Shown here: positions 1 through 64,000 of the stretch, in pieces
Layout: every line of letters begins with the position of its first letter
Position numbering within the stretch: the stretch's first letter is position 1
Source: a virus
IMG/VR virus record: IMGVR_UViG_3300030118_001869
Location: 50,107-114,106 of that record
Length of the DNA: 64,000 nucleotides
Reading direction: 5' to 3' (one strand)
The notes under the pieces: model-generated
What the model saw: only the letters and a program-made list of their open reading frames with translations
Databases searched by the model: none
What the model was told of the DNA's origin: nothing
Translations under genes and position numbers: made by a program

Positions 1-428
1 TCTACAACAGTATCATAGATCTTTGCGTAATGCACAGGGCCATCTGCTAAACCTCCAGTAGAAATTACTGATCCTCTAGGTCTAATGTTACCTAAGTATG
101 CACTGGTTCCTCCACCATACTTTGACATCATACCTATTTCTCTCCCTGCATTTAGTATACTATCTAAATTGTCATCAACGTTACTACCATAACAACTAAT
201 AGGTAATCCTTTTTGTTTACCAAAGTTAATCCATACAGGTGTAGATAAACTATAGTAACCCAAAGACATATAGTGCTCAAACTTTTGTGCAAAGCCTGGC
301 ATCTGCAAATACTTTTCTGCTGTATTTGCTATATCTTTTATTCTTTGTTCTGGTGATTCTGATATATATCCTCTTGATAAAAATTTACGGCTATCTTCAT
401 TTAGCCAATAGTACTTACTAAATTCCAT
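1..428 (-). CDS. nrdA: Ribonucleotide reductase large subunit, 5' part (cut by window edge)
   Basis: This is the N-terminal 142 codons of a class I ribonucleoside-diphosphate reductase alpha chain, which reduces ribonucleotides to deoxyribonucleotides. The translation contains LSTPVWINFGK, SCYGS (the first of the redox-active cysteines), MSKYGGGTSAY and ISTGG, all typical of the substrate/active-site half of the barrel. There is no N-terminal ATP-cone, so dATP overall-activity control may be missing; this is an inference. The ATG overlaps the stop of nrdB by one base (TAATG), showing translational coupling. The order is beta before alpha. The rest of the gene lies left of the window. Confidence 0.93.
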   Translation of the reverse strand, partial: MEFSKYYWLNEDSRKFLSRGYISESPEQRIKDIANTAEKYLQMPGFAQKFEHYMSLGYYSLSTPVWINFGKQKGLPISCYGSNVDDNLDSILNAGREIGMMSKYGGGTSAYLGNIRPRGSVISTGGLADGPVHYAKIYDTVV

Positions 429-1408
429 TAAAATAAATCATTTACTGTTATACTTTTACTTTTCTTATTATAATCTATTTGCTTTTTATAGAAGAAGTCA
501 CCTTCTTTTGTAGACTTCATTTCAACTTCAAACCACTTAGTAGCTTCAAGCATATTCTTATCTACATCAAACAAAGGTAACATATCTATCTTTTTTAGGG
601 AATTATTAAATCTATTTTTGATAAAGTTCTTTATTGTTTCTTTGGGTAGGAAACTTAACTCACCTGTTTCAAAGATCCAGTCAAGTATATCACACTCAGC
701 TATATAAGCTTTTTTACATGCAGAGTGTATTAAGTTATGAAACTCTTCATCAAACCACTCAGGGTTTTCTTTTCTGATTATATTTATAATCTCTGCTCCA
801 AAGTTACCGTGAATGTCCTCTTCTTTGGATGTTGCCTCAACTACATTAGATATACCTTTTAATATACTTCTATCTTTATTAAAAGACATCATAATTAAAA
901 ACTGGCTAAATAAACTTACATGCTCAATAAATAAAGAAAACAATAGTACAGACTTAGTGTACATCTTATTGTCTCTACTTCTAGAACCATCTAAGTACTT
1001 TTTTAAGTATTTAATTCTACCTGCTATAGCTGGTATCTCAACCACACTTTTAAATTCATCTTCTAGGCCTAATATTCTAATTAGTCTAGCATAGGCATCT
1101 TTATGTCTAACTTCTGATTCAGCAAATGTAAATCCTACATCTCCTATTTCTGTTATAGGCATACGCTTATATAGATCACCCCAAAATGTTTTTACATTGA
1201 CTTCTATCTGTGCTATAGCTAACATAGTCTTCTTGATAACATCACGTTCTTGATTTGTAATATTTACTTTGAAGTCTTGTATGTCTTCTGTAAAGTTAAA
1301 CTCTGTATCAATCCAATAAGAGTGTCTTATAGCATCTTTATATGCTAGTAGTTGGGGATATTCATATGGTAATATGTTAGTTCTGGGCATAAAAATGTTC
1401 TTGTTCAT
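428..1408 (-). CDS. nrdB: Ribonucleotide reductase small (radical) subunit
   Basis: This 326-residue class I beta chain supplies the di-iron/tyrosyl radical to NrdA. Visible metal-site motifs, in order, are QIEVNVKTFW (a Glu where E. coli has Asp84), AESEVRHKDAY (ExxH and, four residues after the His, the radical Tyr), FIEHVSLFSQF and EEDIHGNFG (ExxH). Length is normal for the family. The C-terminal tail ends VNDLF, the kind of short tail that docks in the large subunit. It is followed directly by nrdA. A hairpin with a T-run lies upstream, so it may be transcribed separately from the small gene before it. Confidence 0.95.
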   Translation of the reverse strand: MNKNIFMPRTNILPYEYPQLLAYKDAIRHSYWIDTEFNFTEDIQDFKVNITNQERDVIKKTMLAIAQIEVNVKTFWGDLYKRMPITEIGDVGFTFAESEVRHKDAYARLIRILGLEDEFKSVVEIPAIAGRIKYLKKYLDGSRSRDNKMYTKSVLLFSLFIEHVSLFSQFLIMMSFNKDRSILKGISNVVEATSKEEDIHGNFGAEIINIIRKENPEWFDEEFHNLIHSACKKAYIAECDILDWIFETGELSFLPKETIKNFIKNRFNNSLKKIDMLPLFDVDKNMLEATKWFEVEMKSTKEGDFFYKKQIDYNKKSKSITVNDLF

Positions 1409-1430
1409 AATTTAAAATTTAAGGGTTGAA

Positions 1431-1468
1431 GACAAAAAGAAGCATATAGCTAGAATACTATATGCTTC
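1431..1468 (-). terminator. Hairpin plus T-run upstream of nrdB
   Basis: An 11-bp perfect inverted repeat (GAAGCATATAG at 1439-1449, CTATATGCTTC at 1458-1468) has an 8-nt loop. On the minus strand it is followed by TTTTTG. It fits an intrinsic terminator for the small minus-strand gene at 1524-1718, or an attenuator in the nrdB leader. Confidence 0.65.
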
Positions 1469-1523
1469 AGGACTATTCACTATAATAATCTATAAAAATA
1501 AATTATCCCTTACAAGTTTTTTT

Positions 1524-1718
1524 TTATATTTTCCAATCAACGTACGTAATCTGGATTGTCAAGAATAAAAATCCTAATTCTAAACCATAAAAAGGTCTGA
1601 ATTTTTCATCTTCACATTTCACTGTACAGTTGATAGTTTTGAACCCTAACAGGGTTTCATTAGGTAGAACATTAAAGTATACTCCTAATCTATTTTGATT
1701 TTTAGAAATTGTATTCAT
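1524..1718 (-). CDS. Small unknown protein, 64 aa
   Basis: The function is not recognised. The protein is short, with a hydrophobic/aromatic C-terminal half (FRPFYGLELGFLFLTIQITYVDW) and no clear signal peptide. It lies between the divergent promoter region at 1718-1836 and a hairpin terminator. A TATATTTG box on the minus strand (1765-1772) lies upstream, and it has no competing gene on the other strand. These context signs support a real gene. Codon use is like its neighbours. Confidence 0.55.
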   Translation of the reverse strand: MNTISKNQNRLGVYFNVLPNETLLGFKTINCTVKCEDEKFRPFYGLELGFLFLTIQITYVDWKI

Positions 1719-1764
1719 ATAAAATTTGGTTTTTGAATATTAAAAATAGGACAGTGTCCGTAAA

Positions 1765-1809
1765 CAAATATAATGTTAATTGTATTAACCACATAATTTT
1801 TGTATATTA
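1765..1809. promoter_or_regulatory. Divergent control region with operator-like repeat and late-motif box
   Basis: Three signals lie between divergent genes. TATATTTG on the minus strand (1765-1772) matches the Bacteroidetes -7 box. A perfect inverted repeat GTTAAT-TGT-ATTAAC lies at 1775-1789. TTTTGTATATTA on the plus strand (1798-1809) is a 12-mer also found at 34805, 51225 and 52596 upstream of plus-strand genes. The plus-strand ATG follows 26 nt later. Confidence 0.5.
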
Positions 1810-1835
1810 AATATATAACCAATAAACGAAGAATT

Positions 1836-2087
1836 ATGTTTAAGAATATTTTAGATGGCATCTGGAACTTCTCTTTAAAAAAAGGGTGGAACTGGATATG
1901 GTCAAAAACGGATATAGATGAAAAGGCAGTAGCTACAGTTAAAGAGATTAAGAAAAGATATAAGCTTACTGCACAAGAATTAGCTGATGTAGCTGATGCT
2001 ATTAAAGAAGTAGGAAACCAGATAGGGGATCTTGATGATGCTGTATCAGGTGGCAAACGTAGAGGTAGACCAAAAAAGAATGGCTAG
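1836..2087 (+). CDS. Small protein with basic C-terminal tail, 83 aa
   Basis: The function is unknown. The N-terminal part is amphipathic and Trp-rich (IWNFSLKKGWNWIW). The middle is a helical, charged segment (VKEIKKRYKLTAQELADVADAIKEV). The C-terminus is GGKRRGRPKKNG, an AT-hook-like GRPKK tail suggesting contact with DNA (inference). The ATG at 1836 was preferred over one at 1800 because the upstream codons overlap the promoter-like motif. It is the first gene of the plus-strand late-type block and overlaps the next gene by 8 bp. Confidence 0.75.
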   Translation: MFKNILDGIWNFSLKKGWNWIWSKTDIDEKAVATVKEIKKRYKLTAQELADVADAIKEVGNQIGDLDDAVSGGKRRGRPKKNG

Positions 2088-2214
2088 AGTAATACTCAGA
2101 CCCTACGTTAAGCCTAGTAAAAAGAAAAGACCAGGCATCCATTCTAAGACTAAACAGTCTAATCAGAAAGGAAGCAAACTATATTTTAAAAAGTATAGAG
2201 GTCAAGGTAGATAA
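2080..2214 (+). CDS. Lys/Arg-rich miniprotein, 44 aa
   Basis: This is a very basic miniprotein starting MARVILRPYV, with runs such as KPSKKKRPG and FKKYRGQGR, and no recognised domain. The internal ATG at 2080 was chosen because it overlaps the stop of the previous gene, which suggests translational coupling; the longer open frame from 2032 reads backwards through that gene. It is the first of seven small Lys/Arg-rich genes in this block. Late context next to fibre genes suggests virion or packaged DNA-binding proteins, as an inference only. Confidence 0.65.
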   Translation: MARVILRPYVKPSKKKRPGIHSKTKQSNQKGSKLYFKKYRGQGR

Positions 2215-2240
2215 ATGTTTAACAATTAAAAATTAGAATC

Positions 2241-2486
2241 ATGGCTGAAAAATTATTTAAAGCTTTAGCTAAAAAAATGGGCAAAGACAAATCTATGAGC
2301 ATCTTACAAAAGATGGCTAATGGAGGAGGCAATATGCCTAAAGACGTAACAGAACTTATGCAAGCTAGAAATGGAATGGGATCAATGATAAACCCAGAAC
2401 TAAGTAAGGCAGAAATGGGCACAGAATATGAGTATGGTTACGGAGGTATGGTTAAAAAGAAGAAGAAGTCTAAAAAAAAAAAGTAA
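2241..2486 (+). CDS. Small basic protein with poly-Lys tail, 81 aa
   Basis: The function is unknown. There is a helical N-terminus, a Gly/Met-rich middle (MANGGGNMP, YEYGYGGM) and a terminal poly-lysine tract encoded by A-rich DNA. The gene ends in a run of eleven A (2472-2482) followed by G and the stop. Reading one base back at this run would replace the stop by about 20 further residues ending at 2545 (see findings). Either the annotated product is complete, the A run is miscounted, or frameshifting occurs here. Confidence 0.75.
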   Translation: MAEKLFKALAKKMGKDKSMSILQKMANGGGNMPKDVTELMQARNGMGSMINPELSKAEMGTEYEYGYGGMVKKKKKSKKKK

Positions 2487-2551
2487 AAAATAAATATCAG
2501 ATAGGAGGGCAGCACTCAACTGCAGCCACTTACTCTGGAAAATAATTTACT

Positions 2552-3157
2552 ATGAATATTTTAACTGATATACTTAGTTTAATTAAGCAGGACAAATACG
2601 CAAGTTCCGCAGCAGACAATGATGTTATAGCAATAGGTGTACACGAACCACCAGACATGTTAGGCATAGCATCTCCCGTTCCCTATAAGTCTGTTAAAGT
2701 AATCAAACTCAAGGACTTACAAATACCTGCACAGATTTGTACCTATGTAAATGTTCCTGAGACAATACTTGGCAATACTGCTGGAGTATACAAGGAGACC
2801 GTTACAACAACAAATCCGCAAACTTGCACAGTCAAGTTGCGTAAACTCAAGTCCCTATCAGTTAACACTACAATCCAGGAAAACGGTGATTATATTGACA
2901 TAACCACTACTGGGGAGCCTAACAAGGCCGAGAATCTATCTACTACAACTGGCTTAGGTGTATTTGCACAGAAGAATGGGGAAACGCTACAGTTTAAGTC
3001 TATTAAGGCAGATGGAGCAGGAGGTAAGTTTAGTGCTAACTCAGAGCTTATAGAGTTAGCCTATGCTAAAGATATCAGATTAACGTCACCTAACGGTAAA
3101 GTTTGGAAGATTAATGTAAGTGATGAAGGTACGTTGTCAGCAGTAGAAGTAACATAA
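2552..3157 (+). CDS. Virion/tail-associated protein with shared N-terminal module, 201 aa
   Basis: The protein begins MNILTDILSLIKQDKYASS and then IAIGVHEPPD. This is a divergent version of the N-terminus of the fibre proteins at 5424 and 7600 (MNLFQELTSMF, MNIFQDLASMF, then PLGIHKGN or PIGIDKGN). The rest is Thr/Gly-rich and beta-like, typical of phage structural proteins, ending in a short DIRLTSPNGKVWKINVSDEGTL segment. I infer a small fibre, decoration or tail-appendage protein using the same attachment module. There is no enzyme signature. A GC-richer hairpin lies just upstream. Confidence 0.7.
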   Translation: MNILTDILSLIKQDKYASSAADNDVIAIGVHEPPDMLGIASPVPYKSVKVIKLKDLQIPAQICTYVNVPETILGNTAGVYKETVTTTNPQTCTVKLRKLKSLSVNTTIQENGDYIDITTTGEPNKAENLSTTTGLGVFAQKNGETLQFKSIKADGAGGKFSANSELIELAYAKDIRLTSPNGKVWKINVSDEGTLSAVEVT

Positions 3158-3168
3158 AATTTAAAGTA

Positions 3169-3369
3169 ATGCCAGCAAAGAAAAAGAAAAAGAGTACAGT
3201 AAACGCATCAGGTAATTACACAAAGCCAACTATGCGTAAAAGATTGTTTAACCAAATCAAAGCCGGTAGCAAAGGTGGTAGACCAGGACAGTGGTCAGCA
3301 CGTAAAGCTCAAATGCTAGCTAAAAGATATAAAGCTGCAGGTGGAGGTTATAGAGGAAAAAAGAAATAA
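3169..3369 (+). CDS. Lys/Arg-rich miniprotein with QWSARKAQ motif, 66 aa
   Basis: The N-terminus is PAKKKKKS, followed by RLFNQIKAGSKGGRPGQWSARKAQMLAKRYKAAGGGY and a KKK end. The GGxPGQWSARKAQ...YKxxGGGY pattern recurs in small proteins of marine phages and some giant viruses, to my knowledge, without a known role. The strong positive charge suggests nucleic-acid contact. Its stop overlaps the next ATG by one base (TAATG). Confidence 0.75.
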   Translation: MPAKKKKKSTVNASGNYTKPTMRKRLFNQIKAGSKGGRPGQWSARKAQMLAKRYKAAGGGYRGKKK

Positions 3370-3836
3370 TGTCAAAACCTAAGAAAAAATTTAAGGATAC
3401 TAAAGTAGGCCAGTTTCTTACAGATAAAGTACCAGGTATACTTGGTGTAGTAGGAGATGTTTTGCCTGACGCAGGTGTATTAGGTGTAGTAAAAGGATTA
3501 ATTGAAAAAGAAGATCCTGTAGTACTACCACCAGAGGATAAAGAGAAAGCAATGAAGCTGCTTGAACTTGATATGATAGAGATGCAAGAAATTAGTAAAA
3601 GATGGGATAGTGATATGAAGTCAGATTCCTGGCTCAGTAAGAATACTAGACCTATGAGTCTAATTTTTTTGACATTATCTATGGTTTTATTAATTTTACT
3701 AGATAGCTTTGAGTGGAGCTTCAATGTATCAACCGGTTGGGTAGATCTTTTGCAGACACTTTTAGTTACAGTCTATGTAGCTTATTTTGGTTCAAGAGGG
3801 GCAGAGAAGTTTCAATCAATAACTAAAAATAAATAA
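3369..3836 (+). CDS. Holin candidate, 3TM gene-transfer-agent holin type
   Basis: This 155-residue membrane protein would permeabilise the inner membrane for lysis. It has a Gly/Val-rich N-terminal amphipathic region (VPGILGVVGDVLPDAGVLGVV), then the signature ISKRWDSDMKSDSWLSKNTRP typical of the 3TM holin family described for gene-transfer-agent release. Two strong membrane spans follow (about residues 98-113 and 123-142). It sits among late genes and next to fibre genes, as expected. The endolysin is about 33 kb away at 36654, so lysis genes are split. Confidence 0.75.
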   Translation: MSKPKKKFKDTKVGQFLTDKVPGILGVVGDVLPDAGVLGVVKGLIEKEDPVVLPPEDKEKAMKLLELDMIEMQEISKRWDSDMKSDSWLSKNTRPMSLIFLTLSMVLLILLDSFEWSFNVSTGWVDLLQTLLVTVYVAYFGSRGAEKFQSITKNK

Positions 3837-3838
3837 AA

Positions 3839-4063
3839 TTGAATATATCTAAAGAAGTATATAAGTATTTAAAAACCAAAGCTGAGGCTGATAAGGCTAA
3901 GGCTCTTTTAAGTTTAGAACTACTAGGTAATAATGCAGTTGGTATTGGAGATCACTCTACTGGTGATTTCTATAAGAATGTAGATGAAGCATTTGAAGGA
4001 CTGTGTGATGCACTTGATAGATTAGACGTATTAGATAAAAATTTTGAAGTAGAATGGGACTAA
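3839..4063 (+). CDS. Small acidic protein, TTG start, 74 aa
   Basis: The function is unknown. The protein is acidic and helical (ISKEVYKYLKTKAEADKAKALLSLELL, then VDEAFEGLCDALDRLDVLDKNFEVEWD), unlike the basic genes on both sides. No ATG opens this frame before the conserved-looking N-terminus. A TTG at 3839 lies two bases after the stop of the holin-like gene and is the best start. It overlaps the next gene by 10 bp. An acidic partner or counter-charge for the basic neighbours is possible but speculative. Confidence 0.65.
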   Translation: MNISKEVYKYLKTKAEADKAKALLSLELLGNNAVGIGDHSTGDFYKNVDEAFEGLCDALDRLDVLDKNFEVEWD

Positions 4064-4296
4064 CAAAAAGACAAAAGAGTCTTAAGAGATGGACAAAACA
4101 GAAGTGGAGAACACCTTCAGGGAAAAAAAGTTCAGAGACTGGAGAAGTTTATGCTCCGTCAAGAACAATAAAGAAACTTAAGTCTACTAAAAAGGGTAGA
4201 GCTAAGTTAGCAGCTGCTAATAAAAAGAAAAGGGCTGCAACTAAGAAAGGTAAACAACACGCAAGACATGGATTGCACAAAGGTAAAAAAAGATAA
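4054..4296 (+). CDS. Highly basic protein, 80 aa
   Basis: By count about 30 of 80 residues are Lys or Arg and only a few are acidic. It begins KRQKSLKRWTKQKWRTPSGKKS and ends in a histone-tail-like run (KKKRAATKKGKQHARHGLHKGKKR). The pattern RWTKQKWRTPSGK followed by YAPSRT resembles a small phage/giant-virus family of unknown function that I associate with DUF5872, with low certainty. DNA or RNA binding is likely from charge alone. Confidence 0.7.
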   Translation: MGLTKRQKSLKRWTKQKWRTPSGKKSSETGEVYAPSRTIKKLKSTKKGRAKLAAANKKKRAATKKGKQHARHGLHKGKKR

Positions 4297-4298
4297 CT

Positions 4299-4574
4299 AT
4301 GGCAAAGCATAAAAAACAACAAGCAGCAATTGCAATAAGTATGAAAAAGAAAGGTAAGAAGCCTAAAGGAGCAAAGCCTATGGCTAAGTCACTTGTAAAG
4401 AAGAAAGCTGGTGGTTCAGTTTCTTCTAAAGGTGTCAAAGCTCCAGCAGGTTTTCACTGGATGAAAGCAGGATCAGGATTTAAGTTAATGAAGAATCCAC
4501 CAAGTGGATATAAAAAACATCCTGGCTCATCACTTGTTGCTAAGTTTAAGATACAAAAGGTACATAAGAAGTAA
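4299..4574 (+). CDS. Lys-rich protein, 91 aa
   Basis: The protein has a basic N-terminal half (AKHKKQQAAIAISMKKKGKKPKG), a Gly/Ser hinge (KKAGGSVSSKGVKAPAG), then FHWMKAGSGFKLMKNPPSGYKKHPGSSLVAKF and a basic end. The second half looks like a short folded module with aromatic residues. No family is recognised. It is packed directly between two other basic genes; its stop overlaps the next ATG (TAATG). Confidence 0.7.
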   Translation: MAKHKKQQAAIAISMKKKGKKPKGAKPMAKSLVKKKAGGSVSSKGVKAPAGFHWMKAGSGFKLMKNPPSGYKKHPGSSLVAKFKIQKVHKK

Positions 4575-4885
4575 TGCCTAGAAAGAAAAAAGACCCTAAA
4601 GTAGGGACTGGTAAAAAACCAAAAGGTAGTGGTAGAAGGCTATATACAGATGAGAATCCTAAAGATACCGTACGTATAAAGTTTGCTACACCTGCAGATG
4701 CTAGAGCAACTGTAGCTAAGGTTAAAAAAATAAATAAACCTTTTGCTAGAAAGATACAGATATTAACTGTAGGGGAACAAAGAGCAAAGGTTATGAAAAA
4801 GACACAAGTTGCTTCAATATTTAAAAAAGGTAAAGAAGCTATAAGAAAGAAACATGGCAAAAAAAAGAGATCCAAGACTAGCTAG
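4574..4885 (+). CDS. Lys-rich protein, 103 aa
   Basis: There is a basic N-terminus (PRKKKDPKVGTGKKPKGSGRR), then a compact middle with VRIKFATPADARATVAKVKKINKPFARKIQ that could form a small alpha/beta fold, then ILTVGEQRAKVMKKTQVASIFKKGK and a basic tail. The pattern GTGKKPKGSGRRLYTDENP is one I associate with hypothetical proteins of marine phages. The last 32 bp overlap the next gene out of frame. Confidence 0.7.
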   Translation: MPRKKKDPKVGTGKKPKGSGRRLYTDENPKDTVRIKFATPADARATVAKVKKINKPFARKIQILTVGEQRAKVMKKTQVASIFKKGKEAIRKKHGKKKRSKTS

Positions 4886-5144
4886 AGCAGGAGTATCAGG
4901 TTTTAATAAACCTAAAAGAACTCCTAACCATCCTAAGAAATCACATATTGTGGTAGCTAAGGAAGGTAATAAGATTAAAACCATACGCTTTGGTCAGCAA
5001 GGAGCAAAGACAGCAGGTAAACCTAAAGCAGGTGAGTCAAGTAGAATGACTAAAAAGAGAAAGTCTTTCAAAGCTAGACACGCTAAAAATATTGCTAAGG
5101 GTAAAATGTCTGCTGCTTATTGGGCTAATAGAGTAAAATGGTAA
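4854..5144 (+). CDS. Lys-rich protein, DUF6321-like, 96 aa
   Basis: The segment DPRLARAGVSGFNKPKRTP, followed by HPKKSHIVVAKEG, IRFGQQGAKTAGKP, KRKSFKARHAKNI and KGKMSAAYWANRVKW, matches a small conserved phage family that I recall as DUF6321, of unknown function. Conservation across such a basic protein implies a specific role rather than simple charge. It ends the run of basic genes and precedes a membrane protein. Confidence 0.75.
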   Translation: MAKKRDPRLARAGVSGFNKPKRTPNHPKKSHIVVAKEGNKIKTIRFGQQGAKTAGKPKAGESSRMTKKRKSFKARHAKNIAKGKMSAAYWANRVKW

Positions 5145-5148
5145 AGAT

Positions 5149-5421
5149 ATGTGGGAGTTATTCAAAGATCATAATGACATTAATGAGAAATCCATTATTG
5201 GGTTTATCTCATTCTTTGTTATGGTGGTTTTTGCATGCGCAGATCTTCTAACAGGATACTTTGGAAAAGATTTAGTGATAAATGAGTTTATATACAATTC
5301 ATTTGTATGGGTAACATTAGGTTGCTTTGGAATTGCAGAGGTAGGTGCAGTACTAAATGGTAAAAAGAAAAATCCTCCAAAGAAAGAGGATGCAGATATT
5401 AATATAAATATAAGTAAGTAA
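5149..5421 (+). CDS. Small membrane protein, second holin candidate, 90 aa
   Basis: Two hydrophobic segments (IIGFISFFVMVVFACADLLTGY and FIYNSFVWVTLGCFGIAEVGAVL) are followed by a charged cytoplasmic tail (GKKKNPPKKEDAD). Size and topology fit phage holins or lysis accessory proteins. It lies between the basic genes and the fibre gene. The 3TM protein at 3369 is the stronger holin; this one may be an antiholin or a second pore. This is inference from topology and location. Confidence 0.7.
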   Translation: MWELFKDHNDINEKSIIGFISFFVMVVFACADLLTGYFGKDLVINEFIYNSFVWVTLGCFGIAEVGAVLNGKKKNPPKKEDADININISK

Positions 5422-5423
5422 TA

Positions 5424-7580
5424 ATGAATTTATTTCAGGAACTAACTAGTATGTTTTCAAGGAACCAGTTTGTGGTCAAGCCTCCTAAAGGCACTGACTA
5501 CTTTCCTTTGGGTATACATAAAGGTAATAGAAGGGGTTCTATAACAAAATACCCGGAAGTAAAGTTAGTTACTCTTAAAGAGGTTGCAGACTATATAGCA
5601 ACTGTCAATGATCAGAGACTTGATGAAGTACTAATTGTAGGTAATTATACTGGTGGTAGAGATATATTTGTTACTGCAGGTGACAGTGTTAGATTTACAT
5701 CTACTTCTAAAATTACTATGGGAGATGATACTAATGATAATATTAATGACTCAAAGTTTGATATATTTCACAATGGTACTAATGCTGTAATCAACAATAA
5801 AAAAGGTAAACTTGCTTTAATTAATGAAGAAGAAGATGCTATAATGCCTTTTCAACTAAATGAAGGCTCTGGAGTTACAACATACTTTGAAGCAGATCCT
5901 AGTGGAGCTGCTAGGTTAGTTAGATATTATAAAGATATATTACTTAAAGATAATGTATTACTAAATGCAGGTGATGGAAAAGACTTTAGGTTTTATCATA
6001 CTGGTTCACATTCTTATTTAGAAGTAGGCCCTAGTGCACCAGGTAATCTATATATTAGAAATAGAAATGAAACTGGTGATATTTTATTTGCTGCAGACAC
6101 GGATGGAATGGGTACTACAGATACCTACTTTATGATAGATTCTTCTGCACTACAAACTCAATTTTTTTATAATGTAGAGCTTCAAGATCATGTAAGACTT
6201 GGTTTAGGAGACACAATGGATATGTCTTTGTATCACACAGGAAGTCAAGCTTACATAAGTAATACTACAGGTATACTAGATATCAAAAGTACAAATGGTA
6301 ATCTGCAACTTTCTTCTGGAACACAAATAGATATTGGTAATAACTCCGGTGTTCTATATACATTACCGCTTGCAGATGGTACTGCAGGTCAAAGTGTAAT
6401 AACTGATGGCTCAGGTGCATTATCTTTTGGTAATGCTGGTCTTGCTAACGGAGTTGTAGTTAATGACTCAAATGCAAACACAGACTTTCCAGTTGTATTC
6501 CATGATGAAAATAATAATTTATTAGATGATACGGGAACATTTACATATAGTCCTGGTAATAGTAGATTAAAAATAGATGCATTAACAATAGATAGCACAA
6601 AACTATCAGGAGTAAACATAGTTATAAACTCAGATCTATTAAGATTAGGTGAAGAAGGTACTAGTAAAAATTATTTGCAAGGTAGTGCAGGCGGTCCAGT
6701 TATAATATCTTATGATGGTGATAATAGATTCTCTACACAACCAGATGGTATTAAATCTATAGGTGTAGTAAAAGTAGCTAATACAAGCAATCAATTACAA
6801 TTTACAATACCAGCAGCTCAAGGTACCGCAGGTCAGGTTCTAAAGTATCCTTCTTCTGGATCCACATTAGAATGGGGTAGTGTAGGAAACCAAAATCTAT
6901 ATGAAACAATTGCAATTCAAAATGCTAATGGTACTACTAATATACCAGCAACTACTACAACAGATACATTTACTATTAAAGAAGGAGCAGGTATAATACT
7001 TGATGAAGATGCAAGTAATCAACTAGTAGCTATTAAGCAATCTTCTGAAAGTCTACATACTAAAGGTAGTTGGCTTCCAACACTTAATGCAAGAATTGGT
7101 GTAACCCAACAAGCAGGATTTGAGGTAACTAATTATGCTATACAACAAGGTAGATGGCATAGACATGGTAACTTAGTAACTGCAATGTTCAAACTTAGAA
7201 TAAATACTGATCAAATAACTCTATCTAGTAATACTAAGGGTGTATTATACATAGAAACTTTTCCATATGATTTGGCATCAGGTAATGCTTTTCATAGTGT
7301 TGCAATGCAAAGAGTTGAAGGTTTGCTACCCCTTTCTTCTGGAAGTGGTCATGGTCAATGGATGCTAACCAGTGTATTTGGGACACACTTTAATAGTGAT
7401 GGTGCAATAGAAATTAGAAGATTAAATTATAATAATAATACTATTCCAGGTATTACAGAGTTAATGCTAGAAGAAGATATTCCTACAGGCTCTAGTGTCT
7501 ACAGTATCTATTTAGAAGGTGTTATTACATATGAAACAAACGATGCAACTATACATAGTACTGCGTCAGTAGATAGTTAA
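5424..7580 (+). CDS. Tail fibre protein, 718 aa
   Basis: The N-terminal module (MNLFQELTSMFSRNQFVV then PLGIHKGNRRGS, residues 1-60) is shared with the proteins at 7600 and, more distantly, 2552; it is probably the virion-attachment part. The body is a long beta-rich region with repeated FRFYHTGSHSYLEVG/MSLYHTGSQAYISN units and TLPLADGTAGQSVIT, TIPAAQGTAGQVL-type linkers common in marine phage fibres. The C-terminal roughly 200 residues (from SWLPTLNARIGVTQQ) look like a globular tip domain that could bind the receptor (inference). Confidence 0.8.
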   Translation: MNLFQELTSMFSRNQFVVKPPKGTDYFPLGIHKGNRRGSITKYPEVKLVTLKEVADYIATVNDQRLDEVLIVGNYTGGRDIFVTAGDSVRFTSTSKITMGDDTNDNINDSKFDIFHNGTNAVINNKKGKLALINEEEDAIMPFQLNEGSGVTTYFEADPSGAARLVRYYKDILLKDNVLLNAGDGKDFRFYHTGSHSYLEVGPSAPGNLYIRNRNETGDILFAADTDGMGTTDTYFMIDSSALQTQFFYNVELQDHVRLGLGDTMDMSLYHTGSQAYISNTTGILDIKSTNGNLQLSSGTQIDIGNNSGVLYTLPLADGTAGQSVITDGSGALSFGNAGLANGVVVNDSNANTDFPVVFHDENNNLLDDTGTFTYSPGNSRLKIDALTIDSTKLSGVNIVINSDLLRLGEEGTSKNYLQGSAGGPVIISYDGDNRFSTQPDGIKSIGVVKVANTSNQLQFTIPAAQGTAGQVLKYPSSGSTLEWGSVGNQNLYETIAIQNANGTTNIPATTTTDTFTIKEGAGIILDEDASNQLVAIKQSSESLHTKGSWLPTLNARIGVTQQAGFEVTNYAIQQGRWHRHGNLVTAMFKLRINTDQITLSSNTKGVLYIETFPYDLASGNAFHSVAMQRVEGLLPLSSGSGHGQWMLTSVFGTHFNSDGAIEIRRLNYNNNTIPGITELMLEEDIPTGSSVYSIYLEGVITYETNDATIHSTASVDS

Positions 7581-7599
7581 ACTTAAAAATTATAAAACA

Positions 7600-8607
7600 A
7601 TGAATATATTTCAAGACTTAGCAAGCATGTTTAACAAGAATCAATTTGTTATAGGCGGTGTGCCTAAAGCAAAGGATTACATTCCTATTGGTATAGATAA
7701 GGGTAATAGACCTGGTACACCAGTACATAATCCAGAAGCCAAGCTAGTTACTGTTAGTAACTTGGCCAGTGCTGTAGCAAATGTTCTTGAGACAGCCTCA
7801 GATTTTAATAGACTTAGAGTATTAAATTCTTCAGAGGCACAATTTAACCCAGTAGAAAATACATCTTTAGTTACATTTGCGAAGAGAAGCAATGACAATG
7901 GATTATCAATAGCATTTAACGAGAAGGTTCAGTTCCACGGTTCTCAAGCGAGTGGCACAAACCAATACGGTAGAATGCTTGGATTAGAGATTGAAACTGC
8001 ATACACTGGTGGATTCCCACAACTTGTTGCACAACAGGTTAAGAGTGAGTTCAAGGGAACTGGCAATGCCTACTTCGTTATAGGGCAGATCAATATTGCA
8101 GAGATGGATGGTGCTAATAATAAACAAGTAAATAGTGTATATGGTCACAGTAATCAAGTGAGACTCAAGGGATCAGGTACAGATACAACTGAGTTTGTTA
8201 TTGCTCACCACAATACAATTGATGTAGACAATGCAACACAAGATATCAATAATATCTATTCAGGATACTATGAAATGGATATCAATGCAGGTGCTACAAT
8301 AAATGATGCATACCAGATATACCTTAACTACAAGAAGTCATCAGAGACATTAGTAAATTATAAAGGTCTATATCATAAGTATGATGGATCTGCAACAGGA
8401 ACTGCACAGTTTATACATAATGAAGCAGACTTGCCTCTAGATACTGCAGGAGCTGTTAATGCTAAAGAGTTTAATCTTAATGCACTTAACGCAGGCCCAG
8501 CAGCTAATGCTACAGGAACTCCTGGACAGATCAGAATAGATGCTGATTATATCTATGTATGTGTTTCAGATAACACTTGGAAAAGAGCCGCATTATCAAC
8601 CTTTTAA
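7600..8607 (+). CDS. Tail fibre/appendage protein, 335 aa
   Basis: This has the same N-terminal module as the previous gene (MNIFQDLASMFNKNQFVIGG, PIGIDKGNRPG, KLVTV). The following region has beta-helix-like character (TGNAYFVIGQINIAEMDGANNKQVNSVYG, TIDVDNATQDINNIYSGYY). The end, TPGQIRIDADYIYVCVSDNTWKRAAL, is a C-terminal motif widely seen in phage tail fibres and structural proteins. It probably shares a docking site with the 718-aa fibre. It is the last large gene before the bidirectional terminator. Confidence 0.78.
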   Translation: MNIFQDLASMFNKNQFVIGGVPKAKDYIPIGIDKGNRPGTPVHNPEAKLVTVSNLASAVANVLETASDFNRLRVLNSSEAQFNPVENTSLVTFAKRSNDNGLSIAFNEKVQFHGSQASGTNQYGRMLGLEIETAYTGGFPQLVAQQVKSEFKGTGNAYFVIGQINIAEMDGANNKQVNSVYGHSNQVRLKGSGTDTTEFVIAHHNTIDVDNATQDINNIYSGYYEMDINAGATINDAYQIYLNYKKSSETLVNYKGLYHKYDGSATGTAQFIHNEADLPLDTAGAVNAKEFNLNALNAGPAANATGTPGQIRIDADYIYVCVSDNTWKRAALSTF

Positions 8608-8617
8608 TTAAATAGAC

Positions 8618-8680
8618 ATGAACAATAGATTATCAAGAAAAGATGGAGAGCCAGCACCGGTACCTCCATTATGGGATTAG
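8618..8680 (+). CDS. Possible 20-aa peptide
   Basis: A short frame of 20 codons (MNNRLSRKDGEPAPVPPLWD) starts 10 nt after the fibre stop and ends just before a hairpin/terminator. It is Pro-rich at the end. It could be a real minigene or chance; only its position supports it. Confidence 0.25.
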   Translation: MNNRLSRKDGEPAPVPPLWD

Positions 8681-8747
8681 AGTAGTTAAATTTAAGGAAT
8701 AACTATACTACTCTAAAGAAGAAGGGCCCTAACCGGCCCTTTTTTTA
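8679..8747. terminator. Bidirectional terminator between convergent blocks
   Basis: There are two nested signals. An 8-bp inverted repeat AGAGTAGT (8679-8686)/ACTACTCT (8707-8714) comes first. Then a GC hairpin AGGGCC (8723-8728)/GGCCCT (8735-8740) is followed by a T7 run on the plus strand. It separates the plus-strand fibre block from the minus-strand early block. The minus-strand small gene stops inside it. Confidence 0.8.
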
Positions 8748-8905
8748 TCTTCTTTATCATAGCTCATCACTGATGGTAAACCAGAGTAATGGCATATATC
8801 AGGATATTTCTCTTCTTCCTTCTGCTCTTTACGTATATCCCATACTAAACAACATGCATAAGTTATAAATATAAATGCCCCTATAATAAACATTATAACA
8901 TTCAC
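8729..8905 (-). CDS. Small membrane protein, 58 aa, GTG start
   Basis: The frame has one N-terminal transmembrane segment (VIMFIIGAFIFITYACCLVW) and a charged tail (IRKEQKEEEKYPD...). A GTG at 8905 overlaps the TGA of the upstream gene as GTGA, suggesting coupling; an ATG at 8893 is the alternative (54 aa). The stop lies within the terminator stem, as for a last gene of an operon. Function unknown. Confidence 0.5.
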   Translation of the reverse strand: MNVIMFIIGAFIFITYACCLVWDIRKEQKEEEKYPDICHYSGLPSVMSYDKEDKKRAG

Positions 8906-9258
8906 AACAAATATGCAGCTTCAGTTCCAGCATCTCCCGGCTGGATTTTATAATCTTTAGCTTTCTTTGTTATCTTTCTCTCAGCCTCTATTTCTTTTTG
9001 TAAGTTAGCTAAAGCTCTCCAGGCAACCTTGGCAGAGTGACGTTGTCCATCATCATCCAATTTACCTGCATCTATAAGGTGGCGAGCTAGTGCATCAAGT
9101 TCATCTGTGCTCTTTGCTCTATCCCAATGCAAAGGTTTATCTGGATGGTGCTGTTGATTTCCAGCTAAGGAAACTTTAGCAACCTCCATTATTGCATCAG
9201 GAAAATACTTTAACACTCCTGTGTATACAGGGCGTTCCTTTCTTTGTTTTGCATCCAT
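8902..9258 (-). CDS. dATP/dGTP diphosphohydrolase-like (DUF5664-type) protein
   Basis: The core RPVYTGVLKYFPDAIMEVAKVSLAGNQQHHP, HWDRAKSTDELDALARHLID and RHSAKVAWRALANLQ follows the pattern of the small all-alpha phage family that I recall as dATP/dGTP diphosphohydrolase (formerly DUF5664). Conserved acidic and His residues (DELDALARH, GQRHSAKVAW) could bind metal and nucleotide. The ATG at 9258 was chosen because it follows the upstream stop directly; a longer frame from 9357 would overlap that gene by 98 bp. A role in purine dNTP pool control fits the reductase genes nearby. Confidence 0.6.
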   Translation of the reverse strand: MDAKQRKERPVYTGVLKYFPDAIMEVAKVSLAGNQQHHPDKPLHWDRAKSTDELDALARHLIDAGKLDDDGQRHSAKVAWRALANLQKEIEAERKITKKAKDYKIQPGDAGTEAAYLL

Positions 9259-9259
9259 A

Positions 9260-9490
9260 TTATTCCCATAAACTATCATGTGCAAGACTTCTATGATACT
9301 CCCATCTTTTGCGGGCGTCCATAATAGAGTCTTGTTTCTTATATATAATGGTATCATTATTATCTATATACCAATCTAACACCTCTGGATCTTTATCCGG
9401 GTTATATACATTTTGCTTACATCCTAAGAAGTGAAACAAAACCAACATATATAACAATGTCAATAGTATAAAATAAAGTCTTTCTTTCAT
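9260..9490 (-). CDS. Small lipoprotein or membrane-anchored protein, 76 aa
   Basis: The N-terminus MKERLYFILLTLLYMLVLFHFLGC has a basic start, a hydrophobic core and a lipobox-like LGC at residue 24. The rest is polar (NVYNPDKDPEVLDWYID...). If processed, it would be a periplasmic or outer-membrane lipoprotein; otherwise a single-span protein. No family is recognised. It precedes the diphosphohydrolase-like gene with a 1-nt gap. Confidence 0.6.
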   Translation of the reverse strand: MKERLYFILLTLLYMLVLFHFLGCKQNVYNPDKDPEVLDWYIDNNDTIIYKKQDSIMDARKRWEYHRSLAHDSLWE

Positions 9491-9511
9491 AAATCATATT
9501 TTAAGAGTAAG

Positions 9512-9563
9512 ATGGGCTGCTGGCTTAATTTAATCAATTATGTTCCAGTTGGTTGCAGCCCAT
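9512..9563. repeat. Imperfect long hairpin in 9490-9656 gap
   Basis: The arms ATGGGCTGC (9512-9520) and GCAGCCCAT (9555-9563) are a perfect 9-bp inverted repeat. Inner arms CTGG (9520-9523) and CCAG (9545-9548) extend it. It is GC-richer than its surroundings. It could be a leader structure for the lipoprotein gene at 9490 or a processing signal. Confidence 0.45.
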
Positions 9564-9575
9564 TCAAACTCAAGT

Positions 9576-9659
9576 TTAATCATGCCATGAGTCAGAGAAA
9601 ACTATATACCTTAACAATACATATATTAATAAGATACTAAAAGCAAACTTCCAGATCAC
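9576..9659 (-). CDS. Possible 27-aa membrane peptide, GTG start
   Basis: This frame starts with a GTG overlapping the TGA of the DUF932-like gene (GTGA), like the gene at 8905. It encodes IWKFAFSILLIYVLLRYIVF, a plausible single membrane span, then SDSWHD. The matching coupling pattern is the main support; the product is too short to identify. Confidence 0.35.
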   Translation of the reverse strand: MIWKFAFSILLIYVLLRYIVFSDSWHD

Positions 9660-10555
9660 CTTACTAAGTTCTCTACTCTGTTTTGGACAATGTCTACATC
9701 TACTGTATTAGGTACTTCTAACCAATCAGTATCATCTATCTTTGTTTCTGATACCTTAGTGTTAGGGTCATACATAGTAGTAACAACAGTTTTTGTCTCA
9801 CTATTAATATTAGTACCATTTAGTTGTGCAGTAATGTAATCATGAAACTTCTGCATGTCTCTCAACCATGTACGTGGATGAGATTTTTTAAGTGCATGTG
9901 TTACATGATTATAAAATGACCAAGCCTTATCACTGCTACAATTGTAGTTATATGATGGCTTATTCATTTCTGCTTTGACAATACTCATTTGTGTATTATC
10001 TAGGATATCAAGATCACAATATAACATTCCAAGCATCTTAGCTTGCTCTTCTTTTGTAAGATTTGTATTTCTTAAGAAGTCTCTGTCATCAATAATCTTT
10101 CTAAATGTTAGCTCAGCTCTTTTTATTTGACTTGATATCTGCGCTGAGATATCTGCATCAGCTGAACCAGTGTGCTTACGTGCAAAGTTCATAAGATCTC
10201 CACTACATGTACCATTGTAGCATACCATAACGTATCCTCCAATAGAACATTGAAATCTAGTGGACTTATCATATGAGTTTGTCCAGGCAAACATCATTCC
10301 AAGTTCAGTCTCTGTGCTGACCTTTTCATCTGTAGTTGTAAGTGGACTAATATGATATATCCCCTGTGCTACATTGGCATTCATATTAGCTCTATACATC
10401 TCTTTTGTTACACTAAATCCGCTATCATTTAGCATCTTTAATGTTGTGTCTATTACCCTAGCATGGGGTATGACTGTATAGCTTTTACCATGTGTTGGTA
10501 AAGGTTGCGACTCAAGATATGTTCTTGTAGTCTCTGTTGGTTTTGTGTATCCCAT
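9656..10555 (-). CDS. DUF932-like phage protein, 299 aa
   Basis: The segments SYTVIPHARVIDTTLKMLNDSGF, MYRANMNANVAQGIYHI, GMMFAWTNSYDKSTRFQCSIGGYVMVCYNG and ALKKSHPRTWLRDMQKFHDYI resemble the DUF932/phage-plasmid-like family. That family is widespread in phages and plasmids and usually sits near replication genes; its biochemical function is not established. Length is in the family range. It lies downstream of polB in the same direction. There are no catalytic motifs I can name. Confidence 0.6.
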   Translation of the reverse strand: MGYTKPTETTRTYLESQPLPTHGKSYTVIPHARVIDTTLKMLNDSGFSVTKEMYRANMNANVAQGIYHISPLTTTDEKVSTETELGMMFAWTNSYDKSTRFQCSIGGYVMVCYNGTCSGDLMNFARKHTGSADADISAQISSQIKRAELTFRKIIDDRDFLRNTNLTKEEQAKMLGMLYCDLDILDNTQMSIVKAEMNKPSYNYNCSSDKAWSFYNHVTHALKKSHPRTWLRDMQKFHDYITAQLNGTNINSETKTVVTTMYDPNTKVSETKIDDTDWLEVPNTVDVDIVQNRVENLVR

Positions 10556-10590
10556 AATATATAAACTTTAAAAGTGTAAATATAAGTAAA

Positions 10591-10791
10591 TCATTTTGAT
10601 ATAGCAAGTTTTTCTTCCTCAATCCACTTGATAAATCCGTCTTCTTCTGCTATTTTCTTAGCATGTTTTTCTGACAGAGCCCAAACACCCATCCATTTTT
10701 TGTGAACATCAGGGTTTGGTGCACTCCACATTTTTTCATGTGGAATGTACCATACATTGAAGAACTTTTGCCCTTTAAATTTATTTTTCAT
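10591..10791 (-). CDS. Small unknown protein, 66 aa
   Basis: The protein is not recognised. It is basic and aromatic-rich (FKGQKFFNVWYIPHEKMWSAPNPDVHKKWMGVWALSE) with an alpha-helical end. It lies 2 nt after polB in the same operon, which suggests a replication-linked accessory role, but nothing in the sequence proves this. Confidence 0.65.
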   Translation of the reverse strand: MKNKFKGQKFFNVWYIPHEKMWSAPNPDVHKKWMGVWALSEKHAKKIAEEDGFIKWIEEEKLAISK

Positions 10792-10793
10792 AA

Positions 10794-12785
10794 TTAAAAT
10801 AATTCTAGTTGACTTGTAGAAACTTTAAGTATATTATTTATCTCTTGTTCTATTGCAGATATATAATATGCCTTATCAATATTATATGCTTCCCATTGTG
10901 GTTCTACTTTCATTTTATTGAATATAGTTTGTAACCACTTACCAGATTCTAATTGTATCTCTCTATGATCATTCTTATTGACTTTAATAATCTTGACACC
11001 AGTTTTGGAAATATAATATCTATTAATCTTTTGTAACTTATTCTCAATAAACTCTCCTCCATCAATAGTTCTAGAAACTTGTTGCCAATCACCTTTAGAC
11101 TTACCACCTATGCAGTAATCTAAAATGTTTTTGTTTTGTTCTAAATAATCTTGAGGAAGCATATCATGAATAAAATAATAAAAGATAGCTTTTGGTATAA
11201 TAAGTTTAGATTTGTTCTTATGTAACATTAAGTTATGGAAGTCAAACCTACCCTTGAGCTTTGTTGGAGCACAATAGAACTTATCTTTATCTACTTTGTA
11301 TAGATAATGAGGATTCTTTTGCTTCAACGTTCTGAACTCTTCTATTGATACTTGTCTAAATTTGTTTAACCCTATGTAATTATTTACATCACCAAGTATT
11401 AACTTCTGATATTCATCATGCTCAAGTTGTAGATTTGTTATATCTTCCCATTCCTTACATACCTCTAGATACTTATCTTTCTGATCCCTAGGTATTCTAA
11501 TCTCTATACCATCTGTATTCTGTAGTAATGATACTGAACCAGGTATAGCTTCCATAATCATTTCATACAGCATCATCAACGTTAGTTGACCGTTTACTGT
11601 AATCTTCATACAGAGCTCTGGATCATAGAAGAAACTATTCACATCATTACTCAAGCCAAATGTTGAGTTTAATATAATCTTATAAACATAGTTCATAGGA
11701 TTACTTTTAGGTATCTTCTTTCTTTCTTTGAAGAACCATTCATACTGATCACAAAACATATCCGCAGGGAAATGTCCTGGTGACCATCTGTTCTTGATAA
11801 CAAGATTTGGATAGAATGAAGTAACATCTGAAGACATTATAATATTATCTTCATCTGATTCATAAACTCCAGGTTGACGTGCACCATGTGCACCACCTAA
11901 ACCAAAGTGTGTAGTTACACCTTTATAACTAACATTGTATTTAAATCCACGTCTTGAGTTAGATGGATCTAGCTCAACATGCTTAAATCTATCTAATAAT
12001 ACATTAAACTCTGGAGACTTAAAATTTATATAAGGCAGTATTATATCTTTGAACTTTATAGTTTCTCTATAAGTTCTCATTCTTTTTAATTCTGCCTTTG
12101 GTATATTTAAAAGGTTAGATAAGTAATAACCAAATAGTTCTTTACTTATCCTTGGTTCAGATGCACTAAACAAGTTGATACCATACTCCTTAGTCAATGC
12201 TTTACGTAAACTAACTAAAGACTTTGACCTATTAAATATTTCTTTTGTTGATTCAACATCATTAATACAATATTCAATTACAGTATCTATTTGTTCTTGT
12301 GTCTCAATTCTTGTCTCATGAGACAATGGCATGTCTAATATATTTTGCCAATCCATACTGTACTGAATCCACTTCAAGCTTGAACGCTTTGCTGGATTAT
12401 CCCAGTGATGCATTTTAAATATATCTATCTGCCCAATAACCATCTTCCAAAGAGGATACTCTGAAAACTTTTTATTGTTTGCATCTGATATTGTCTTTTG
12501 TGCATACCTATAAATAGCCCTGGCTACCTCATCAGCTGTTCCTTCAGTCCAGTCCTGATAGTTATCTATAATATAATGAGTGACTTGTGCATCAAAGGCT
12601 AAGCCGTTGAATGATATGTGCCACTCTCTGTTATTTACATTTTGTTTTAGGAACTCTATGAATTTATCTCTGTCATCTCTAAGCTCATGTATTACAAATA
12701 CTTTCTGCTCTTCTCCTTTGTAGTGTTTGAATACTGCCACAAAGCAATTAGACAAAGTCTCATAGTCCATTATCCAATGAGTCAT
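10794..12785 (-). CDS. Family B DNA polymerase with 3'-5' exonuclease
   Basis: This is the replicative polymerase, 663 residues. Exonuclease motifs are intact: Exo I MDYETL (D7, E9), Exo II FNGLAFD (about 59-65), Exo III YCINDV (Y172, D176). Polymerase motif A is DVTSFYP (D320), motif B is KIILNSTFG (K369-G377). Motif C reads QNTDG (422-426) instead of the usual DTDS, so the first aspartate is Asn while D425 is kept. A GLGGAHG element (295-301) precedes motif A, as in other Bacteroidetes phage PolBs. It is short for family B, with no obvious extra insertions. A terminator-like hairpin sits in its leader. Confidence 0.93.
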   Translation of the reverse strand: MTHWIMDYETLSNCFVAVFKHYKGEEQKVFVIHELRDDRDKFIEFLKQNVNNREWHISFNGLAFDAQVTHYIIDNYQDWTEGTADEVARAIYRYAQKTISDANNKKFSEYPLWKMVIGQIDIFKMHHWDNPAKRSSLKWIQYSMDWQNILDMPLSHETRIETQEQIDTVIEYCINDVESTKEIFNRSKSLVSLRKALTKEYGINLFSASEPRISKELFGYYLSNLLNIPKAELKRMRTYRETIKFKDIILPYINFKSPEFNVLLDRFKHVELDPSNSRRGFKYNVSYKGVTTHFGLGGAHGARQPGVYESDEDNIIMSSDVTSFYPNLVIKNRWSPGHFPADMFCDQYEWFFKERKKIPKSNPMNYVYKIILNSTFGLSNDVNSFFYDPELCMKITVNGQLTLMMLYEMIMEAIPGSVSLLQNTDGIEIRIPRDQKDKYLEVCKEWEDITNLQLEHDEYQKLILGDVNNYIGLNKFRQVSIEEFRTLKQKNPHYLYKVDKDKFYCAPTKLKGRFDFHNLMLHKNKSKLIIPKAIFYYFIHDMLPQDYLEQNKNILDYCIGGKSKGDWQQVSRTIDGGEFIENKLQKINRYYISKTGVKIIKVNKNDHREIQLESGKWLQTIFNKMKVEPQWEAYNIDKAYYISAIEQEINNILKVSTSQLELF

Positions 12786-12803
12786 ATGCTAAATATTATT
12801 AGT

Positions 12804-12830
12804 TAAAAAAAGGGCCACAATGTAGCCCTT
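12804..12830 (-). terminator. Strong intrinsic terminator/attenuator before polB
   Basis: On the minus strand AAGGGCTAC-ATT-GTGGCCCTT (plus 12810-12830; one T:G pair) is followed by TTTTTTT. It lies between the gene at 12860 and the polB start at 12785. It leaves only about 18 nt for a promoter, so it may be an attenuator that lowers polB expression. Confidence 0.75.
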
Positions 12831-12859
12831 CATTTAAAATCAAAAAAACAAAAACAAAA

Positions 12860-13273
12860 TTACAGTTCTGTGATGATCTTAGATACTTTAGTATCTTTGA
12901 TTTCTACATCCGTGAACTGTTTATAATCAAACGTATCTGCATTAATTGCAAATATGTTTATGAAATTATCTATATCATTTTTCTCAGCAATATAGTATTC
13001 TGAATAAGTTTGTTGACTTACTCTTTGTTCTTTTACAGTTTTACCGGTTGTCTTATTAGGAACCTTAAGCCTCATTGGTTGACCTTCATCATTTAATCTT
13101 GGTACCATATGAAATGATTGTTTACTATTCACTCCAATACATGCTAAGATACCTGATGATGGATCAAACATGGCTTCAATATACGGAGCATCTTTGCTCA
13201 CAGGAATTAAATTAAAACTCTTAGCTCCTCTAAAAGAAGAGTTAACAAGCATCATGTTTTTACCTATACTCAT
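12860..13273 (-). CDS. Unknown phage protein, 137 aa
   Basis: The protein is not assigned. It contains APYIEAMFDPSSGILACIGVNSKQSFHMVPRLNDEGQP, then a Lys/Thr-rich loop (VPNKTTGKTVKEQRV) and a helical C-terminus with NDIDNFINIFAINADTFDYKQF. The style is of a small globular phage protein encoded next to PolB; a polymerase accessory role is possible by position only. It overlaps the upstream gene by 4 bp (ATGA type). Confidence 0.7.
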   Translation of the reverse strand: MSIGKNMMLVNSSFRGAKSFNLIPVSKDAPYIEAMFDPSSGILACIGVNSKQSFHMVPRLNDEGQPMRLKVPNKTTGKTVKEQRVSQQTYSEYYIAEKNDIDNFINIFAINADTFDYKQFTDVEIKDTKVSKIITEL

Positions 13274-13860
13274 ATTTGATTTTTATCCAAAGATAATGAA
13301 TTTTTGAAATTATGCAAATCTATTTTCATAGGATATGAATAAAATAATGTTTCTTTTATCTCATCAGGCGGACTACAAACTTCATATACATCCTGTATAA
13401 GTTCAAGATCAACATCAAAGTAATTTGCATACAATTTATGTATCTCTTCTTCTGGTGTAAGAAAAGACTTCACATATGATGATATCCTACCTTGTCCTCC
13501 AAAGAACTCCAAGATAGCTATCTTACTGTTTATGCTAAATGCAGAATATCTTCCCTCAATAAATTTATCATAGTCATGCCTATAATCTTTCATGTCAAAG
13601 ATTATAAGTTGTTCATCACCTAGATCATAGTGTTCCATTTGATTTTGTAATAACGGTAAATGGTCTAGCTGAAACTTAATAAATGCCTCATTACACTTAG
13701 TTTTGTATACACAAATAAATTTATAATCAAGATGGTCATAGATTTCATCCCAAAAACAATAAGTTTCTGATGGGACAAAGTCTATTCCCTTCTTTAATCT
13801 TAGTAAAGGATATAAAAATACTTTACTTTTTTGAAAATATTCTGTATATACACCTCTCAT
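13270..13860 (-). CDS. Unknown protein, 196 aa
   Basis: This is an alpha/beta protein with many aromatic residues (CFWDEIYDHLDYKFICVYKTKCNEAFIKF; EQLIIFDMKDYRHDYDKFIEGRYSAFS). It includes KIAILEFFGGQGRISSYVKSFLTPEEEIHKLY. The sequence does not match a family I can name. It lies between a RecB-like nuclease and a small gene next to PolB, in a tightly coupled operon. Confidence 0.68.
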   Translation of the reverse strand: MRGVYTEYFQKSKVFLYPLLRLKKGIDFVPSETYCFWDEIYDHLDYKFICVYKTKCNEAFIKFQLDHLPLLQNQMEHYDLGDEQLIIFDMKDYRHDYDKFIEGRYSAFSINSKIAILEFFGGQGRISSYVKSFLTPEEEIHKLYANYFDVDLELIQDVYEVCSPPDEIKETLFYSYPMKIDLHNFKNSLSLDKNQI

Positions 13861-13862
13861 AC

Positions 13863-14846
13863 TTATAAATTAACCCTTCTTACTAAGAATTCATAGGGTA
13901 AATTAAAGTTTTTGGTGTCAAAATGGTATTTTGCAGCCTCTAAAGCGTTAAATAAGTCATTCATCCAGCTTGACATAGACTCAATTGATACATTAAATAT
14001 GTAAACTTGATCATAACTATCAATAACAATAAATCTAAATCTTATAGTATAATCTTTCTTGTCATCCGGTAGATTTTCAAAGACTAATTTACTATATATA
14101 GAAGATTGTAACCAGTAATTATAGTACTCTACAGTATCTTTGAAGTCAGTAATACTCTTTGATGTTGTCTTCAAATCATATATAGTTACTTCCTTTGTGT
14201 CATCATTAATTTCATAGAAGTCTATATAGCCATGTAAACCAAAGTTATAGTCCTTTAAATCACACTGTAGATATGCTTCTGCATGTGTAGTTATAGGATC
14301 TAATTCAAAGTCTGATTTCTTTTGAGCCAATGCTGTTTGAACTTCTTCATTACTATTTAGTAGCTCAACTCTTTCTTTGCATTTATTAAGAGTATCAAGA
14401 TCTATAATGTTCTTAATATCATTCATAATAAATGCCCAGTAATCTGCATTGTCTGCAGTCCTGATCTTAGCTAACCTCTGCTCATCTTTCTTTAGTGACT
14501 GATACAGGTTAATCTCTTTAAGAGAATCTAATATAACAAAGTCTTCAACTTTCTCAAGCGTAACAGCATCTGTGTAGTTAGTCATATTATATAATACTTT
14601 CTTTACACTATCTGATGGTGTCTTACCTGGGACAATCTTAAACTTTTCATTAAGCTTGTCTGCTTCAAATAGAAGGCAGTGTATAACACTACCCTCTATA
14701 AGATGCTTGTCTAACCTAATCTCTTTTTCTTTCAGTATATAATCCTTATAAAATAAAGAAGGAGAGAATAACAATCTATTCAATGAAGAATAGCTGAAGT
14801 TAAAGTCCTTGCTAAAGAACTCCTCTTCTTTTTGTTTATCTACCAT
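13863..14846 (-). CDS. PD-(D/E)XK nuclease, RecB/Cas4-like, 327 aa
   Basis: This is a putative DNA exonuclease for recombination or DNA processing. The motifs appear in order: N-terminal FSYSSLNRLLFSPSLFYKDY, GSVIHCLLFE (first acidic motif), GYIDFYEI (Asp), TIYDLKTTSK (the D/E-x-K motif) and YNYWLQSSIYSKLVF (the Q-motif helix). This is the arrangement of the RecB-nuclease superfamily. A Sak4-like ATPase, an SSB-like protein and RusA in the same operon suggest a recombination module. A second member of the superfamily lies at 38672 in the late block. Confidence 0.85.
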   Translation of the reverse strand: MVDKQKEEEFFSKDFNFSYSSLNRLLFSPSLFYKDYILKEKEIRLDKHLIEGSVIHCLLFEADKLNEKFKIVPGKTPSDSVKKVLYNMTNYTDAVTLEKVEDFVILDSLKEINLYQSLKKDEQRLAKIRTADNADYWAFIMNDIKNIIDLDTLNKCKERVELLNSNEEVQTALAQKKSDFELDPITTHAEAYLQCDLKDYNFGLHGYIDFYEINDDTKEVTIYDLKTTSKSITDFKDTVEYYNYWLQSSIYSKLVFENLPDDKKDYTIRFRFIVIDSYDQVYIFNVSIESMSSWMNDLFNALEAAKYHFDTKNFNLPYEFLVRRVNL

Positions 14847-14847
14847 T

Positions 14848-14976
14848 TTATTTAAATAAGAATAAAAGTAATATTATAGCAAAGCATACAAGTAAACTAT
14901 AGCCTGCAACCTTTTCAGTTTGCTCTACTCTATACTTACTTCTACCTTGTCTATATTTAAAATCATCTTCTGTCAT
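14848..14976 (-). CDS. Small membrane protein, 42 aa
   Basis: The charged N-terminus (TEDDFKYRQGRSKYRVEQTEK) is followed by one transmembrane span near the end (GYSLLVCFAIILLLFLF). The start overlaps the end of the preceding small gene and the stop lies 1 nt before the nuclease ATG. This close packing supports expression. Function unknown. Confidence 0.55.
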   Translation of the reverse strand: MTEDDFKYRQGRSKYRVEQTEKVAGYSLLVCFAIILLLFLFK

Positions 14977-15130
14977 AGTTACTTAATTTTTGTTGAAGTT
15001 TTTGAATTTGTAATTTTCTCTTGGAACTAAATGGTAAAGATTTTAATTTAAGTATTTCATCAATTATTTTATCTTGATCTTTACGTAAATATTCTTTACC
15101 ATTCTCTCCAAAATGCCCCAGATCTCCCAT
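14963..15130 (-). CDS. Small helical protein, 55 aa
   Basis: The frame starts 2 nt after the stop of the 399-aa gene. It encodes GDLGHFGENGKEYLRKDQDKIIDEILKLKSLPFSSKRKLQIQKLQQKLSNYDRR, a basic, probably coiled helical peptide. Its stop region overlaps the start of the next small gene by 14 bp. No family is recognised. Confidence 0.5.
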   Translation of the reverse strand: MGDLGHFGENGKEYLRKDQDKIIDEILKLKSLPFSSKRKLQIQKLQQKLSNYDRR

Positions 15131-15132
15131 AG

Positions 15133-16332
15133 TTAAAATGGTAAATCATCAAAGCCGTCAGGCTGAGTTAGTTCTTCTATAATCTCTTTTCCTGATTGCT
15201 TTTTAATAATACAGTTTTTATACTCCGGTGCAAGTTTAATATCCTCTATACTAACATTAAATACAGGATTCTTGTCCTTACCAAAACCATATCTAACTAC
15301 TACTTCTTTATGTACAGTTTCTCTAATAGTTTTCCAAGCCCATTCTGTTAATGATTGCTCTTTAACTAATTCAGCCATAAGCTTTTCATAAACTTGTATC
15401 TGATAATAGTTTGTATTATGTGGAGTAATATCTTGTAAACGCTCTCTCAAAGCTTTTACATTTACTGTATTCCAGTTATTTGCATACCGTATATCATCAT
15501 AGTTCATTGTCCACATAAATGCTACTTTATCTAGGCATTCCTCTACATTACAATTAGCAAGCATTTCTACAGCTAATGATACTGCATCATTATCTCCTGA
15601 TTTTAACATCTGTGTTGTACTTACAACTTCATCCTCTGTAATTATATGTGAATCTTCATTACATATCTTGTTAATACACTTATCTAATACAAGACGGTTC
15701 TTTGTAAGTTCTCTGAATTGATTTACGTTTTCATTCTCAAGTATTACAGAATAATTACCAGGATAATTATTATCCTCAATAAACTTTCTAGATGCTTTAT
15801 TCCAATCATCATAGAATATATTTATTTCATCAGATGAATTATAACTATATCCAGTTTTAATTGCAACATGACAAGTGTCACCTAGCTTATTATAAAGAGA
15901 TTCAATGTTATCAATAAAAGAATCACTATATATAAACTTATCACTATGCTTTTTTAGTGTTTCTATAAATAGATTTAAATAATCTTTTGTATAGTAATTA
16001 TCCCAAGTTTCCGTTAGAAGACTTGCAACTAGTTTATTAGATACAATACTGTAATTAGCTTTCTTCTGATCTCTAACAACTCTTACATTATATTTATCTT
16101 TTAATGTATCTAGTTTTACCCTAGGTAATGATAACTTAGGATATCTATATAATGTAGCACCATCTATTTCAATCATATCTGGTTCAGTTGCAATATCTAA
16201 TTTTACTAGGTTTGCTACTGGTTCATTCCAACCAGTTTTTGCACCTACAAAATATCCAACATTGTCAACCTTACCTTCAAGCTTTTCTTTAGATGAGTCA
16301 CTACTTATGGTTAATCTATATGCTCTATTCAT
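15133..16332 (-). CDS. MoxR/VWA-cassette partner A, 399 aa, SSB-like C-terminal tip
   Basis: This is an unknown protein at the end of a four-gene set (VWA, MoxR, partner B, this). By eye it is a diverged paralogue of the next gene. Shared elements include LPRVKLDTLKDKYNVRVV.DQKKANYSIVS against KENLKEHGIKL...EADAVITH, an ITEDEVVS/LTHDMLNM helical block with YYDDIRYA/EIYYARRDKDL-type spacing, and a KEVVVRYGF/KEIRISNRD end. The C-terminus is GFDDLPF, strikingly like the protein-binding tip of bacterial SSB (DDDIPF). This suggests contact with SSB-binding replication or repair factors (inference). No enzymatic motif is visible. Confidence 0.75.
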   Translation of the reverse strand: MNRAYRLTISSDSSKEKLEGKVDNVGYFVGAKTGWNEPVANLVKLDIATEPDMIEIDGATLYRYPKLSLPRVKLDTLKDKYNVRVVRDQKKANYSIVSNKLVASLLTETWDNYYTKDYLNLFIETLKKHSDKFIYSDSFIDNIESLYNKLGDTCHVAIKTGYSYNSSDEINIFYDDWNKASRKFIEDNNYPGNYSVILENENVNQFRELTKNRLVLDKCINKICNEDSHIITEDEVVSTTQMLKSGDNDAVSLAVEMLANCNVEECLDKVAFMWTMNYDDIRYANNWNTVNVKALRERLQDITPHNTNYYQIQVYEKLMAELVKEQSLTEWAWKTIRETVHKEVVVRYGFGKDKNPVFNVSIEDIKLAPEYKNCIIKKQSGKEIIEELTQPDGFDDLPF

Positions 16333-17347
16333 TTTTTTCTAATTTTAAATATTCACGATACTCAGGTTTTACTGCAACCTTAAAGACATACAAATCTCTA
16401 TTAGAAATTCTTATCTCTTTTCTTACTATAGGCTCCAAGTATCTGAATGCTCTTGAAGTTAATAAATTATTTTCTTTTAGCCAAACAATCATCATCTCTG
16501 CAGTATAGTCTGTATAATCTTCAATACCTGAGTTATGATACCAATACTTTAGATCTTTATCTCTTCTAGCATAGTATATTTCATTACCACATTCTTGAGA
16601 AAGTTTCCATAATAGATGACGATTAATATCTGGATCTATTGTAGGAAGCATCTTGAATGCTAATGCTCTGTCATCTCCTCCTGCATTTATTTGTGATATT
16701 AGCATGTTAAGCATATCATGTGTTAGGGCTTGTCTTGTTGAAGATTCACCCATCACAGTTTCTACATCTATAACTGGAAAGTTCTGAGTACCTATCATAT
16801 AAGATAATACTAGTGCAGCACCTGTAAAGTAATCCATTTCATATAAGCTATCACTATCCTCATCATCCCATGACCATGTTCCACCATACTCTGCTTCATC
16901 TTTCTCTTGTTGATATAACAAATACACATCATTTCCTTTGATATGGTATGCATGATAGTTCCAAAGACTTGCTAGCAACATTTTAGTATTTATGTTAGCA
17001 CTGCTTTGATATTCTCCACTAATAGAATGATGAGTTATCACTGCATCAGCTTCATTTATATCAGTGGTAAGTTTTATACCATGCTCTTTCAAGTTCTCCT
17101 TCAATCTATCTTGGCTTACACCACAGTTTGGAAGAAGAAATACTTTTTTATATCCCTGACCAATCAACGTTTTCTGTGTTGGTTTAGTTAATATCTGTTG
17201 TATCTCTTCTCTTTTTGTAGGATCCTGTGCTAAATATACAGGTAGTAGAGTACCGTAGGCAGACACATAGTGTACTTTACTTGTGTCTGCCAAATTGTGG
17301 TAATCTAATACAGTTTTATCTACATGTGTAAAAATGTATTTACTCAT
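16325..17347 (-). CDS. MoxR/VWA-cassette partner B, 340 aa, BRCT-like segment
   Basis: The N-terminal region contains KKVFLLPNCGVSQDRLKENLKEHGIKLTTDINEADAVITHH. Its pattern (strand, R-helix, strand, EADAVITH) is reminiscent of a BRCT-type or Rossmann-like unit, at low certainty. The rest is helical, with LTHDMLNMLISQINAGGDDRALAFKMLPTIDPDINRHLLWKL and a C-terminal KEIRISNRDLYVFKVAVKPEYREYL. It lies immediately after the MoxR ATPase gene and overlaps partner A by 8 bp, so all are likely co-expressed. A substrate or adaptor for the ATPase is the best guess. Confidence 0.75.
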   Translation of the reverse strand: MSKYIFTHVDKTVLDYHNLADTSKVHYVSAYGTLLPVYLAQDPTKREEIQQILTKPTQKTLIGQGYKKVFLLPNCGVSQDRLKENLKEHGIKLTTDINEADAVITHHSISGEYQSSANINTKMLLASLWNYHAYHIKGNDVYLLYQQEKDEAEYGGTWSWDDEDSDSLYEMDYFTGAALVLSYMIGTQNFPVIDVETVMGESSTRQALTHDMLNMLISQINAGGDDRALAFKMLPTIDPDINRHLLWKLSQECGNEIYYARRDKDLKYWYHNSGIEDYTDYTAEMMIVWLKENNLLTSRAFRYLEPIVRKEIRISNRDLYVFKVAVKPEYREYLKLEKNE

Positions 17348-17349
17348 AA

Positions 17350-18630
17350 TTATTTCATTGTCATTTTAATAATTTCTGGTTTCATCATTAGCTTACTAAA
17401 CTTCTGCTTGTTACCATTATAGATAGTCCTTACAATAAGATATTTTAAATCATTTGTAAAGTAATCTTTTGTACATAATGCTTCAAGCCTATCAGTAATC
17501 TTTTGACTCACTGTATTATCTTTAGAATATACAACCGCATAGTTTGCAAGTCTTGTAGCTAATGTAGATGCAATGTCAGCACGATATGCATCTCCATCAC
17601 CAATACATCCTTTTAACTCACCAAGTATGTAATCTTGGTTATCATGAGTTAACAGATCCATTGGTGTTACAAGCTTATCTAACTTATTATTAATAAATGT
17701 AGTGAACATTGATGCAAATGCATCTCCTACACTACCTTCACCAATTAACTGTATCAAGGATAAGTTCTTTTCAAAAGACTCAAAGCTTGATATAGAATTA
17801 AAGAAGGTTGTTATAGACCTTGCATTTGTTTCTTGACTTACAAGCTCTGGATGCAATAACAAGAAGTTAATACATCTTGTATCTATATTTGCTTCTTCTG
17901 CCCATCTAGCCCAAACATTCACATCATACTTTAGATTTGCAGTAATATATCTAGTCTTCTGTGCTGCGTCAATACTATTAACCATATAGTCTCCATTGTC
18001 TGGATTTGCTGTCAATATAATATGCCAGTCTTCTGGTAATGTCCATGATATATACTGCTGTCTATCTACTAACTCCATCACTGCTTGTATGAATCTCATA
18101 TCAGCACGGTTCCAGTCATCTAATAATAGTATACCACCTTTTTTCTTATCAGCAATCCACTCAGGTGCACAGTAAGACATTCTATTCTTACCGGTCATCT
18201 TGTATCCTTGCTTAAGATATTCTTGTACTGCAAGTTCATCTACCCAAGATCCTATCTTTTTTGTTACAGTATTAGTAGTATTAAGATTAGCAAGGCTAGC
18301 GCCACCAGCTCTTTGTGCTGCTGTTACCATCTGTAAGTCATCACTACTGCTCTTTACGGGTATTTGCTTCTCTGTATACATTTGGAACTGACGTACAGGA
18401 AAACCTACAAGGTCACCTATCTCTTCTATCTGTGATAGATTTAATTTAACAAAGTCAAGGTCATTCTCTTTTGCAAGTTCAATAACCGTTGAAGTCTTAC
18501 CAATACCAGACTCACCAAGTATTTCTACTGAGACAGGATTCTTACCTTCTTTTCTTATATGTCTATTGTTTGTAATGATATGATTTACAAACCCTTTTAA
18601 TTCATCAATATTTAAATTTACTTCTGCCAT
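17350..18630 (-). CDS. MoxR-type AAA+ ATPase, 426 aa
   Basis: This is an AAA+ chaperone-like ATPase. Walker A is GESGIGKT (39-46), Walker B is ILLLDDWNRA (167-176), and the sensor-1 region is ILTANPDNG (205-213), with a following Arg (TRYI, R227). The WNRA after Walker B and TANP are typical of MoxR/RavA-type proteins, which work with VWA-domain partners to insert cofactors or remodel complexes. The VWA partner gene lies directly upstream, 7 nt away. In a phage early operon this pair might remodel a replication or host complex, but the substrate is unknown. Confidence 0.88.
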   Translation of the reverse strand: MAEVNLNIDELKGFVNHIITNNRHIRKEGKNPVSVEILGESGIGKTSTVIELAKENDLDFVKLNLSQIEEIGDLVGFPVRQFQMYTEKQIPVKSSSDDLQMVTAAQRAGGASLANLNTTNTVTKKIGSWVDELAVQEYLKQGYKMTGKNRMSYCAPEWIADKKKGGILLLDDWNRADMRFIQAVMELVDRQQYISWTLPEDWHIILTANPDNGDYMVNSIDAAQKTRYITANLKYDVNVWARWAEEANIDTRCINFLLLHPELVSQETNARSITTFFNSISSFESFEKNLSLIQLIGEGSVGDAFASMFTTFINNKLDKLVTPMDLLTHDNQDYILGELKGCIGDGDAYRADIASTLATRLANYAVVYSKDNTVSQKITDRLEALCTKDYFTNDLKYLIVRTIYNGNKQKFSKLMMKPEIIKMTMK

Positions 18631-18637
18631 TTTAATT

Positions 18638-19792
18638 TTAATTTAATTGTATTTTTAATCCTGGTAACTCTTCATTGATACTACATTGACTGCTATGAAC
18701 CCATAATGCATTCTTAGGACAGTTTTCTGGAGTATAAGCCTCACCATCTGTTAAATATATTAGTGCCGTATAAGCACGCTTTTTATTATAGTGATCAATA
18801 ACTGGTTGGAAGTCTGTACCTCCTCTACCTTTTATTTCCCAATCTTTTTTTGGATTAAATTCTTCTATAGAATTAATCTGTGTGTCACACTGTACTACTG
18901 TAATCTTGTGACCCGTCTTATGCATATGGTTTATTTCATTCATAAACTCTTTCAACTCATCAGTTGATACTGAGCCAGATGTATCTACACCAACACATAC
19001 ATGATTCTTAGTTTTAATCTTCAAACCAGGGTTATCACTATATCTTTTATTATACTTACGTCTCAGCTTTTTTGTATACACTACACTTGAGTTCCCAACA
19101 AATCTCTTGAGATATGCTCTCCAGTTAAATTTAGGTGGCTCTACATTAAGTAGCCTGCGTATCAGTTCAGCTAACTCACCAGGTATATTACCTCTTCTCT
19201 TTTCTGTTTGCTGTGCTACTTCTTTTATCTGATGCTCTATCTGTTTCTTAATCAGTTTCTTTTCTGACTCAGGTAGATTATCAAATTCATCCCATGTGCT
19301 GTGGCAATAACAAGACGTCCCATCCATTTGATCTAATAAGTTATCTAGAGATGGAGATGATCCGCTATCCTTTGCTTCAGATAACAAATCATAATAAGCT
19401 TTTGTACCTGCCTTAGTTGGTAATTTAAGTTCAGGAAAACTTTCCAATACTAAACCGCCTTCTGGTAGGCATCTGCTACTTATATATTGATTAATCTCTA
19501 AATCTGCAGCTATATTAAATAACTGTTTATCAGCATAAAGATCTCTAACAAGTAGATGTCCAAATGATATATGCAATATCTCATGTTTGAGTAGTCCTTT
19601 TCTTGTGTCATCAGTTAATGATCCAAAATATTCAGGATTGATAGTGAGCTGAACTCCAATACCGTTTTGCATAACACCAGCTGTTGGTATGTCTTTTCTA
19701 TAGGTTTTATTTAAACCAACAATAAAGAGCCCGTAAAAGGGCTCCTCAAGTATTAATGTTTTAGTTGCTTTTGATAATTGGTCTTTTACCAT
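18638..19792 (-). CDS. VWA-domain protein with N-terminal metallopeptidase-like domain, 384 aa
   Basis: The N-terminal domain has HEILHISFGH (H70-E71-x2-H74, H79), a zinc-metallopeptidase motif like that of the DUF2201 N-terminal domain. The C-terminal domain is a von Willebrand A fold with a complete MIDAS: DTSGSVS, GGTDF and YLTDGEA. This architecture is the usual partner of MoxR ATPases, here encoded next. Between the domains lies a Cys/His-containing stretch (TSCYCHSTWDEF) and a basic region. It overlaps the upstream gene by 7 bp. Substrate unknown; proteolytic activity is not proven by motif alone. Confidence 0.88.
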   Translation of the reverse strand: MVKDQLSKATKTLILEEPFYGLFIVGLNKTYRKDIPTAGVMQNGIGVQLTINPEYFGSLTDDTRKGLLKHEILHISFGHLLVRDLYADKQLFNIAADLEINQYISSRCLPEGGLVLESFPELKLPTKAGTKAYYDLLSEAKDSGSSPSLDNLLDQMDGTSCYCHSTWDEFDNLPESEKKLIKKQIEHQIKEVAQQTEKRRGNIPGELAELIRRLLNVEPPKFNWRAYLKRFVGNSSVVYTKKLRRKYNKRYSDNPGLKIKTKNHVCVGVDTSGSVSTDELKEFMNEINHMHKTGHKITVVQCDTQINSIEEFNPKKDWEIKGRGGTDFQPVIDHYNKKRAYTALIYLTDGEAYTPENCPKNALWVHSSQCSINEELPGLKIQLN

Positions 19793-20139
19793 TTTAATTG
19801 TACTTTAATATTATCTATGAAATCAAACGTGTTAATATCTGTTATACTATTATTTATATTAGTACTCAAGAGGTAAGTAAACACTTCCTGTACCTCTAAC
19901 TTTCTCTTCTTACATTCATGGTATAATGCTTTGTAAGTAAACTTATCTGGGTTAGGCCAGTCAACAGTTGGGAACTCTTTAATAAAGTCCTTGCGTCTTG
20001 ATCCGGTTAACTCTTTAGCAAACAATAGCTTATATATAGAATCAACTTCTAGGTTATGTATATTAGATACTGCTATCTCAAAGTCTGCAGTATCACCTTT
20101 TAATTGTTTAAGTGTATTTATAAAATTATCTAAGTTCAT
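19786..20139 (-). CDS. Unknown small helical protein, 117 aa
   Basis: The predicted protein is mostly helical: FINTLKQLKGDTADFEIAVSNIHNLEVDSIYKLLFAKELTGSRRKDFIKEFPTVDWP and YKALYHECKKRKLEVQEVFTYLL. It overlaps the VWA gene downstream and shares a 1-nt junction with the gene upstream, so it may belong to the MoxR/VWA operon. No family is recognised. Confidence 0.65.
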   Translation of the reverse strand: MNLDNFINTLKQLKGDTADFEIAVSNIHNLEVDSIYKLLFAKELTGSRRKDFIKEFPTVDWPNPDKFTYKALYHECKKRKLEVQEVFTYLLSTNINNSITDINTFDFIDNIKVQLKW

Positions 20140-20486
20140 TAATCATTTATTTTTAAAGCTTTCATCATCCAAGAGGGTCTTTGGTTTGCTATAATACAAG
20201 TCATCCATTCTTTTGCAGATGGTATGTAATTGTTACAATCCTCTTTTACATGTTGTTCTCCAACATATCTTGTATATACTGTTTTACCATCTGAATTTGT
20301 AAAACTTTTGCCAAATATTTTTTCAGCTTCAAATATCCCTTCAGAGTGATGACGGAACATTCTATGATTAGAATGACCTAACCATTTTTTAGTTTCATCA
20401 AACCAATCATGTATAGCTTGATAGTCACTAATCTTTCCGCCCCACTTCCTACAAGAACTCTTGCTGTGTAGTAATGGGTGTGCCAT
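20139..20486 (-). CDS. DUF6915-like protein, 115 aa
   Basis: The start MAHPLLHSKSSCRKWGGKISDYQAIHDWFDETKKWLGHSNHRMFRHHSEGIFEAEKIFG, followed by VYTRYVGEQHVKEDC and IPSAKEWM, follows the pattern of a small His-rich family that I recall as DUF6915. It is found in phages and bacteria and has no known function. Conserved His residues (HRMFRHHSEGIF, GEQHV) could bind a metal. An 18-bp repeated element with a hairpin lies 33 nt before its start. Confidence 0.7.
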   Translation of the reverse strand: MAHPLLHSKSSCRKWGGKISDYQAIHDWFDETKKWLGHSNHRMFRHHSEGIFEAEKIFGKSFTNSDGKTVYTRYVGEQHVKEDCNNYIPSAKEWMTCIIANQRPSWMMKALKIND

Positions 20487-20504
20487 ATTATAATTTTGAA
20501 TTAG

Positions 20505-20536
20505 CCAAGCATTAGCTTGGGAGAAATATAATTAGG
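20505..20536 (-). promoter_or_regulatory. Repeated early upstream element, copy 1, with hairpin
   Basis: GGGAGAAATATAATTAGG (20519-20536, plus sense) has two near-identical copies at 24439 and 32815. Each lies 33-35 nt before a minus-strand ATG. Here it abuts a perfect hairpin CCAAGC-ATTA-GCTTGG (20505-20520). It is probably a promoter or leader control element read on the minus strand. Confidence 0.6.
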
Positions 20537-20551
20537 ATTTAAAAGAGGGTT

Positions 20552-21013
20552 CTAGTGGTCATATGTTCCACCTAGTTGTCCCATTCTAACATGTATAAGT
20601 CTCTGTGGAAGAACCTTATCATTATAGATTGTTTCTCCTATGGAAGAATACTCTTCTGTTGTCCTTTGATGGTAATCTAAATTCCATTTACCTGTTGTAA
20701 CATCTATATGCATAGTACCATAGCCACCTTCATTATTAACCCAGTCACCATGTTTACAAGCATGATCATCTACAAATTCATAGAATAAATCTCTTATTTG
20801 ATTATCAAATTCTTGTGGATTATCTGCTTGGTATGCATCAGACCATGAACTGTTACCATTCATATCTGTAAATTCTATATCATCTATGTCACCACTATCA
20901 CCAGATCCTGAGAAATTAATGCTTATTTGCTTTACTCCTCTGTCTTTTAGTGCTAGTAGTAGAGACGCTTTTATTATTTTTTCTTGTTCTTTGTCTACTT
21001 GCTGGTATAACAT
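20552..21013 (-). CDS. DUF6878-like protein, 153 aa
   Basis: The core KQISINFSGSGDSGDIDDIEF, a central HACKHGDWVNNEGGYGTMHIDVTTGKWNLDYHQRTTE and aromatic spacing match a small family I recall as DUF6878, seen in plasmids and phages; its function is unknown. The GSGDSGDIDD loop is acidic and could bind a cation. The first 98 bp overlap the RusA-like gene out of frame; the start is supported because the overlapping part encodes family-like sequence. Confidence 0.65.
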   Translation of the reverse strand: MLYQQVDKEQEKIIKASLLLALKDRGVKQISINFSGSGDSGDIDDIEFTDMNGNSSWSDAYQADNPQEFDNQIRDLFYEFVDDHACKHGDWVNNEGGYGTMHIDVTTGKWNLDYHQRTTEEYSSIGETIYNDKVLPQRLIHVRMGQLGGTYDH

Positions 21014-21386
21014 TTTCTTCTTCTTTTAAAATTTCTATAAATACACCTGGATTTACTTTATCATATCTATATTCAGGGAATACAGGTATCATATGATGCA
21101 TATCATCATCTTCAATCCATCCGTGCTTTACCATGTCATCCTGTATTGTTTGTGCAGGATTTATATAGTCAAATTTGTGTCTGGTACCTCTAATAAAAGT
21201 GAATGCTATTCTAACAGGTAGTTTATGATTCTCAAGTTCCTTTGCAAATAAAGGCCCATAAGATTCAAAATACTGTTTTGTTTTCTTCCTGTAATTCATT
21301 ACAGTCTTACTTGCTATAAAGTATTTACCTGTCCATCTTCTTCCATTTTTACTACTTGGTACATTACCGGGTATAAACCATTTCAT
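20916..21386 (-). CDS. RusA-like Holliday junction resolvase, 156 aa
   Basis: RusA-type enzymes cut four-way DNA junctions as dimers using a cluster of Asp residues. The protein has the family pattern: N-terminal PGNVPSSKNGRRW, a central RHKFDYINPAQTIQDDMVKHGWIEDDDMHHM (Asp residues at the expected catalytic positions), and strand VFIEILK. The resolvase fold seems to end near residue 120. The remaining basic tail (SRQRTRKNNKSVSTTSTKRQRSKANKH) is encoded by DNA that also encodes the start of the next gene. It fits a recombination-dependent replication module. Confidence 0.82.
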   Translation of the reverse strand: MKWFIPGNVPSSKNGRRWTGKYFIASKTVMNYRKKTKQYFESYGPLFAKELENHKLPVRIAFTFIRGTRHKFDYINPAQTIQDDMVKHGWIEDDDMHHMIPVFPEYRYDKVNPGVFIEILKEEENVIPASRQRTRKNNKSVSTTSTKRQRSKANKH

Positions 21387-21388
21387 AT

Positions 21389-22366
21389 TTATTGTTTTAA
21401 TGTATGTATCAAAAGTTTTCTAAGGGAAGCATTTATTGTTTGAGCAGTGTATTGCTTTACAGCATCTGAAATATCTTTACATTTATTCAGTGTGCAGCCA
21501 TCTAGGTTATACATCTCTTTATATTTCTGTATAGCTTTCTTGCCTGCATCATCATTATCAAACAATGTTATTACTTTCTTATACTTTTTCTTTAAATTTT
21601 CAACAATATAAGGTTTTATTATGGTATTTTCACTGTCTGGTGCAATAACTTCAAGTTTGTAGCCGAAGCTCTTGAGGCACATTGCATCCTTGAGTGAAGA
21701 ACAAATGACTAAATAAGGCTGAGAGAAGTCTAGTTGATCATACCCTTGTAGATATGATTTAACTTTGTGAAACTTATGCTTCTTAGATAGTGGTTGATAT
21801 ATCTTATAGACATTACCTTCTTTATCAAAGTAACCGTACATATATCTTCCTTCTATTTTAAGAGACTTAACTTCACCATCCTCTTCCTTAACCATATTAT
21901 AGTATTCTATAGGTCTAACATTATACTTACCTAGTAGACTACTACCAATATTATATGCTAACCAGTATTGTGCATCATGATCTGACCATGTTCTTTCTTT
22001 AACAAAGTCTATTTCCCATTTTGCAGCTACTTTAAACTTAGTATTATTAAAGTCATCTGTTTTAGCATACTTATTATAATCCTCAACTATCTTACTTACA
22101 GCCTGAGAATATTCTAAATCAAACAAATCTTTGACAAGATCTATTTTACTACCGTACTTACCAGTGGAAAAGTCTTTATACTTGTATTGCATTATGGACT
22201 TATCTACAAAGATACACATAGATGCAGTTCTCTCAGAAGGATTAAAGATAGATTTAATCTTTATGTCCTGACCCGTGAGTTTCTCTGGTAATTCTAAGTA
22301 ATGTTGGAATACCCAGTAACTGGGTACATTTGATTCACTAGATACTAAATTCTTTGTATTAAACAT
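21389..22366 (-). CDS. DnaG-type primase/Toprim protein, 325 aa
   Basis: This protein probably makes primers for PolB. The N-terminal part resembles a DnaG zinc-binding/CHC2-like region without its cysteines (IKSIFNPSERTASMCIF, YKYKDFSTGKYGSKIDLVKDLF). The Toprim region has LVICSSLKDAMCLKSFG and ITLFDNDDAGKKA. The usual catalytic Glu of the first Toprim motif is Ser, a variant also common in phage proteins to my knowledge, while the DxD-like element is kept. The start at 22366 (MFNTK) was chosen because the longer frame from 22432 runs through a GC-rich structured region. Confidence 0.8.
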   Translation of the reverse strand: MFNTKNLVSSESNVPSYWVFQHYLELPEKLTGQDIKIKSIFNPSERTASMCIFVDKSIMQYKYKDFSTGKYGSKIDLVKDLFDLEYSQAVSKIVEDYNKYAKTDDFNNTKFKVAAKWEIDFVKERTWSDHDAQYWLAYNIGSSLLGKYNVRPIEYYNMVKEEDGEVKSLKIEGRYMYGYFDKEGNVYKIYQPLSKKHKFHKVKSYLQGYDQLDFSQPYLVICSSLKDAMCLKSFGYKLEVIAPDSENTIIKPYIVENLKKKYKKVITLFDNDDAGKKAIQKYKEMYNLDGCTLNKCKDISDAVKQYTAQTINASLRKLLIHTLKQ

Positions 22367-22383
22367 CTTTGATTTTTTATTAT

Positions 22384-22485
22384 AATAAATACCAGGCTGG
22401 GCCTTGGTCACGCAACTGTAGTTTGACTCCAATTAAGCTGCTGCTGCCACGTCTGGACTGACACCAGTAAGCACCTGGATTTATT
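22384..22485. ncRNA. Possible structured RNA/leader element before primase gene
   Basis: This 102-nt segment is much GC-richer than the genome. It is closed by a 12-bp stem with one bulged A: AATAAATACCAGG (22384-22396) pairs with CCTGGATTTATT (22474-22485). Inside are further complementary bits (CTGG/CCAG, GCTGCTGCTGCC). It fills the gap between the SSB-like and primase genes and could be a regulatory leader or replication signal. Strand is uncertain. Confidence 0.4.
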
Positions 22486-22493
22486 ACTATATA

Positions 22494-23171
22494 TTATAAA
22501 TCAAAGTCATCTCCAGCATTTACTGTTGTTGCTGGCTCAAAGTTTGTATTTGTAGTAGACCCCTCTTTCTTTTGAATTTTTCTTACATGATCTGTTTCAT
22601 TAAATGTAAGAAGTCTAGAGTTCTCTTTGTCTAGTGCTTCTAATGGAACACCATCTTTTGACATACGTGGTAAGAACAAGTCAAGGTTTATATAACCATC
22701 TTTATTCTCCCATTCTCTACCACCAATACAAGCATTAAAGAACTCACTGTTAGAGAATAAATTATTACACTCTACCATAAAGTCTTCAATAGTTTTAGCT
22801 TCAATCTTATCAAGATCCTCTCTTTTATTTAATACTTCACTTAAGAAAATCATAGCCTTCAATACTTCATTATCTCTTTTGATTTCTATACCGCTTGGTA
22901 ATGTAGTATCTTTATAAGGATATGGTGAGAATCTTACTCTACCTACTTGACCTGCATATCTTGGGCCATTAGGATTATTTACATCTTTTAGAAAACCTTG
23001 GAAGTCTGACTCCTCTGGTTTACCTTCTACATGTAATACAATATTATATGCATCTGGATCATATGGTGTAACGTCAAATGTAATTGAGTTAATCTTGATT
23101 ACATTATTACCTGATCCCATCACTGGTTTAATTCTGCCACTACCGGCAGACATGTCTTTTGTACTTAACAT
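22494..23171 (-). CDS. Putative single-stranded DNA-binding protein, 225 aa
   Basis: The body is beta-rich with KINSITFDVTPYDPDAYNIVLHVEGKPE and YAGQVGRVRFSPYPYK, plausible for an OB-fold. The C-terminal part is disordered and ends NAGDDFDL, an acidic tip similar to SSB proteins. It lies between a Sak4-like ATPase and the primase gene, the usual place of phage SSBs. No direct family match was recognised, so the assignment rests on the tail, length and neighbours. Confidence 0.55.
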   Translation of the reverse strand: MLSTKDMSAGSGRIKPVMGSGNNVIKINSITFDVTPYDPDAYNIVLHVEGKPEESDFQGFLKDVNNPNGPRYAGQVGRVRFSPYPYKDTTLPSGIEIKRDNEVLKAMIFLSEVLNKREDLDKIEAKTIEDFMVECNNLFSNSEFFNACIGGREWENKDGYINLDLFLPRMSKDGVPLEALDKENSRLLTFNETDHVRKIQKKEGSTTNTNFEPATTVNAGDDFDL

Positions 23172-23190
23172 ACTCTTAAAATTTAATTAA

Positions 23191-23874
23191 TTAATTATTA
23201 TACTTATCTATGCATTCATTCACGTATGCAAGATCATTTGGTATGAATCCATCATCAAACATACCCATTGGAGATTTACATGTGTTCTCTCCATTGTTTT
23301 GAGTGTCAAAGCCATAGTGGTAAACACCCTTATCATCTTTAACTACTTTCCCAAATAGGACAATACTAAAGAGACCCTCTAAAGTTAATGCATTATCTAT
23401 CATTTTACCAACAGTTTTTGCTTTAACTCTACGGTTACCATTAATATCAGTTGAATCTTCTGAGTGAGTCAAGAAGTATATAGTAAGATCATCTCTCATA
23501 TCTTTAGGCATCTTTGCAATTTGTGCAAGGTTAGCCGCTATCTGAGTGAACTTATCATAGCCTTTCTCATTTGCTCTATCAAAGTATTCAAAAGAACTCA
23601 TATATTGCCAGTCATCTACAACTAGTGTTTTGACATGTGGCATATTATCATTTACATGTTTCATTGCTTTGCCAATACCGGCAGCAGTAGAAACAGCTAC
23701 AAGATTACCCTTTGGATTATCTTTATTCATTGTTGTATACTTGCTCTTCCAACCTTTAAAAGGTAAAGGTTTGTTAGCAATGTTGATTATAACAGTTGAC
23801 TTTGGATCTAAGTTCCTCATACTAGTTGACTTACCAGTTCCTGAGTCAGCAATAATTAATACAGATTGTGCCAT
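23191..23874 (-). CDS. Sak4-like RecA-fold ATPase (AAA_24), 227 aa
   Basis: Phage Sak4-type proteins are RecA-core ATPases that help single-strand annealing or recombination together with an SSB. The sequence has an N-terminal P-loop ADSGTGKST (10-18), Walker B-like TLVVDDWQY (83-91), LTIYFLTHSED (sensor-like strand) and a C-terminal GFDTQNNGENTCKSPMGMFDDGFIPNDL typical of phage nucleotide-binding AAA_24 proteins. Its neighbours are an SSB-like gene, RusA and a RecB-like nuclease, which strengthens a recombination role. Confidence 0.82.
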   Translation of the reverse strand: MAQSVLIIADSGTGKSTSMRNLDPKSTVIINIANKPLPFKGWKSKYTTMNKDNPKGNLVAVSTAAGIGKAMKHVNDNMPHVKTLVVDDWQYMSSFEYFDRANEKGYDKFTQIAANLAQIAKMPKDMRDDLTIYFLTHSEDSTDINGNRRVKAKTVGKMIDNALTLEGLFSIVLFGKVVKDDKGVYHYGFDTQNNGENTCKSPMGMFDDGFIPNDLAYVNECIDKYNN

Positions 23875-24405
23875 TTAATTCATCTTATTTAAAATGTGAT
23901 ACATAGTTTTATTTATAGCTTGTAAAGAAGCATTTATCTCTCCAAGCACATCCTTTACAGTAGGGTCTTTTTTATCATCAGGGTTTGCTAAATTAGCAAA
24001 GTCTTCTATAACTTTTGCTGCATTATCTGTGATATCTCTTACTACTACTAATTCACTGACAGGTATTAAGTGTCTCTGATATCCTGATTTGCTCTCTACA
24101 AGTTCATACTCTTGACGCCAATGTTTATTGTGCTTGTGTAGATACAGCGTTCTCTTTGGATCTTCAGATTCATAATCAATACTTACAAACTCAGTGTACA
24201 CGTCCTTTTCTTTCTCTAATTCACTAGGAAAGAAGCTGACATGCAGTTCATCTTTACCTGGTGGCCTGTAAGCCATCTTCGGTATATATAGTGCATCAGC
24301 CAAATTGTTCTCCTCAAAATACTTTTCATGTGTTTTGTAGAGTTCTTTGACTTTAGCTTTCCTTTCTTCTGGTGACATATAACTTTTATTTTTAGTACTT
24401 ATCAT
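23875..24405 (-). CDS. Unknown protein, 176 aa
   Basis: The protein is not recognised. It has a charged helical N-terminus (PEERKAKVKELYKTHEKYFEE), a beta-like middle (ELHVSFFPSELEKEKDVYTEFVSIDYESED...LYLHKHNKHWRQEYEL) and a helical C-terminus that could form a coiled coil (VKDVLGEINASLQAINKTMYHILNKMN). It sits between the helicase and the Sak4-like gene. A repeated upstream element (24439-24456) lies 34 nt before its ATG, suggesting it starts a transcription unit. Confidence 0.7.
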   Translation of the reverse strand: MISTKNKSYMSPEERKAKVKELYKTHEKYFEENNLADALYIPKMAYRPPGKDELHVSFFPSELEKEKDVYTEFVSIDYESEDPKRTLYLHKHNKHWRQEYELVESKSGYQRHLIPVSELVVVRDITDNAAKVIEDFANLANPDDKKDPTVKDVLGEINASLQAINKTMYHILNKMN

Positions 24406-24438
24406 ATAATTATTTTATATACGTGCAACTGACAGCTG

Positions 24439-24470
24439 GGGAGAAATATAAATAGGAACCCAAAAAGGTT
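24439..24470 (-). promoter_or_regulatory. Repeated early upstream element, copy 2, behind a hairpin
   Basis: GGGAGAAATATAAATAGG at 24439-24456 (plus sense) differs from copy 1 by one base. On the minus strand it directly follows a short hairpin AGAACC-loop-GGTTCC (about 24454-24472) that ends the helicase gene. The element could therefore combine a terminator for the helicase and a promoter for the next gene. Confidence 0.55.
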
Positions 24471-24472
24471 CT

Positions 24473-25429
24473 TTATCTTCTCTCTTGCTGTTCAGGAGTT
24501 CTCATCTCTGCTATCTCCATTTGCTCAAACTTAGCTTTGAAGAAGCTCATACGTGCATCACCATTCCTTGCTTTAAGGAAATGTAATACCAACGTTCTAT
24601 CATCCTCTATGATATACCTATCTGGTCCATAGTATCTGATCTTTTGTTTAGCTGGTCTGTTAATACCAATCAACGTATCAGCATGTTGTAACATTGCATC
24701 TGAGCCAAATATATCTGACTCTAATACATAGTTACCATACTTACCATCAACACTCCTATCAGGATTATCAATGTTTCTGTTAAGTTGTGATATAACAACA
24801 AACAAGCAAGGATACTCACGCTTTGTCTGTGTAAAGAACTCACCTAACTCAAATAGCATATCTAAGCTACTGTTTTGATAAGGTGCTCTCTTAACAAGCA
24901 TAGTGTGGTCCAATGTTATAATAGTGTTAGTACCTTTATGCATATTCATATACATATCTACCTGCTCACGCATCTGGTTCACAGTCATAGGTTTACTAAC
25001 AATATCTACAGGGTGCTTGACCCTTCCTTTAGCATATTCATGACATTTATTTAGAACATCTGTTTTTAGTTTGCTTCCTGCACTACATAATTCTTTATAT
25101 GTTTTGCCTGTGATAGATGAGAACTCTCTGATTGCTGAGGTTCTACCTACCATCTCAAACTGAAACTCTAATACTCTAAAGTTGTCTGCTGGATTTAATA
25201 TAAATGATTCTCTTACTATCTGATCTTTGATAAGTGTTTTACCTGAACCAGGTCTACCACCTATAACAGTAAGTGTATTCCATTCTAATCCATCAGTTGT
25301 AGCATCATTAAACTTAGGCCAAGGAGTATATATAGACTTTTCTTCTCCAGTCTGTCTACGGTACATGTACTTAAGTGCTTCATTAAAAGCAGCGTACTGT
25401 CCAACCCAAGCTTCTTTTGCTTTTGCCAT
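24473..25429 (-). CDS. DnaB-like replicative helicase (C-terminal domain type), 318 aa
   Basis: This is a RecA-fold ring helicase lacking the long DnaB N-terminal domain. It has Walker A GGRPGSGKT (57-65), EFQFEMVGRTSAIREFSS (the E-M-R region after strand 2), TIITLDHTMLV (Walker B strand) and FVVISQLNRNID (motif with the conserved Gln), followed by a DADTLIGI-like ADTLIGINRP and LHFLKARNGDARM near the end. This is the classic order of the DnaB C-terminal domain. The upstream gene overlaps by one base and may encode its loader. Confidence 0.9.
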   Translation of the reverse strand: MAKAKEAWVGQYAAFNEALKYMYRRQTGEEKSIYTPWPKFNDATTDGLEWNTLTVIGGRPGSGKTLIKDQIVRESFILNPADNFRVLEFQFEMVGRTSAIREFSSITGKTYKELCSAGSKLKTDVLNKCHEYAKGRVKHPVDIVSKPMTVNQMREQVDMYMNMHKGTNTIITLDHTMLVKRAPYQNSSLDMLFELGEFFTQTKREYPCLFVVISQLNRNIDNPDRSVDGKYGNYVLESDIFGSDAMLQHADTLIGINRPAKQKIRYYGPDRYIIEDDRTLVLHFLKARNGDARMSFFKAKFEQMEIAEMRTPEQQERR

Positions 25430-26019
25430 TATACTACTTTTTCTTTAAAATGTTTATCTTCAGTATCAATACCTTCTTTTATTAAGTCACAGTAATCTGC
25501 AAGAGTAGAATGTTTTACCCTATGTTTATCCTGTTTACTAATGAAGTATTGACTGGTCATCATATATTGATAGTCCTTATCTCTAAACTCATTAACATAC
25601 ATTCTAGTAGCCTTAATTATCTCAGGCCATGTATAGTCATAAGTCTCAAAGAACCATCTAAATGAGCTACCTAATGCTTTTACATTCTGTCTAGCAGGTT
25701 TACCACTAGGTAGTTTTTTTGCTGGAAAGATTTCTCTGTACATATTTATCTTTTGTACAAAGTCTTTACCCATTAATTGAATATCTGTTTTCTTTTTTGC
25801 TTTCTTAAAATAGTTATCCAACTGAGTCATTATAGTCCTTGCCTTTTTGGTAATAGTATAATGCTCTTTATCTTCATTATATTCTATTAATCCTTTCTCT
25901 AGTAAGGTTTCTATACTGTGACCATAATGGGGTGTAACCTTCATATTAACTGCAAAGAGTGAAAGACACTCATTTGGAGTCATACCAGCCTTAGTAATAA
26001 TCTGAAAAAATTCCCACAT
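25429..26019 (-). CDS. Winged-helix protein, possible helicase loader/initiator, 196 aa
   Basis: The N-terminal 70 residues (TPNECLSLFAVNMKV, SIETLLEKGLIEYNEDKEHYTITKKARTIM) look like a winged helix-turn-helix. The C-terminal part is helical, with GSSFRWFFETYDYTWPEIIKATRMYVNEFRDKDYQYM and YFISKQDKHRVKHSTLADYCDLI, similar in style to phage replication initiators that carry a helicase-binding tail. It is coupled to the DnaB-like gene by a one-base overlap and has its own strong promoter at 26040-26071. The loader role is inference. Confidence 0.65.
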   Translation of the reverse strand: MWEFFQIITKAGMTPNECLSLFAVNMKVTPHYGHSIETLLEKGLIEYNEDKEHYTITKKARTIMTQLDNYFKKAKKKTDIQLMGKDFVQKINMYREIFPAKKLPSGKPARQNVKALGSSFRWFFETYDYTWPEIIKATRMYVNEFRDKDYQYMMTSQYFISKQDKHRVKHSTLADYCDLIKEGIDTEDKHFKEKVV

Positions 26020-26039
26020 ATGTTGGTTTTAGAGGTTAT

Positions 26040-26071
26040 CAAATATACGAAATTGCTACCACTTAATCAAG
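26040..26071 (-). promoter_or_regulatory. Bacteroidetes-type promoter for the helicase operon
   Basis: On the minus strand a TATATTTG box (plus 26040-26047) lies 20 nt after CTTG (plus 26068-26071), matching the TTTG-N19-21-TAnnTTTG pattern with one mismatch. Transcription would start about 10-15 nt before the ATG at 26019. The upstream half lies inside the ung 3' end. Confidence 0.65.
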
Positions 26072-26742
26072 TCTTTTCCTTGCCAAGTTAAGTATTCATT
26101 TATACGATTGAATACGTCTTGATGATCCCACGTTCCACCTTTACGATAGGCAGCACTAGCAGGGTGTGATACCTCTAGCTTTGTGCCAAATGGGAAATAC
26201 GATAGCCATTCCTGAGCTTTCTTTCCTAAACCAACTACAATGATATCTGGCCTAAGATTGCTAATCTCTGTAAGAAGAGAGGACATGAATGGTTTCCACA
26301 TATCATAATGAGAGCCAACATTATTAACTTCTACAGTCATAGCTGTATTAAGTAACAATACGCCCTGGTCCGCCCATCTTCTTAAGTCTGGATCTGCATC
26401 TGGTGTGTCAAGTGCTTTAAATATATAGCGTAGAGAAGCTTCAGGCTTACCTTTCTTACTACAACTAAATGCAATACCGTCAGCAACATCAGGCTGAGGA
26501 TAGGGGTCTTGCCCTATCATCACAACCTTCAGTTGATCAACCGGGCAATGTAGGAATGCATTATATGCATCACCATACCTTGGAGTAAATCTTACTCCTG
26601 ATTCATTAGCTGACTTTAAAGCTTTTACGACATTGTAATGATCAGTGGAATCAAGCCACGGGTTTAATATAGGAGCCCAATCTGAGCTGCTTACCTTTTC
26701 TTTAATTTTACTAATTATATAAATTATATTTGGTTCATTCAT
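26056..26742 (-). CDS. ung: Uracil-DNA glycosylase, family 1
   Basis: This enzyme removes uracil from DNA. The water-activating loop is GQDPYP (77-82; family consensus GQDPYH, so the last His is Pro) with catalytic Asp79. GIAFS (89-93), GVLLLNTAMTV (128-138) and the Leu-loop SHPASAAYR (His193; consensus HPSPLS) follow. Length (228 aa) is normal. It sits within the replication block of the phage, where it would keep uracil out of the genome, consistent with the phage-encoded reductase and the diphosphohydrolase-like gene. Ung also occurs in crAss-like phages. Confidence 0.95.
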   Translation of the reverse strand: MNEPNIIYIISKIKEKVSSSDWAPILNPWLDSTDHYNVVKALKSANESGVRFTPRYGDAYNAFLHCPVDQLKVVMIGQDPYPQPDVADGIAFSCSKKGKPEASLRYIFKALDTPDADPDLRRWADQGVLLLNTAMTVEVNNVGSHYDMWKPFMSSLLTEISNLRPDIIVVGLGKKAQEWLSYFPFGTKLEVSHPASAAYRKGGTWDHQDVFNRINEYLTWQGKDLIKW

Positions 26743-26760
26743 AAATTTTAAATACTTTTG
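26729..26760 (+). promoter_or_regulatory. Canonical Bacteroidetes promoter, probably leaderless
   Basis: TTTG (26729-26732), 20-nt spacer, TACTTTTG (26753-26760) matches the Bacteroidetes consensus exactly. The ATG of the only plus-strand gene in this block follows 4 nt after the -7 box. The transcript start would therefore fall at or next to the start codon, giving a leaderless mRNA. Confidence 0.75.
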
Positions 26761-26764
26761 TTTT

Positions 26765-27193
26765 ATGGCTAAATCAATGACTAAATTAAATCCTGGTGTA
26801 ATTAAAGATGTTGTAGTGCATTCAGATTATATTGCTGCATTTCAATCTATAATGCTTTACTACGTTGACCAGGTATATCCAAAGTCTTCAGACTTAGCAG
26901 TTATACTGCAAAAGTTTAAAGGGATTATGGATGGCTCTATTGATATTAAAGATGCAAAACTAAAGTGGTATGAATATCATACTTGGATATTCTACTCTAT
27001 GTTGCAAACTCTAAGCACAAAAGCTGCTGAACAAGGTATGTATCAAGATACAGAAGTACAGTATGACGAAGATGTACTTGGTAAACTTACTAAAGCTATT
27101 CTTGAAAGAGATACCGAAAGTCAAAAAGAGTTATATGCAAAGTTCTTTAATGATATAGAAACAAAGCTAGACGCAGAAGAAAAATCATCTTAA
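26765..27193 (+). CDS. Unknown protein on the opposite strand, 142 aa
   Basis: This is the only plus-strand gene between 8.7 and 34.8 kb. The protein is helical (DYIAAFQSIMLYYVDQVYPKSSDLAVILQKFKGIM; YEYHTWIFYSMLQTLSTKAAEQG) with an acidic C-terminus (DDIETKLDAEEKSS-like). No family is recognised. It has a perfect host-type promoter ending 4 nt before the ATG and converges on the NinB-like gene with a 9-bp 3' overlap. Its isolation and host-type promoter suggest a very early or independently expressed function, for example host takeover or defence evasion (inference). Confidence 0.75.
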   Translation: MAKSMTKLNPGVIKDVVVHSDYIAAFQSIMLYYVDQVYPKSSDLAVILQKFKGIMDGSIDIKDAKLKWYEYHTWIFYSMLQTLSTKAAEQGMYQDTEVQYDEDVLGKLTKAILERDTESQKELYAKFFNDIETKLDAEEKSS

Positions 27194-27568
27194 CTGCATT
27201 CCATTAAAATCTCCCATTTCTACTAGTGCTTGTATAACTAAGTTAAGTTCATCTCTATCACATTCTGCAAAGCTTTTACAATACTCTTGTTTATCTCTGA
27301 CAAAACATAATCCTGCTTTTCTTTTACACTGTAGTTTTACTTCTTCAAATGTATAACCTATATATTGAGCAAGTTCTCTGATCATAGCATGTACTCTAGC
27401 CAATTGAGCATTACTACCTTTATCAGTACTAACTCCTATAAATATATCTATTGGACTACCGTCAGGTATTTCTTTCAGGAAAGAATTAAATCTCGTCTCT
27501 TGAGCCTTATTAGGAAAGTCCAGCTTGCCCTCTTTTACAACAAGCCTAGCATGCATATTATTCTTCAT
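27185..27568 (-). CDS. NinB-like recombination protein candidate, 127 aa
   Basis: The pattern KSNAQLARVHAMIRELAQYIGYTFEEVKLQCKRKAG (here SNAQLARVH...) followed by KSFAECDRDELNLVIQALVEMG is like phage NinB/Orf homologues, which are small SSB-binding recombination mediators with a helical core. The N-terminal strand region (ARLVVKEGKLDFPNKAQETRFNSFLKEIPDGSPIDIFIG) fits as well. The assignment is moderate. The gene converges with the plus-strand gene at 26765. Confidence 0.5.
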   Translation of the reverse strand: MKNNMHARLVVKEGKLDFPNKAQETRFNSFLKEIPDGSPIDIFIGVSTDKGSNAQLARVHAMIRELAQYIGYTFEEVKLQCKRKAGLCFVRDKQEYCKSFAECDRDELNLVIQALVEMGDFNGMQLR

Positions 27569-27833
27569 GGTTTTCCTTTAATATTCTTTCATCAAGTTTC
27601 CATAGATCCAGTTCAGATTCTGCTAATTCTAAGAAAGGTAATATATCAACATCATGATAATTACCGTCTTTATCTTCAGCTAGACATCTAATCTCTTTAA
27701 TTTCTACAGATGGTCCACTACCAGGATGACCTGGATCACCATTAGGATACGTATGTATCATAGGTTCACCTGGGTCATACTCATAGTGTACATCTAACCA
27801 AACTTTTTCTGTGAGTTCTAATGTATATATCAT
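27558..27833 (-). CDS. Unknown protein, 91 aa
   Basis: The protein is small and acidic with a Pro/Gly-rich middle (YDPGEPMIHTYPNGDPGHPGSGPSVEIKEIRCLAED) and an acidic helical end. Proteins of this general pattern, with a beta strand then a PG-rich loop and VEI strand, occur in many phages without known function. It overlaps both neighbours by a few bases in a tight operon. Confidence 0.65.
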   Translation of the reverse strand: MIYTLELTEKVWLDVHYEYDPGEPMIHTYPNGDPGHPGSGPSVEIKEIRCLAEDKDGNYHDVDILPFLELAESELDLWKLDERILKENHEE

Positions 27834-28066
27834 TTGAATCTTAGTATTTCTCCATCAACATAGACAAACTCTTGACCGCATGCTAAACATCTAGCTTCAG
27901 TCTCATTACGTTCCATTGTTGTATTGGAGCAGTTTAAACAAGTATCTTCATTCCATGGAATAAACTCCTCACAAGTTTGTTTTGCCATCTCTTGAATAAA
28001 TGCATCATGTGATCCATTGTACTCTCGGTCTAGCATTTCCATGTAGATTTCTTTCATTCTTCCCAT
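27830..28066 (-). CDS. Zinc-ribbon protein, 78 aa
   Basis: The C-terminal half carries CLNCSNTTMERNETEARCLACGQEF, a four-cysteine zinc ribbon (CxxC ... CxxC). The N-terminal half is helical (MGRMKEIYMEMLDREYNGSHDAFIQEMAKQTCEEF). The ATG at 28066, 4 nt after the helicase stop, was chosen over one at 28108 that lies inside the helicase gene. It may be a nucleic-acid-binding accessory of the helicase; function unknown. Confidence 0.68.
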   Translation of the reverse strand: MGRMKEIYMEMLDREYNGSHDAFIQEMAKQTCEEFIPWNEDTCLNCSNTTMERNETEARCLACGQEFVYVDGEILRFK

Positions 28067-28070
28067 ATTA

Positions 28071-29162
28071 TTAAATTGGATTATAATATTTGATTTTATT
28101 ATTGTCAAAGTCTTTTAGTGCTTTCTGTACCCAAGTCTCATCCTGTGTGCCTTTGTAACACAATATGTGACATACTGCTGACTCAGATGGATTAAGTCTT
28201 AATAATCTACCTATCCTTTGAGCTGTCTTTCTTTCATTACCATATGCGTGCATTATAATACCCTGCTTTAACCCAGGGATAGTTACACCTTCTGATAATT
28301 GTAAGACACAAGAAAGCTTATCTATTCTACCATCAGAGAATAACTGTAAGTTATCTTCTGATTGTGCATTCTTTGAGTGGTAACTGTGTCTACATACTCT
28401 ATCAGCTTGAGTCATAGTATTTGCAAATACAATACATTTTGTTTTTACTTTCCTAAGTAGGTCCTTTACATAGGTTTCTTTTGTATTGTAATCCATCAAG
28501 GCTCTCATTCTCATTATAGATGCAAACTGCATCTGCTTTTGAGTCTGAGCTGCAATAACTCTTTGTACTACGTATGCATAATCTTTCTTCTCTGATGTAT
28601 ACCAGTATCCGCCATCTTTCTTTTTCTTCTTCAATGTTTTAAGATCAGAGAGCTCTAATTCATGCACAACAATCTGATAATTGTTTAATATATTTGAGTC
28701 AGTAGCATTATCAACAGAGAATGTATACTTAATAGGACAATACTTCTGTACCATTCTAGCTTTCTCACTACCTTTTCTTCTTGGCGGGGTACCTGTAAGA
28801 CCAAGTATCTTGCCTTTATAGTTACTAAGAAATAGTTCATGGTTCTCTAATAAACTATGACACTCATCTAGATATACAATATCATATATACCAGGGTCTT
28901 GTTTATTTATAGAAAGATATGTACTGAATCTAATATGCTGTAGTAGATTTGTATCACCCATCTTAGTTAGCTCATCAGTCCATGATTTTTTAACTGAGTT
29001 CTTAGGTACTACTACAAGTACTAATATAAAGGGATCATAATTCTTTTTAAGATGCTCTATTGCAATACGTGTTTTACCAACACCCATTGATATCCCAAGA
29101 CCACACCTTTTATGTTGCATTGTTACTTTTAATGCTTCTGCCTGTACAACCTCTCTGGTCAT
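28071..29162 (-). CDS. SF2 DNA helicase/translocase, 363 aa
   Basis: This is a superfamily 2 helicase of SNF2/DEAD type. Motif I is SMGVGKT (Walker A), Ia LVVVPKNSVKKSW, motif II YLDECHS (DECH), motif III GLTGTPPRR, motif IV KCIVFANTMTQAD, motif V LQLSEGVTIPGLKQG and motif VI RIGRLLRL. The start is placed at 29162 (MTREVVQ), because that ATG overlaps the stop of a 32-codon membrane frame in an ATGA arrangement. Alternatives lie at 29189 and 29222. Such helicases act in phage recombination or replication restart. Confidence 0.85.
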   Translation of the reverse strand: MTREVVQAEALKVTMQHKRCGLGISMGVGKTRIAIEHLKKNYDPFILVLVVVPKNSVKKSWTDELTKMGDTNLLQHIRFSTYLSINKQDPGIYDIVYLDECHSLLENHELFLSNYKGKILGLTGTPPRRKGSEKARMVQKYCPIKYTFSVDNATDSNILNNYQIVVHELELSDLKTLKKKKKDGGYWYTSEKKDYAYVVQRVIAAQTQKQMQFASIMRMRALMDYNTKETYVKDLLRKVKTKCIVFANTMTQADRVCRHSYHSKNAQSEDNLQLFSDGRIDKLSCVLQLSEGVTIPGLKQGIIMHAYGNERKTAQRIGRLLRLNPSESAVCHILCYKGTQDETWVQKALKDFDNNKIKYYNPI

Positions 29163-29257
29163 AGAAACAGTTTTATTATATACTTCCATAGTAAATAAGT
29201 GAATGTTAGTACGAATGACCATACTAATATTGCTAAATAATTAGGTTCTCTTTTCAT
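29159..29257 (-). CDS. 32-aa membrane microprotein hidden between HNH and helicase
   Basis: The frame MKREPNYLAILVWSFVLTFT, then YLLWKYIIKLFL, is a single hydrophobic span with a basic start. Its ATG overlaps the TGA of the HNH gene, and its TGA overlaps the ATG of the helicase, both as ATGA. Two couplings in series are unlikely by chance and support translation. Function unknown. Confidence 0.55.
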   Translation of the reverse strand: MKREPNYLAILVWSFVLTFTYLLWKYIIKLFL

Positions 29258-29679
29258 AATCTTGATTCTGTATATCCAAATTGTTCTGCCGCACTTGGAT
29301 TTTCTTCTATCCATGTATGACAATTTCTACAAACTGATAACCATGTAGTGGTATCTAAATGATACTTACCTCTACCTTTCATATGATGTATCTCTGTAGC
29401 CTTTACACTACATCTAGGAAGTCCTGCTTGACAAACAGGATGCTGATCCAAGAAGGCTTTACGTAAAACGCTGTAAGCCCTCTCAGTCTTTTGCATCTTA
29501 GAAGACATTTGTCTAATCTTCTTTCTAGGTTTGTTAAACTTTCTGTAATAGTCAGATTTAAAATTATCTTCTTGCTTAATTTTAAACCAACATATCTTAC
29601 AGTACTTCCTGCCTTTGTCATTCTTCCATATAAACTGTTCAGTTTCACAAGAATAACACTTCTTTTTCTTTGCTTTCAT
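29254..29679 (-). CDS. HNH endonuclease with N-terminal zinc finger, 141 aa
   Basis: The N-terminus holds a zinc-ribbon (CYSC ... CKIC), then a basic linker. The HNH-type core is EIHHMKGRGK (ββα-metal His pair) with SVCRNCHTWIEENP (CxxCH). The region CQAGLPRCSVKATEIHH is typical of phage HNH proteins of the NumS/ring type that combine extra cysteines with the core. Such enzymes nick or cut DNA and often assist packaging or recombination. It is coupled to both neighbours by ATGA overlaps. Confidence 0.82.
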   Translation of the reverse strand: MKAKKKKCYSCETEQFIWKNDKGRKYCKICWFKIKQEDNFKSDYYRKFNKPRKKIRQMSSKMQKTERAYSVLRKAFLDQHPVCQAGLPRCSVKATEIHHMKGRGKYHLDTTTWLSVCRNCHTWIEENPSAAEQFGYTESRL

Positions 29680-30194
29680 GCAGCCTTTAATGTTAAAAAG
29701 GTCCTAGGTAGCAATCCTTTTTGCATAAACCTTAGTATTACATCTTCATATGTAATCCCTAAGTCTCTCAAAGACATTGTATTCTTAAAATCTTTAAGAG
29801 TTTCCTCTGGTGGAATAGATATAATATACTCTGCCATAGGTCCCGTAAATGTCTTTCTAAAATACGCATTTACTTTCTTATTACAAATTATTTGCTTCCA
29901 TATATTTAGTTCATCCTGTGCTCTTTTCCATACTCTAATTATCCTTCTTTTCTTATCCCAATGTAACTTGGCTTTCTCCTCTGCACTATACATGTTTAAA
30001 CCATGTAGTACACGTTTAAACAAAAAGTGTTGATATGGATTAAGTTTACGGTAGCTTAGGTTCTGTACTAAATTTTTAGGGTGTAGTTGGTATTCTGATA
30101 GTATACCATAATAGTTTAGTCTCTCTTCATGACGTTCTATTAATTCTTTATTTATATTATTCTTTATTAAGTTGATTTGTTCTGAGTTAAACAT
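29676..30194 (-). CDS. Unknown protein, 172 aa
   Basis: The protein is helical and basic (FNSEQINLIKNNINKELIERHEERLNYYGILSEYQLHPKNLVQ; AKLHWDKKRRIIRVWKRAQDELNIWKQIICNKKVNAYF). It includes GPMAEYIISIPPEETLKDFKNTMSLRDLGITYEDVILRFMQKGLLP. No family is named. The start at 30194 was chosen over 30248 because the upstream codons run through a non-coding gap. It ends in an ATGA overlap with the HNH gene. Confidence 0.68.
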   Translation of the reverse strand: MFNSEQINLIKNNINKELIERHEERLNYYGILSEYQLHPKNLVQNLSYRKLNPYQHFLFKRVLHGLNMYSAEEKAKLHWDKKRRIIRVWKRAQDELNIWKQIICNKKVNAYFRKTFTGPMAEYIISIPPEETLKDFKNTMSLRDLGITYEDVILRFMQKGLLPRTFLTLKAA

Positions 30195-30301
30195 ATTTGT
30201 TATTATAAGGGTTAAACATAAGTGATAAGTATAAATGTCGGGCTCCAAACCGTATGATCAAGCAGCTAAAAGCTGATTTTTACATTTATACAGAGAAGGA
30301 T

Positions 30302-30874
30302 TTAGAGTTCAAATGACTCTACACCTTCTTCGTCAGCAACTTCTACTTCATCAGTAGATTCAGTTACAATTGCCTCTTCTTGCTCAACTTCTGCAATAGA
30401 ATCTTCTAGATCTACTTGCTTAGTTGCTTTAACCTCATCCATTATTTTTGCTGAGGTTCCGTTAGCTTCTCTAATAGCATCACCATTTGCATGTGGAACT
30501 AATGTGTCACTAACATTTTCATCTTCAGAGTAGAAAGTTTTCCTATAAATAGGTTCACCATCTGATGTAGCACATATAATACCTGTTGTACCAGCCATTT
30601 TTAAGTCTATATCAGGGTTTTCTTCATTGAACGGAGTAGTTTGTTCAATAACGTAGATCTTTCCATTGATCTCTTTAGTATGCTGAAGACCTGTTTCTTC
30701 TAAGTCTTCTATTTTACCGTGAATCAGTGTTGATAACTGCTTCACATTCACAAAGTTGTTGGCTCCAATTATTCTTCTCTTCTGAGTTAATCTAATGAAA
30801 CCATAATCAGGGTTTTTAGATGATTGACGAATTACATTACCTAATTCATCAGCATCAATTTTTACTGTTGACAT
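30302..30874 (-). CDS. Unknown conserved-style phage protein with acidic tail, 190 aa
   Basis: The N-terminal 140 residues form a folded part with NPDYGFIRLTQKRRIIGANNFVNVKQLSTLIHGKIEDLEETG, GKIYVIEQTTPFNEENPDIDLKMAGTTGIICA and PIYRKTFY. This pattern I have seen in hypothetical proteins of Bacteroidetes phages. The C-terminal 45 residues are strongly acidic (VEQEEAIVTESTDEVEVADEEG) ending VESFEL. Acidic tails often mark nucleic-acid-mimic or binding proteins, but no function can be given. Confidence 0.72.
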   Translation of the reverse strand: MSTVKIDADELGNVIRQSSKNPDYGFIRLTQKRRIIGANNFVNVKQLSTLIHGKIEDLEETGLQHTKEINGKIYVIEQTTPFNEENPDIDLKMAGTTGIICATSDGEPIYRKTFYSEDENVSDTLVPHANGDAIREANGTSAKIMDEVKATKQVDLEDSIAEVEQEEAIVTESTDEVEVADEEGVESFEL

Positions 30875-30906
30875 AATTAAAATATTAAAAGGGTGAAAAT
30901 TAAATA

Positions 30907-31182
30907 TCAGATATCATCTGAGTGGAAGTAATCATCATTAAGTTTTTCTACTGTGTCTATTTCATCCAATCTTGGTTCATATTCTGAGTCAGCCTTAATA
31001 TCTTCTAAGGCTTCCTTACGTGCCAAGGTTGTGTTTGCATATAGCCCGTAGAAAGGACTTGTTACTTCTTTTGTATATGCTGAGCTGATACCATTAAGAT
31101 CATTTATCTCTTCATCTGACATTGATAGATACTGTTCTACCGAACATTCTATTATTCTGCCATTTGGGAGTTGTAGTATCAT
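30907..31182 (-). CDS. Unknown small acidic protein, 91 aa
   Basis: It begins MILQLPNGRIIECSVEQYLSMSDEEINDLNGIS, which has a beta hairpin followed by helices, and continues to an acidic end (ADSEYEPRLDEIDTVEKLNDDYFHSDDI). No family is assigned. A TACTTTTG box on the minus strand (31203-31210) lies about 20 nt before its start, suggesting its own promoter. Confidence 0.7.
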   Translation of the reverse strand: MILQLPNGRIIECSVEQYLSMSDEEINDLNGISSAYTKEVTSPFYGLYANTTLARKEALEDIKADSEYEPRLDEIDTVEKLNDDYFHSDDI

Positions 31183-31202
31183 CTTATTACATCTGAGTCA
31201 AT

Positions 31203-31210
31203 CAAAAGTA
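31203..31210 (-). promoter_or_regulatory. TACTTTTG -7-type box
   Basis: The minus strand reads TACTTTTG, matching TAnnTTTG exactly and identical to the boxes at 26753 and 49426. No good TTTG is found 19-21 nt upstream, so the promoter is only half supported. It is downstream of a terminator hairpin, as a fresh start site should be. Confidence 0.4.
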
Positions 31211-31265
31211 GTAAAAAATCTACAGTAATAATGATCTAAGATGGTATATTCTCAGCTTTTGGATT

Positions 31266-31291
31266 AAAAAGTTAGCATAATAATAGCTAAC
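31266..31291 (-). terminator. Intrinsic terminator after HTH gene
   Basis: On the minus strand GTTAGC-9 nt-GCTAAC is followed by TTTTT (plus arms 31271-31276 and 31286-31291). It overlaps the last codons of the HTH gene and separates it from the gene at 30907-31182. Confidence 0.7.
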
Positions 31292-31538
31292 ATAATATAA
31301 TTTTTCTACCAATACGCTTGATAACACCTGCATCTTTCAGTTCTTTTATGTTTCTACTGATCTGACGCTGACTTTTATCAAGTATATCTGCTAGAGTTGA
31401 TATAGATGGATAGCATTCACGTTTATCTCCACAATATATACACAATAATGCATATAATGCTTTAGATTGTGCTGAGACAGAGGGATTAGACATAACTTCC
31501 CAATCTACTATACCAAATCTTTTATAAATCTTCTCCAC
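31287..31538 (-). CDS. Helix-turn-helix protein, 83 aa
   Basis: The whole protein is a winged-helix DNA-binding domain of HTH_36/replication-initiator type. It has SAQSKALYALLCIYCGDKRECYPSISTLADILDKSQRQISRNIKELKDAGVIKRIGRK, with the recognition helix at SQRQISRNIKELKDAG. It could regulate early transcription or bind an origin. It overlaps the upstream gene by 17 bp and is followed by a terminator. Confidence 0.78.
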   Translation of the reverse strand: MEKIYKRFGIVDWEVMSNPSVSAQSKALYALLCIYCGDKRECYPSISTLADILDKSQRQISRNIKELKDAGVIKRIGRKIILC

Positions 31539-32010
31539 GTTCTACATGAAGTTGGAAATATGGTATGCTATCAGCAGGAATTACTTCACATGCAGTCCTA
31601 TCAATCCTTTCTTTCTTATATATTAAGGTTTTGTCTTCATTATAAGTCATAAGCTCAATATCTAATCTTGTAGAGAATCTGTTTATATCATTACCATAGC
31701 TGTCTCTCTGTGGTACTCTACCAAAATAGTGGTTATTTACACATAAACCTAAGTCAATCATGACATCTATGTCTATATTGTCTGCAAACCACCCCGTTTT
31801 AGAGTGAAACATTACATAATCACCAGGTATAATAGGAACATACTGTTCTTTAAGTTGTAATAGCATGATCATCATTGCTATAGACTCTTTGTCCATAGTC
31901 TCCATGAGGAACTGTGCTATCATATTTCTATTGACACCTGCATTGAGCCCATCTTCAATGAGCCCAAGTGCTGTGTCATGTGGTATTGGTACATCTATCT
32001 GTCTCGCCAT
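31522..32010 (-). CDS. Unknown protein, 162 aa
   Basis: There is a helical N-terminus (HDTALGLIEDGLNAGVNRNMIAQFLMETMDKESIAMMIMLLQLKEQYV), then a small beta domain reminiscent of SH3-like folds (IPGDYVMFHSKTGWF, LGLCVNNHYFGRVPQRDSYGND, LDIELMTYNEDKTLIYKKERI). No family match is made. It overlaps DUF4846 and the HTH gene, so it belongs to their operon. Confidence 0.68.
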   Translation of the reverse strand: MARQIDVPIPHDTALGLIEDGLNAGVNRNMIAQFLMETMDKESIAMMIMLLQLKEQYVPIIPGDYVMFHSKTGWFADNIDIDVMIDLGLCVNNHYFGRVPQRDSYGNDINRFSTRLDIELMTYNEDKTLIYKKERIDRTACEVIPADSIPYFQLHVERGEDL

Positions 32011-32780
32011 CTTTTCAAGTCATTTATGTGAAATGTATACTGAGGTGTAACCACGTGTGTCATGAATGATTTTAATTCATACCATACATAGCCTGTCTCA
32101 GGATTCATAAGTATATGGTTATCTTGTGCAGGCATAAAGCTCTGAGCCAGCATAAATAACTTATGACCAGTTTCCTGATCATATAGAACATCTACTACAG
32201 TAACTGCATGGCCTGGAAATCCTCCTACAACAAATACATCACCTGCCATTATATCCCATATAGGAACTGCTTCAAGGTTATACTCTGATATAGACCATGT
32301 ATTAGCATATGTCCATACCAAATCCATCCATTTCCTAAATGTTTCACAATTATCTTCTCTTCCTGATGATCCAAGGTATTCCAAATAGTTATACTCTGTG
32401 CCATCAGCTCCATTGAATACTAATCTATCATAGAATTCTGGACCATTACTGTAATTATAAGATGCCCATAGATACATTGATGCATCTGCGCACTGATGTA
32501 AGTCCAAAGGACCTATGTCATAGTCAAATACTGCAGCAAATACATCATTACGGCCATTATATTTAACCTGTCCGTTATGATATCTTACAATATCTTCCTT
32601 CTTTAAAGGATGATCTATTAACCATTGAGAGAAACCATCATCTGATCTGAAGTATTTCTTTGCCTCTTTTGGTATTTTAAAGTGAGTTTTTATAGACTTA
32701 TCACTAGTCTTTAAGGATACGTATTGTGCATGTGTCACATTTAGTGCAAGCATACACATAATTAATATTAAATTTTTCAT
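31995..32780 (-). CDS. Exported DUF4846-like protein, 261 aa
   Basis: An N-terminal signal peptide (MKNLILIMCMLALNVTHAQ) predicts export. The mature part matches the DUF4846 pattern known mainly from Bacteroidetes: FSQWLIDHPLKKEDIVRYHNGQVK, DYDIGPLDLHQCADASMYLWASYNYS, WDIMAGDVFVVGGFPGHAVTVVDV and FMLAQSFMPAQDNHI. One Cys (QCADA) and one His (GHAV) in a fold with a GDVF strand suggest a papain/NlpC-like peptidase or amidase (inference). The start at 32780 was chosen because it begins the signal peptide; the longer frame reads through regulatory DNA. Confidence 0.8.
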   Translation of the reverse strand: MKNLILIMCMLALNVTHAQYVSLKTSDKSIKTHFKIPKEAKKYFRSDDGFSQWLIDHPLKKEDIVRYHNGQVKYNGRNDVFAAVFDYDIGPLDLHQCADASMYLWASYNYSNGPEFYDRLVFNGADGTEYNYLEYLGSSGREDNCETFRKWMDLVWTYANTWSISEYNLEAVPIWDIMAGDVFVVGGFPGHAVTVVDVLYDQETGHKLFMLAQSFMPAQDNHILMNPETGYVWYELKSFMTHVVTPQYTFHINDLKRWRDR

Positions 32781-32814
32781 GTTTACTGTTATTAAAAGTT
32801 GCTGAACTCCGCTT

Positions 32815-32832
32815 GGGAGAAAAATAAATAGG
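32815..32832 (-). promoter_or_regulatory. Repeated early upstream element, copy 3
   Basis: GGGAGAAAAATAAATAGG (plus sense) differs from copy 2 by one base. It lies 35 nt before the ATG of the DUF4846 gene at 32780. A short CTCC-CAAGC-GGAG hairpin follows it toward the gene. Confidence 0.6.
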
Positions 32833-32975
32833 TAAAATAAAGGTGAATCAGGAAGCCGGTTAACTATTAATAAACTAAACTTATGAAAACTACTCATCAT
32901 AATACGATAGACTTCCTTCATCACCTCTGGTTATCACTTACCTAACCAATGCTTAGCCTTAATACTAATGTTATT

Positions 32976-32992
32976 ATAGTATATAATACTAT
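32976..32992. repeat. Perfect short inverted repeat in the gap before DUF4846
   Basis: ATAGTAT-ATA-ATACTAT is a symmetric 17-bp repeat in the 32780-33000 gap, next to the stop of the membrane protein at 33000. It may be a weak terminator or protein-binding site. The rest of this 220-bp gap holds only the repeated element and no convincing gene. Confidence 0.4.
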
Positions 32993-32999
32993 GTTATTA

Positions 33000-33323
33000 T
33001 TAGTTGGACACTGATGTCTTCTTATAGTTAAATTCTATGTATAAGAATGGAACTAATAAGGCAATACCACCTCCCTCAGTTAATCCTATTGATAGGCCAA
33101 ACTGTGGGATCTTTTCTACTTTCACGTTAGGTAAGATTGTAATACCACCTAGCAATGCATATAATACAATTGCTGAGGCAATATTGTATGTAACTACAAG
33201 AACTCCTGTAATTACTACAGCTGTTTCACTTCCAGTAAAGGAAGCAATCATAAAAGCCAACGCTGCTATTGGCTGCATTACAACAAGGAACACCTTGACT
33301 AATGCTCTAAGAAACTTATTCAT
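33000..33323 (-). CDS. Multi-span membrane protein, 107 aa
   Basis: At least three hydrophobic stretches are visible (FLVVMQPIAALAFMIASFTG; AVVITGVLVVTYNIASAIVLYALLGGI; GGGIALLVPFLYIEF). It is not a typical holin sequence. It sits in the exported/lipoprotein cluster at the right end of the early block, the place where phages often keep superinfection or membrane-acting genes. Function unknown. Confidence 0.65.
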   Translation of the reverse strand: MNKFLRALVKVFLVVMQPIAALAFMIASFTGSETAVVITGVLVVTYNIASAIVLYALLGGITILPNVKVEKIPQFGLSIGLTEGGGIALLVPFLYIEFNYKKTSVSN

Positions 33324-33334
33324 AATTTTATTTT

Positions 33335-33775
33335 TTAATTAGTTATTACATAGTCTCCATTGTTTATCAATAGTGTAATATCCTGTATAAACATTTGTTC
33401 ACCAAGGTTATTGTTACAGTCTATTGATGTTGTATCTGCTTCTAAGTCATATAAAGTGTTACTAAATATAACATAGTCTGGGTCTGAATTTAGTCCTGGA
33501 GAACTCCAGAATATTTCACGCCATTGTGCATATGCTATTTGGTTTATGCCTACACAAAAGGCAATCCAACGGTTATATGCAAAGCATGATCTATCTTCAT
33601 CCCATGCAAGATACATGTATTCCCAGTTTTCTGTACCATATTCTGAATCATACTGGCCTTTATTTATAACTTCAGTATATATAAATGCCTGATTTTCTGG
33701 GTTAAGAATAGGGTCATCATCTTTAGAGCACGAGGCTAATAAGATAATGGATAAGATATAAAGGGTCTTTTTCAT
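33335..33775 (-). CDS. Surface lipoprotein with Bacteroidetes export signal, 146 aa
   Basis: The signal peptide MKKTLYILSIILLASC ends in a lipobox (LASC), and the mature protein begins CSKDDDP. Lys followed by acidic residues right after the lipidated Cys is the known lipoprotein export signal that sends proteins to the outer surface in Bacteroidetes. The mature region has Trp, Tyr and Cys (WEYMYLAWDEDRSCFAYNRW; STSIDCNNN-like) and no recognised enzyme motif. A surface lipoprotein made by a phage may block receptor use by other phages (inference). Confidence 0.78.
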   Translation of the reverse strand: MKKTLYILSIILLASCSKDDDPILNPENQAFIYTEVINKGQYDSEYGTENWEYMYLAWDEDRSCFAYNRWIAFCVGINQIAYAQWREIFWSSPGLNSDPDYVIFSNTLYDLEADTTSIDCNNNLGEQMFIQDITLLINNGDYVITN

Positions 33776-33838
33776 AATATTATTCTATATACAAGTATAG
33801 ACCTACTATAATTAAGTAGGCCATACCTGTGATTAAAC

Positions 33839-33994
33839 TTAACATCTGACCATTCTTTGTTTCTTTGCATTCCAACACTTCTGTGACTTGTAGTATTTCT
33901 TTTTGCTTTTACACATTCCTCTTGAGGAACTACAAGATGATAGTATTGGACCAAAGATAAATATGGCCACGATAATATACATTAATTTTTTCAT
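33839..33994 (-). CDS. Small lipoprotein, 51 aa, Cys/Lys-rich
   Basis: The signal MKKLMYIIVAIFIFGPILSSC has a basic start, hydrophobic core and lipobox SSC. The mature part is SSSRGMCKSKKKYYKSQKCWNAKKQRMVRC, basic with three Cys that may form disulfides. The start at 33994 was chosen because it begins the signal peptide; longer frames extend to 34084. Similar small basic lipoproteins occur in Bacteroidetes. Role unknown. Confidence 0.62.
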   Translation of the reverse strand: MKKLMYIIVAIFIFGPILSSCSSSRGMCKSKKKYYKSQKCWNAKKQRMVRC

Positions 33995-34083
33995 AATGCT
34001 AGGATTAAAGTGATTTGCAATATTGCGGGTACTTATATACTCTTCATATAAGAGAAAGACAATATACATATAAAGCCAACCCA

Positions 34084-34378
34084 TAACTTGTAGTCTTATT
34101 GGTATTGTTGATCCACATTCCTCTAGTTATGGTGTTAGCTATGTATATATATACGGTCATTACTTTTATTTTAGGTGGTAATAAGTGGTATTTTGTGGGT
34201 ATTTGGCCTCACATTTATTGTGCAACACACACAATTAATTTGTTTTTATGTTGCAAAATAGTTGCAAAAGCCAACGTTGGAACTAAAAAAGTAAAAAAGG
34301 GAACACTTGGTTCCCCTTTCTTTGTCTTACTACTGATTACACGCTATCACCTGTGCTTTTTGTAGTTGCTGACTTATA
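34084..34378. other. Roughly 300-bp gap with terminator and repeats
   Basis: I see no convincing gene here. It contains a direct repeat GTTGCAAAA twice with 11-bp period (34250-34258 and 34261-34269), a perfect palindrome CCAACGTTGG (34271-34280), and a terminator hairpin GGGAACAC/GTTCCC-type at 34299-34316. The last is followed on the minus strand by a T-rich run and ends the gene at 34379. A plus-strand frame of 88 codons crosses the terminator and looks spurious. Confidence 0.5.
34291..34320 (-). terminator. Intrinsic terminator after gene 34379-34672
   Basis: The stem is GGGAAC (34299-34304) with GTTCCC (34310-34315). On the minus strand it is followed by CTTTTTTAC, a usable U-run. Confidence 0.7.
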
Positions 34379-34672
34379 TTAGTGTGCCCAATACAGGTTG
34401 TCAAACTCTTCTCCTGTTGATTGGTTCACTACTTTCTTTTCGGTTAGTTCTAATGATGCTATCTCATCACCTACCTTTAATTCAGCCTTTAAGGCCATAC
34501 CGTCTTCAGGGCTTATAGCAGTAAATCCAAAGCGGACATTACCATTCCCTGCTTGTTGCCTCACCTCAAATTCTCTGCTACCAATTTTCTTGGTTACAGT
34601 TTGGACACCTGAGAGAGGTGCGTCCGAAGTGATAAGACCTTTGTTACTCTCAGTAATTTTAAAATAATACAT
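34379..34672 (-). CDS. Unknown protein, 97 aa
   Basis: The pattern MYYFKITESNKGLITSDAPLSGVQTVTKKIGSREFEVRQQAGNGNVRFGFTAISPEDGMALKAEL is like a small beta-barrel protein. Its style and size resemble small phage DNA-binding proteins but I cannot assign a family. It is the first gene of the minus-strand block from the right, just after the divergent control region, so it may be expressed early. It has a fourth, weaker copy of the repeated element about 65 nt upstream. Confidence 0.65.
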   Translation of the reverse strand: MYYFKITESNKGLITSDAPLSGVQTVTKKIGSREFEVRQQAGNGNVRFGFTAISPEDGMALKAELKVGDEIASLELTEKKVVNQSTGEEFDNLYWAH

Positions 34673-34704
34673 AGTAAATAAATTTTAAGTTAAACAATTA
34701 TTTT

Positions 34705-34816
34705 AGTGGCGGGTAGAGACCTGCCAAATTATAGTTGGGGAGCAAAACAATAGGACCTCTTGCCAATGCTAAATACACTACATTTTTTTTAGGTGGAAAA
34801 AAAATTTTGTATATTA
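34705..34816. promoter_or_regulatory. Divergent control region between early and late blocks
   Basis: Signals from left to right: a hairpin GGCGGGT-AGAG-ACCTGCC (34708-34725); a diverged copy of the repeated element, GGGAGCAAAACAATAGG (34738-34754); and the TTTTGTATATTA late motif (34805-34816) preceded by an A/T-rich tract. The plus-strand ATG follows at 34834 and the minus-strand ATG is at 34672. Confidence 0.5.
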
Positions 34817-34833
34817 AGTGTATAGACCTAACA

Positions 34834-35154
34834 ATGGAACAAGAAGACTACGGATACGGGAAATCAGTTGAAGAGATGCAAAAAGAGGAGGAGATGCTTA
34901 CTACAGCATTCAATAACTCTTATAACTATCTAACTAATAAAGTTACTATGGATTATGTATTGCATGCTAGTGAGAGTGAATTTGGGTTTGTATTGGCTCA
35001 TAATACACATGTTGGGCCTACGAAAATGGAACTAGAGAATATGATCCTCCACTTTATAGAGACTGAAGAGTATGAAAAATGTGCAGTACTTAAGGGTATA
35101 TTGAATAAAGAATATCCTGAGTCAATCAATGAATCATTAGAAGAGTGGCTATGA
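34834..35154 (+). CDS. Unknown acidic protein, 106 aa
   Basis: The protein has two helical regions: the N-terminus MEQEDYGYGKSVEEMQKEEEMLTTAFNNSYNYL and an LENMILHFIETEEYEKCAVLKGILNKEYPESINESLEEW C-terminus, with a conserved-looking EYEKCAVLK patch. ATG at 34834 was chosen because it comes after the promoter motif; an upstream start at 34735 would translate the control region. It begins the plus-strand late block. Function unknown. Confidence 0.65.
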   Translation: MEQEDYGYGKSVEEMQKEEEMLTTAFNNSYNYLTNKVTMDYVLHASESEFGFVLAHNTHVGPTKMELENMILHFIETEEYEKCAVLKGILNKEYPESINESLEEWL

Positions 35155-35399
35155 CAGAAAATAGTATAAAGAAATTAGGATTTGAAAAATGCGTGATAGA
35201 TCAAAATGATAGCGGTTTAGATCGTGATATATATTATTATACGTATAACGTAGGTAGCGTATGTTTTATATCTAATGATACTAGTGATGGAAAAGGTAAG
35301 AGTAACTGGGAAGTAGAAATACCTGGATCAGACGTAGTATTTAACACCGTAAAAGATCTTCAATGCGTAATAGAATGTCTAGAAAGAAACAGAGTATGA
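35151..35399 (+). CDS. Unknown protein, 82 aa
   Basis: The sequence reads TENSIKKLGFEKCVIDQNDSGLDRDIYYYTYNVGSVCFISNDTSDGKGKSNWEVEIPGSDVVFNTVKDLQCVIECLERN. This is a small beta-rich protein of a type common in Bacteroidetes phages, with LGF..., YYYTY and CFISND strands. ATG at 35151 overlaps the previous stop (ATGA). No function is assigned. Confidence 0.65.
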   Translation: MTENSIKKLGFEKCVIDQNDSGLDRDIYYYTYNVGSVCFISNDTSDGKGKSNWEVEIPGSDVVFNTVKDLQCVIECLERNRV

Positions 35400-35590
35400 G
35401 TAAAGCATTACTAAAATTTGAGGTACATGAAAGTGGTGAAGGATCTAGTGACTTTAAGATTATAGAGATAGTTACTGATAGAACACCTGAGTGGACAATG
35501 TCACAATACCTAAGAAATAGAAGTAATACTACAATGAAACTGCTTTACTCAGTTCCTTTTGCTGAATCAGAACAAAAAAATAATGGATAA
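35396..35590 (+). CDS. Unknown small protein, 64 aa
   Basis: The sequence is KALLKFEVHESGEGSSDFKIIEIVTDRTPEWTMSQYLRNRSNTTMKLLYSVPFAESEQKNNG. A short beta-alpha protein is likely. ATG at 35396 overlaps the previous TGA (ATGA) and was preferred over one at 35363 inside that gene. It runs 8 bp into the nuclease-like gene. Function unknown. Confidence 0.62.
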   Translation: MSKALLKFEVHESGEGSSDFKIIEIVTDRTPEWTMSQYLRNRSNTTMKLLYSVPFAESEQKNNG

Positions 35591-35972
35591 GTATATATAC
35601 AGGGCTAAGTTAGTTAGAGTAGTGGACGGGGATACTTTTGATGCAATGATAGACCTGGGGTTTGATACGTGGATAAAACGTAGAATCAGACTGAAAGGCG
35701 TAGATACGTGGGAATCTAGAACTCGTGATAAAGCTGAAAAGAAAAAAGGGTTGGCCGCTAAGGCACGAACAAAAGAAATACTCTTAGACGTAAGCTGTGA
35801 CTCTGGATTATGTAGACTTAAATCATACGGAACGGGTAAATATGGACGTGTACTAGGAGAAGTATACGTAAAAGATATAGATGGAAATGAATTATGCTTG
35901 AATCAAGCCTTATTAGATGAGGGTCATGCTTATGTATATGATGGAGGCAAGAAACAAGTGTTTAAGTCATGA
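35583..35972 (+). CDS. Staphylococcal-nuclease-like (SNase) protein, 129 aa
   Basis: This is a small OB-fold nuclease that cuts DNA or RNA. All catalytic landmarks of the SNase family are visible: VVDGDTFDA (metal Asp), RIRLKGVDTWE (Arg, then D-T-x-E) and YGRVLGEVY (Arg), followed by LNQALLDEGHAYVYDGG. Start at 35583 (MDKYIY) was chosen over 35559. No signal peptide is seen, so it may act in the cytoplasm, perhaps on host DNA (inference). It overlaps the next gene by 4 bp. Confidence 0.9.
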   Translation: MDKYIYRAKLVRVVDGDTFDAMIDLGFDTWIKRRIRLKGVDTWESRTRDKAEKKKGLAAKARTKEILLDVSCDSGLCRLKSYGTGKYGRVLGEVYVKDIDGNELCLNQALLDEGHAYVYDGGKKQVFKS

Positions 35973-36343
35973 AAAAATTTATATTAGTAATAATCTTTCT
36001 TATACCTTTCTTTTCATACACACAATTCTATAAAGAACGTGACAAGCAACTTCACTTTGCAGCTGGTAATATAGCAGGTGCAGCTGGATATGTATGGTCC
36101 TATAACAAACACCATGATAAAAAGAGAGCTATTATAACAGGTATATGCACAGCTTTTGCAGCTGGTGTAATGAAAGAACTATATGACAGCTCTATACAAG
36201 GTAATTATCTAGACTTTGAGGATCTTGCTGCTACAACATTAGGAGGAATCACAATAACAACCACTATTCCTTTATTTGAACCTAAGAAATCAAAAAGAAA
36301 AAAGAAAAGAAGACCTAGATCAAAAGGTAAGTGTGGTAGATAG
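35969..36343 (+). CDS. Exported/membrane protein with HFAAG motif, 124 aa
   Basis: An N-terminal signal sequence or span (KKFILVIIFLIPFFSYTQ) leads to DKQLHFAAGNIAGAAGYVWSY, a motif seen in small periplasmic/membrane proteins (DUF2279-like). Then come hydrophobic helices with KELYDSS and DFEDLAATTLGGITITTTIPLF, and a very basic tail (KKSKRKKKRRPRSKGK). It is likely membrane-associated and possibly a lysis accessory, since the endolysin is two genes downstream. No firm function. Confidence 0.65.
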   Translation: MKKFILVIIFLIPFFSYTQFYKERDKQLHFAAGNIAGAAGYVWSYNKHHDKKRAIITGICTAFAAGVMKELYDSSIQGNYLDFEDLAATTLGGITITTTIPLFEPKKSKRKKKRRPRSKGKCGR

Positions 36344-36355
36344 TTTACTTTAAAC

Positions 36356-36386
36356 TTTTATTATTTAAACTTTATTTATATATTTG
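36356..36386 (+). promoter_or_regulatory. Host-type promoter upstream of endolysin region
   Basis: TTTT (36356-36359), 19-nt spacer, TATATTTG (36379-36386), close to the Bacteroidetes consensus. The next ATG is at 36416, about 30 nt downstream. Confidence 0.5.
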
Positions 36387-36415
36387 TTATATATTGTTTA
36401 ACTAAAACCAATGAT

Positions 36416-36676
36416 ATGGCAATAAATGAAAACTTAGTTCCTGATGAGGAACAACTAAGTCCTGAAGAAATAAAGGATAGAAGACAAGAGCTTACTAATT
36501 TCTATAAAGATGGAATTAAGCACTTAAAAGTACAAAAAGAGTATGAAACTCTTTTAACAGAGATAGAAGAGCAAAGAGCAAAAAGGATGCAAGCATCTAT
36601 GTTTTTAGCTAATGCCTTTGCTAAAGAAGAAGCTAATAACCAAAACCAAGAAAATGAAAATAATAAAAAAGGGTGA
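36416..36676 (+). CDS. Small coiled-coil protein, 86 aa
   Basis: The protein is mostly helical, acidic N-terminal then coiled (LSPEEIKDRRQELTNFYKDGIKHLKVQKEYETLLTEIEEQRAKRMQASMFLANAFAKEEANNQ). It could be a small structural or scaffold-type protein; the function is unknown. It is the first gene after a host-type promoter and overlaps the endolysin by 23 bp. Confidence 0.65.
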   Translation: MAINENLVPDEEQLSPEEIKDRRQELTNFYKDGIKHLKVQKEYETLLTEIEEQRAKRMQASMFLANAFAKEEANNQNQENENNKKG

Positions 36677-37571
36677 TTCAGGCCCAGAAGTTCATAGACT
36701 ACAAACTGTTTTAAAATTACAACAAGATGGAGTTTTTGGACCAGCAACAGAAAAAGCAGTAATTAGATTTCAACTAGCATATGATTTAAAACCAGATGGT
36801 ATAGTTGGACCAAGTACATGGGAACGCCTTATGATAGGTAGCACTTATCAAGAAGAAGCTATAGATGAAGATACAGATAATCAATCTATGATATGGCAGA
36901 CTAATTATGATCAAACAGTACATAGATATTTTTTACCTAAAGGAGAATATCTTGAAGGACCTGTAGTAAATGAATATGCATTTTTACATCATACAGCAGG
37001 TAGACACAATCCATTTAAAGTAGTGGACCATTGGGGAAGAGATACAAGAGGTAGAGTAGCTACAGAATTTGTTCTAGGTGGTAAGTGTTCAAGCAGTGGT
37101 AAAGATGAGTATGATGGTGTGATGGTACAAGCATTTCCGGTTGGAGGATATGGATGGCATTTAGGTAAAACAGGTAGTGGTCACATGAATAGACATTCAA
37201 CTGGTATTGAAATATGTGCATTTGGATATTTAAAAGATGGTAAAACTTATGTAAATACAACTGTTAGAGAAGATCAAATTTATACATTAAAAGAACCATT
37301 TAGAGGATATACACAATATCACTCTTACACAGATAAGCAAATGGAAGAAACTGAAAAGTGGATTAAATATATTGCTGAGAGAGATGGTATTGATGTAAGA
37401 TTAGGTTTGAAACAGTGGATACAAAAGTATGGACCTGCAAAAGCATTTGATTTTCAAGAGGATGCTTACTATGGAAAAGTGAAAGGTTTACTTACACATA
37501 CAAATGTTAGAAGGGATAAGACGGATTGTTATCCTGATGAAAGACTTATTGATATTATATTAAGTTTGTAA
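36654..37571 (+). CDS. Endolysin: peptidoglycan-binding domain plus N-acetylmuramoyl-L-alanine amidase
   Basis: This 305-residue lysis enzyme cuts the amide bond between muramic acid and the peptide. Residues 1-60 form a peptidoglycan-binding repeat (GDSGPEVHRLQTVLKLQQDGVFGPATEKAVIRFQ, DGIVGPSTWERL). The amidase type 2 domain has LHHTAG (zinc His), GWHLG, HMNRHSTGIEICAFG, and HTNVRRDKTDCYPDE with the second zinc His and Cys. ATG at 36654 was chosen; the longer frame starts inside the upstream gene. It lacks a signal peptide, so it depends on a holin. Confidence 0.92.
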   Translation: MKIIKKGDSGPEVHRLQTVLKLQQDGVFGPATEKAVIRFQLAYDLKPDGIVGPSTWERLMIGSTYQEEAIDEDTDNQSMIWQTNYDQTVHRYFLPKGEYLEGPVVNEYAFLHHTAGRHNPFKVVDHWGRDTRGRVATEFVLGGKCSSSGKDEYDGVMVQAFPVGGYGWHLGKTGSGHMNRHSTGIEICAFGYLKDGKTYVNTTVREDQIYTLKEPFRGYTQYHSYTDKQMEETEKWIKYIAERDGIDVRLGLKQWIQKYGPAKAFDFQEDAYYGKVKGLLTHTNVRRDKTDCYPDERLIDIILSL

Positions 37572-37572
37572 A

Positions 37573-37953
37573 ATGGCTATAGTAAATAAAGTAGACTTTA
37601 AAAAGCAAGTGACAATAAACGAAACTATTGGTTATCAGATATTGTCATATTGTTTTTTTAATAATATACATATTAGCAGCACTGATCTTAAACTTTTAAC
37701 AGAATTAGCAAAGCAAGCTGGTGTTGAATTAACAAAGTTTTGTGTGTATCTTACAGACACTAAGATATTTAAAAGCAATCAATCTGCTAGAAATGCAGTA
37801 ACAAAGGCAGAAAAAAAGGGATTGATTGTTAAAAATGGAGTTAATAAGAAGACAGTAAACTTAAATACTGACATGAATGTCCAGGTTGAGGGTATTGTTT
37901 TGTTAGATTATAAAATACTAGGACGTGAGACCCAAAAGCCACAAGCAATTTAA
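37573..37953 (+). CDS. Probable DNA-binding (winged-helix-like) protein, 126 aa
   Basis: The sequence TINETIGYQILSYCFFNNIHISSTDLKLLTELAKQAGVELTKFCVYLTDTKIFKSNQSARNAVTKAEKKGLIVKNGVNKKTVNL resembles a helical domain followed by a wing (KKGLIVKNGVNKKTVNL). It directly precedes the HU/IHF-like gene and overlaps it by 29 bp. A packaging or regulation role is possible; function not proven. Confidence 0.6.
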   Translation: MAIVNKVDFKKQVTINETIGYQILSYCFFNNIHISSTDLKLLTELAKQAGVELTKFCVYLTDTKIFKSNQSARNAVTKAEKKGLIVKNGVNKKTVNLNTDMNVQVEGIVLLDYKILGRETQKPQAI

Positions 37954-38293
37954 AGAAGATATTGCAAAAGAGGTTGGGGTACACCCAAAAGTTGTAGATG
38001 ATTTTATAACTTTTTATTATGCAAAAGTTAGAAAAGCTTTGTCTACACTAGAATATCCTAGAGTACTTGTTGATGGACTAGGTACATTTTTTATTAGAAA
38101 AGGTAAACTAGAGAATGCTATCAAAAGAAACAAAAGTATGTTAGGTAATCTAAAAAAGAGGACTTATAAAGGATATGAAAAGACTTATGCAATAAATCAA
38201 AAGCTTGAAGAAATGGAATCAGCTATAAGAATTATTGAAGATAACATAGAAAATAAAAAACAGTTTAAAAAGAAAAAGAATGCCAATAAGTAA
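37925..38293 (+). CDS. HU/IHF-like DNA-bending protein, 122 aa
   Basis: This looks like the HU/IHF family: HKQFKEDIAKEVGVHPKVVDDFITFYYAKVRKALSTLEYPRVLVDGLGTFFIRKGKLENAIKR matches the dimerising helices plus VDGLGTFFIRKG, the start of the beta arm (HU: GFGTF). An extra C-terminal helical basic region (KTYAINQKLEEMESAIRIIEDNIENKKQFKKKKNANK) is not in cellular HU. Similar proteins sit before the structural genes of crAss-like phages. It may help package or organise phage DNA. Confidence 0.78.
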   Translation: MRPKSHKQFKEDIAKEVGVHPKVVDDFITFYYAKVRKALSTLEYPRVLVDGLGTFFIRKGKLENAIKRNKSMLGNLKKRTYKGYEKTYAINQKLEEMESAIRIIEDNIENKKQFKKKKNANK

Positions 38294-38591
38294 ATATTTA
38301 AATGCTCTAAAAAATATAGATGAGATATATGATGGTATCAAAAATGATCTTTTTAAAAAAGAGTATGTAGAAAAAATTGCTGAGTCTAGAATTAAAATAT
38401 GTGAAACATGCAAGGAATATGATACAAAAGGTAGCAAATGTCTTGTTCCTGGCACACAACCATGTTGTACTTTGTGTGGATGTTCTATGCATTGGAAGTC
38501 AAGATCTATGGCATCAGAGTGTCCAGCAGGTAAATGGGAACAATTACTAACTCCTTTAGAAGAGGAAAAATTAATAAATAATGAAGATTAA
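38280..38591 (+). CDS. Cys-rich zinc-binding protein, 103 aa
   Basis: The protein has a helical N-terminus (YLNALKNIDEIYDGIKNDLFKKEYVEKIAESRIKI) and a C-terminal zinc cluster: CETCKEYDTKGSKC, CCTLCGCSMHWKSRSMASECP. Eight Cys and one or more His can bind one or two zinc ions. This CETC...CGC...K.r...CP pattern is widespread in small phage proteins and its role is unknown. It overlaps HU/IHF by 14 bp. Confidence 0.75.
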   Translation: MPISKYLNALKNIDEIYDGIKNDLFKKEYVEKIAESRIKICETCKEYDTKGSKCLVPGTQPCCTLCGCSMHWKSRSMASECPAGKWEQLLTPLEEEKLINNED

Positions 38592-38667
38592 TTATATATA
38601 CAAAGATGTTACAATCACGTATACTAGTAACCAACAAAATGGTATATGGTATACTACAATAAGTTAA
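38581..38667 (+). CDS. Possible 28-aa peptide
   Basis: A 28-codon frame (KINYIYKDVTITYTSNQQNG then IWYTTIS) overlaps the end of the zinc protein and fills the gap up to the nuclease-like gene at 38672. It looks like a small beta peptide; confidence is low. Confidence 0.35.
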   Translation: MKINYIYKDVTITYTSNQQNGIWYTTIS

Positions 38668-38671
38668 TAAG

Positions 38672-39484
38672 ATGGCAATAATATTTAAAGAAGAAGGTCA
38701 TGTCTATGAAAGCACAGATACTGATAAAATAAAGTGGACTAGTGTTACTTCATTCATAGGTATGTTCAAACCAAAGTTTGATGCAAAAGCACAAGCTAAA
38801 AAATCTTCTAAAAACAAACGTTCTAAGTGGTATGGTATGACTGAAAAAGAAATACTAGAAGCTTGGAAGAATGAAACAGATAGAGCTATTAAGCTTGGTA
38901 ACTTTTATCATAATCAAAGAGAAGCTGATATGATAGAGTTTGACACTATAACTAGATATGGATGCACACTACCTATATTCAGACCAGAGTTTGATGATAA
39001 AGGTGGCAAGATTGCACCAGAACAAAAGTTAGATAGTGGTATTTATCCAGAGTTATTAGTATATTTAAAATCAGCAGGGCTATGTGGTCAGGCTGATTTA
39101 GTTGAGATTGTAAATGGGTATATTAATATTACAGATTACAAGACTAATAAAGAGATAAAAGAGAAAGGTTTTACTAACTGGGAGGGTATAACAAGTAAAA
39201 TGTATAATCCTGTAAGTCATTTAGATGATTGTAATTTGAATCATTATAACTTACAATTGAGTATTTATGCGTATATTATTAAAAAGCACAACCCTAAACT
39301 TAGAGTTGGTAATCTTAAAATCCAACATGTAAAATTTAAACAAGTTGGTACAGATTCAAACGGGTATCCTATTAATGAACATGTAGATGGAGAACCGGTT
39401 ATTGAAGATATAAAAATGTATAACCTGCCATATCTTAAGGATGAAGTAATTCAACTTATTAAATGGCTAAAACAAAATAAGTAA
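38672..39484 (+). CDS. PD-(D/E)XK nuclease-like protein, 270 aa
   Basis: This is a second RecB-superfamily protein. Motifs are KLGNFYHNQREAD (helix with His), IYPELLVYLKSAGLCGQADLVEIVNGYINITDYKTNK (E, then D and D-x-K of the core) and NHYNLQLSIYAYIIKKHNP (Q-motif). It sits in the late block before TerL, where crAss-like phages also carry such an enzyme, suggesting a role in DNA packaging or genome-end processing (inference). It is not obviously related in sequence to the one at 13863 beyond the fold. The stop overlaps the next ATG. Confidence 0.78.
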   Translation: MAIIFKEEGHVYESTDTDKIKWTSVTSFIGMFKPKFDAKAQAKKSSKNKRSKWYGMTEKEILEAWKNETDRAIKLGNFYHNQREADMIEFDTITRYGCTLPIFRPEFDDKGGKIAPEQKLDSGIYPELLVYLKSAGLCGQADLVEIVNGYINITDYKTNKEIKEKGFTNWEGITSKMYNPVSHLDDCNLNHYNLQLSIYAYIIKKHNPKLRVGNLKIQHVKFKQVGTDSNGYPINEHVDGEPVIEDIKMYNLPYLKDEVIQLIKWLKQNK

Positions 39485-40110
39485 TGCCTAAAACAACATT
39501 AATATTAGTAGTACCAAATTTAGATGGATCTCCAAGTAGTACTAAATCAAGATATAAGTTTACACCAGAATCACAAATTACTTTTCATAGTGAATTAATT
39601 AATGCTATTGCACCATATTTTAATCCTATATTAAAAGAATTTAGTAACACATATACCATAGTAAGCATTGCAGGTCATGAACCTTTTGTTGTAAAGGCAT
39701 CTATGTCTGCACTGCAAGCTATAATGGAAAATAAACCTTATGCACCAGTATCTGACGGTTCAGGAGGTTCAACTTCTGGTGGTTCTGGTTTTAGTGGATC
39801 TGGTACTGGTGGAAGTGGAAGCACTGCTTATACTTCAACAACGCAACAAACATTTAATTCTGCATGTTTGGGTACGGCTAATCAAACATATTATCACAAT
39901 GGAAGTGGTACTTTACCAGCAGCTGGTAATCAAGTATTTTCAGACTCAGCAAAAACTACATTATTAAATGATGGTTACTACGGTATTGATCCAACTGGAA
40001 CAGCTCCACAAAAAATAATTAGAGTTTCTGCTGGTTATGTAGTTACAGGTTGGCCACTGGATTGTTTAGAGCATCAAATAGATTATCCAACTAATGACCC
40101 AATAGAATAA
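39484..40110 (+). CDS. Possible virion protein with Ser/Gly linker, 208 aa
   Basis: The N-terminal part (PKTTLILVVPNLDGSPSSTKSRYKF...HSELINAIAPYFNPILKEFSNTYTIVSIAGHEPFVVKASMSALQAIMENKPY) is an alpha/beta domain. It is followed by a Ser/Gly/Thr linker (GSGGSTSGGSGFSGSGTGGSG) and a C-terminal module TANQTYYHNGSGTLPAAGNQVFSD...LLNDGYYGI...IIRVSAGYVVTGW like receptor-binding or beta modules in Bacteroidetes proteins. A flexible-linked virion or secreted protein is suggested. No signal peptide is seen. Confidence 0.65.
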   Translation: MPKTTLILVVPNLDGSPSSTKSRYKFTPESQITFHSELINAIAPYFNPILKEFSNTYTIVSIAGHEPFVVKASMSALQAIMENKPYAPVSDGSGGSTSGGSGFSGSGTGGSGSTAYTSTTQQTFNSACLGTANQTYYHNGSGTLPAAGNQVFSDSAKTTLLNDGYYGIDPTGTAPQKIIRVSAGYVVTGWPLDCLEHQIDYPTNDPIE

Positions 40111-40259
40111 TGTTAACACGTTGGGAAATTCATACAGGTCTTGTACCAGGAATAGTTTTTGGATACAGAGCATACAAAAATGATGATATATGTACTATAG
40201 AGCATGTATTTTACTTAGGTGTTATAGATATATGTTTAACTTTATACTATGATTGTTAG
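40110..40259 (+). CDS. Small unknown protein, 49 aa
   Basis: MLTRWEIHTGLVPGIVFGYR, then AYKNDDICTIEHVFYLGVIDICLTLYYDC, is a mini-protein resembling small hypothetical proteins near terminase genes of Bacteroidetes phages. The ATG overlaps the previous stop (AATAATG) and it overlaps the next gene by 11 bp, which supports translation. One hydrophobic stretch is at the end. Function unknown. Confidence 0.6.
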   Translation: MLTRWEIHTGLVPGIVFGYRAYKNDDICTIEHVFYLGVIDICLTLYYDC

Positions 40260-40767
40260 ATTATTTGACATACAAAATGGAAAAGCAGTGCCTACTGAGC
40301 ATTGCTATACACTAAAGTTTCTGAAAGATATTATGGAGACATATCCTGATACATACATGCAAGTGTATCAATATTTGTTTTATATGGCTTGCCCTAATCC
40401 TGATCTCAATCCTTTCTTTAATTTACCAGAGCATGAGAAAGAAGATATAATTATAGAAGAAATAGGATTAGAAGAATCTACTGAAGATTCTAAAATTAGG
40501 TATTCTTTAGAAATGTGTAATAAACTCTATGAAACACCTACCTATAGAGCTTATGTAGGTATTAAAAGCATGCTAGATAGACTTGCTAAGTATATGGAAA
40601 CAACACAGATAGAGCATGGTAGAGATGGAAATATTAACTCAATGGTAAATGCAGCTGCTAAGTTTGAACAAATTAGACAGTCTTACAAAGGTGCATTTAC
40701 TGATATGAAATCTGAGCAAGAAAGCTCTGTCCGTGGTGGTCAGGGACTTGCTTATGATCAAATGTAA
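40249..40767 (+). CDS. Unknown protein, possible terminase small subunit by position, 172 aa
   Basis: The sequence includes IVRLFDIQNGKAVPTEHCYTLKFLKDIMETYPDTYMQVYQYLFYMACPNPDLNPFFNLPEHEKEDIIIEEIG and KLYETPTYRAYVGIKSMLDRLAKYMETTQIEHGRDGNINSMVNAAAKFEQIRQSYK. This pattern occurs in phages just upstream of TerL, as here. The helical, oligomer-like character fits a small terminase, but no DNA-binding motif is proven. It is a position-based guess. Confidence 0.6.
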   Translation: MIVRLFDIQNGKAVPTEHCYTLKFLKDIMETYPDTYMQVYQYLFYMACPNPDLNPFFNLPEHEKEDIIIEEIGLEESTEDSKIRYSLEMCNKLYETPTYRAYVGIKSMLDRLAKYMETTQIEHGRDGNINSMVNAAAKFEQIRQSYKGAFTDMKSEQESSVRGGQGLAYDQM

Positions 40768-40782
40768 ACTTAAATTTAAATT

Positions 40783-41064
40783 ATGAAAACCAAAGTAATC
40801 CCAGTAGGTAAGAGAGTTCTTATCAAAAAGAAAGATGCAGATGCATACTTTCCAGGCACTAAAATTTTAATACCAGAAAATCAAAGACAAGATGAACTAA
40901 AAGGCTATGTTATAGCAATAGGTAAAGAAGTTGATGAGGTTCAAGTAGGTGATCTAGTACAATACGCAGATTATGCACTGCCAACTAAAATGAAACACGA
41001 AGGAGAAGATCATTTGCTTATAGCAGCAGGTGATATATTTGCAGTTTTAGTAGATGAAAAATAG
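40783..41064 (+). CDS. GroES-like co-chaperonin, 93 aa
   Basis: The sequence has a GroES/Cpn10 fold: VIPVGKRVLIKKK (N-terminal strand), a mobile-loop region (ADAYFPGTKILIPENQRQ) and KGYVIAIGKEVDEVQVGDLVQY, then LLIAAGDIFAVL. Phage co-chaperonins (T4 gp31 is the classical case) adapt GroEL to fold the capsid protein. It lies immediately before TerL, with which it shares a GTG start overlap. It probably helps fold the major capsid protein encoded 6 kb downstream. Confidence 0.85.
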   Translation: MKTKVIPVGKRVLIKKKDADAYFPGTKILIPENQRQDELKGYVIAIGKEVDEVQVGDLVQYADYALPTKMKHEGEDHLLIAAGDIFAVLVDEK

Positions 41065-43241
41065 TGCATAATATCCCAACATATGATAATAGTCAATGGA
41101 CAACAACAGAGTTTAGTTCTGATGAAGAACTAGCAAAGTTTATTTTATCAATATTTAAAGAGCCAGGTGAATATGAATTTGATGAGACATCTTTTATATT
41201 TAATTCTGAGGCACGTAGATTTAACAAAGATGGATTTTATTGTGGGTCACCATTTAGATCTAAAGACTTCATGGCATATTGGGATGATCAAAAAAATAAA
41301 TGTAGAAAAGGTGTTATATATAAAGTTAAAGATAAGACATGGTACATAACTAGAGATTATTACATGTGGCTAAACTTTCTACCTATTTATGATAAAGAAG
41401 AAAAGAAGTATGGTTTTGCTAAAGTTAGAGATGCACAATATCATATGGCACTATATGAAATACTTGCTGAATTAAATAATAAGCATTGTGCAATATTAAA
41501 GAAACGTCAGATAGCTTCATCATATTTTCACATGGCTAAGATTCTTAATACCTATTGGTTTGAGGAAGGATCTGTATGTAAGATAGGTGCATCTTTAAAA
41601 GATTATATAAATGATAAAGGATCCTGGAAGTTTTTAGATGAATACAAAACATTTCTAAATGAGCACACTGCTTGGTATAGACCCTGCACACCAGAAAAAG
41701 TTTTATTATGGGAACAAAAGATAGAAGTTAGAGTAAATAACAGAAAAACAGCAAGAGGTCTAAAATCTAAGATACAAGGTGCATCATTTGAAAAGAATGC
41801 AACAACAGGTGTTGGTGGTCCTACTACATACTTCTTTCATGAAGAGGCTGGGATTGCACCTAAGATGATGGATACTTATGAATATCTTAGACCTGCAATG
41901 TCTTCAGGTATGATGACAACAGGTATGTTTATTGCAGCAGGATCAGTCGGAGACTTAGAACAATGTAATCCTCTAAAAGAGATGATACTTAATCCTACAG
42001 TCAATGATATATATGCTGTAGAAACTAATTTAATGGACGCTGACGGCACTTCTGGCCTAGCAGGTCTGTTTATACCAGAGCAGTGGTCAATGCCGCCTTA
42101 CATTGATGATTTTGGAAACAGTAAAATAGATGAAGCTTTGGAATCAATTACTCTAGAGAGAAAAAAATGGAAGAATGAACTAACTCCAGAACAGTATCAG
42201 CTTAGGATATCACAGAAGCCTATGAATATTGCTGAGGCATTTGCTTATAGAAAACAATCTATATTTCCACAAGGTATACTACAAAAGCAAATGAGAAAAA
42301 TTTTAGACAAAGATTACAGCTATGAACATATAGAACTAGAGAGAGAACAAGAAGGAATAGTTGCTAAAAGAAGTAACAGATTACCTATAAGCAAGTTTCC
42401 TGTAGATAAAAAGTCTAGCAATAAAGAAGGTGTATTAGTTGTATGGGAAAGACCAGTAAAAAATCCTGAGTTTGGTATGTACTATGCTTCTGTTGACCCT
42501 GTGTCAGAAGGTAAAACTACAACATCTGATTCTTTGTGTAGTATTTTTGTTTATAAGAATCCTGTTGAAATAAGAAGAGAAACTCCTGATGGTATAGAAA
42601 CAATAATAGAAAAGGATAAGATAGTTGCTGCATGGTGTGGTAGATATGATGATATAAACAAAACACATGATCAATTAGAAAAAATAGTAGAATGGTATAA
42701 AGCTTGGACTGTAGTAGAGAATAACATATCATTATTTATTCAGCATATGATTGCTAGAAGGAAACAAAAGTTTCTAGTTCCTAAGCAGCAGATATTATTT
42801 TTAAAAGATCTTGGCTCAAATAGAACAGTATATCAAGAGTATGGTTGGAAGAATACAGGAACTCTTTTTAAGAATCACTTGATATCATATGCAATAGAAT
42901 TTATTAGAGAGCAAATAGATGAAGAGACAGATATAAACGGATCTGTAATAAGTCAAACATTAGGCGTTGAACGTATACCTGATCCTATGCTTTTAAAAGA
43001 AATGTTAGCATACTATCCTGGATTGAACGTGGATAGACTAGTTGCATTCTCTGCATTAATAGCTTTTGCTAAGGTGCAACAATCTAACAGAGGATACCTT
43101 AAAAGGAGTGAATCAACATCAAAATCCTTGGATAATCAAGAAAATTTGTATAAATTAAAGTATAGTGCGTTTAGAAATATAGGACGCAATAAAGGCATAG
43201 GAAGAACCAAGAAAAGATCAGGATTTAAAAATATAAGATAG
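41064..43241 (+). CDS. terL: Terminase large subunit, 725 aa
   Basis: This is the packaging motor with ATPase and nuclease domains. It starts at a GTG overlapping the GroES-like stop (TAGTG). The N-terminal domain has YHMALYEILAELNNKHCAILKKRQIASSYFHM, where the P-loop-like segment KKRQIASSY (146-154) lacks the usual GxGKS. Walker B is TTYFFHEEAG (254-263) with the catalytic Glu. The C-terminal nuclease has YYASVDPVSEG (around residue 475; metal Asp) and VVENNISLFIQHM. Length is near that of crAss-like TerL. It is followed by portal in the usual order. Confidence 0.9.
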   Translation: MHNIPTYDNSQWTTTEFSSDEELAKFILSIFKEPGEYEFDETSFIFNSEARRFNKDGFYCGSPFRSKDFMAYWDDQKNKCRKGVIYKVKDKTWYITRDYYMWLNFLPIYDKEEKKYGFAKVRDAQYHMALYEILAELNNKHCAILKKRQIASSYFHMAKILNTYWFEEGSVCKIGASLKDYINDKGSWKFLDEYKTFLNEHTAWYRPCTPEKVLLWEQKIEVRVNNRKTARGLKSKIQGASFEKNATTGVGGPTTYFFHEEAGIAPKMMDTYEYLRPAMSSGMMTTGMFIAAGSVGDLEQCNPLKEMILNPTVNDIYAVETNLMDADGTSGLAGLFIPEQWSMPPYIDDFGNSKIDEALESITLERKKWKNELTPEQYQLRISQKPMNIAEAFAYRKQSIFPQGILQKQMRKILDKDYSYEHIELEREQEGIVAKRSNRLPISKFPVDKKSSNKEGVLVVWERPVKNPEFGMYYASVDPVSEGKTTTSDSLCSIFVYKNPVEIRRETPDGIETIIEKDKIVAAWCGRYDDINKTHDQLEKIVEWYKAWTVVENNISLFIQHMIARRKQKFLVPKQQILFLKDLGSNRTVYQEYGWKNTGTLFKNHLISYAIEFIREQIDEETDINGSVISQTLGVERIPDPMLLKEMLAYYPGLNVDRLVAFSALIAFAKVQQSNRGYLKRSESTSKSLDNQENLYKLKYSAFRNIGRNKGIGRTKKRSGFKNIR

Positions 43242-43242
43242 C

Positions 43243-45978
43243 ATGAGAGTATTTAATGCAATGCAACTCAAGGCAGGAGCCAAGAAAGAAGGTGGACATG
43301 TATCCTCTTCCCTGACACAACCCATACAGTTTTTACCAGCTAAGAAGAAAGATGATGATTGGTCAGCATGGAACTTAGATTGGTTAGAATTACAGGGTAT
43401 GGAGTTCTTACGTAGAAATGCCAGAAAGCTTTTAAAAAACTATAAACTTGCAAAAGGTATTATAGATAAAAAAGATTACATTGTTGAAGAAGACAATGAT
43501 CACAAAGACTTAATGGATGTACTGACAAAAGAAGATGAGTCAGCATTAGAACTTAAATTTTATCCAATTATTCCAAATGTTATTAATGTTTTAAGCGGTG
43601 AGTTCTCAAAGAGATTCTCTAAAGTGCAATTCAGAGCTGTTGATGATACATCATACAATGAGATGTTAGAATCTAAAAGAGCATTAGTAGAGGAAAACTT
43701 ACTAGCCGATGCATCAAAGAAACAATTACTTAAGATGCTTGAGATGGGATTAGATCCTGAATCAGATGAAGCTAAACAAATAATGGATCCTTCAAAAATC
43801 AAATCACTACCTGAGATAGAAGACTTTTTTAGCAAGAGCTACAGAAGTATGGTAGAAGAATGGGCTACTCACCAAATGAATGTAGATGTTGAAAGATTCA
43901 AGATACAAGAATTAGAGGAAAGAGCTTTCCGTGATATGTTAATTGCAGATAGAGAGTTCTGGCATTTTAGAATGATGGAAGATGATTATGATGTAGAGCT
44001 GTGGAATCCTGTATTAACATTCTATCAAAAATCTCCTGAGACAAGATATATATCTGATTCTAACTATTGTGGTAAGATGGATCTTATGACTGTTGCTGAT
44101 GTAATAGATAAGTATGGCTACTTAATGAATGAGAAGCAACTTAAATCTTTAAACAAGATATACCCAGCTAGATCTAGTATGTATCAAGTTAACGGCTATC
44201 AGAATGATGGAGCATACTATGATGCTACCAGATCACATGCATGGAATACTAACAGTCCAAGTTTAGGATATAGAAGATATGTAAGTAATTGGTCAGATGA
44301 TCCAGCCAGGGGCGGGGACATAGTAAGTGCTATTCTTAATGAGGGAGAGGATGTATTGCAATGGGGAGAAGGTGATTTAATGCGTGTAACCACTGTCTAC
44401 TGGAAAACGCAAAGGATGGTTGGACATCTTACCTGTATAAAAGAAGATGGGCAAGTAATGCAAGAAATAGTAGATGAAACATTTAAGGTTACTATGAAAC
44501 CTATGTATGATACATCACTAATCAAAAACAAATCAAAAGAAAATTTATTGTATGGTGAGCATGTAGACTACATCTGGATCAATGAAGTTTGGGGTGGTGT
44601 TAAAATAGGACCTAACTCACCAACAGGATGGCGTTCTGAGATGGGTAATAATGTAGATCCAATATATTTAGGGATAGATAGAAAAAAACCTGGTAGAATA
44701 CCTTTTCAATTTAAAGGAGAAAAAACATTATATGGTTGTAAACTACCTGTAGAGGGTAGAGTGTTTTCAGATAGAAACACAAGGTCTACATCTTTAGTAG
44801 ATTTGATGAAAGCTTATCAAGTTGGTTATAACATGGTAAATAATCAAATAGCAGATATATTAGTTGATGAGCTAGGAACAGTCATTATGTTTGATCAAAA
44901 TGCCTTACCACGTCATGGTATGGGTGAAGACTGGGGAAAAAATAATTATGCTAAAGCGTATGTAGCAATGAAAGATTTTCAAATGTTACCGTTAGATACC
45001 TCAATTACTAACACAGAAAACGCAACTAACTTCAATCACTATCAAACTCTAAATATGGAGCAAACTAGTAGATTGATGTCAAGGATACAATTAGCAAATT
45101 ATTTTAAGTCTCAAGCATTTGAGGCTATTGGAATCAACCCACAAAGACTTGGAGGTCCAGTAGCGCAGCAAACAGCTACTGGTGTTACTCAAGCACTACA
45201 GCAATCATACTCTCAAACTGAAACATACTTCATTAATCATTCAGATAATCTTATGCCAAGAGTACACAAAATGAGAACTGATTTAGCTCAGTATTATTAC
45301 AGTAACACTCCAAGTTTAAGGTTGCAATATATTTCAACAGCAGCTGATAAAGTTAATTTTACTATCAATGGTACAGAACTATTGATGAGAGACTTTAATA
45401 TTTTTGCTACAACTAGAACAAATCACAGACAAATTCTTGATCAACTAAAACAAATGGCTCTAACTAATAATACTACAGGGGCTAGTATATATGATCTTGG
45501 TAATATATTAAAAGCAGATTCTATTGCTGAAGTCACTGATATACTAAAAGATTCAGAAGCTAAGACACAGGCAATGAAGCAGCAAGAAATGCAACAGCAA
45601 AGAGAGATGCAACAAAAACAAATTGAATCTCAAGCTGAAGAGAATAAACTTAAGTTAGAATTCCAAGCAGGAGAAGCTGCAAAAGATAGACAAAAAGATA
45701 TTACTGTTGCTGAAATTAGATCTGCAGGATACGGATCCATGGTAGATTTAGATAAAAATCAACAGTCAGATTACCAAGATGCACTAAAAGATATACAACA
45801 AACTTCACAATACAGAGAGCAGATGACTATGAAGCGTGAGCAGAATGCACAAAAAAATGCACAGGCTCAGGCTAAGTTACAAATAGACAGAGAAAAGCTT
45901 GCTACACAACGTGATATTGCTAATAAAAACCTACAGATAGCAAGAGAGAATAAGAACAAATATGATGAAAAAAGTTAA
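43243..45978 (+). CDS. Portal protein, 911 aa
   Basis: Assignment rests on position after TerL, length and typical features. These include an early helical region with NVINVLSGEFSKRFSKVQFRAVDD, a YIWINEVWGGVKIGPN segment, GYNMVNNQIADILVDELGTVIMFDQNALP, and a C-terminal Gln-rich coiled coil (KQQEMQQQREMQQKQIESQAEENKLKLEFQAGEAAKDRQKD). Portal proteins form the ring that DNA enters. The C-terminal coiled coil is unusually long and may form a barrel in the head. It is followed by the scaffold-like gene. Confidence 0.82.
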   Translation: MRVFNAMQLKAGAKKEGGHVSSSLTQPIQFLPAKKKDDDWSAWNLDWLELQGMEFLRRNARKLLKNYKLAKGIIDKKDYIVEEDNDHKDLMDVLTKEDESALELKFYPIIPNVINVLSGEFSKRFSKVQFRAVDDTSYNEMLESKRALVEENLLADASKKQLLKMLEMGLDPESDEAKQIMDPSKIKSLPEIEDFFSKSYRSMVEEWATHQMNVDVERFKIQELEERAFRDMLIADREFWHFRMMEDDYDVELWNPVLTFYQKSPETRYISDSNYCGKMDLMTVADVIDKYGYLMNEKQLKSLNKIYPARSSMYQVNGYQNDGAYYDATRSHAWNTNSPSLGYRRYVSNWSDDPARGGDIVSAILNEGEDVLQWGEGDLMRVTTVYWKTQRMVGHLTCIKEDGQVMQEIVDETFKVTMKPMYDTSLIKNKSKENLLYGEHVDYIWINEVWGGVKIGPNSPTGWRSEMGNNVDPIYLGIDRKKPGRIPFQFKGEKTLYGCKLPVEGRVFSDRNTRSTSLVDLMKAYQVGYNMVNNQIADILVDELGTVIMFDQNALPRHGMGEDWGKNNYAKAYVAMKDFQMLPLDTSITNTENATNFNHYQTLNMEQTSRLMSRIQLANYFKSQAFEAIGINPQRLGGPVAQQTATGVTQALQQSYSQTETYFINHSDNLMPRVHKMRTDLAQYYYSNTPSLRLQYISTAADKVNFTINGTELLMRDFNIFATTRTNHRQILDQLKQMALTNNTTGASIYDLGNILKADSIAEVTDILKDSEAKTQAMKQQEMQQQREMQQKQIESQAEENKLKLEFQAGEAAKDRQKDITVAEIRSAGYGSMVDLDKNQQSDYQDALKDIQQTSQYREQMTMKREQNAQKNAQAQAKLQIDREKLATQRDIANKNLQIARENKNKYDEKS

Positions 45979-46117
45979 CTTATAAAAAAGATTTTTAACG
46001 TTAGCTATATATTGCTAAAAATGTTATAAATAATCAAATATTATAAGTTTACATATGAATTATAATTCTTATATTGTATATGTACATAATATTATTAATT
46101 AATTTAAACCAACAATT
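45979..46117 (+). other. A/T-rich leader before scaffold gene
   Basis: This 139-bp gap has a weak hairpin (TTAGC/GCTAA near 46010-46027) and A/T-rich sequence with TGTACATAAT (46080-46089), which also occurs in the palindrome at 49413. It may hold a promoter for the capsid operon. Confidence 0.35.
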
Positions 46118-47413
46118 ATGGCAGATAATAAAACACAAGATACTACTGTAGAACAAGTAGATATCAATATTGATGAGTTATTTGCAGCAGCACCAGATGC
46201 TGATGCAATAGTAACACCAGAGACAAAACCAAAAAATATCTTTTCTAAAAGTGAAGGTGTAGATATGAGCTTCACAGAAAAGAAAGAAGAACCGAAGGCT
46301 GAAGAGCCTGCAGTTGAAGAACCTAAAGCAGAGGAACCTAAACAAGAAGAAGAAAAAGTTAAGGAGCCTGAAGCTAAAGAGGAAAAGAAAGAAGAGACTG
46401 CTACACTAGATGATGTTTTAGATTCTATAGATGAAGAACCTACAGAAGAAGAAACAAAGAAAAGAGGTAGAAAGAAAATAGAAGGTATAGCTGATGTATT
46501 TGAAAAGCTAATAAAATCTGACAAGATTGTACCTTTTGATGATGACAAACCTCTAGCTGAGTATTCAGCAAAAGACTGGGAAGAGTTGATTGATGCTAAC
46601 TTGGAAGAAAAGGCAAACCAAGTTAGAAAAGAAACACCAGCAAAGTTCTTTGAAAGTTTGCCTGATGAATTAAAGATAGCTGCAAGATATGTATTTGACG
46701 GTGGTAAAGATCTTAAAGGTTTATTTCAGACATTAGCACAAGTAGAAGAAACATCTACTATTGATGTTAAATCTGAAAGAGGTCAAGAGAGAGTCATCCA
46801 AGAATACCTTTCTGCAACCGGATATGGTACAGCAGAAGAGATAGCAGAGGAAATAGAAGTCTGGAAAGATTTAGGAAAGCTAGAGCAACAAGCTCTTAAG
46901 TTTCAACCTAAACTTCAAAAGATGCAAGAAAAAGTTGTTGCTACAAAATTAAAAGAGCAAGATCTAAAGAAGAAACAACAAGAACAAGCATCTAAAGATT
47001 ATATGGAAAATGTATATAATACATTAAAAGACGGAGCACTTAATGATATTAAGATAGATAAAAAGACTCAGTCAATGTTATATAATGGACTTGTACAACC
47101 TAATTATCCTTCTGTAAGTGGACGTAACACTAACCTGTTAGGACACTTACTTGAAAAGTATCAATTTGTTGAGCCTAATTATGCTCTTATATCTGAAGCC
47201 TTATGGTTATTACAAGACCCAGATGGTTACAAATCTAAGATTATGGAGAAGGGAGCTCAGAAAACAATTGAGAAAACAGTTAGAAAATTAAAGACTGAAC
47301 AAGTAAATAGCGGTGGAAGTTCTTTAGGTGTAGAGCAAAAAGAAGACTCTACAGGTAAAAGGACATCTAGGAAAAAGCTTCCTAGACAGCAAAACATATT
47401 TAAAAGATTTTAA
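46118..47413 (+). CDS. Scaffold-like head assembly protein, 431 aa
   Basis: The protein is highly charged with an acidic/Lys-rich disordered N-terminal third (FTEKKEEPKAEEPAVEEPKAEEPKQEEEKVKEPEAKEEKKEE). It has a central helical domain with YSAKDWEELIDANLEEKANQVRKETPAKFFESLPDELKIAARYVFDGGKDLKGLF and coiled-coil character (QKMQEKVVATKLKEQDLKKKQQEQ). This is the usual look of a phage scaffold between portal and major capsid. The C-terminal tail is basic (GKRTSRKKLPRQQNIFKRF), plausible for capsid binding. No protease signature is seen. Confidence 0.75.
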   Translation: MADNKTQDTTVEQVDINIDELFAAAPDADAIVTPETKPKNIFSKSEGVDMSFTEKKEEPKAEEPAVEEPKAEEPKQEEEKVKEPEAKEEKKEETATLDDVLDSIDEEPTEEETKKRGRKKIEGIADVFEKLIKSDKIVPFDDDKPLAEYSAKDWEELIDANLEEKANQVRKETPAKFFESLPDELKIAARYVFDGGKDLKGLFQTLAQVEETSTIDVKSERGQERVIQEYLSATGYGTAEEIAEEIEVWKDLGKLEQQALKFQPKLQKMQEKVVATKLKEQDLKKKQQEQASKDYMENVYNTLKDGALNDIKIDKKTQSMLYNGLVQPNYPSVSGRNTNLLGHLLEKYQFVEPNYALISEALWLLQDPDGYKSKIMEKGAQKTIEKTVRKLKTEQVNSGGSSLGVEQKEDSTGKRTSRKKLPRQQNIFKRF

Positions 47414-47471
47414 AAATTTTATATATATACTTTAAACATTAATTATTAACACTTAAAAACTATAATCAATT

Positions 47472-49088
47472 ATGGCAACTCCAGTTTTAAACAATGGGAT
47501 TTTCCTGAGAGATACAAGCTACAAAGCTAGTTCACATATTGATTCTTATCACTTGACAGCAATGCTGGGCTCTGCTGAGCCACAGGATTTAGGTCCAGTT
47601 GATTTATGGGCAATGACTCAAAAAGTTGAAATGCCTTTATATCAAATGGCTTCGTTTGGTGGAAAGAATACAATCCTTGTGGATAATGCTAGAGGTGAGT
47701 ATAAATGGCAAACTCCCGTGGCACAAGATCTACCATTTATTGTGGCAGATATTGAGTCATCAAACTCAAGTAAAGGTATTGATGGAACTACCTTTAAAAT
47801 TAAATTATCCAAGCGTTCTTTTGGACATGGTGATATTATCACTTATGACAAGTACAATGGATTAGAATTATACATTACTGCAAGTGATATTATTCCTGCT
47901 GGTGATGGTTTCATCTATGAAGTACAATTAGTCAATAACAATAGCAGTGCTGTATTAGACAACAAGTACTTAGCTTCAGGAACTAAATTCTTTAGAAAAG
48001 GTTCTGCAAGAGGTGAGTACGGTGAAAGATTCAGTGATATTGAAGCTGGCTCAGGGTTCAGAGAATTCTACAACTTTGTAGGAGGAGCTGAAGCTCACGT
48101 ACATTATTCAATTTCTTCTAGAGCAGACTTAATGATCAAAGGAGGATTGAATGCAGACGGAACAGTTCCTGTAACTGAAATTTGGAGAAATTTTGGTGCA
48201 GGTGATAATATGTCTGTAAGTTCTATTGAAGAACTAGTAGCAAGCATGGGTAAAGCAGGTGCTAGAGATGCGTTTGAAAGCGGTCAATTATCAAGATCTT
48301 TCATTACAAATCTAGAAGCTGCACACCTAAGCAAGATTGCTAATGACATTGAAACTTACCTAATGTGGGGTAAAGGTGGTAGAATTAGACAAGATGGTCC
48401 AGATGATATTAGATTATCAGTTGGTCTATGGTCTCAGTTGGATAACTCATTCAAAAGAGTATACAACAAGTCATCATTTACTCTTGATATGTTCAAGTCT
48501 GAATTATACAACTTCTATCAAGGCAAAGTTGAATTCAAAGGCCCAGATCCACAAAGAGCACTTGTTGTACAAACAGGTATTGGTGGTATGCAATTGATCA
48601 ACAAAGCTATTGCTGATGAAGTATATGGTTCTGGACTAGTACAAAATGCTTCTGATATTGGAGCAGTAACAGGATCTGGAATGGATCTAGACTTTGGTTT
48701 TGCTTACACAAGCTTTACTATTCCATTCTTAGCTAATGTTAAATTTGTATTGAACCCAGCTTTTGATAACTTACATACTAATGATGTTGAGAACCCATTA
48801 ATTGACGGAAGACCGTTAAGTTCTTACAGCTTCATTATCTTTGATGTTACTGAAAGTGGAAATGATAATATTCACCTATTGAAGTTATCTTGGGATAATC
48901 AACTTAAGTGGTTCTACCAAAATGGTACTATGGACTACATGGGAAGAAACCAAGGATTTGCTTCTACTGGTAACTTTAATGGTTACAGAGTTTATATGAC
49001 TCAAACCATGCCGGCTATCTGGGTGAAAGATCCAAGTAAAGTTCTAAAAATTGTAATGAGAAACCCAATTACAGGAGGATCATTCTAA
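47472..49088 (+). CDS. Major capsid protein, 538 aa
   Basis: Its place after portal and scaffold, its size and its beta-rich, Gly-rich sequence fit a HK97-fold capsid. The N-terminus is FLRDTSYKASSHIDSYHLTAML; the body has VDNARGEYKWQTPVAQDLPF, REFYNFVGGAEAHVHYSIS, LEAAHLSKIANDIETYLMWGKG and the long helix-like ALVVQTGIGGMQLINKAI (spine helix). The C-terminus is IWVKDPSKVLKIVMRNPITGGSF. A GroES-like gene upstream supports a capsid-folding need. I cannot match a family by name. Confidence 0.8.
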   Translation: MATPVLNNGIFLRDTSYKASSHIDSYHLTAMLGSAEPQDLGPVDLWAMTQKVEMPLYQMASFGGKNTILVDNARGEYKWQTPVAQDLPFIVADIESSNSSKGIDGTTFKIKLSKRSFGHGDIITYDKYNGLELYITASDIIPAGDGFIYEVQLVNNNSSAVLDNKYLASGTKFFRKGSARGEYGERFSDIEAGSGFREFYNFVGGAEAHVHYSISSRADLMIKGGLNADGTVPVTEIWRNFGAGDNMSVSSIEELVASMGKAGARDAFESGQLSRSFITNLEAAHLSKIANDIETYLMWGKGGRIRQDGPDDIRLSVGLWSQLDNSFKRVYNKSSFTLDMFKSELYNFYQGKVEFKGPDPQRALVVQTGIGGMQLINKAIADEVYGSGLVQNASDIGAVTGSGMDLDFGFAYTSFTIPFLANVKFVLNPAFDNLHTNDVENPLIDGRPLSSYSFIIFDVTESGNDNIHLLKLSWDNQLKWFYQNGTMDYMGRNQGFASTGNFNGYRVYMTQTMPAIWVKDPSKVLKIVMRNPITGGSF

Positions 49089-49104
49089 TATTAATCAATA
49101 AGAC

Positions 49105-49127
49105 GGGGAGGGCACGTCCCTCCTCCC
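49105..49127 (+). terminator. GC hairpin after capsid gene
   Basis: GGGAGGG-CACG-TCCCTCC is a strong hairpin (about 49107-49124) in a GC-poor genome, 17 nt after the capsid stop. There is only a weak T-run, so it may be partial terminator or mRNA stabiliser lowering expression of downstream genes relative to capsid. Confidence 0.5.
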
Positions 49128-49147
49128 TTATTTAAATTTAAAAAGTT

Positions 49148-49363
49148 ATGGCACTAGATAAATTCAAACAAGTTCAAGACGACAAAGTTTTAGATGCAAA
49201 AAACAAAGCTGAGCATGGTTTAGCTAAGTTTGCACATCTAAATAAAGTTGTTGACTTTGTAAATGTTAAAGCATATGCTGATAATGCTGCTGCCGTGGCC
49301 GCAGGACTAAAAGTTGGTGATTTATATCACACCGCTGGTGACGTTAAAGTAGTTACAGCATAA
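49148..49363 (+). CDS. Small structural/decoration candidate, 71 aa
   Basis: It contains LDAKNKAEHGLAKFAHLNKVVDFVNVKAYADNAAAVAAGLKVGDLYHTAGDVKVVTA. The ending AAVAAGLKVGDLYHTAGDVKVV is a short motif often found at C-termini of phage virion proteins. It follows the capsid gene. A decoration or cement protein is plausible by position. Confidence 0.65.
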   Translation: MALDKFKQVQDDKVLDAKNKAEHGLAKFAHLNKVVDFVNVKAYADNAAAVAAGLKVGDLYHTAGDVKVVTA

Positions 49364-49377
49364 CTCAAAAAACTTTT

Positions 49378-49433
49378 GCTGGGCTTAGCTCAGCATTAGA
49401 TATTTTAAGATTGTACATAATTATGTACTTTTG
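49378..49433 (+). promoter_or_regulatory. Terminator-like hairpin, 16-bp palindrome and host-type promoter
   Basis: A hairpin GCTGGGC-TTA-GCTCAGC (49378-49394) ends the preceding unit. TTTT (49403-49406), 19 nt, TACTTTTG (49426-49433) forms a promoter. GTACATAATTATGTAC (49413-49428) is a perfect 16-bp palindrome that overlaps the start of the -7 box, the position of an operator. Confidence 0.6.
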
Positions 49434-49463
49434 AGTTGAATATTAATTTAAAAACCAATAATA

Positions 49464-50483
49464 ATGAGTGATTATACAATAGTAGAAAAGTATCAGCAAA
49501 CAAAGCAACAAAGCAGTATTGCTATACGCCCTTATTTTAATCCTAATAAAGCTAATATGGGATTAGAAAATTATGGAATGGCATTACATGATGGTGTCTA
49601 CCATGAAGAGAACTTAGCATGTTTAGAACTAAATGGTGTTAAGAGATATGTAACTGGTCTTAATGAGTTTGCACCAGAAGTCAAAAGACTTGCTGTAGCA
49701 GAAAGAGAGCAGAAAGTAAAAGAAATAAGAAGTGTTGTTTCACAACTAGAAAAAGATCTAGCAGCTAATGTTGTAGATCCAGAAGATAAAGAGTTTTGGA
49801 ACAAGCTTACTTTACTTAAACCAGACAATGATAAGTTTTGGTCAAGGATAAGTCTTAAATGTGGTAATGATCCTGTATTTTTAGATCCTTACAATGACCC
49901 TTATGATTTGATTAAGTTATATGCTATTAAGGCAGGTGGCTTTTCAATTGTTGCAAAATCTTTAAAAGAAGCAAAAAGCTCAGGTGATGCACCAAAATTT
50001 TATCTTGATACGGTTGAAGAAACTATTCAAACTAGAACTGAACACAGTAAGTTAAGAAATAGAGCTATTGTAGAATTACAAAAGCTATATGATAAAAATC
50101 CAACAAAACTAAGATACGTAGCAAAAGTAGTAGATGTAGAGAGTACACAGTATACTGCAAGCATTTCTAATGATGTAGTATATGAAAATATGGATCTTTA
50201 TATAAATGCACAGGGTGCTGAAAGTAATAAGAAAAGAGCAACTGAAACATTTATTGAAGCAGCTAGATCTAGCATGGAGGATCTTAAAATTAGAGCATTA
50301 GTAAAAGATGCACTATATTATAAGTTTATCACTACTAAGTCTAGTGGTTGGATAGAGCCTTTAGATAGTGGCGTAAAATTAGGAAAGAGACCTAATGAGT
50401 GTGTTGCATTTTTAAAGAATCCAGAGAATGAAGAAGTACTAACTAGTTTGCTAGAAAAGGTAGAACCATACTGGAACGCTTAA
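49464..50483 (+). CDS. Unknown structural-region protein, 339 aa
   Basis: The protein has a helical charged middle (FAPEVKRLAVAEREQKVKEIRSVVSQLEKDL), a segment NDPVFLDPYNDPYDLIKLYAIKAGGFSIVAKSLKEAKSS, and a helical end. Its long helices and location between capsid and head-tail connector genes suggest a head-completion or virion protein. No family is named. The first gene downstream of the promoter/palindrome at 49403-49433. Confidence 0.65.
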   Translation: MSDYTIVEKYQQTKQQSSIAIRPYFNPNKANMGLENYGMALHDGVYHEENLACLELNGVKRYVTGLNEFAPEVKRLAVAEREQKVKEIRSVVSQLEKDLAANVVDPEDKEFWNKLTLLKPDNDKFWSRISLKCGNDPVFLDPYNDPYDLIKLYAIKAGGFSIVAKSLKEAKSSGDAPKFYLDTVEETIQTRTEHSKLRNRAIVELQKLYDKNPTKLRYVAKVVDVESTQYTASISNDVVYENMDLYINAQGAESNKKRATETFIEAARSSMEDLKIRALVKDALYYKFITTKSSGWIEPLDSGVKLGKRPNECVAFLKNPENEEVLTSLLEKVEPYWNA

Positions 50484-50494
50484 AAATATAAACT

Positions 50495-51199
50495 ATGACT
50501 AATGATTTACTACAAATTAAACTAAGACAGAGATTAAATAAACTGTCAAGCAATGACTTTGATAATCTTGAATGTTGGCAAATAATTGAGGCTTTTAACA
50601 AATCTCAGTTGCAATGGTGTAGAAGACAACTTCACGGTATGAATCAATACAAGGAAGGTGATGAAGGATCACAAAGACGTATAGATGATTTGAATATCTT
50701 ATTAGTTGAACAGCAGTTATCTGGATCACAGAATGCAAGTTACTTTGAATCAAATGAATTACCAGATAACTATCTGGAATACAAGAGATTAAGTACACAA
50801 GCAAAAGGAGATTGTTGTAAAGATCCTTATTCTATGACAGTTTACTTAGTAGAGGAAGCTAATATAGATTTAATTTTAAGAGATCCTTTAAAAAAACCAG
50901 ACTTTGAGTGGGCAGAAACAATAGCTACATTCATAGGAAATACAGTTAGAATATACAGAGACACTGATTTTTCTATAGTTAGACCAACTTTAACATACTA
51001 CAGAAAACCAATAACTATACAAGTTGCCGGGTGTATAAATCCACAAGATGGATCAGATAGCACCGTTGATGTAGAGTGTGAGTTTAGAGATGATATAGTT
51101 GAACTAATTATAGATGAAGCAGCTAGCTTGATTGCAGGTGACATTGAAAACATGTTACAGATGCAAAGAGGCATGCAATCTGCTGAGCGTTCTAACTAA
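50495..51199 (+). CDS. Head-tail connector/ring protein candidate, 234 aa
   Basis: The sequence includes FDNLECWQIIEAFNKSQLQWCRRQLHG..., IYRDTDFSIVRPTLTYYRKPITIQVAGCINPQDG, and a C-terminal helix FRDDIVELIIDEAASLIAGDIENMLQMQRGMQ. The combination of an R-K-P strand followed by a helical segment ending in ..IVELIIDEAA.. is like head-to-tail adaptor or ring proteins of podoviral Bacteroidetes phages. Assignment is moderate and rests on pattern and gene order. Confidence 0.6.
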   Translation: MTNDLLQIKLRQRLNKLSSNDFDNLECWQIIEAFNKSQLQWCRRQLHGMNQYKEGDEGSQRRIDDLNILLVEQQLSGSQNASYFESNELPDNYLEYKRLSTQAKGDCCKDPYSMTVYLVEEANIDLILRDPLKKPDFEWAETIATFIGNTVRIYRDTDFSIVRPTLTYYRKPITIQVAGCINPQDGSDSTVDVECEFRDDIVELIIDEAASLIAGDIENMLQMQRGMQSAERSN

Positions 51200-51224
51200 A
51201 TATTTGTTTGTTATTAGAAAATTA

Positions 51225-51236
51225 TTTTGTATATTA
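51225..51236 (+). promoter_or_regulatory. TTTTGTATATTA late motif, third site
   Basis: TTTTGTATATTA lies 60 nt before the ATG at 51297 in the gap after the ring-protein gene. Confidence 0.45.
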
Positions 51237-51296
51237 TTTATGTATCTATGTGATACGTATATTTAATTTATTTATAAACTTTAAAAATTAGTAATT

Positions 51297-52511
51297 ATGG
51301 CTTATTTTAATCACGCTTTTTGTAAAAGCTTTGTAGTGTCAGACGTAGTAACCACAGATGGTAATGCTACTTCTGCATTTGCGGCTGGACACATAGGATT
51401 AGTAGACAGTAGTGACTGGAAGTCTATTGCAACTGCAAATGGAACTTTAGGTGACAACGGTTTATTATACTTAGTTCAGGGCAATTATCTGACTAATGAT
51501 TCACTAGGTAACAATCCAGGTCATGGAGGTTATTCAGAATCAAACAAGTCAAAAGGGATTAACCCAAAGTATATAACAGGTCTTTGGAAATCCGCTTGTG
51601 TTGACCCAGTAAAAGCAACTGCTTCTGTTAGTATAGGAAAAGATTGTTCTCCATGTGGTGAAACACAATATGTTAGAGTAGATATCAAAGGATCACCAGC
51701 TCTAAGATTCTTAAATAAAAACATATATGCTATTGGAGACAGTGGCTCAGTATGTTGTGTAGACGGACAGACTCATGTTGATCCAGGTGTAGCTCTTGCT
51801 ACAATTGGAAAAATGTTATTAGCTGATCCAGTTGTAAAACCTTTTATTCAAGAAGCTACAGGTGGTGGTATTGTAATAACAACTGGCGGTTCTGCTGCAA
51901 CGTATACTATTGCTCAGGCATTAGGTGAAGCAGGTTCTGGAAACTATACTGCAAGTACAGATCCAGTAGGTGATAACGTTAGTGCAGAGTTAAAAGTTGA
52001 AGCAGCATATGTAGAAACTAAATTTGGAAATCCATCATTTGATACTAGAGATTTCTATGGTAAAGAGCCTTTATCAGTAGAGTTATCTTTTGTTGATATG
52101 AAAGGAGATCCTTGTGACTCATGTGGAACTTCATCTAAGACTCCAGGTAAAATGCAGCAAACAAGTGGAGAATCAGTACTTAGAAAAGTATTGTTATCAG
52201 AAGCTTACGCTCAAAACCCATTTAGTCAAGGTGCAATTGACAGTGCAAGAATTAGAGAGATTGAAGGATCTGACAAAATTTTAGCAGCTGTTGACAGAAA
52301 TGCATTATATAGAGGATTCTATATTCAGCACAGTGTACCAAGATTTAACAATCCAACAGGAACGTTTGATAATGATCAGTATTTATATGAGATTTATGTA
52401 AAATGTTCTGATGATGCGTTGATTGCTAAAATGGAAGCATTACTCAATAGAGTTGAAGCTTTAGCAAATGATGTGAAGAATATGGTTAAAGCATCTTCAC
52501 CAGACGCTTAA
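51297..52511 (+). CDS. Major structural protein candidate with paired cysteines, 404 aa
   Basis: The sequence has motifs CSPCGETQYVRVDIKGSPALRFLNKNIY, SVCCVDG and DPCDSCG (clustered Cys pairs), a Gly/Thr-rich middle (ATGGGIVITTGGSAATYTIAQ), and LYEIYVKCSDDALIAKMEALLNRVEALANDVKNM at the helical end. It is likely an abundant virion protein such as a tail tube or sleeve. Its own promoter motif upstream and strong terminator downstream suggest it is separately controlled and highly expressed. Cys pairs may bind zinc or form disulfides. Confidence 0.65.
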   Translation: MAYFNHAFCKSFVVSDVVTTDGNATSAFAAGHIGLVDSSDWKSIATANGTLGDNGLLYLVQGNYLTNDSLGNNPGHGGYSESNKSKGINPKYITGLWKSACVDPVKATASVSIGKDCSPCGETQYVRVDIKGSPALRFLNKNIYAIGDSGSVCCVDGQTHVDPGVALATIGKMLLADPVVKPFIQEATGGGIVITTGGSAATYTIAQALGEAGSGNYTASTDPVGDNVSAELKVEAAYVETKFGNPSFDTRDFYGKEPLSVELSFVDMKGDPCDSCGTSSKTPGKMQQTSGESVLRKVLLSEAYAQNPFSQGAIDSARIREIEGSDKILAAVDRNALYRGFYIQHSVPRFNNPTGTFDNDQYLYEIYVKCSDDALIAKMEALLNRVEALANDVKNMVKASSPDA

Positions 52512-52545
52512 GATAAAAATTAACTACATAGTGGTAATTTTAAGA

Positions 52546-52580
52546 AAGGCAGGACCTAAAAGTCCTGTCTTTTTTATTTT
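52546..52580 (+). terminator. Strong intrinsic terminator
   Basis: GGCAGGAC-CTAAAA-GTCCTGTC followed by TTTTTT; 35 nt after the stop of the structural gene. Confidence 0.85.
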
Positions 52581-52607
52581 ATATTGTATGATTAATTTTG
52601 TATATTA
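52570..52607 (+). promoter_or_regulatory. Promoter with TAATTTTG and the late 12-mer
   Basis: TTTT (52570-52573), 19 nt, TAATTTTG (52593-52600), with TTTTGTATATTA at 52596-52607. It overlaps the T-run of the terminator. The next ATG is at 52649. Confidence 0.55.
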
Positions 52608-52648
52608 TTACTGTAGTGTAGTTATTCCGGACTAAATACATATATATA

Positions 52649-53185
52649 ATGGCAGAAAAACATATTTTAAGCTTAGAGATACCTACGGTTAGTAATTGTG
52701 AGGTTTTATGTGTCAAAGACACAAGTCAATATACTACAAAGTTAGAAGTAGATTGTTCAGAATTATTAATTACAATGCCAGGTTTTACTGCACCAGTACT
52801 TATCAAAGTAGATGAAAAATTTGATCTTTGTTTAAATGCTTGTGTATTAGCACTACAAAAAGTAGATTGTGGTAAAAAACGTACAAAACTTCCTGATGGT
52901 GTATATGTAGTTAGATACAGTGTGTCACCAAATGATAAAGTTTATGTAGAGTATAATCATTTAAGAATTACTAATCTCCTTACAACTTACTATCAAAAAC
53001 TATGTGACATAGATGTAAAACCTTGTGAGCCAAGCAGTGAACGTGAAGACTTACTAAGGGAAATGAATTATATAAAAACTTTAATTGACGCAGCAGTTGC
53101 AGAAGTAGAGTATTGTTCTAATCCTAATAAAGGTATGGAACTATATAATTATGCAGAAAAACTATTAAATAAAATAATATGTTAG
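52649..53185 (+). CDS. Virion-region protein with many cysteines, 178 aa
   Basis: The N-terminal half is a beta-rich domain (HILSLEIPTVSNCEVLCVKDTSQYTTKLEVDCSELLITMPGFTAPV, KLPDGVYVVRYSVSPNDKVYVEYNHLRI). The C-terminal half is helical (REDLLREMNYIKTLIDAAVAEVEYCSNPNKGMELYNYAEKLLNKII). Nine Cys are present, as in the structural proteins before it. It looks like a tail protein or adaptor; no family is named. Confidence 0.62.
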   Translation: MAEKHILSLEIPTVSNCEVLCVKDTSQYTTKLEVDCSELLITMPGFTAPVLIKVDEKFDLCLNACVLALQKVDCGKKRTKLPDGVYVVRYSVSPNDKVYVEYNHLRITNLLTTYYQKLCDIDVKPCEPSSEREDLLREMNYIKTLIDAAVAEVEYCSNPNKGMELYNYAEKLLNKIIC

Positions 53186-53189
53186 AAAG

Positions 53190-53321
53190 ATGAACTGTAA
53201 AAATTGCAATAAACCAATATCTTGCGGATGTCAAAAGGCAGTAGCAAAAGACGGAAGCACAGTATGCAAAATGTGTTTAACAGAATATAATAACAAACTA
53301 CAAAAACAAAATGTACTCTGA
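53190..53321 (+). CDS. Zinc-ribbon mini-protein, 43 aa
   Basis: NCKNCNKPISCGCQKAVAKDG, then STVCKMCLTEYNNKL, has six Cys in CxxC, CxC and CxxC groups (C3, C6, C12, C14, C26, C29), a mini zinc ribbon. The start lies 5 nt after the previous stop and the end overlaps the next ATG by 11 bp. Such minis occur in structural modules of Bacteroidetes phages; role unknown. Confidence 0.65.
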   Translation: MNCKNCNKPISCGCQKAVAKDGSTVCKMCLTEYNNKLQKQNVL

Positions 53322-53817
53322 AGTTGAGATAATAGAAAAACAACAAAAGTTTGCACAACAGACTTATAAAAATTTCATGTCAAGAAGATTTGGAATCACA
53401 CCTTGTTGTTTAACAGATTTAGAGTCAACTATAATTAAAAAAGAAATATGTGATTGGAATAGTAAATACAGGTCTCAAGAAGTATATCCTACTAATAAAG
53501 ATGGTGAGTTTATCACACCTTTTGAAGTGGTATCAGTAAAAGATGAACCTTGTACAGATCCATTACCAACAGAAACCAACTGTATAGTTAATTTACAAAC
53601 TATAGTTAATGCAGCTAATGATGCTGATACATTTGTCTTTAGCCAGAATACTCCATCCAATACTTGGGTGATAGTACATGGACTTGGAAAGTTTCCTTCT
53701 GTAACGGTTGTTGATTCAGCCAATAGTGTTGTAGTAGGTAACGTTGCTTATGATAGTCCTAATCAGGTAACTGTAACATTTGAAGCGTCATTTAGCGGTA
53801 AAGCTTATTTAAATTAA
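53311..53817 (+). CDS. Tail protein with C-terminal receptor-binding-like module, 168 aa
   Basis: The N-terminal 60 residues (EVEIIEKQQKFAQQTYKNFMSRRFGITPCCLTDLESTIIKKEICDW) are helical. The C-terminal module is TFVFSQNTPSNTWVIVHGLGKFPSVTVVDSANSVVVGNVAYDSPNQVTVTFEASFSGKAYLN, a beta-sandwich pattern that recurs at the ends of phage tail fibres. This suggests an adaptor or small receptor-binding protein located at the base of the fibre genes that follow. Confidence 0.72.
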   Translation: MYSEVEIIEKQQKFAQQTYKNFMSRRFGITPCCLTDLESTIIKKEICDWNSKYRSQEVYPTNKDGEFITPFEVVSVKDEPCTDPLPTETNCIVNLQTIVNAANDADTFVFSQNTPSNTWVIVHGLGKFPSVTVVDSANSVVVGNVAYDSPNQVTVTFEASFSGKAYLN

Positions 53818-53828
53818 AATAAACAGTT

Positions 53829-56228
53829 ATGGCAATAAAACACTTATCAAATATTAGTTTAGAACAAAATGAGTTACAAAATGCAGTAATTCATTCATTA
53901 GGTACCGCACCTACTTCTCCAGTAGAAGGACAGATATTCTATAACTCAGGTGCATCCAAAACAGTATTTGTATATACAAAAGCATCTGGTGCATATGACT
54001 CTACATTTTGGAAACCTTTAGCACCTGGTGATATTACAAGTATTACTACTTCTACACCTAACCAACTACAAATAACAAATGGTGGTGAGGGTGATACTGT
54101 GCTAGATATTATTACAGAAGCTGTTTCAACTAATAGTACAGGTTTAGCTACAACAGCACAAATTAAATCTTACGTAGATTCACAAGTAGACACAGTTGAC
54201 ACATTATCAGAAGTTTTAGCTAATGGTAATACAACGGGAGCAACTAACATAGTTGTACAGAAAAGTATACAATTACCAACGACAACTACAAATACTGGCA
54301 CACCTACAGACCAAGGTGTGATATCATTCGGAGGAACTCATACAAATGGTAACAGAATTTTTAATGATAGTTCTGGAGGAACTTTAAGAATTCAAGGTAG
54401 TAGTAATCTAAATCTAGAAGCTTCCAACATAAGGATGCTTAATTCTAATGGAAACTTACTTAAGTTAGGAGACACTGGTGCTTTCTTATATTATCAAAAT
54501 TCAGAAAAATTAGCAACTACAACTAGTGGTGTTACTATTACAGGTAGTTTAACATTAGACAGTGTAGCTATATCAGCAGTACAAACATCTGGTGAATCAT
54601 TTGCAGACAATGATACAAGCTTAATGACATCAGCTGCTATTGATGATAGAATTAATGCAGCTATTACAGCAGAGGATTTAGATTTTGCTGGTGATAGTGG
54701 TTCAAGTTCTGTTGATTTAGATTCACAAGAATTGACTATTAGTGGTGATACAGGAATTACAACTACAGCAAGTGGTCAAACTTTAACTATTGATCTTGAT
54801 GATACAGCTGTAACACCTAATTCATATGGTAGTTCTACTGCTATTCCTACATTTACTGTAGATCAGCAAGGTAGATTAACTGCTGCAGGAGAGCAATCAG
54901 TATCTACAACATTAGATATTGCAGCTGACTCAGGAACAGATAATGGTGTAGTTTTAGGGACGGATACACTTACAATATCTGGTACAGCAAATGAGATTGA
55001 GACAAGTGTATCAGGTGATACTATAACAGTAGGTATTCCAACTAATCCTATATTTACAGGTAACACTAAAGTAAATGCAGGACACTTTACAATTCAAGCT
55101 TCTAGTGGTAACAGTACACTTAGATTAGGTAATCAAACATCTGATACAGGTCAAATTTCTGCAGGTGAGAGTTTACAAATATTTATTGACGGTGATAATA
55201 ATTCTACGTCAGAGCTATTTGAAATTAAAACAACACAATCAGGATCACCATCTACAGTATTTAGTGTTGATCAAGAAGGTGATACTTCTATAAGTGGTAA
55301 TGTTGTTATAACAGGTGGTTTAACAGTAAATGGAGCAACAACTACAGTAAGCACTCAAAACTTAAATGTAGAAGACGCATTAATAGGTTTACAAAGTGAA
55401 CTTACAGGAGCCAATAGTAATGATATAGGATTTATATTTGAAAGAGGCTCAACTGGCAACAATGGTGTATTTGTTTGGGATGAAAGTGAAGACAAGTTCC
55501 ATTTAGGTACAACAACTGCTACGCCTGCTTCTACAGGCAGTTTAAGTATTACTAAAGGTAATCTAATAGCAGACCTTACTGGGAACGCAGATACGGCCTC
55601 TAAATGGGCTACAGCAAGAACTGTAACTTTTTCAGGTGGTGATGTATCCGGTAGTTTTAGTATTGACGGCAGTGCTAACGTTAGTAGTGTAGCACTTACT
55701 GTTTCTGGATTTGACAACTATCAAGGTTGGAATTTAAAAGTAAATGGATCTAGTACTACAGGCGGTGCATCTATAACATCTGGTGAGGCAGTTGATTTTA
55801 AAAATACAACAGGAGACGGTGGTATAACCGTAAGTAATCCTGCAACTAATGAAATACAGTTTACTGCGCTTGGTGCTACTACCACCAGAAAAGGTGCTAT
55901 AGAAATAGCTACGCAAGCAGAAACAGAAACTGGTACAGATAATACAAGAGCAGTTACCCCTAAAACTTTAAAAGATGGTATATTATCAAAAAGATTTTTT
56001 AAAGATACTGTAGGTAATGGCTCAGATACAACTATTACGGTAACGCATAACTTTGATACTAAGTTTGTGTTGGTGCAATGTGCAGAAAATGAAGATAATG
56101 GTACAGACCCAGGTGAGACAGTATTGGTAGATACAGAAAGAGATACTGCTGACACTGTTAAATTACATTTTGCTACAGCACCAGCAACCAATTCCATTGA
56201 CGTCATGATTGTTAATTGTAATATATAA
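53829..56228 (+). CDS. Tail fibre protein, 799 aa
   Basis: This is a long, Ser/Thr/Gly/Asn-rich fibre. Early segments include EGQIFYNSGASKTVFVYTKASGAYDSTFWKPL, GTPTDQGVISFGGTHTNGNRIFNDSSGG, and repeated LTISGDTGI, LTISGTANEIE motifs; NLNVEDALIGLQSELTGANSNDIGFIFERG is typical of marine phage fibre proteins. Near the end ARTVTFSGGDVSGSFSIDGSANVSS and KGAIEIATQAETETGTDNTRAVTPKTL are classic fibre linkers. The C-terminal TVTHNFDTKFVLVQCAENEDNG...SIDVMIVNCNI forms a tip-like module. It probably makes a trimeric side fibre. Confidence 0.85.
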   Translation: MAIKHLSNISLEQNELQNAVIHSLGTAPTSPVEGQIFYNSGASKTVFVYTKASGAYDSTFWKPLAPGDITSITTSTPNQLQITNGGEGDTVLDIITEAVSTNSTGLATTAQIKSYVDSQVDTVDTLSEVLANGNTTGATNIVVQKSIQLPTTTTNTGTPTDQGVISFGGTHTNGNRIFNDSSGGTLRIQGSSNLNLEASNIRMLNSNGNLLKLGDTGAFLYYQNSEKLATTTSGVTITGSLTLDSVAISAVQTSGESFADNDTSLMTSAAIDDRINAAITAEDLDFAGDSGSSSVDLDSQELTISGDTGITTTASGQTLTIDLDDTAVTPNSYGSSTAIPTFTVDQQGRLTAAGEQSVSTTLDIAADSGTDNGVVLGTDTLTISGTANEIETSVSGDTITVGIPTNPIFTGNTKVNAGHFTIQASSGNSTLRLGNQTSDTGQISAGESLQIFIDGDNNSTSELFEIKTTQSGSPSTVFSVDQEGDTSISGNVVITGGLTVNGATTTVSTQNLNVEDALIGLQSELTGANSNDIGFIFERGSTGNNGVFVWDESEDKFHLGTTTATPASTGSLSITKGNLIADLTGNADTASKWATARTVTFSGGDVSGSFSIDGSANVSSVALTVSGFDNYQGWNLKVNGSSTTGGASITSGEAVDFKNTTGDGGITVSNPATNEIQFTALGATTTRKGAIEIATQAETETGTDNTRAVTPKTLKDGILSKRFFKDTVGNGSDTTITVTHNFDTKFVLVQCAENEDNGTDPGETVLVDTERDTADTVKLHFATAPATNSIDVMIVNCNI

Positions 56229-56262
56229 TTGTACATTTGTTTAATTTAAAAAGTAAGTAGGC

Positions 56263-59200
56263 ATGAGTCTAAAATCCTTATCAGGACTAAAAATAGGAGA
56301 CTACACGCTGCCAACTTCTGATGGAACTAATGGACAAGTTTTACAAACTGACGGTAGTGGTAATGTAACTTTCCAATCAGTATCTATAAGTGACAAGTTC
56401 ACAAGCGGACTTTCTTTTGATACATCCACAGGAGTTTTAACAGCAACAGTTACTAATGGATCTAATGTAACAGAAGATCTAGATGGGAGATATGTGCTCC
56501 TAGGTGGAGATACTATGTCCGGTGATCTTACTATAACACATGCTGGTTCACCTAGCTTACACCTTATTGATACTACTAATGATGTAGATTTTAGGCTTAG
56601 AGCTGCTAATACTTATGTTACTTTTGAGGCTGATAGAGACGATGATGCTGCTAGTACTAGAATGCAGTTCAAAGTAGATAATATTGTACAATATGAAATA
56701 TTACAAACTAGCACGCAAACATTTGTTAATACTACTAGTTTTATTAGAAAAGATGTAACTGGTAGTGGAGGATTTGGATTTAATATAACTACAAGAAAAG
56801 CAACTGGTAATACATACTCAGCTGGTGATGATGTAGGTAGAATAAACTTTAGAGGTAGAGATGATGTTGTAACTAGTGATATTTCAATGGTTTCTGTTAT
56901 AGCAGAAGCTGATAGTACATTTACGTCTACAGATCAAAAAGCAAGACTTAAGTTTCAAGTATTTACTGGTACACAACTAGAAAATGTTTTAGAGTTAAAG
57001 TCTAATAGAAATGTTGAGATTAGTGGTGGAACTTTAATGCTAGGTGATGATGTAACTATATTTAGAGATGGTGCTAATATATTAAGAACAGATGACGCTT
57101 TACATGCTAACGGACATATACATGTTGGTGGTGTATCTGGAGGTGGATCTATATATAACAGAGCAGACACTACTAACAATATTACTTTTTCTTCATCAGG
57201 TGTTGCTATTTCTAAAGATACAGATATTACAGGTGACCTAACTGTAAATACATCATCAACAAATAGTGTAGGTAATGGTATTGTTTTAAATAGACCTGCA
57301 GCGGGAACTCACTATCATGCACTACACCTTTCTACAAATGGTACATGTAATTGGTCTGTTGGTCAGAATAGTAATGATAGCTTCCAAATATATGAAGAGG
57401 GTCTAAATTCAAAAACCAGATTTACAATAGCACAAGGCGGTAATGCAACTTTTTCAGGAACAATAACAGCTTCAAACTTTTCAGGTTCATCTTCTGGTAC
57501 AAATACAGGTGATCAAGATTTAAGTGCTTACATAACACAAACAGATGCAGACGCTAGATATGTTTTAGAAACTGGAGGCTCTAGTAGTGCTATGACTGGT
57601 GACCTTCATTTAATATCAGGAGGACCTAAAATTATTCTACAAGACAACACAGATGATGATGATCAACAAATTATATTTAGAGATAACGGTGGATCTAATG
57701 AATATATAATAGGAACTTCAGACTTTACTAGCGGTGGAGGACAAGATGGATTTTATATAGGATCAACTACAAGTGATGGTGAAATAGGTCTTGTAACTGC
57801 TAATACAACTGCACTAACACTTGATACATCACAAAATGCAACATTTGCAGGTACTTTAACAGTTAATGGTGCTGATGCAATTACAATACCAGATTATATT
57901 CTTCATGCTGGTGATGATAGTAAGTTTGGTTTTCCTAGTAATGACAATTTCAAAGTAAGATTAGCTGGTAGTGATGTGTTTACTATGAATACCACTACAG
58001 CAACTTTTGATGGTGATCTAATTCTCAACGGAACAGCCCCAACATTAAGAATACAAGACTCAAGAAATTTAAACAATAATGATTGGGATAATGTTAGTTT
58101 AGGTAATATTGAATTTTATACTTCAGATACAACTAGTCCTGGTGCCAGAGTTTTAGCAGAAGTAGAAGCTTTTAGTAACGCAGCAGCAGCTTCAGGCCCT
58201 AATGCAGAACTTAGATTTAAAACTTCTCAAAACACTGATTCTTCACCACAAACTAGATTAACAATATCTCATGATGGTGCTGCAACGTTTGCAGGTGATG
58301 TAAGTACAGGTGGAGTAATGAATGTTGTGGGTGGTGATTTAAAATTAGATCTAGGCCGTAACATAAGATTTGGAAATCAATTAGCTATTATAAAAGAAAG
58401 TAATGGAGAGTTAAAATTTTATGGTGGTACAAACTCTACAGATGGTGGTTTTGAATTTTTTACCTGGGATGGTTCTGCTTATAATTCTTCTCTTACTTTA
58501 AAAAATGACAATAACGCAACTTTTGTAGGGTCAATTACAGCTGGTGGTGCTAGATCAATCTTTGCGGCTGATACAGTTGTTAATTCATATAGTGGTACTG
58601 CTGGAGTTGAGGTATATAAAAATGCTGGAGACTCAGTACTTTTAATTCATCAAGATGATGGTAACCATCAATCTAAATTACATTTTAGAACTGGTGGAAA
58701 TGATACTATAATTAAAGTTCCAGATAGCACTTATGCTTTAAGAGTAGATAGTGAAACAACCACTGATGCATTTACATTATCTCTTGCTGGTAATGCAGGT
58801 TTTGCAGGATCAGTTACAGGAACTTCACTTGTTGCTCCTAATGTTTATGCTCAGAATCTTTATATAACATCTTCTGGTACTAGTGCTGTAAACAGAATTG
58901 ATAATGATACATCAAGTCTTTACATAACATATGGTGGTACAAGCAACCGTGCTTTAGAAATTTCTAATAGTAATGGTAATGCAACTTTTGTAAATGATAT
59001 AGAAACACCTGGTACAATAAATTTACCTGGAAACGGTAATACTGCTACAAGAGAAATATTAATTAATGCTCATGGAACAAGAGCTAAATTAATGAAAGAA
59101 GGTAATGCTGCTTATTGGCAGGTTGCTCAAGGTAGTAATCAATTTGAAATAACTGACGCTGCAAACGGTAACAGCACAAAAGGGAATGTTCTACTTAGAA

Positions 59201-62200
59201 CAAACGGTCATGATGATTATGATAATAAATTAATACTAGTTCCTAATGGAGGTACTGTAGGTATAAATACACCTGTTCCATTTACAGCAAACGCAAATGC
59301 TAATGAGTTAGTTGTAGGTAGTGGTAGTGGTAATCAAGGTATAACAATATATTCTGGTGATAGTAATAGCGGTTCTATATATTTTGCTGATGATTTAGAT
59401 GAAGAAGGAGCAGGAGATGGTCCAGCTGGAAATAGAGATGGTATAATTAGATATGAACATGCTTATGCTAGATTTAATATTAGAACAGGCGGTAATCAAG
59501 ATTCTTTAATCTTAACTAATACCTCTGCAACTTTTAATGGTAATGTAGTTGTAGGTAATGCTTTATATGTTCCTAATGAAATTTATCATGCTGGTGATAC
59601 TAATACTTCTATACGGTTTTCTGCTGAGGATCAATTTAGAATTGTTACAGGAGGTGGCAACAGACTACAAGTTCAAAATGATAAAATATTAGTTGGTGAT
59701 GATGTCAACATGCAATATGATGGTATTAGTACTGGTAATAGTGGTACTGTTGTTTATGGTGGATTTTTAAATCCTGCATCTGAAGCTAACATGGTTCACA
59801 TACCACATATTATAAATGACTTAGCTGGATTTAATAAATGGAGTAATGCTACAATAACTACAAGTGGTTTTTATCAAACAAGAAGTGGTAGTGCAGGTAG
59901 TTATACTTATAGTAATGAAGTTTCAAGCAGTACAGCCGGTTGGGCAAATGCTTTTGATGCACACTCAAGTACAGCAGGTAGTTGGTATTCAGACAATGGT
60001 TCTGATGGTGTATATACTCATGGTACAGATACACCAGGTGTAGTAGAACTACAATGGACTAATGAAGCTACATATTCATTATGGGCTGGTATTGTGTTTG
60101 GTTCAGGTAGTTTTACAGCAACATATGTAAAAATAGAAGCTTATAGAGGCGGTGCATGGCAAACACTATGTGAGATAACTAATAACACAGACCAAGTTAT
60201 ATTAAGACAAGTTGGTAGTAATTCTGGTACTGGTGCAGCAACTACTAGATTAAAATATACATTAGGTGGTTCTGTAAATAACAGTTACTTTAGAATTCAT
60301 TCTCTGTATATGGCAAACTACAGAGCCGGTGATAATAACCTAAACAATACAAGTATAGATAGTACAAGAGGTGTTAACTTCCTAGAGAGATATAAAAATA
60401 ACTATGCACATGGACATTTTTATCCTGGAGCTCACAACACTTATGATATAGGATCTTCTTCATACAAGTGGAAAAATATTATTGGTGTTAATCTTCATGG
60501 TGATTTAGTTGGTACTATACATTCATCTACTACAGCAAATACACAATCACAAGGTAATAACTCAACTAAAGTAGCTACAACAGCTTATGTAGATACAGCT
60601 GTATCAAACCTAGTTGACTCAGCACCTTCAACTTTAGACACATTAAATGAGTTAGCAGCAGCACTAGGTGATGATGCAAACTTTAGTACAACAGTTACAA
60701 ACAGTATAGCAGGAAAAGTATCTAAGTCAGGTGATACTATGACTGGTAGTTTAACTATTGGTTCAGATGCATCTGGTCATGACTTTTTAGTATATGGTAG
60801 TGCTACTGGTGAAAAAATGCTTTGGGATACAAGTGAAAGTAGATTAGTAATTAATCATGATACTGATGATTTTGGTGTTGGGATATTTACAGTAGGTTCA
60901 GCACAAATGACTCAACCTCAACTTAAAGTTGGTAGAGATGCAAGTCAATACTGGGGAGTATACACTGATGATAGAAATGCACACTTAGTACATAGACAAG
61001 ATGAGACTAGTGGTATTATGACTACTAGGTTTGATCAATGGGATAGCAACACATCTGATAATACTGGGCAATGGCAATGGAGATCTGGTGATGGCACTGG
61101 TGCTAGTATGACTAGTGCAGCTGTTTTATATCAAGATGGTGATTTTACTGTAAAAGGTGATTTGATGCCAATGACAGATGGTGGTGGATCTTTAGGTAAA
61201 GGTTCTGGTACTAACTTAAGATGGGGCGGTTTAGAATTACAAAGCGGAGCGGGTATACAGTGGCAAAATGGAGATGCTAGAATTATAGAAGGTTTAGTTA
61301 ATAACTACAGTTTATCTTTCCAAACATATGATGGCTCTTCAATGTCTACAGCATTAAGACTAGATGGTGATAATACTGCAACTTTTGCAGGTAATGCAAG
61401 ACTACCTAATTCTGGTAAGTTATTCTTATGGAATGATCATGACTCAAATTTTTTAAGGTATAATTTATGGCAAGCTTCTGCATCAGGAGGTATGACTATA
61501 AGAAATATAGCATCTGGTGGTGATATAATTTTCCAAACTAATAATTCTAACACAGCATTAACCATAGATTCTTCTCAAAACTCAACTTTTGCAGGTCACG
61601 CAATATTAAATAGTGGTAAATACTTAGAGTTTTCTGGTCAGGGTAAACTGATCAATATGGATGTTACTGCTTGGAGTAATGCATCAGAACATAACTTATT
61701 ATATGCAGGTTGGGAAAGCAGTTTAGGAGATTATTTATCATTGAAAGTTCCAGGTAATGGTACAACTAATCATGGTAATTTAATTATAGGTGATAATGGC
61801 TTGTGGTTTGGTAGAATGAATACTACTGATAGTGCACAAGCAACTGATAGTAATACTAACCCACATAGTGGTAGTGGCTCAAATTATTTTAGAGTTAATA
61901 CAGCTGGTCAATTACAAGTATCAGGTTCAGTAGTATCACCTATCTATTATGATACATCAGGAACAACATATTATTTAGATTTAGCTAACACTGGTACATC
62001 ACTAAAAGTTGCAGGGGATGTGCGAGCTGGAAATATTGGTTTAGGATCAGACCCAACATCATTTGGTACTGGTGTACCAACTTTATTATTTAAAGGAACA
62101 AATTCAACAAATGGCCGTGCGGGTGCATTATATTTTAAAGAAAATGATGGAACTGATACGGCTGCATTATATGTAACAGATGGTGCTGATGGATATGGAA

Positions 62201-64000
62201 CGGTTTTAACTGCTTATCAGGGTAGTATAAAATTAACAACAGGTAGTTTAACAGGCACAGTATTAACGCTTGATCAAAGTAACAATGCAACTTTTGCTGG
62301 TGCACTTTTACCAGCAAATAATGGAACACAAGCTTTTGGTGGTAGTAGTAATCGTTGGGATGTAGGTTATTTTAACAAAGTTAGAATTACAAATGTAGTT
62401 ACAAATAAAATATTAAAGTTTGATGGAACAGATATAGATGATTCTATAATGACTGATGATGGGTCTAGTGTAACTGTTGCAGGTTCTGTAACCGCTACTT
62501 CATTTGTAAAATCAGGGGGTACATCATCACAGTTCTTAATGGCAGATGGATCTGTTAGTACAGGTGGTGGTACTGCTACAACTATAAATAATAATGCTGA
62601 CAACAGGGTTATAACCGGTAGTGGAACAGCTGATACATTAGAAGCTGAAAGTGGTTTAACATTTGACGGTGATATATTAGAAATAACTGGATCAGGTACT
62701 ACGACAAAAAGGATGAAAGTTTCACCAGGTACTGATTATGGTAGAGCTCATATTGGTAGAGCAACGTTAGGTAAATTAGGTTTTGATGATCATGCTGGTT
62801 TTTCACATGAAGATCATAACGGTCAAAATAGTTATGCTTTACTTCAAGACAATAACGGTAACACATATGTCAACACCCCTAATAACAAAACAGGTTATTT
62901 AAGAACAAACAATACAACAAGAGCTTATTGGAACGGTAACGGTTTTTATAGTAACAGATATTATGATAGTAATGACACAACTTATTACTTAGACCCAGCT
63001 TCAAATAGTATATTAAATCAAGTTTCATTTGGAGTGCCAGCACTAGGTAGTAATACTAAAGCTAGATTTTTTGCAATAGAAGGTAATGCAGATGCATCTG
63101 GCGAGGGTTCAAGTAGAATATTCTTTACAGAACATAATTCTACAGATGCTGCTAAATCTAAATATGGTATGTCTCTTGGTTATAGAGGTGGTAACACTAG
63201 TATAACTGGAACAGATGGTAATTCATGGACAGGTTTACAACTTATTAGTAATGGACAATGGGGTATGTGGGGTCATAATAATAGTGCTCAAGGTGCTCTT
63301 ATTATGTACGGAGATAGAGCAGGTACTTTTATAAACTTTGATGCTAACGCTTTAAACAACACTGGTGATATTACTGGTAAATCTGTAGATGGGGATCATT
63401 CTAAATTATATAAATTTGGTGGCTTATTCTTGACTTGGGATAGTGATAGTTATGGAACTAACTTTAACCACAGTATTACATCTACAGACAACGGATCATA
63501 CAGTGATAGTATTACTATTAACTCATATGATAAAGTTAGAATTAATATTGATAGTAATAACAATGATTCTGGTTCTACATTTAGTGTTGGTCAACATGGG
63601 ACTGGAACTAGTGGAACTTTATTAACACTTGATGGTGATGGTCATCATACTGTAACAGGCTCTTCTAGAGCTCCAATATTTTATGATTCAAATGATACTA
63701 ATTATTTTATAAATCCAGGCTCAGCAGACTCTGTTGTACACACAGGTTTTAAAATAAACGCACCTGATGAAGGTGGCGCACCAGCTATGACAGCAATACT
63801 AGACATGCATGGTTATGAAGGCCGTGGTGTTGGTATTAAAATGAAAGATAATGTTAATAGTGCTAGTGGATCAACTGATAGAGAGTGGTTTGTTGGTACT
63901 GGATATAATACTTCTGGTTTTAATATTGGTTACGCTTCTGATGGTTCTCAATCATCTTATGCTGCTCAAGCTAAACTTGCAATAACAACAGGTGGTGACA
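56263..64000 (+). CDS. Giant tail fibre, 5' part (at least 2579 codons, runs off the window)
   Basis: The frame opens at 56263 (MSLKSLSGLKIGDYTLPTSD) and has no stop up to 64000. The product is over 280 kDa so far. It is a string of beta-rich units ending in (N/T)ATFxG-type motifs, of which I count 11, for example at 57442, 57835, 58000, 58513, 61378, 61588 and 62285. SGDTMTGSLTIGS and ATTAYVDTAVSNL/LDTLNELAAALGD linkers (about 60570-60750) occur as in other marine fibres. YYDxxxTxYYLD-type motifs recur at 61945, 62959 and 63676. It is probably the main long receptor-binding fibre. Confidence 0.85.
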   Translation, partial: MSLKSLSGLKIGDYTLPTSDGTNGQVLQTDGSGNVTFQSVSISDKFTSGLSFDTSTGVLTATVTNGSNVTEDLDGRYVLLGGDTMSGDLTITHAGSPSLHLIDTTNDVDFRLRAANTYVTFEADRDDDAASTRMQFKVDNIVQYEILQTSTQTFVNTTSFIRKDVTGSGGFGFNITTRKATGNTYSAGDDVGRINFRGRDDVVTSDISMVSVIAEADSTFTSTDQKARLKFQVFTGTQLENVLELKSNRNVEISGGTLMLGDDVTIFRDGANILRTDDALHANGHIHVGGVSGGGSIYNRADTTNNITFSSSGVAISKDTDITGDLTVNTSSTNSVGNGIVLNRPAAGTHYHALHLSTNGTCNWSVGQNSNDSFQIYEEGLNSKTRFTIAQGGNATFSGTITASNFSGSSSGTNTGDQDLSAYITQTDADARYVLETGGSSSAMTGDLHLISGGPKIILQDNTDDDDQQIIFRDNGGSNEYIIGTSDFTSGGGQDGFYIGSTTSDGEIGLVTANTTALTLDTSQNATFAGTLTVNGADAITIPDYILHAGDDSKFGFPSNDNFKVRLAGSDVFTMNTTTATFDGDLILNGTAPTLRIQDSRNLNNNDWDNVSLGNIEFYTSDTTSPGARVLAEVEAFSNAAAASGPNAELRFKTSQNTDSSPQTRLTISHDGAATFAGDVSTGGVMNVVGGDLKLDLGRNIRFGNQLAIIKESNGELKFYGGTNSTDGGFEFFTWDGSAYNSSLTLKNDNNATFVGSITAGGARSIFAADTVVNSYSGTAGVEVYKNAGDSVLLIHQDDGNHQSKLHFRTGGNDTIIKVPDSTYALRVDSETTTDAFTLSLAGNAGFAGSVTGTSLVAPNVYAQNLYITSSGTSAVNRIDNDTSSLYITYGGTSNRALEISNSNGNATFVNDIETPGTINLPGNGNTATREILINAHGTRAKLMKEGNAAYWQVAQGSNQFEITDAANGNSTKGNVLLRTNGHDDYDNKLILVPNGGTVGINTPVPFTANANANELVVGSGSGNQGITIYSGDSNSGSIYFADDLDEEGAGDGPAGNRDGIIRYEHAYARFNIRTGGNQDSLILTNTSATFNGNVVVGNALYVPNEIYHAGDTNTSIRFSAEDQFRIVTGGGNRLQVQNDKILVGDDVNMQYDGISTGNSGTVVYGGFLNPASEANMVHIPHIINDLAGFNKWSNATITTSGFYQTRSGSAGSYTYSNEVSSSTAGWANAFDAHSSTAGSWYSDNGSDGVYTHGTDTPGVVELQWTNEATYSLWAGIVFGSGSFTATYVKIEAYRGGAWQTLCEITNNTDQVILRQVGSNSGTGAATTRLKYTLGGSVNNSYFRIHSLYMANYRAGDNNLNNTSIDSTRGVNFLERYKNNYAHGHFYPGAHNTYDIGSSSYKWKNIIGVNLHGDLVGTIHSSTTANTQSQGNNSTKVATTAYVDTAVSNLVDSAPSTLDTLNELAAALGDDANFSTTVTNSIAGKVSKSGDTMTGSLTIGSDASGHDFLVYGSATGEKMLWDTSESRLVINHDTDDFGVGIFTVGSAQMTQPQLKVGRDASQYWGVYTDDRNAHLVHRQDETSGIMTTRFDQWDSNTSDNTGQWQWRSGDGTGASMTSAAVLYQDGDFTVKGDLMPMTDGGGSLGKGSGTNLRWGGLELQSGAGIQWQNGDARIIEGLVNNYSLSFQTYDGSSMSTALRLDGDNTATFAGNARLPNSGKLFLWNDHDSNFLRYNLWQASASGGMTIRNIASGGDIIFQTNNSNTALTIDSSQNSTFAGHAILNSGKYLEFSGQGKLINMDVTAWSNASEHNLLYAGWESSLGDYLSLKVPGNGTTNHGNLIIGDNGLWFGRMNTTDSAQATDSNTNPHSGSGSNYFRVNTAGQLQVSGSVVSPIYYDTSGTTYYLDLANTGTSLKVAGDVRAGNIGLGSDPTSFGTGVPTLLFKGTNSTNGRAGALYFKENDGTDTAALYVTDGADGYGTVLTAYQGSIKLTTGSLTGTVLTLDQSNNATFAGALLPANNGTQAFGGSSNRWDVGYFNKVRITNVVTNKILKFDGTDIDDSIMTDDGSSVTVAGSVTATSFVKSGGTSSQFLMADGSVSTGGGTATTINNNADNRVITGSGTADTLEAESGLTFDGDILEITGSGTTTKRMKVSPGTDYGRAHIGRATLGKLGFDDHAGFSHEDHNGQNSYALLQDNNGNTYVNTPNNKTGYLRTNNTTRAYWNGNGFYSNRYYDSNDTTYYLDPASNSILNQVSFGVPALGSNTKARFFAIEGNADASGEGSSRIFFTEHNSTDAAKSKYGMSLGYRGGNTSITGTDGNSWTGLQLISNGQWGMWGHNNSAQGALIMYGDRAGTFINFDANALNNTGDITGKSVDGDHSKLYKFGGLFLTWDSDSYGTNFNHSITSTDNGSYSDSITINSYDKVRINIDSNNNDSGSTFSVGQHGTGTSGTLLTLDGDGHHTVTGSSRAPIFYDSNDTNYFINPGSADSVVHTGFKINAPDEGGAPAMTAILDMHGYEGRGVGIKMKDNVNSASGSTDREWFVGTGYNTSGFNIGYASDGSQSSYAAQAKLAITTGGD

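Follow-up and report, generated by a model that had tools for sequence, protein, structure and literature searches.

An ATPase/VWA-metallopeptidase cassette with paralogous partner proteins and a conserved internal hairpin in a group of marine bacterial viruses

The window, that is, the whole stretch of 64,000 nucleotides analyzed here, covers positions 50107-114106 of a virus record that is 114,106 bases long and has a genomic GC content of 33%. Portal similarity places the virus near the crAss-like phages and Leptolyngbya phage Lbo-JY46 (best 32.6%), and the 114-kb virus appears to be a distant relative of the crAss-like phages. A Shine-Dalgarno-like 4-mer is found at just 1 of 45 gene starts and the regions upstream of the starts are A-rich; few Shine-Dalgarno motifs together with A-rich upstream regions are a Bacteroidetes-like pattern. 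The search for bacterial host copies matched just three MAG contigs, one of which is 114,697 bases long and is therefore probably a whole phage. Searches of viral contigs retrieved hundreds of relatives of the cassette described below, and the carriers of the pair and its partners are a large group of marine bacterial viruses.

The cassette contains four open reading frames (ORFs), all on the minus strand, co-directional and densely packed, in the transcription order VWA, ATPase, P340, P399. As originally predicted, neighboring ORFs overlap or are separated by short gaps (an 8-nt overlap between P340 and P399 and gaps of 2 and 7 nt elsewhere). The predicted location inside a replication operon was also borne out, with RusA, primase, Sak4, and DnaB-like genes upstream and PDDEXK exonuclease and PolB genes downstream; RusA, primase, and PolB adjoin the cassette in most relatives. 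The terminase, portal, and capsid genes form a separate plus-strand block, while the cassette lies in a minus-strand DNA metabolism block. The features of the locus are as follows:

19786..20139, minus strand: P117, a small gene overlapping the VWA start, with the helical module (120 homologues, profiles)
18638..19792, minus strand: VWA gene, 384 aa, with an N-terminal DUF2201_N zincin-like metallopeptidase domain and a C-terminal VWA domain (Pfam, motifs)
19727..19744, minus strand: terminator-like hairpin GAGCCC-TTTTAC-GGGCTC followed by TTTATT, VWA codons 17-22 (terminator scan)
19571..19585, minus strand: HExxH of the metallopeptidase domain, residues 70-74 (H70, E71, and H74 invariant)
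18971..18985, minus strand: MIDAS motif DTSGS of the VWA domain, residues 270-274 (invariant, as are T326 and D349)
17350..18630, minus strand: MoxR-like AAA+ ATPase gene, 426 aa (PHROG, Midasin similarity, motifs)
18493..18516, minus strand: Walker A GESGIGKT, residues 39-46 (G39 and G42-I-G-K-T46 invariant)
18115..18132, minus strand: Walker B ILLLDD, residues 167-172 (L168, L170, D171, and D172 invariant)
16325..17347, minus strand: P340, partner 1, 340 aa, with a BRCT-like N-terminal fragment and a helical C-terminal half (AlphaFold2, Foldseek)
16958..17149, minus strand: BRCT-like segment of P340, about residues 67-130 (Pfam BRCT PF00533, below cut-off)
16607..16744, minus strand: shared helical module in P340, about residues 202-247 (P117-family profile, P=4.1e-4)
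15133..16332, minus strand: P399, partner 2, 399 aa, P340 paralogue (hhalign, AlphaFold2)
15508..15657, minus strand: shared helical module in P399, about residues 226-275 (P117-family profile, P=2.9e-6)

Two of these features lay outside the original prediction: P117, the small fifth gene at 19786-20139, and the hairpin within the VWA coding sequence.

The VWA protein scores above the Pfam cut-offs for both DUF2201 (VWA-like, 1.9e-18) and DUF2201_N (metallopeptidase, 1.1e-17), with PF13203 and PF09967 well over their curated thresholds (65.0 bits versus 23.2 and 67.2 versus 26.4, respectively). Residues H70-E71-x-x-H74, D97, D270, T271, S272, S274, T326, and D349 are invariant among 12 aligned relatives, which confirms the intact MIDAS and the N-terminal HExxH that had been read from the sequence. 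By tblastn, 482 phage records encode the protein, those of Schitoviridae, PBS1-like phages, and phage G among them. Many of these records call it an HNH endonuclease, and the matching PHROG family carries the same label; the Pfam evidence points instead to a metallopeptidase joined to a VWA domain, and we consider the protein a putative zinc-peptidase.

The best PHROG of the ATPase is phrog_1297, named "ATPase" (3.9e-35), and its nearest solved relative is Midasin (1.6e-8). Across 11 aligned relatives, the AAA+ residues of both Walker motifs and of sensors 1 and 2 are present and invariant, among them the core of Walker A, the aspartates of Walker B, the Asn of sensor 1, and R271. The scores remain under the Pfam cut-offs for AAA_3 (16.7 bits versus 27) and AAA_5 (16.8 versus 22), and no MoxR-type family was matched at E<0.001 among the ATPase relatives. 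The AAA+ part of the predicted "MoxR-type AAA+ ATPase" thus stands on its motifs, while the MoxR part, because of the subthreshold Pfam scores, rests on the similarity to Midasin and on the pairing with the VWA gene, which lies upstream of the ATPase gene in 68/68 distinct loci; "MoxR-type" is used here as a class call only.

Conservation of the whole arrangement was assessed in these 68 loci, which were found through VWA or ATPase, have distinct ATPase sequences, and extend at least 2.4 kb downstream. The order VWA-ATPase-P340-P399 is complete in 65 of them, one partner is present in 3, and none lacks both; P340 is found beside ATPase and VWA in 67. Conversely, all 93 distinct loci found through the partners have ATPase and VWA upstream. 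Both counts support a co-inherited unit with two dedicated partners, as predicted, and not a chance run of genes. Median spacings along the cassette are 7.5, 1, and -4 nt. The single-partner loci are L020 and L022, without P399, and L026, with one P399-like partner; judging from this one divergent contig, L026 may represent an ancestral single-partner state, with the duplication occurring later. A radical-SAM-like gene beside VWA was considered as a displaced P399 and rejected.

The expectation that the partners are kept wherever the pair is found held within the lineage of the window, in which no distinct locus is partnerless, but not beyond it. Partners were undetectable by sequence in the distant VWA-bearing phages Moorella MTATph1, Bacillus AR9, and Pseudomonas ZC03: P399 was not found in any of the three, and the neighboring genes tested in AR9 and MTATph1 gave no partner by profile match. 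Nor did tblastn recover the partners in other phages. Distant fold relatives in BFVD come from two crAss-like or podovirus-like metagenomic records and one uncultured phage.

P340 and P399 are, by profile comparison, paralogues, in line with the resemblance noted originally. With deep, cleaned alignments, hhalign joins them at P=2.7e-6 across 269 columns; earlier profiles built from 12 and 7 sequences were too weak (P 0.007). AlphaFold2 models of both are confident (mean pLDDT of 91.6 for P340 and 93.8 for P399), and Foldseek found no PDB match at E<0.001 for either. What recurs in both is a fragment of 36-52 columns matching BRCT domains with probabilities of 0.92-0.93 and E values of 0.29-0.42 (for P340, two matches at 0.93 and 0.92 with E of about 0.3; for P399, 2le0 at 0.93 with E of 0.42). 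At E<=1, PF00533 matches the 114-kb genome once, in P340, and BRCT is the Pfam family matching most P340 members (7/73); its cut-off of 21.3 bits is not reached in the window genome (12.2 bits) or in G013 (14 bits). As there is no match at E<0.001 and only recurring fragment and subthreshold matches, we term the partners BRCT-like and not BRCT members, the similarity being partial (about 40-65 residues) and a full BRCT fold putative. Matches to known enzymes (PTPase, 0.0034, and mTOR_dom, 0.0086) were rejected, as they lie under the Pfam cut-offs and are absent from most members.

P117 has 120 homologues, each directly upstream of VWA. It has in common with both partners a central, helical module of 46 residues, for which comparisons of the P117, P340, and P399 families with the VWA and ATPase profiles provide the background (P 0.08-0.78). 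Among the ORFs of the window genome, the module profiles match P117, P340, and P399 only. Since P117 has the module of the partners, the cassette can be described as five genes.

The components evolve at very different rates. Across 75 complete loci, the median identity to the window is 80.8% for ATPase and 70.3% for VWA, which makes them as conserved as PolB (70.8%), whereas the lowest values among the 12 genes compared belong to P340 (39.8%), P399 (31.1%), and P117 (28.2%, detected in 18). Median dN/dS values, from non-independent pairs picked by VWA dS, are 0.077 for ATPase, 0.112 for VWA, 0.209 for P340, and 0.308 for P399, and point to purifying selection on all four. The partners are constrained, yet faster evolving where targets would be read; weak constraint, instead of target choice, also fits their fast evolution.

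The hairpin, with its stem 44-70 nt into the VWA ORF in the terminator scan, has a fold z score of -4.48 and a conserved GC-rich stem followed by a U-rich tract, the sequence pattern of an intrinsic terminator. The complete stem is present in 78 of 101 distinct regions, the exceptions being mostly divergent clades and phages with ordinary codons at these positions. All 6 pairs are kept in 92/92 distinct hairpin-bearing regions, with changes within the stem limited to those preserving wobble pairs; as these sequences were selected for pairing, the informative point is the codon choice. Synonymous-codon bias reaches z=8.3 in the codon window that includes codons 17-22, the highest of 604 such windows in the four genes, and at the hairpin the codons are rare, GC-rich synonyms despite the low GC content of the genome: Pro is written CCC in 109/138 sequences (6% in the pool), Gly is written GGG in 115/138 (8%), and Leu is written CTC in 86/138 (2%). 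The motif occurs once per matching locus, and of the newly fetched exact matches in IMG/VR, 77/77 among the matches listed are in frame in the VWA gene.

We consider that this element is most likely an RNA attenuator. No compensatory double changes were seen in the hairpin, most of them being forbidden by the protein sequence, which leaves a DNA-binding palindrome as a less likely alternative. The absence of the hairpin from divergent clades weighs against the attenuator reading. In the clades without it, a terminator at the same junction was found only in L018 and L016 (upstream of VWA), not clearly above chance, and Rfam gave no match for the hairpin.

The core of the cassette has precedents. 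In 2021, Iyer et al. described a MoxR and metallopeptidase-vWA pair from jumbo phages and proposed a role in virion assembly, citing a MoxR-vWA system reported to be required for tail assembly in Acidianus two-tailed virus (PMC7824862). As the pair had already been described and is widespread (the 482 records above), the original wording of an "uncharacterised phage system" overstates its novelty: the ATPase/VWA pair is already known, and the partners are new. The jumbo-phage pair and those of Schitoviridae, AR9, PBS1, and phage G share the same core, with an AAA+ ATPase gene adjoining a zincin-VWA gene, but ATPase comes first in AR9, MTATph1, and ZC03, whereas VWA comes first in the window, where two paralogous partners and the module-sharing small gene are added. 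In NorQ/NorD and RavA/ViaA, a MoxR-class ATPase likewise works with a MIDAS-bearing VWA protein; the phage system differs from both in the metallopeptidase domain of its VWA protein, in its dedicated paralogous partners, and in the absence of a respiratory or nitric oxide reductase client. The ternary VMAP and iSTAND MoxR-vWA systems described by Kaur et al. in 2020 (PMC7159879) have an obligate, fast-evolving third component in fixed gene order with the pair, and in this the cassette resembles them. However, their order is VMAP-MoxR-vWA (VMAP systems) and not VWA-ATPase-P340-P399, and the phage cassette has a slow-evolving VWA, no effector domain C-terminal to it, no trypsin or caspase domain, and no recognizable VMAP-C or STAND domain; for VMAP-C or an inactive STAND domain in the partners, Pfam, NCBIfam, and PADLOC gave no match.

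Taken with this biology, we give about an even chance to the reading that the cassette forms one ATP-driven remodeling or peptidase machine, with adaptors choosing an early target. By analogy with NorQD and RavA-ViaA, the ATPase would form a ring that grips the VWA protein and would spend ATP on straining the stretch that joins the VWA and zincin domains, so that a bound client is remodeled or cleaved; the cryo-EM of NorQD is a precedent for an ATPase straining the linker of a VWA protein (PMC13036017). P340, P399, and probably P117 would act as client-recognition adaptors, docked to the machine or to one another by the shared helical module, and binding of a target, protein or nucleoprotein, in the early or replication phase would fall to the BRCT-like segment. 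The hairpin at the VWA start, probably an intrinsic terminator or attenuator, would keep the machine at a lower level than the upstream genes and tie downstream transcription to VWA translation. The sequence data show co-inheritance, the shared modules, intact motifs, and the rate difference; the machine-plus-adaptor model follows from established MoxR-VWA biology, with the client and the peptidase activity both putative. The replication, repair, or host target of the original prediction is retained as an inference, the BRCT-like fragment making a replication or repair target somewhat more plausible without showing one. The full combination would be an ATP-dependent metalloprotease of five genes, confined to phages and programmed by its adaptors: the duplicated BRCT-like proteins would choose a target in replication or repair, and an intrinsic attenuator in the coding start of the catalytic subunit would control the system. 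This is a tentative and rather doubtful proposal, and the combination is not described in the papers that we found.

Other roles can be considered for the same genes. The pair and its partners could be a chaperone of virion assembly that remodels and cleaves structural proteins during maturation, as proposed in print for the same domain architecture in jumbo phages (PMC7824862), and the helical adaptors could hold virion clients. The position of the cassette, in the minus-strand block and not with the terminase, portal, and capsid genes, and the annotated early promoter that precedes the pair in AR9 make this unlikely. Activation of a phage metalloenzyme by cofactor or metal insertion, with the partners holding the client, has a model in NorQD and related MoxR-VWA pairs, which insert metals (PMC13036017), and a candidate client in the ribonucleotide reductase of the same genome, encoded within the window:

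428-1408: ribonucleotide reductase small subunit, not adjacent to the cassette

Apart from this distance, the partners change at a rate well above what a conserved client would call for, and the intact HExxH suggests peptidase action, so we regard metal insertion as very unlikely.

A conserved core with fast third components would also be expected if the adaptors aimed the peptidase or unfoldase at a host defense or host replication protein, and bacteria have MoxR-vWA ternary conflict systems (PMC7159879) that a phage might turn on its host. Near-universal retention in the lineage argues, however, for a core function and not an optional one, purifying selection acts on the partners, there was no convincing PADLOC family match, and the vWA component is fast evolving in VMAP systems, unlike the VWA of the cassette. 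We therefore hold an anti-host or anti-defense role to be improbable, and an adaptor-guided machine with an early target is the reading that we prefer.

Pairs of metallopeptidase-VWA and AAA+ proteins occur in hundreds of phage records, often under the label of HNH endonuclease, and among the papers searched we found no experimental role for them in phages. A lineage in which this pair comes in every case with one or two specific partners offers a direct handle on what the machine recognizes. Independently of this, the hairpin conserved at synonymous sites is an example, open to quick testing, of a probable regulatory element within a phage coding sequence. The interest of the cassette thus lies in a known but uncharacterized phage core with dedicated, testable partners, together with the overlapping hairpin.

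The VWA protein of the cassette carries a database label at odds with its domains, as phrog_1314 of PHROGs and many RefSeq phage records name this DUF2201 metallopeptidase-VWA protein an HNH endonuclease, while the Pfam domains of the protein so named are, contrary to the label, a metallopeptidase and a VWA domain. Its coding sequence in the window also carries a terminator-like hairpin, conserved through rare synonymous codons and present at about 180 other loci, and two more terminator-like hairpins lie at gene boundaries of the same replication block:

19723-19748, minus strand, hairpin over VWA codons 17-22
24456-24471, minus strand, hairpin upstream of a 176-aa gene
12809-12831, minus strand, hairpin upstream of PolB

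Gene content in and around the cassette varies among related viral contigs. In one divergent clade, the gene immediately upstream of VWA codes for a product of 284 aa whose cysteine motif, CLYNCSYC, is radical-SAM-like (also in L019, L024, and L028), and elsewhere extra genes have been inserted into the cassette (contig coordinates):

L020 4371-5225, 284-aa gene directly upstream of VWA
L022 9126-9980, the same
L023 524-1378, the same
L016 7913-9022, inserted 369-aa gene between P399 and the exonuclease
L012 11157-11540, inserted 127-aa gene between VWA and ATPase

Contigs L207, L209, and L261 have several ORFs apparently in place of one VWA or P340, through either sequencing error or real decay.

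Last, in contig pairs such as L048/L060 and L055/L092, the dS values of the RusA-like gene, VWA, ATPase, and P340 were lower than those of the flanking genes, a pattern biased by the selection of these pairs on VWA dS but hinting that these genes may have been exchanged as a block.
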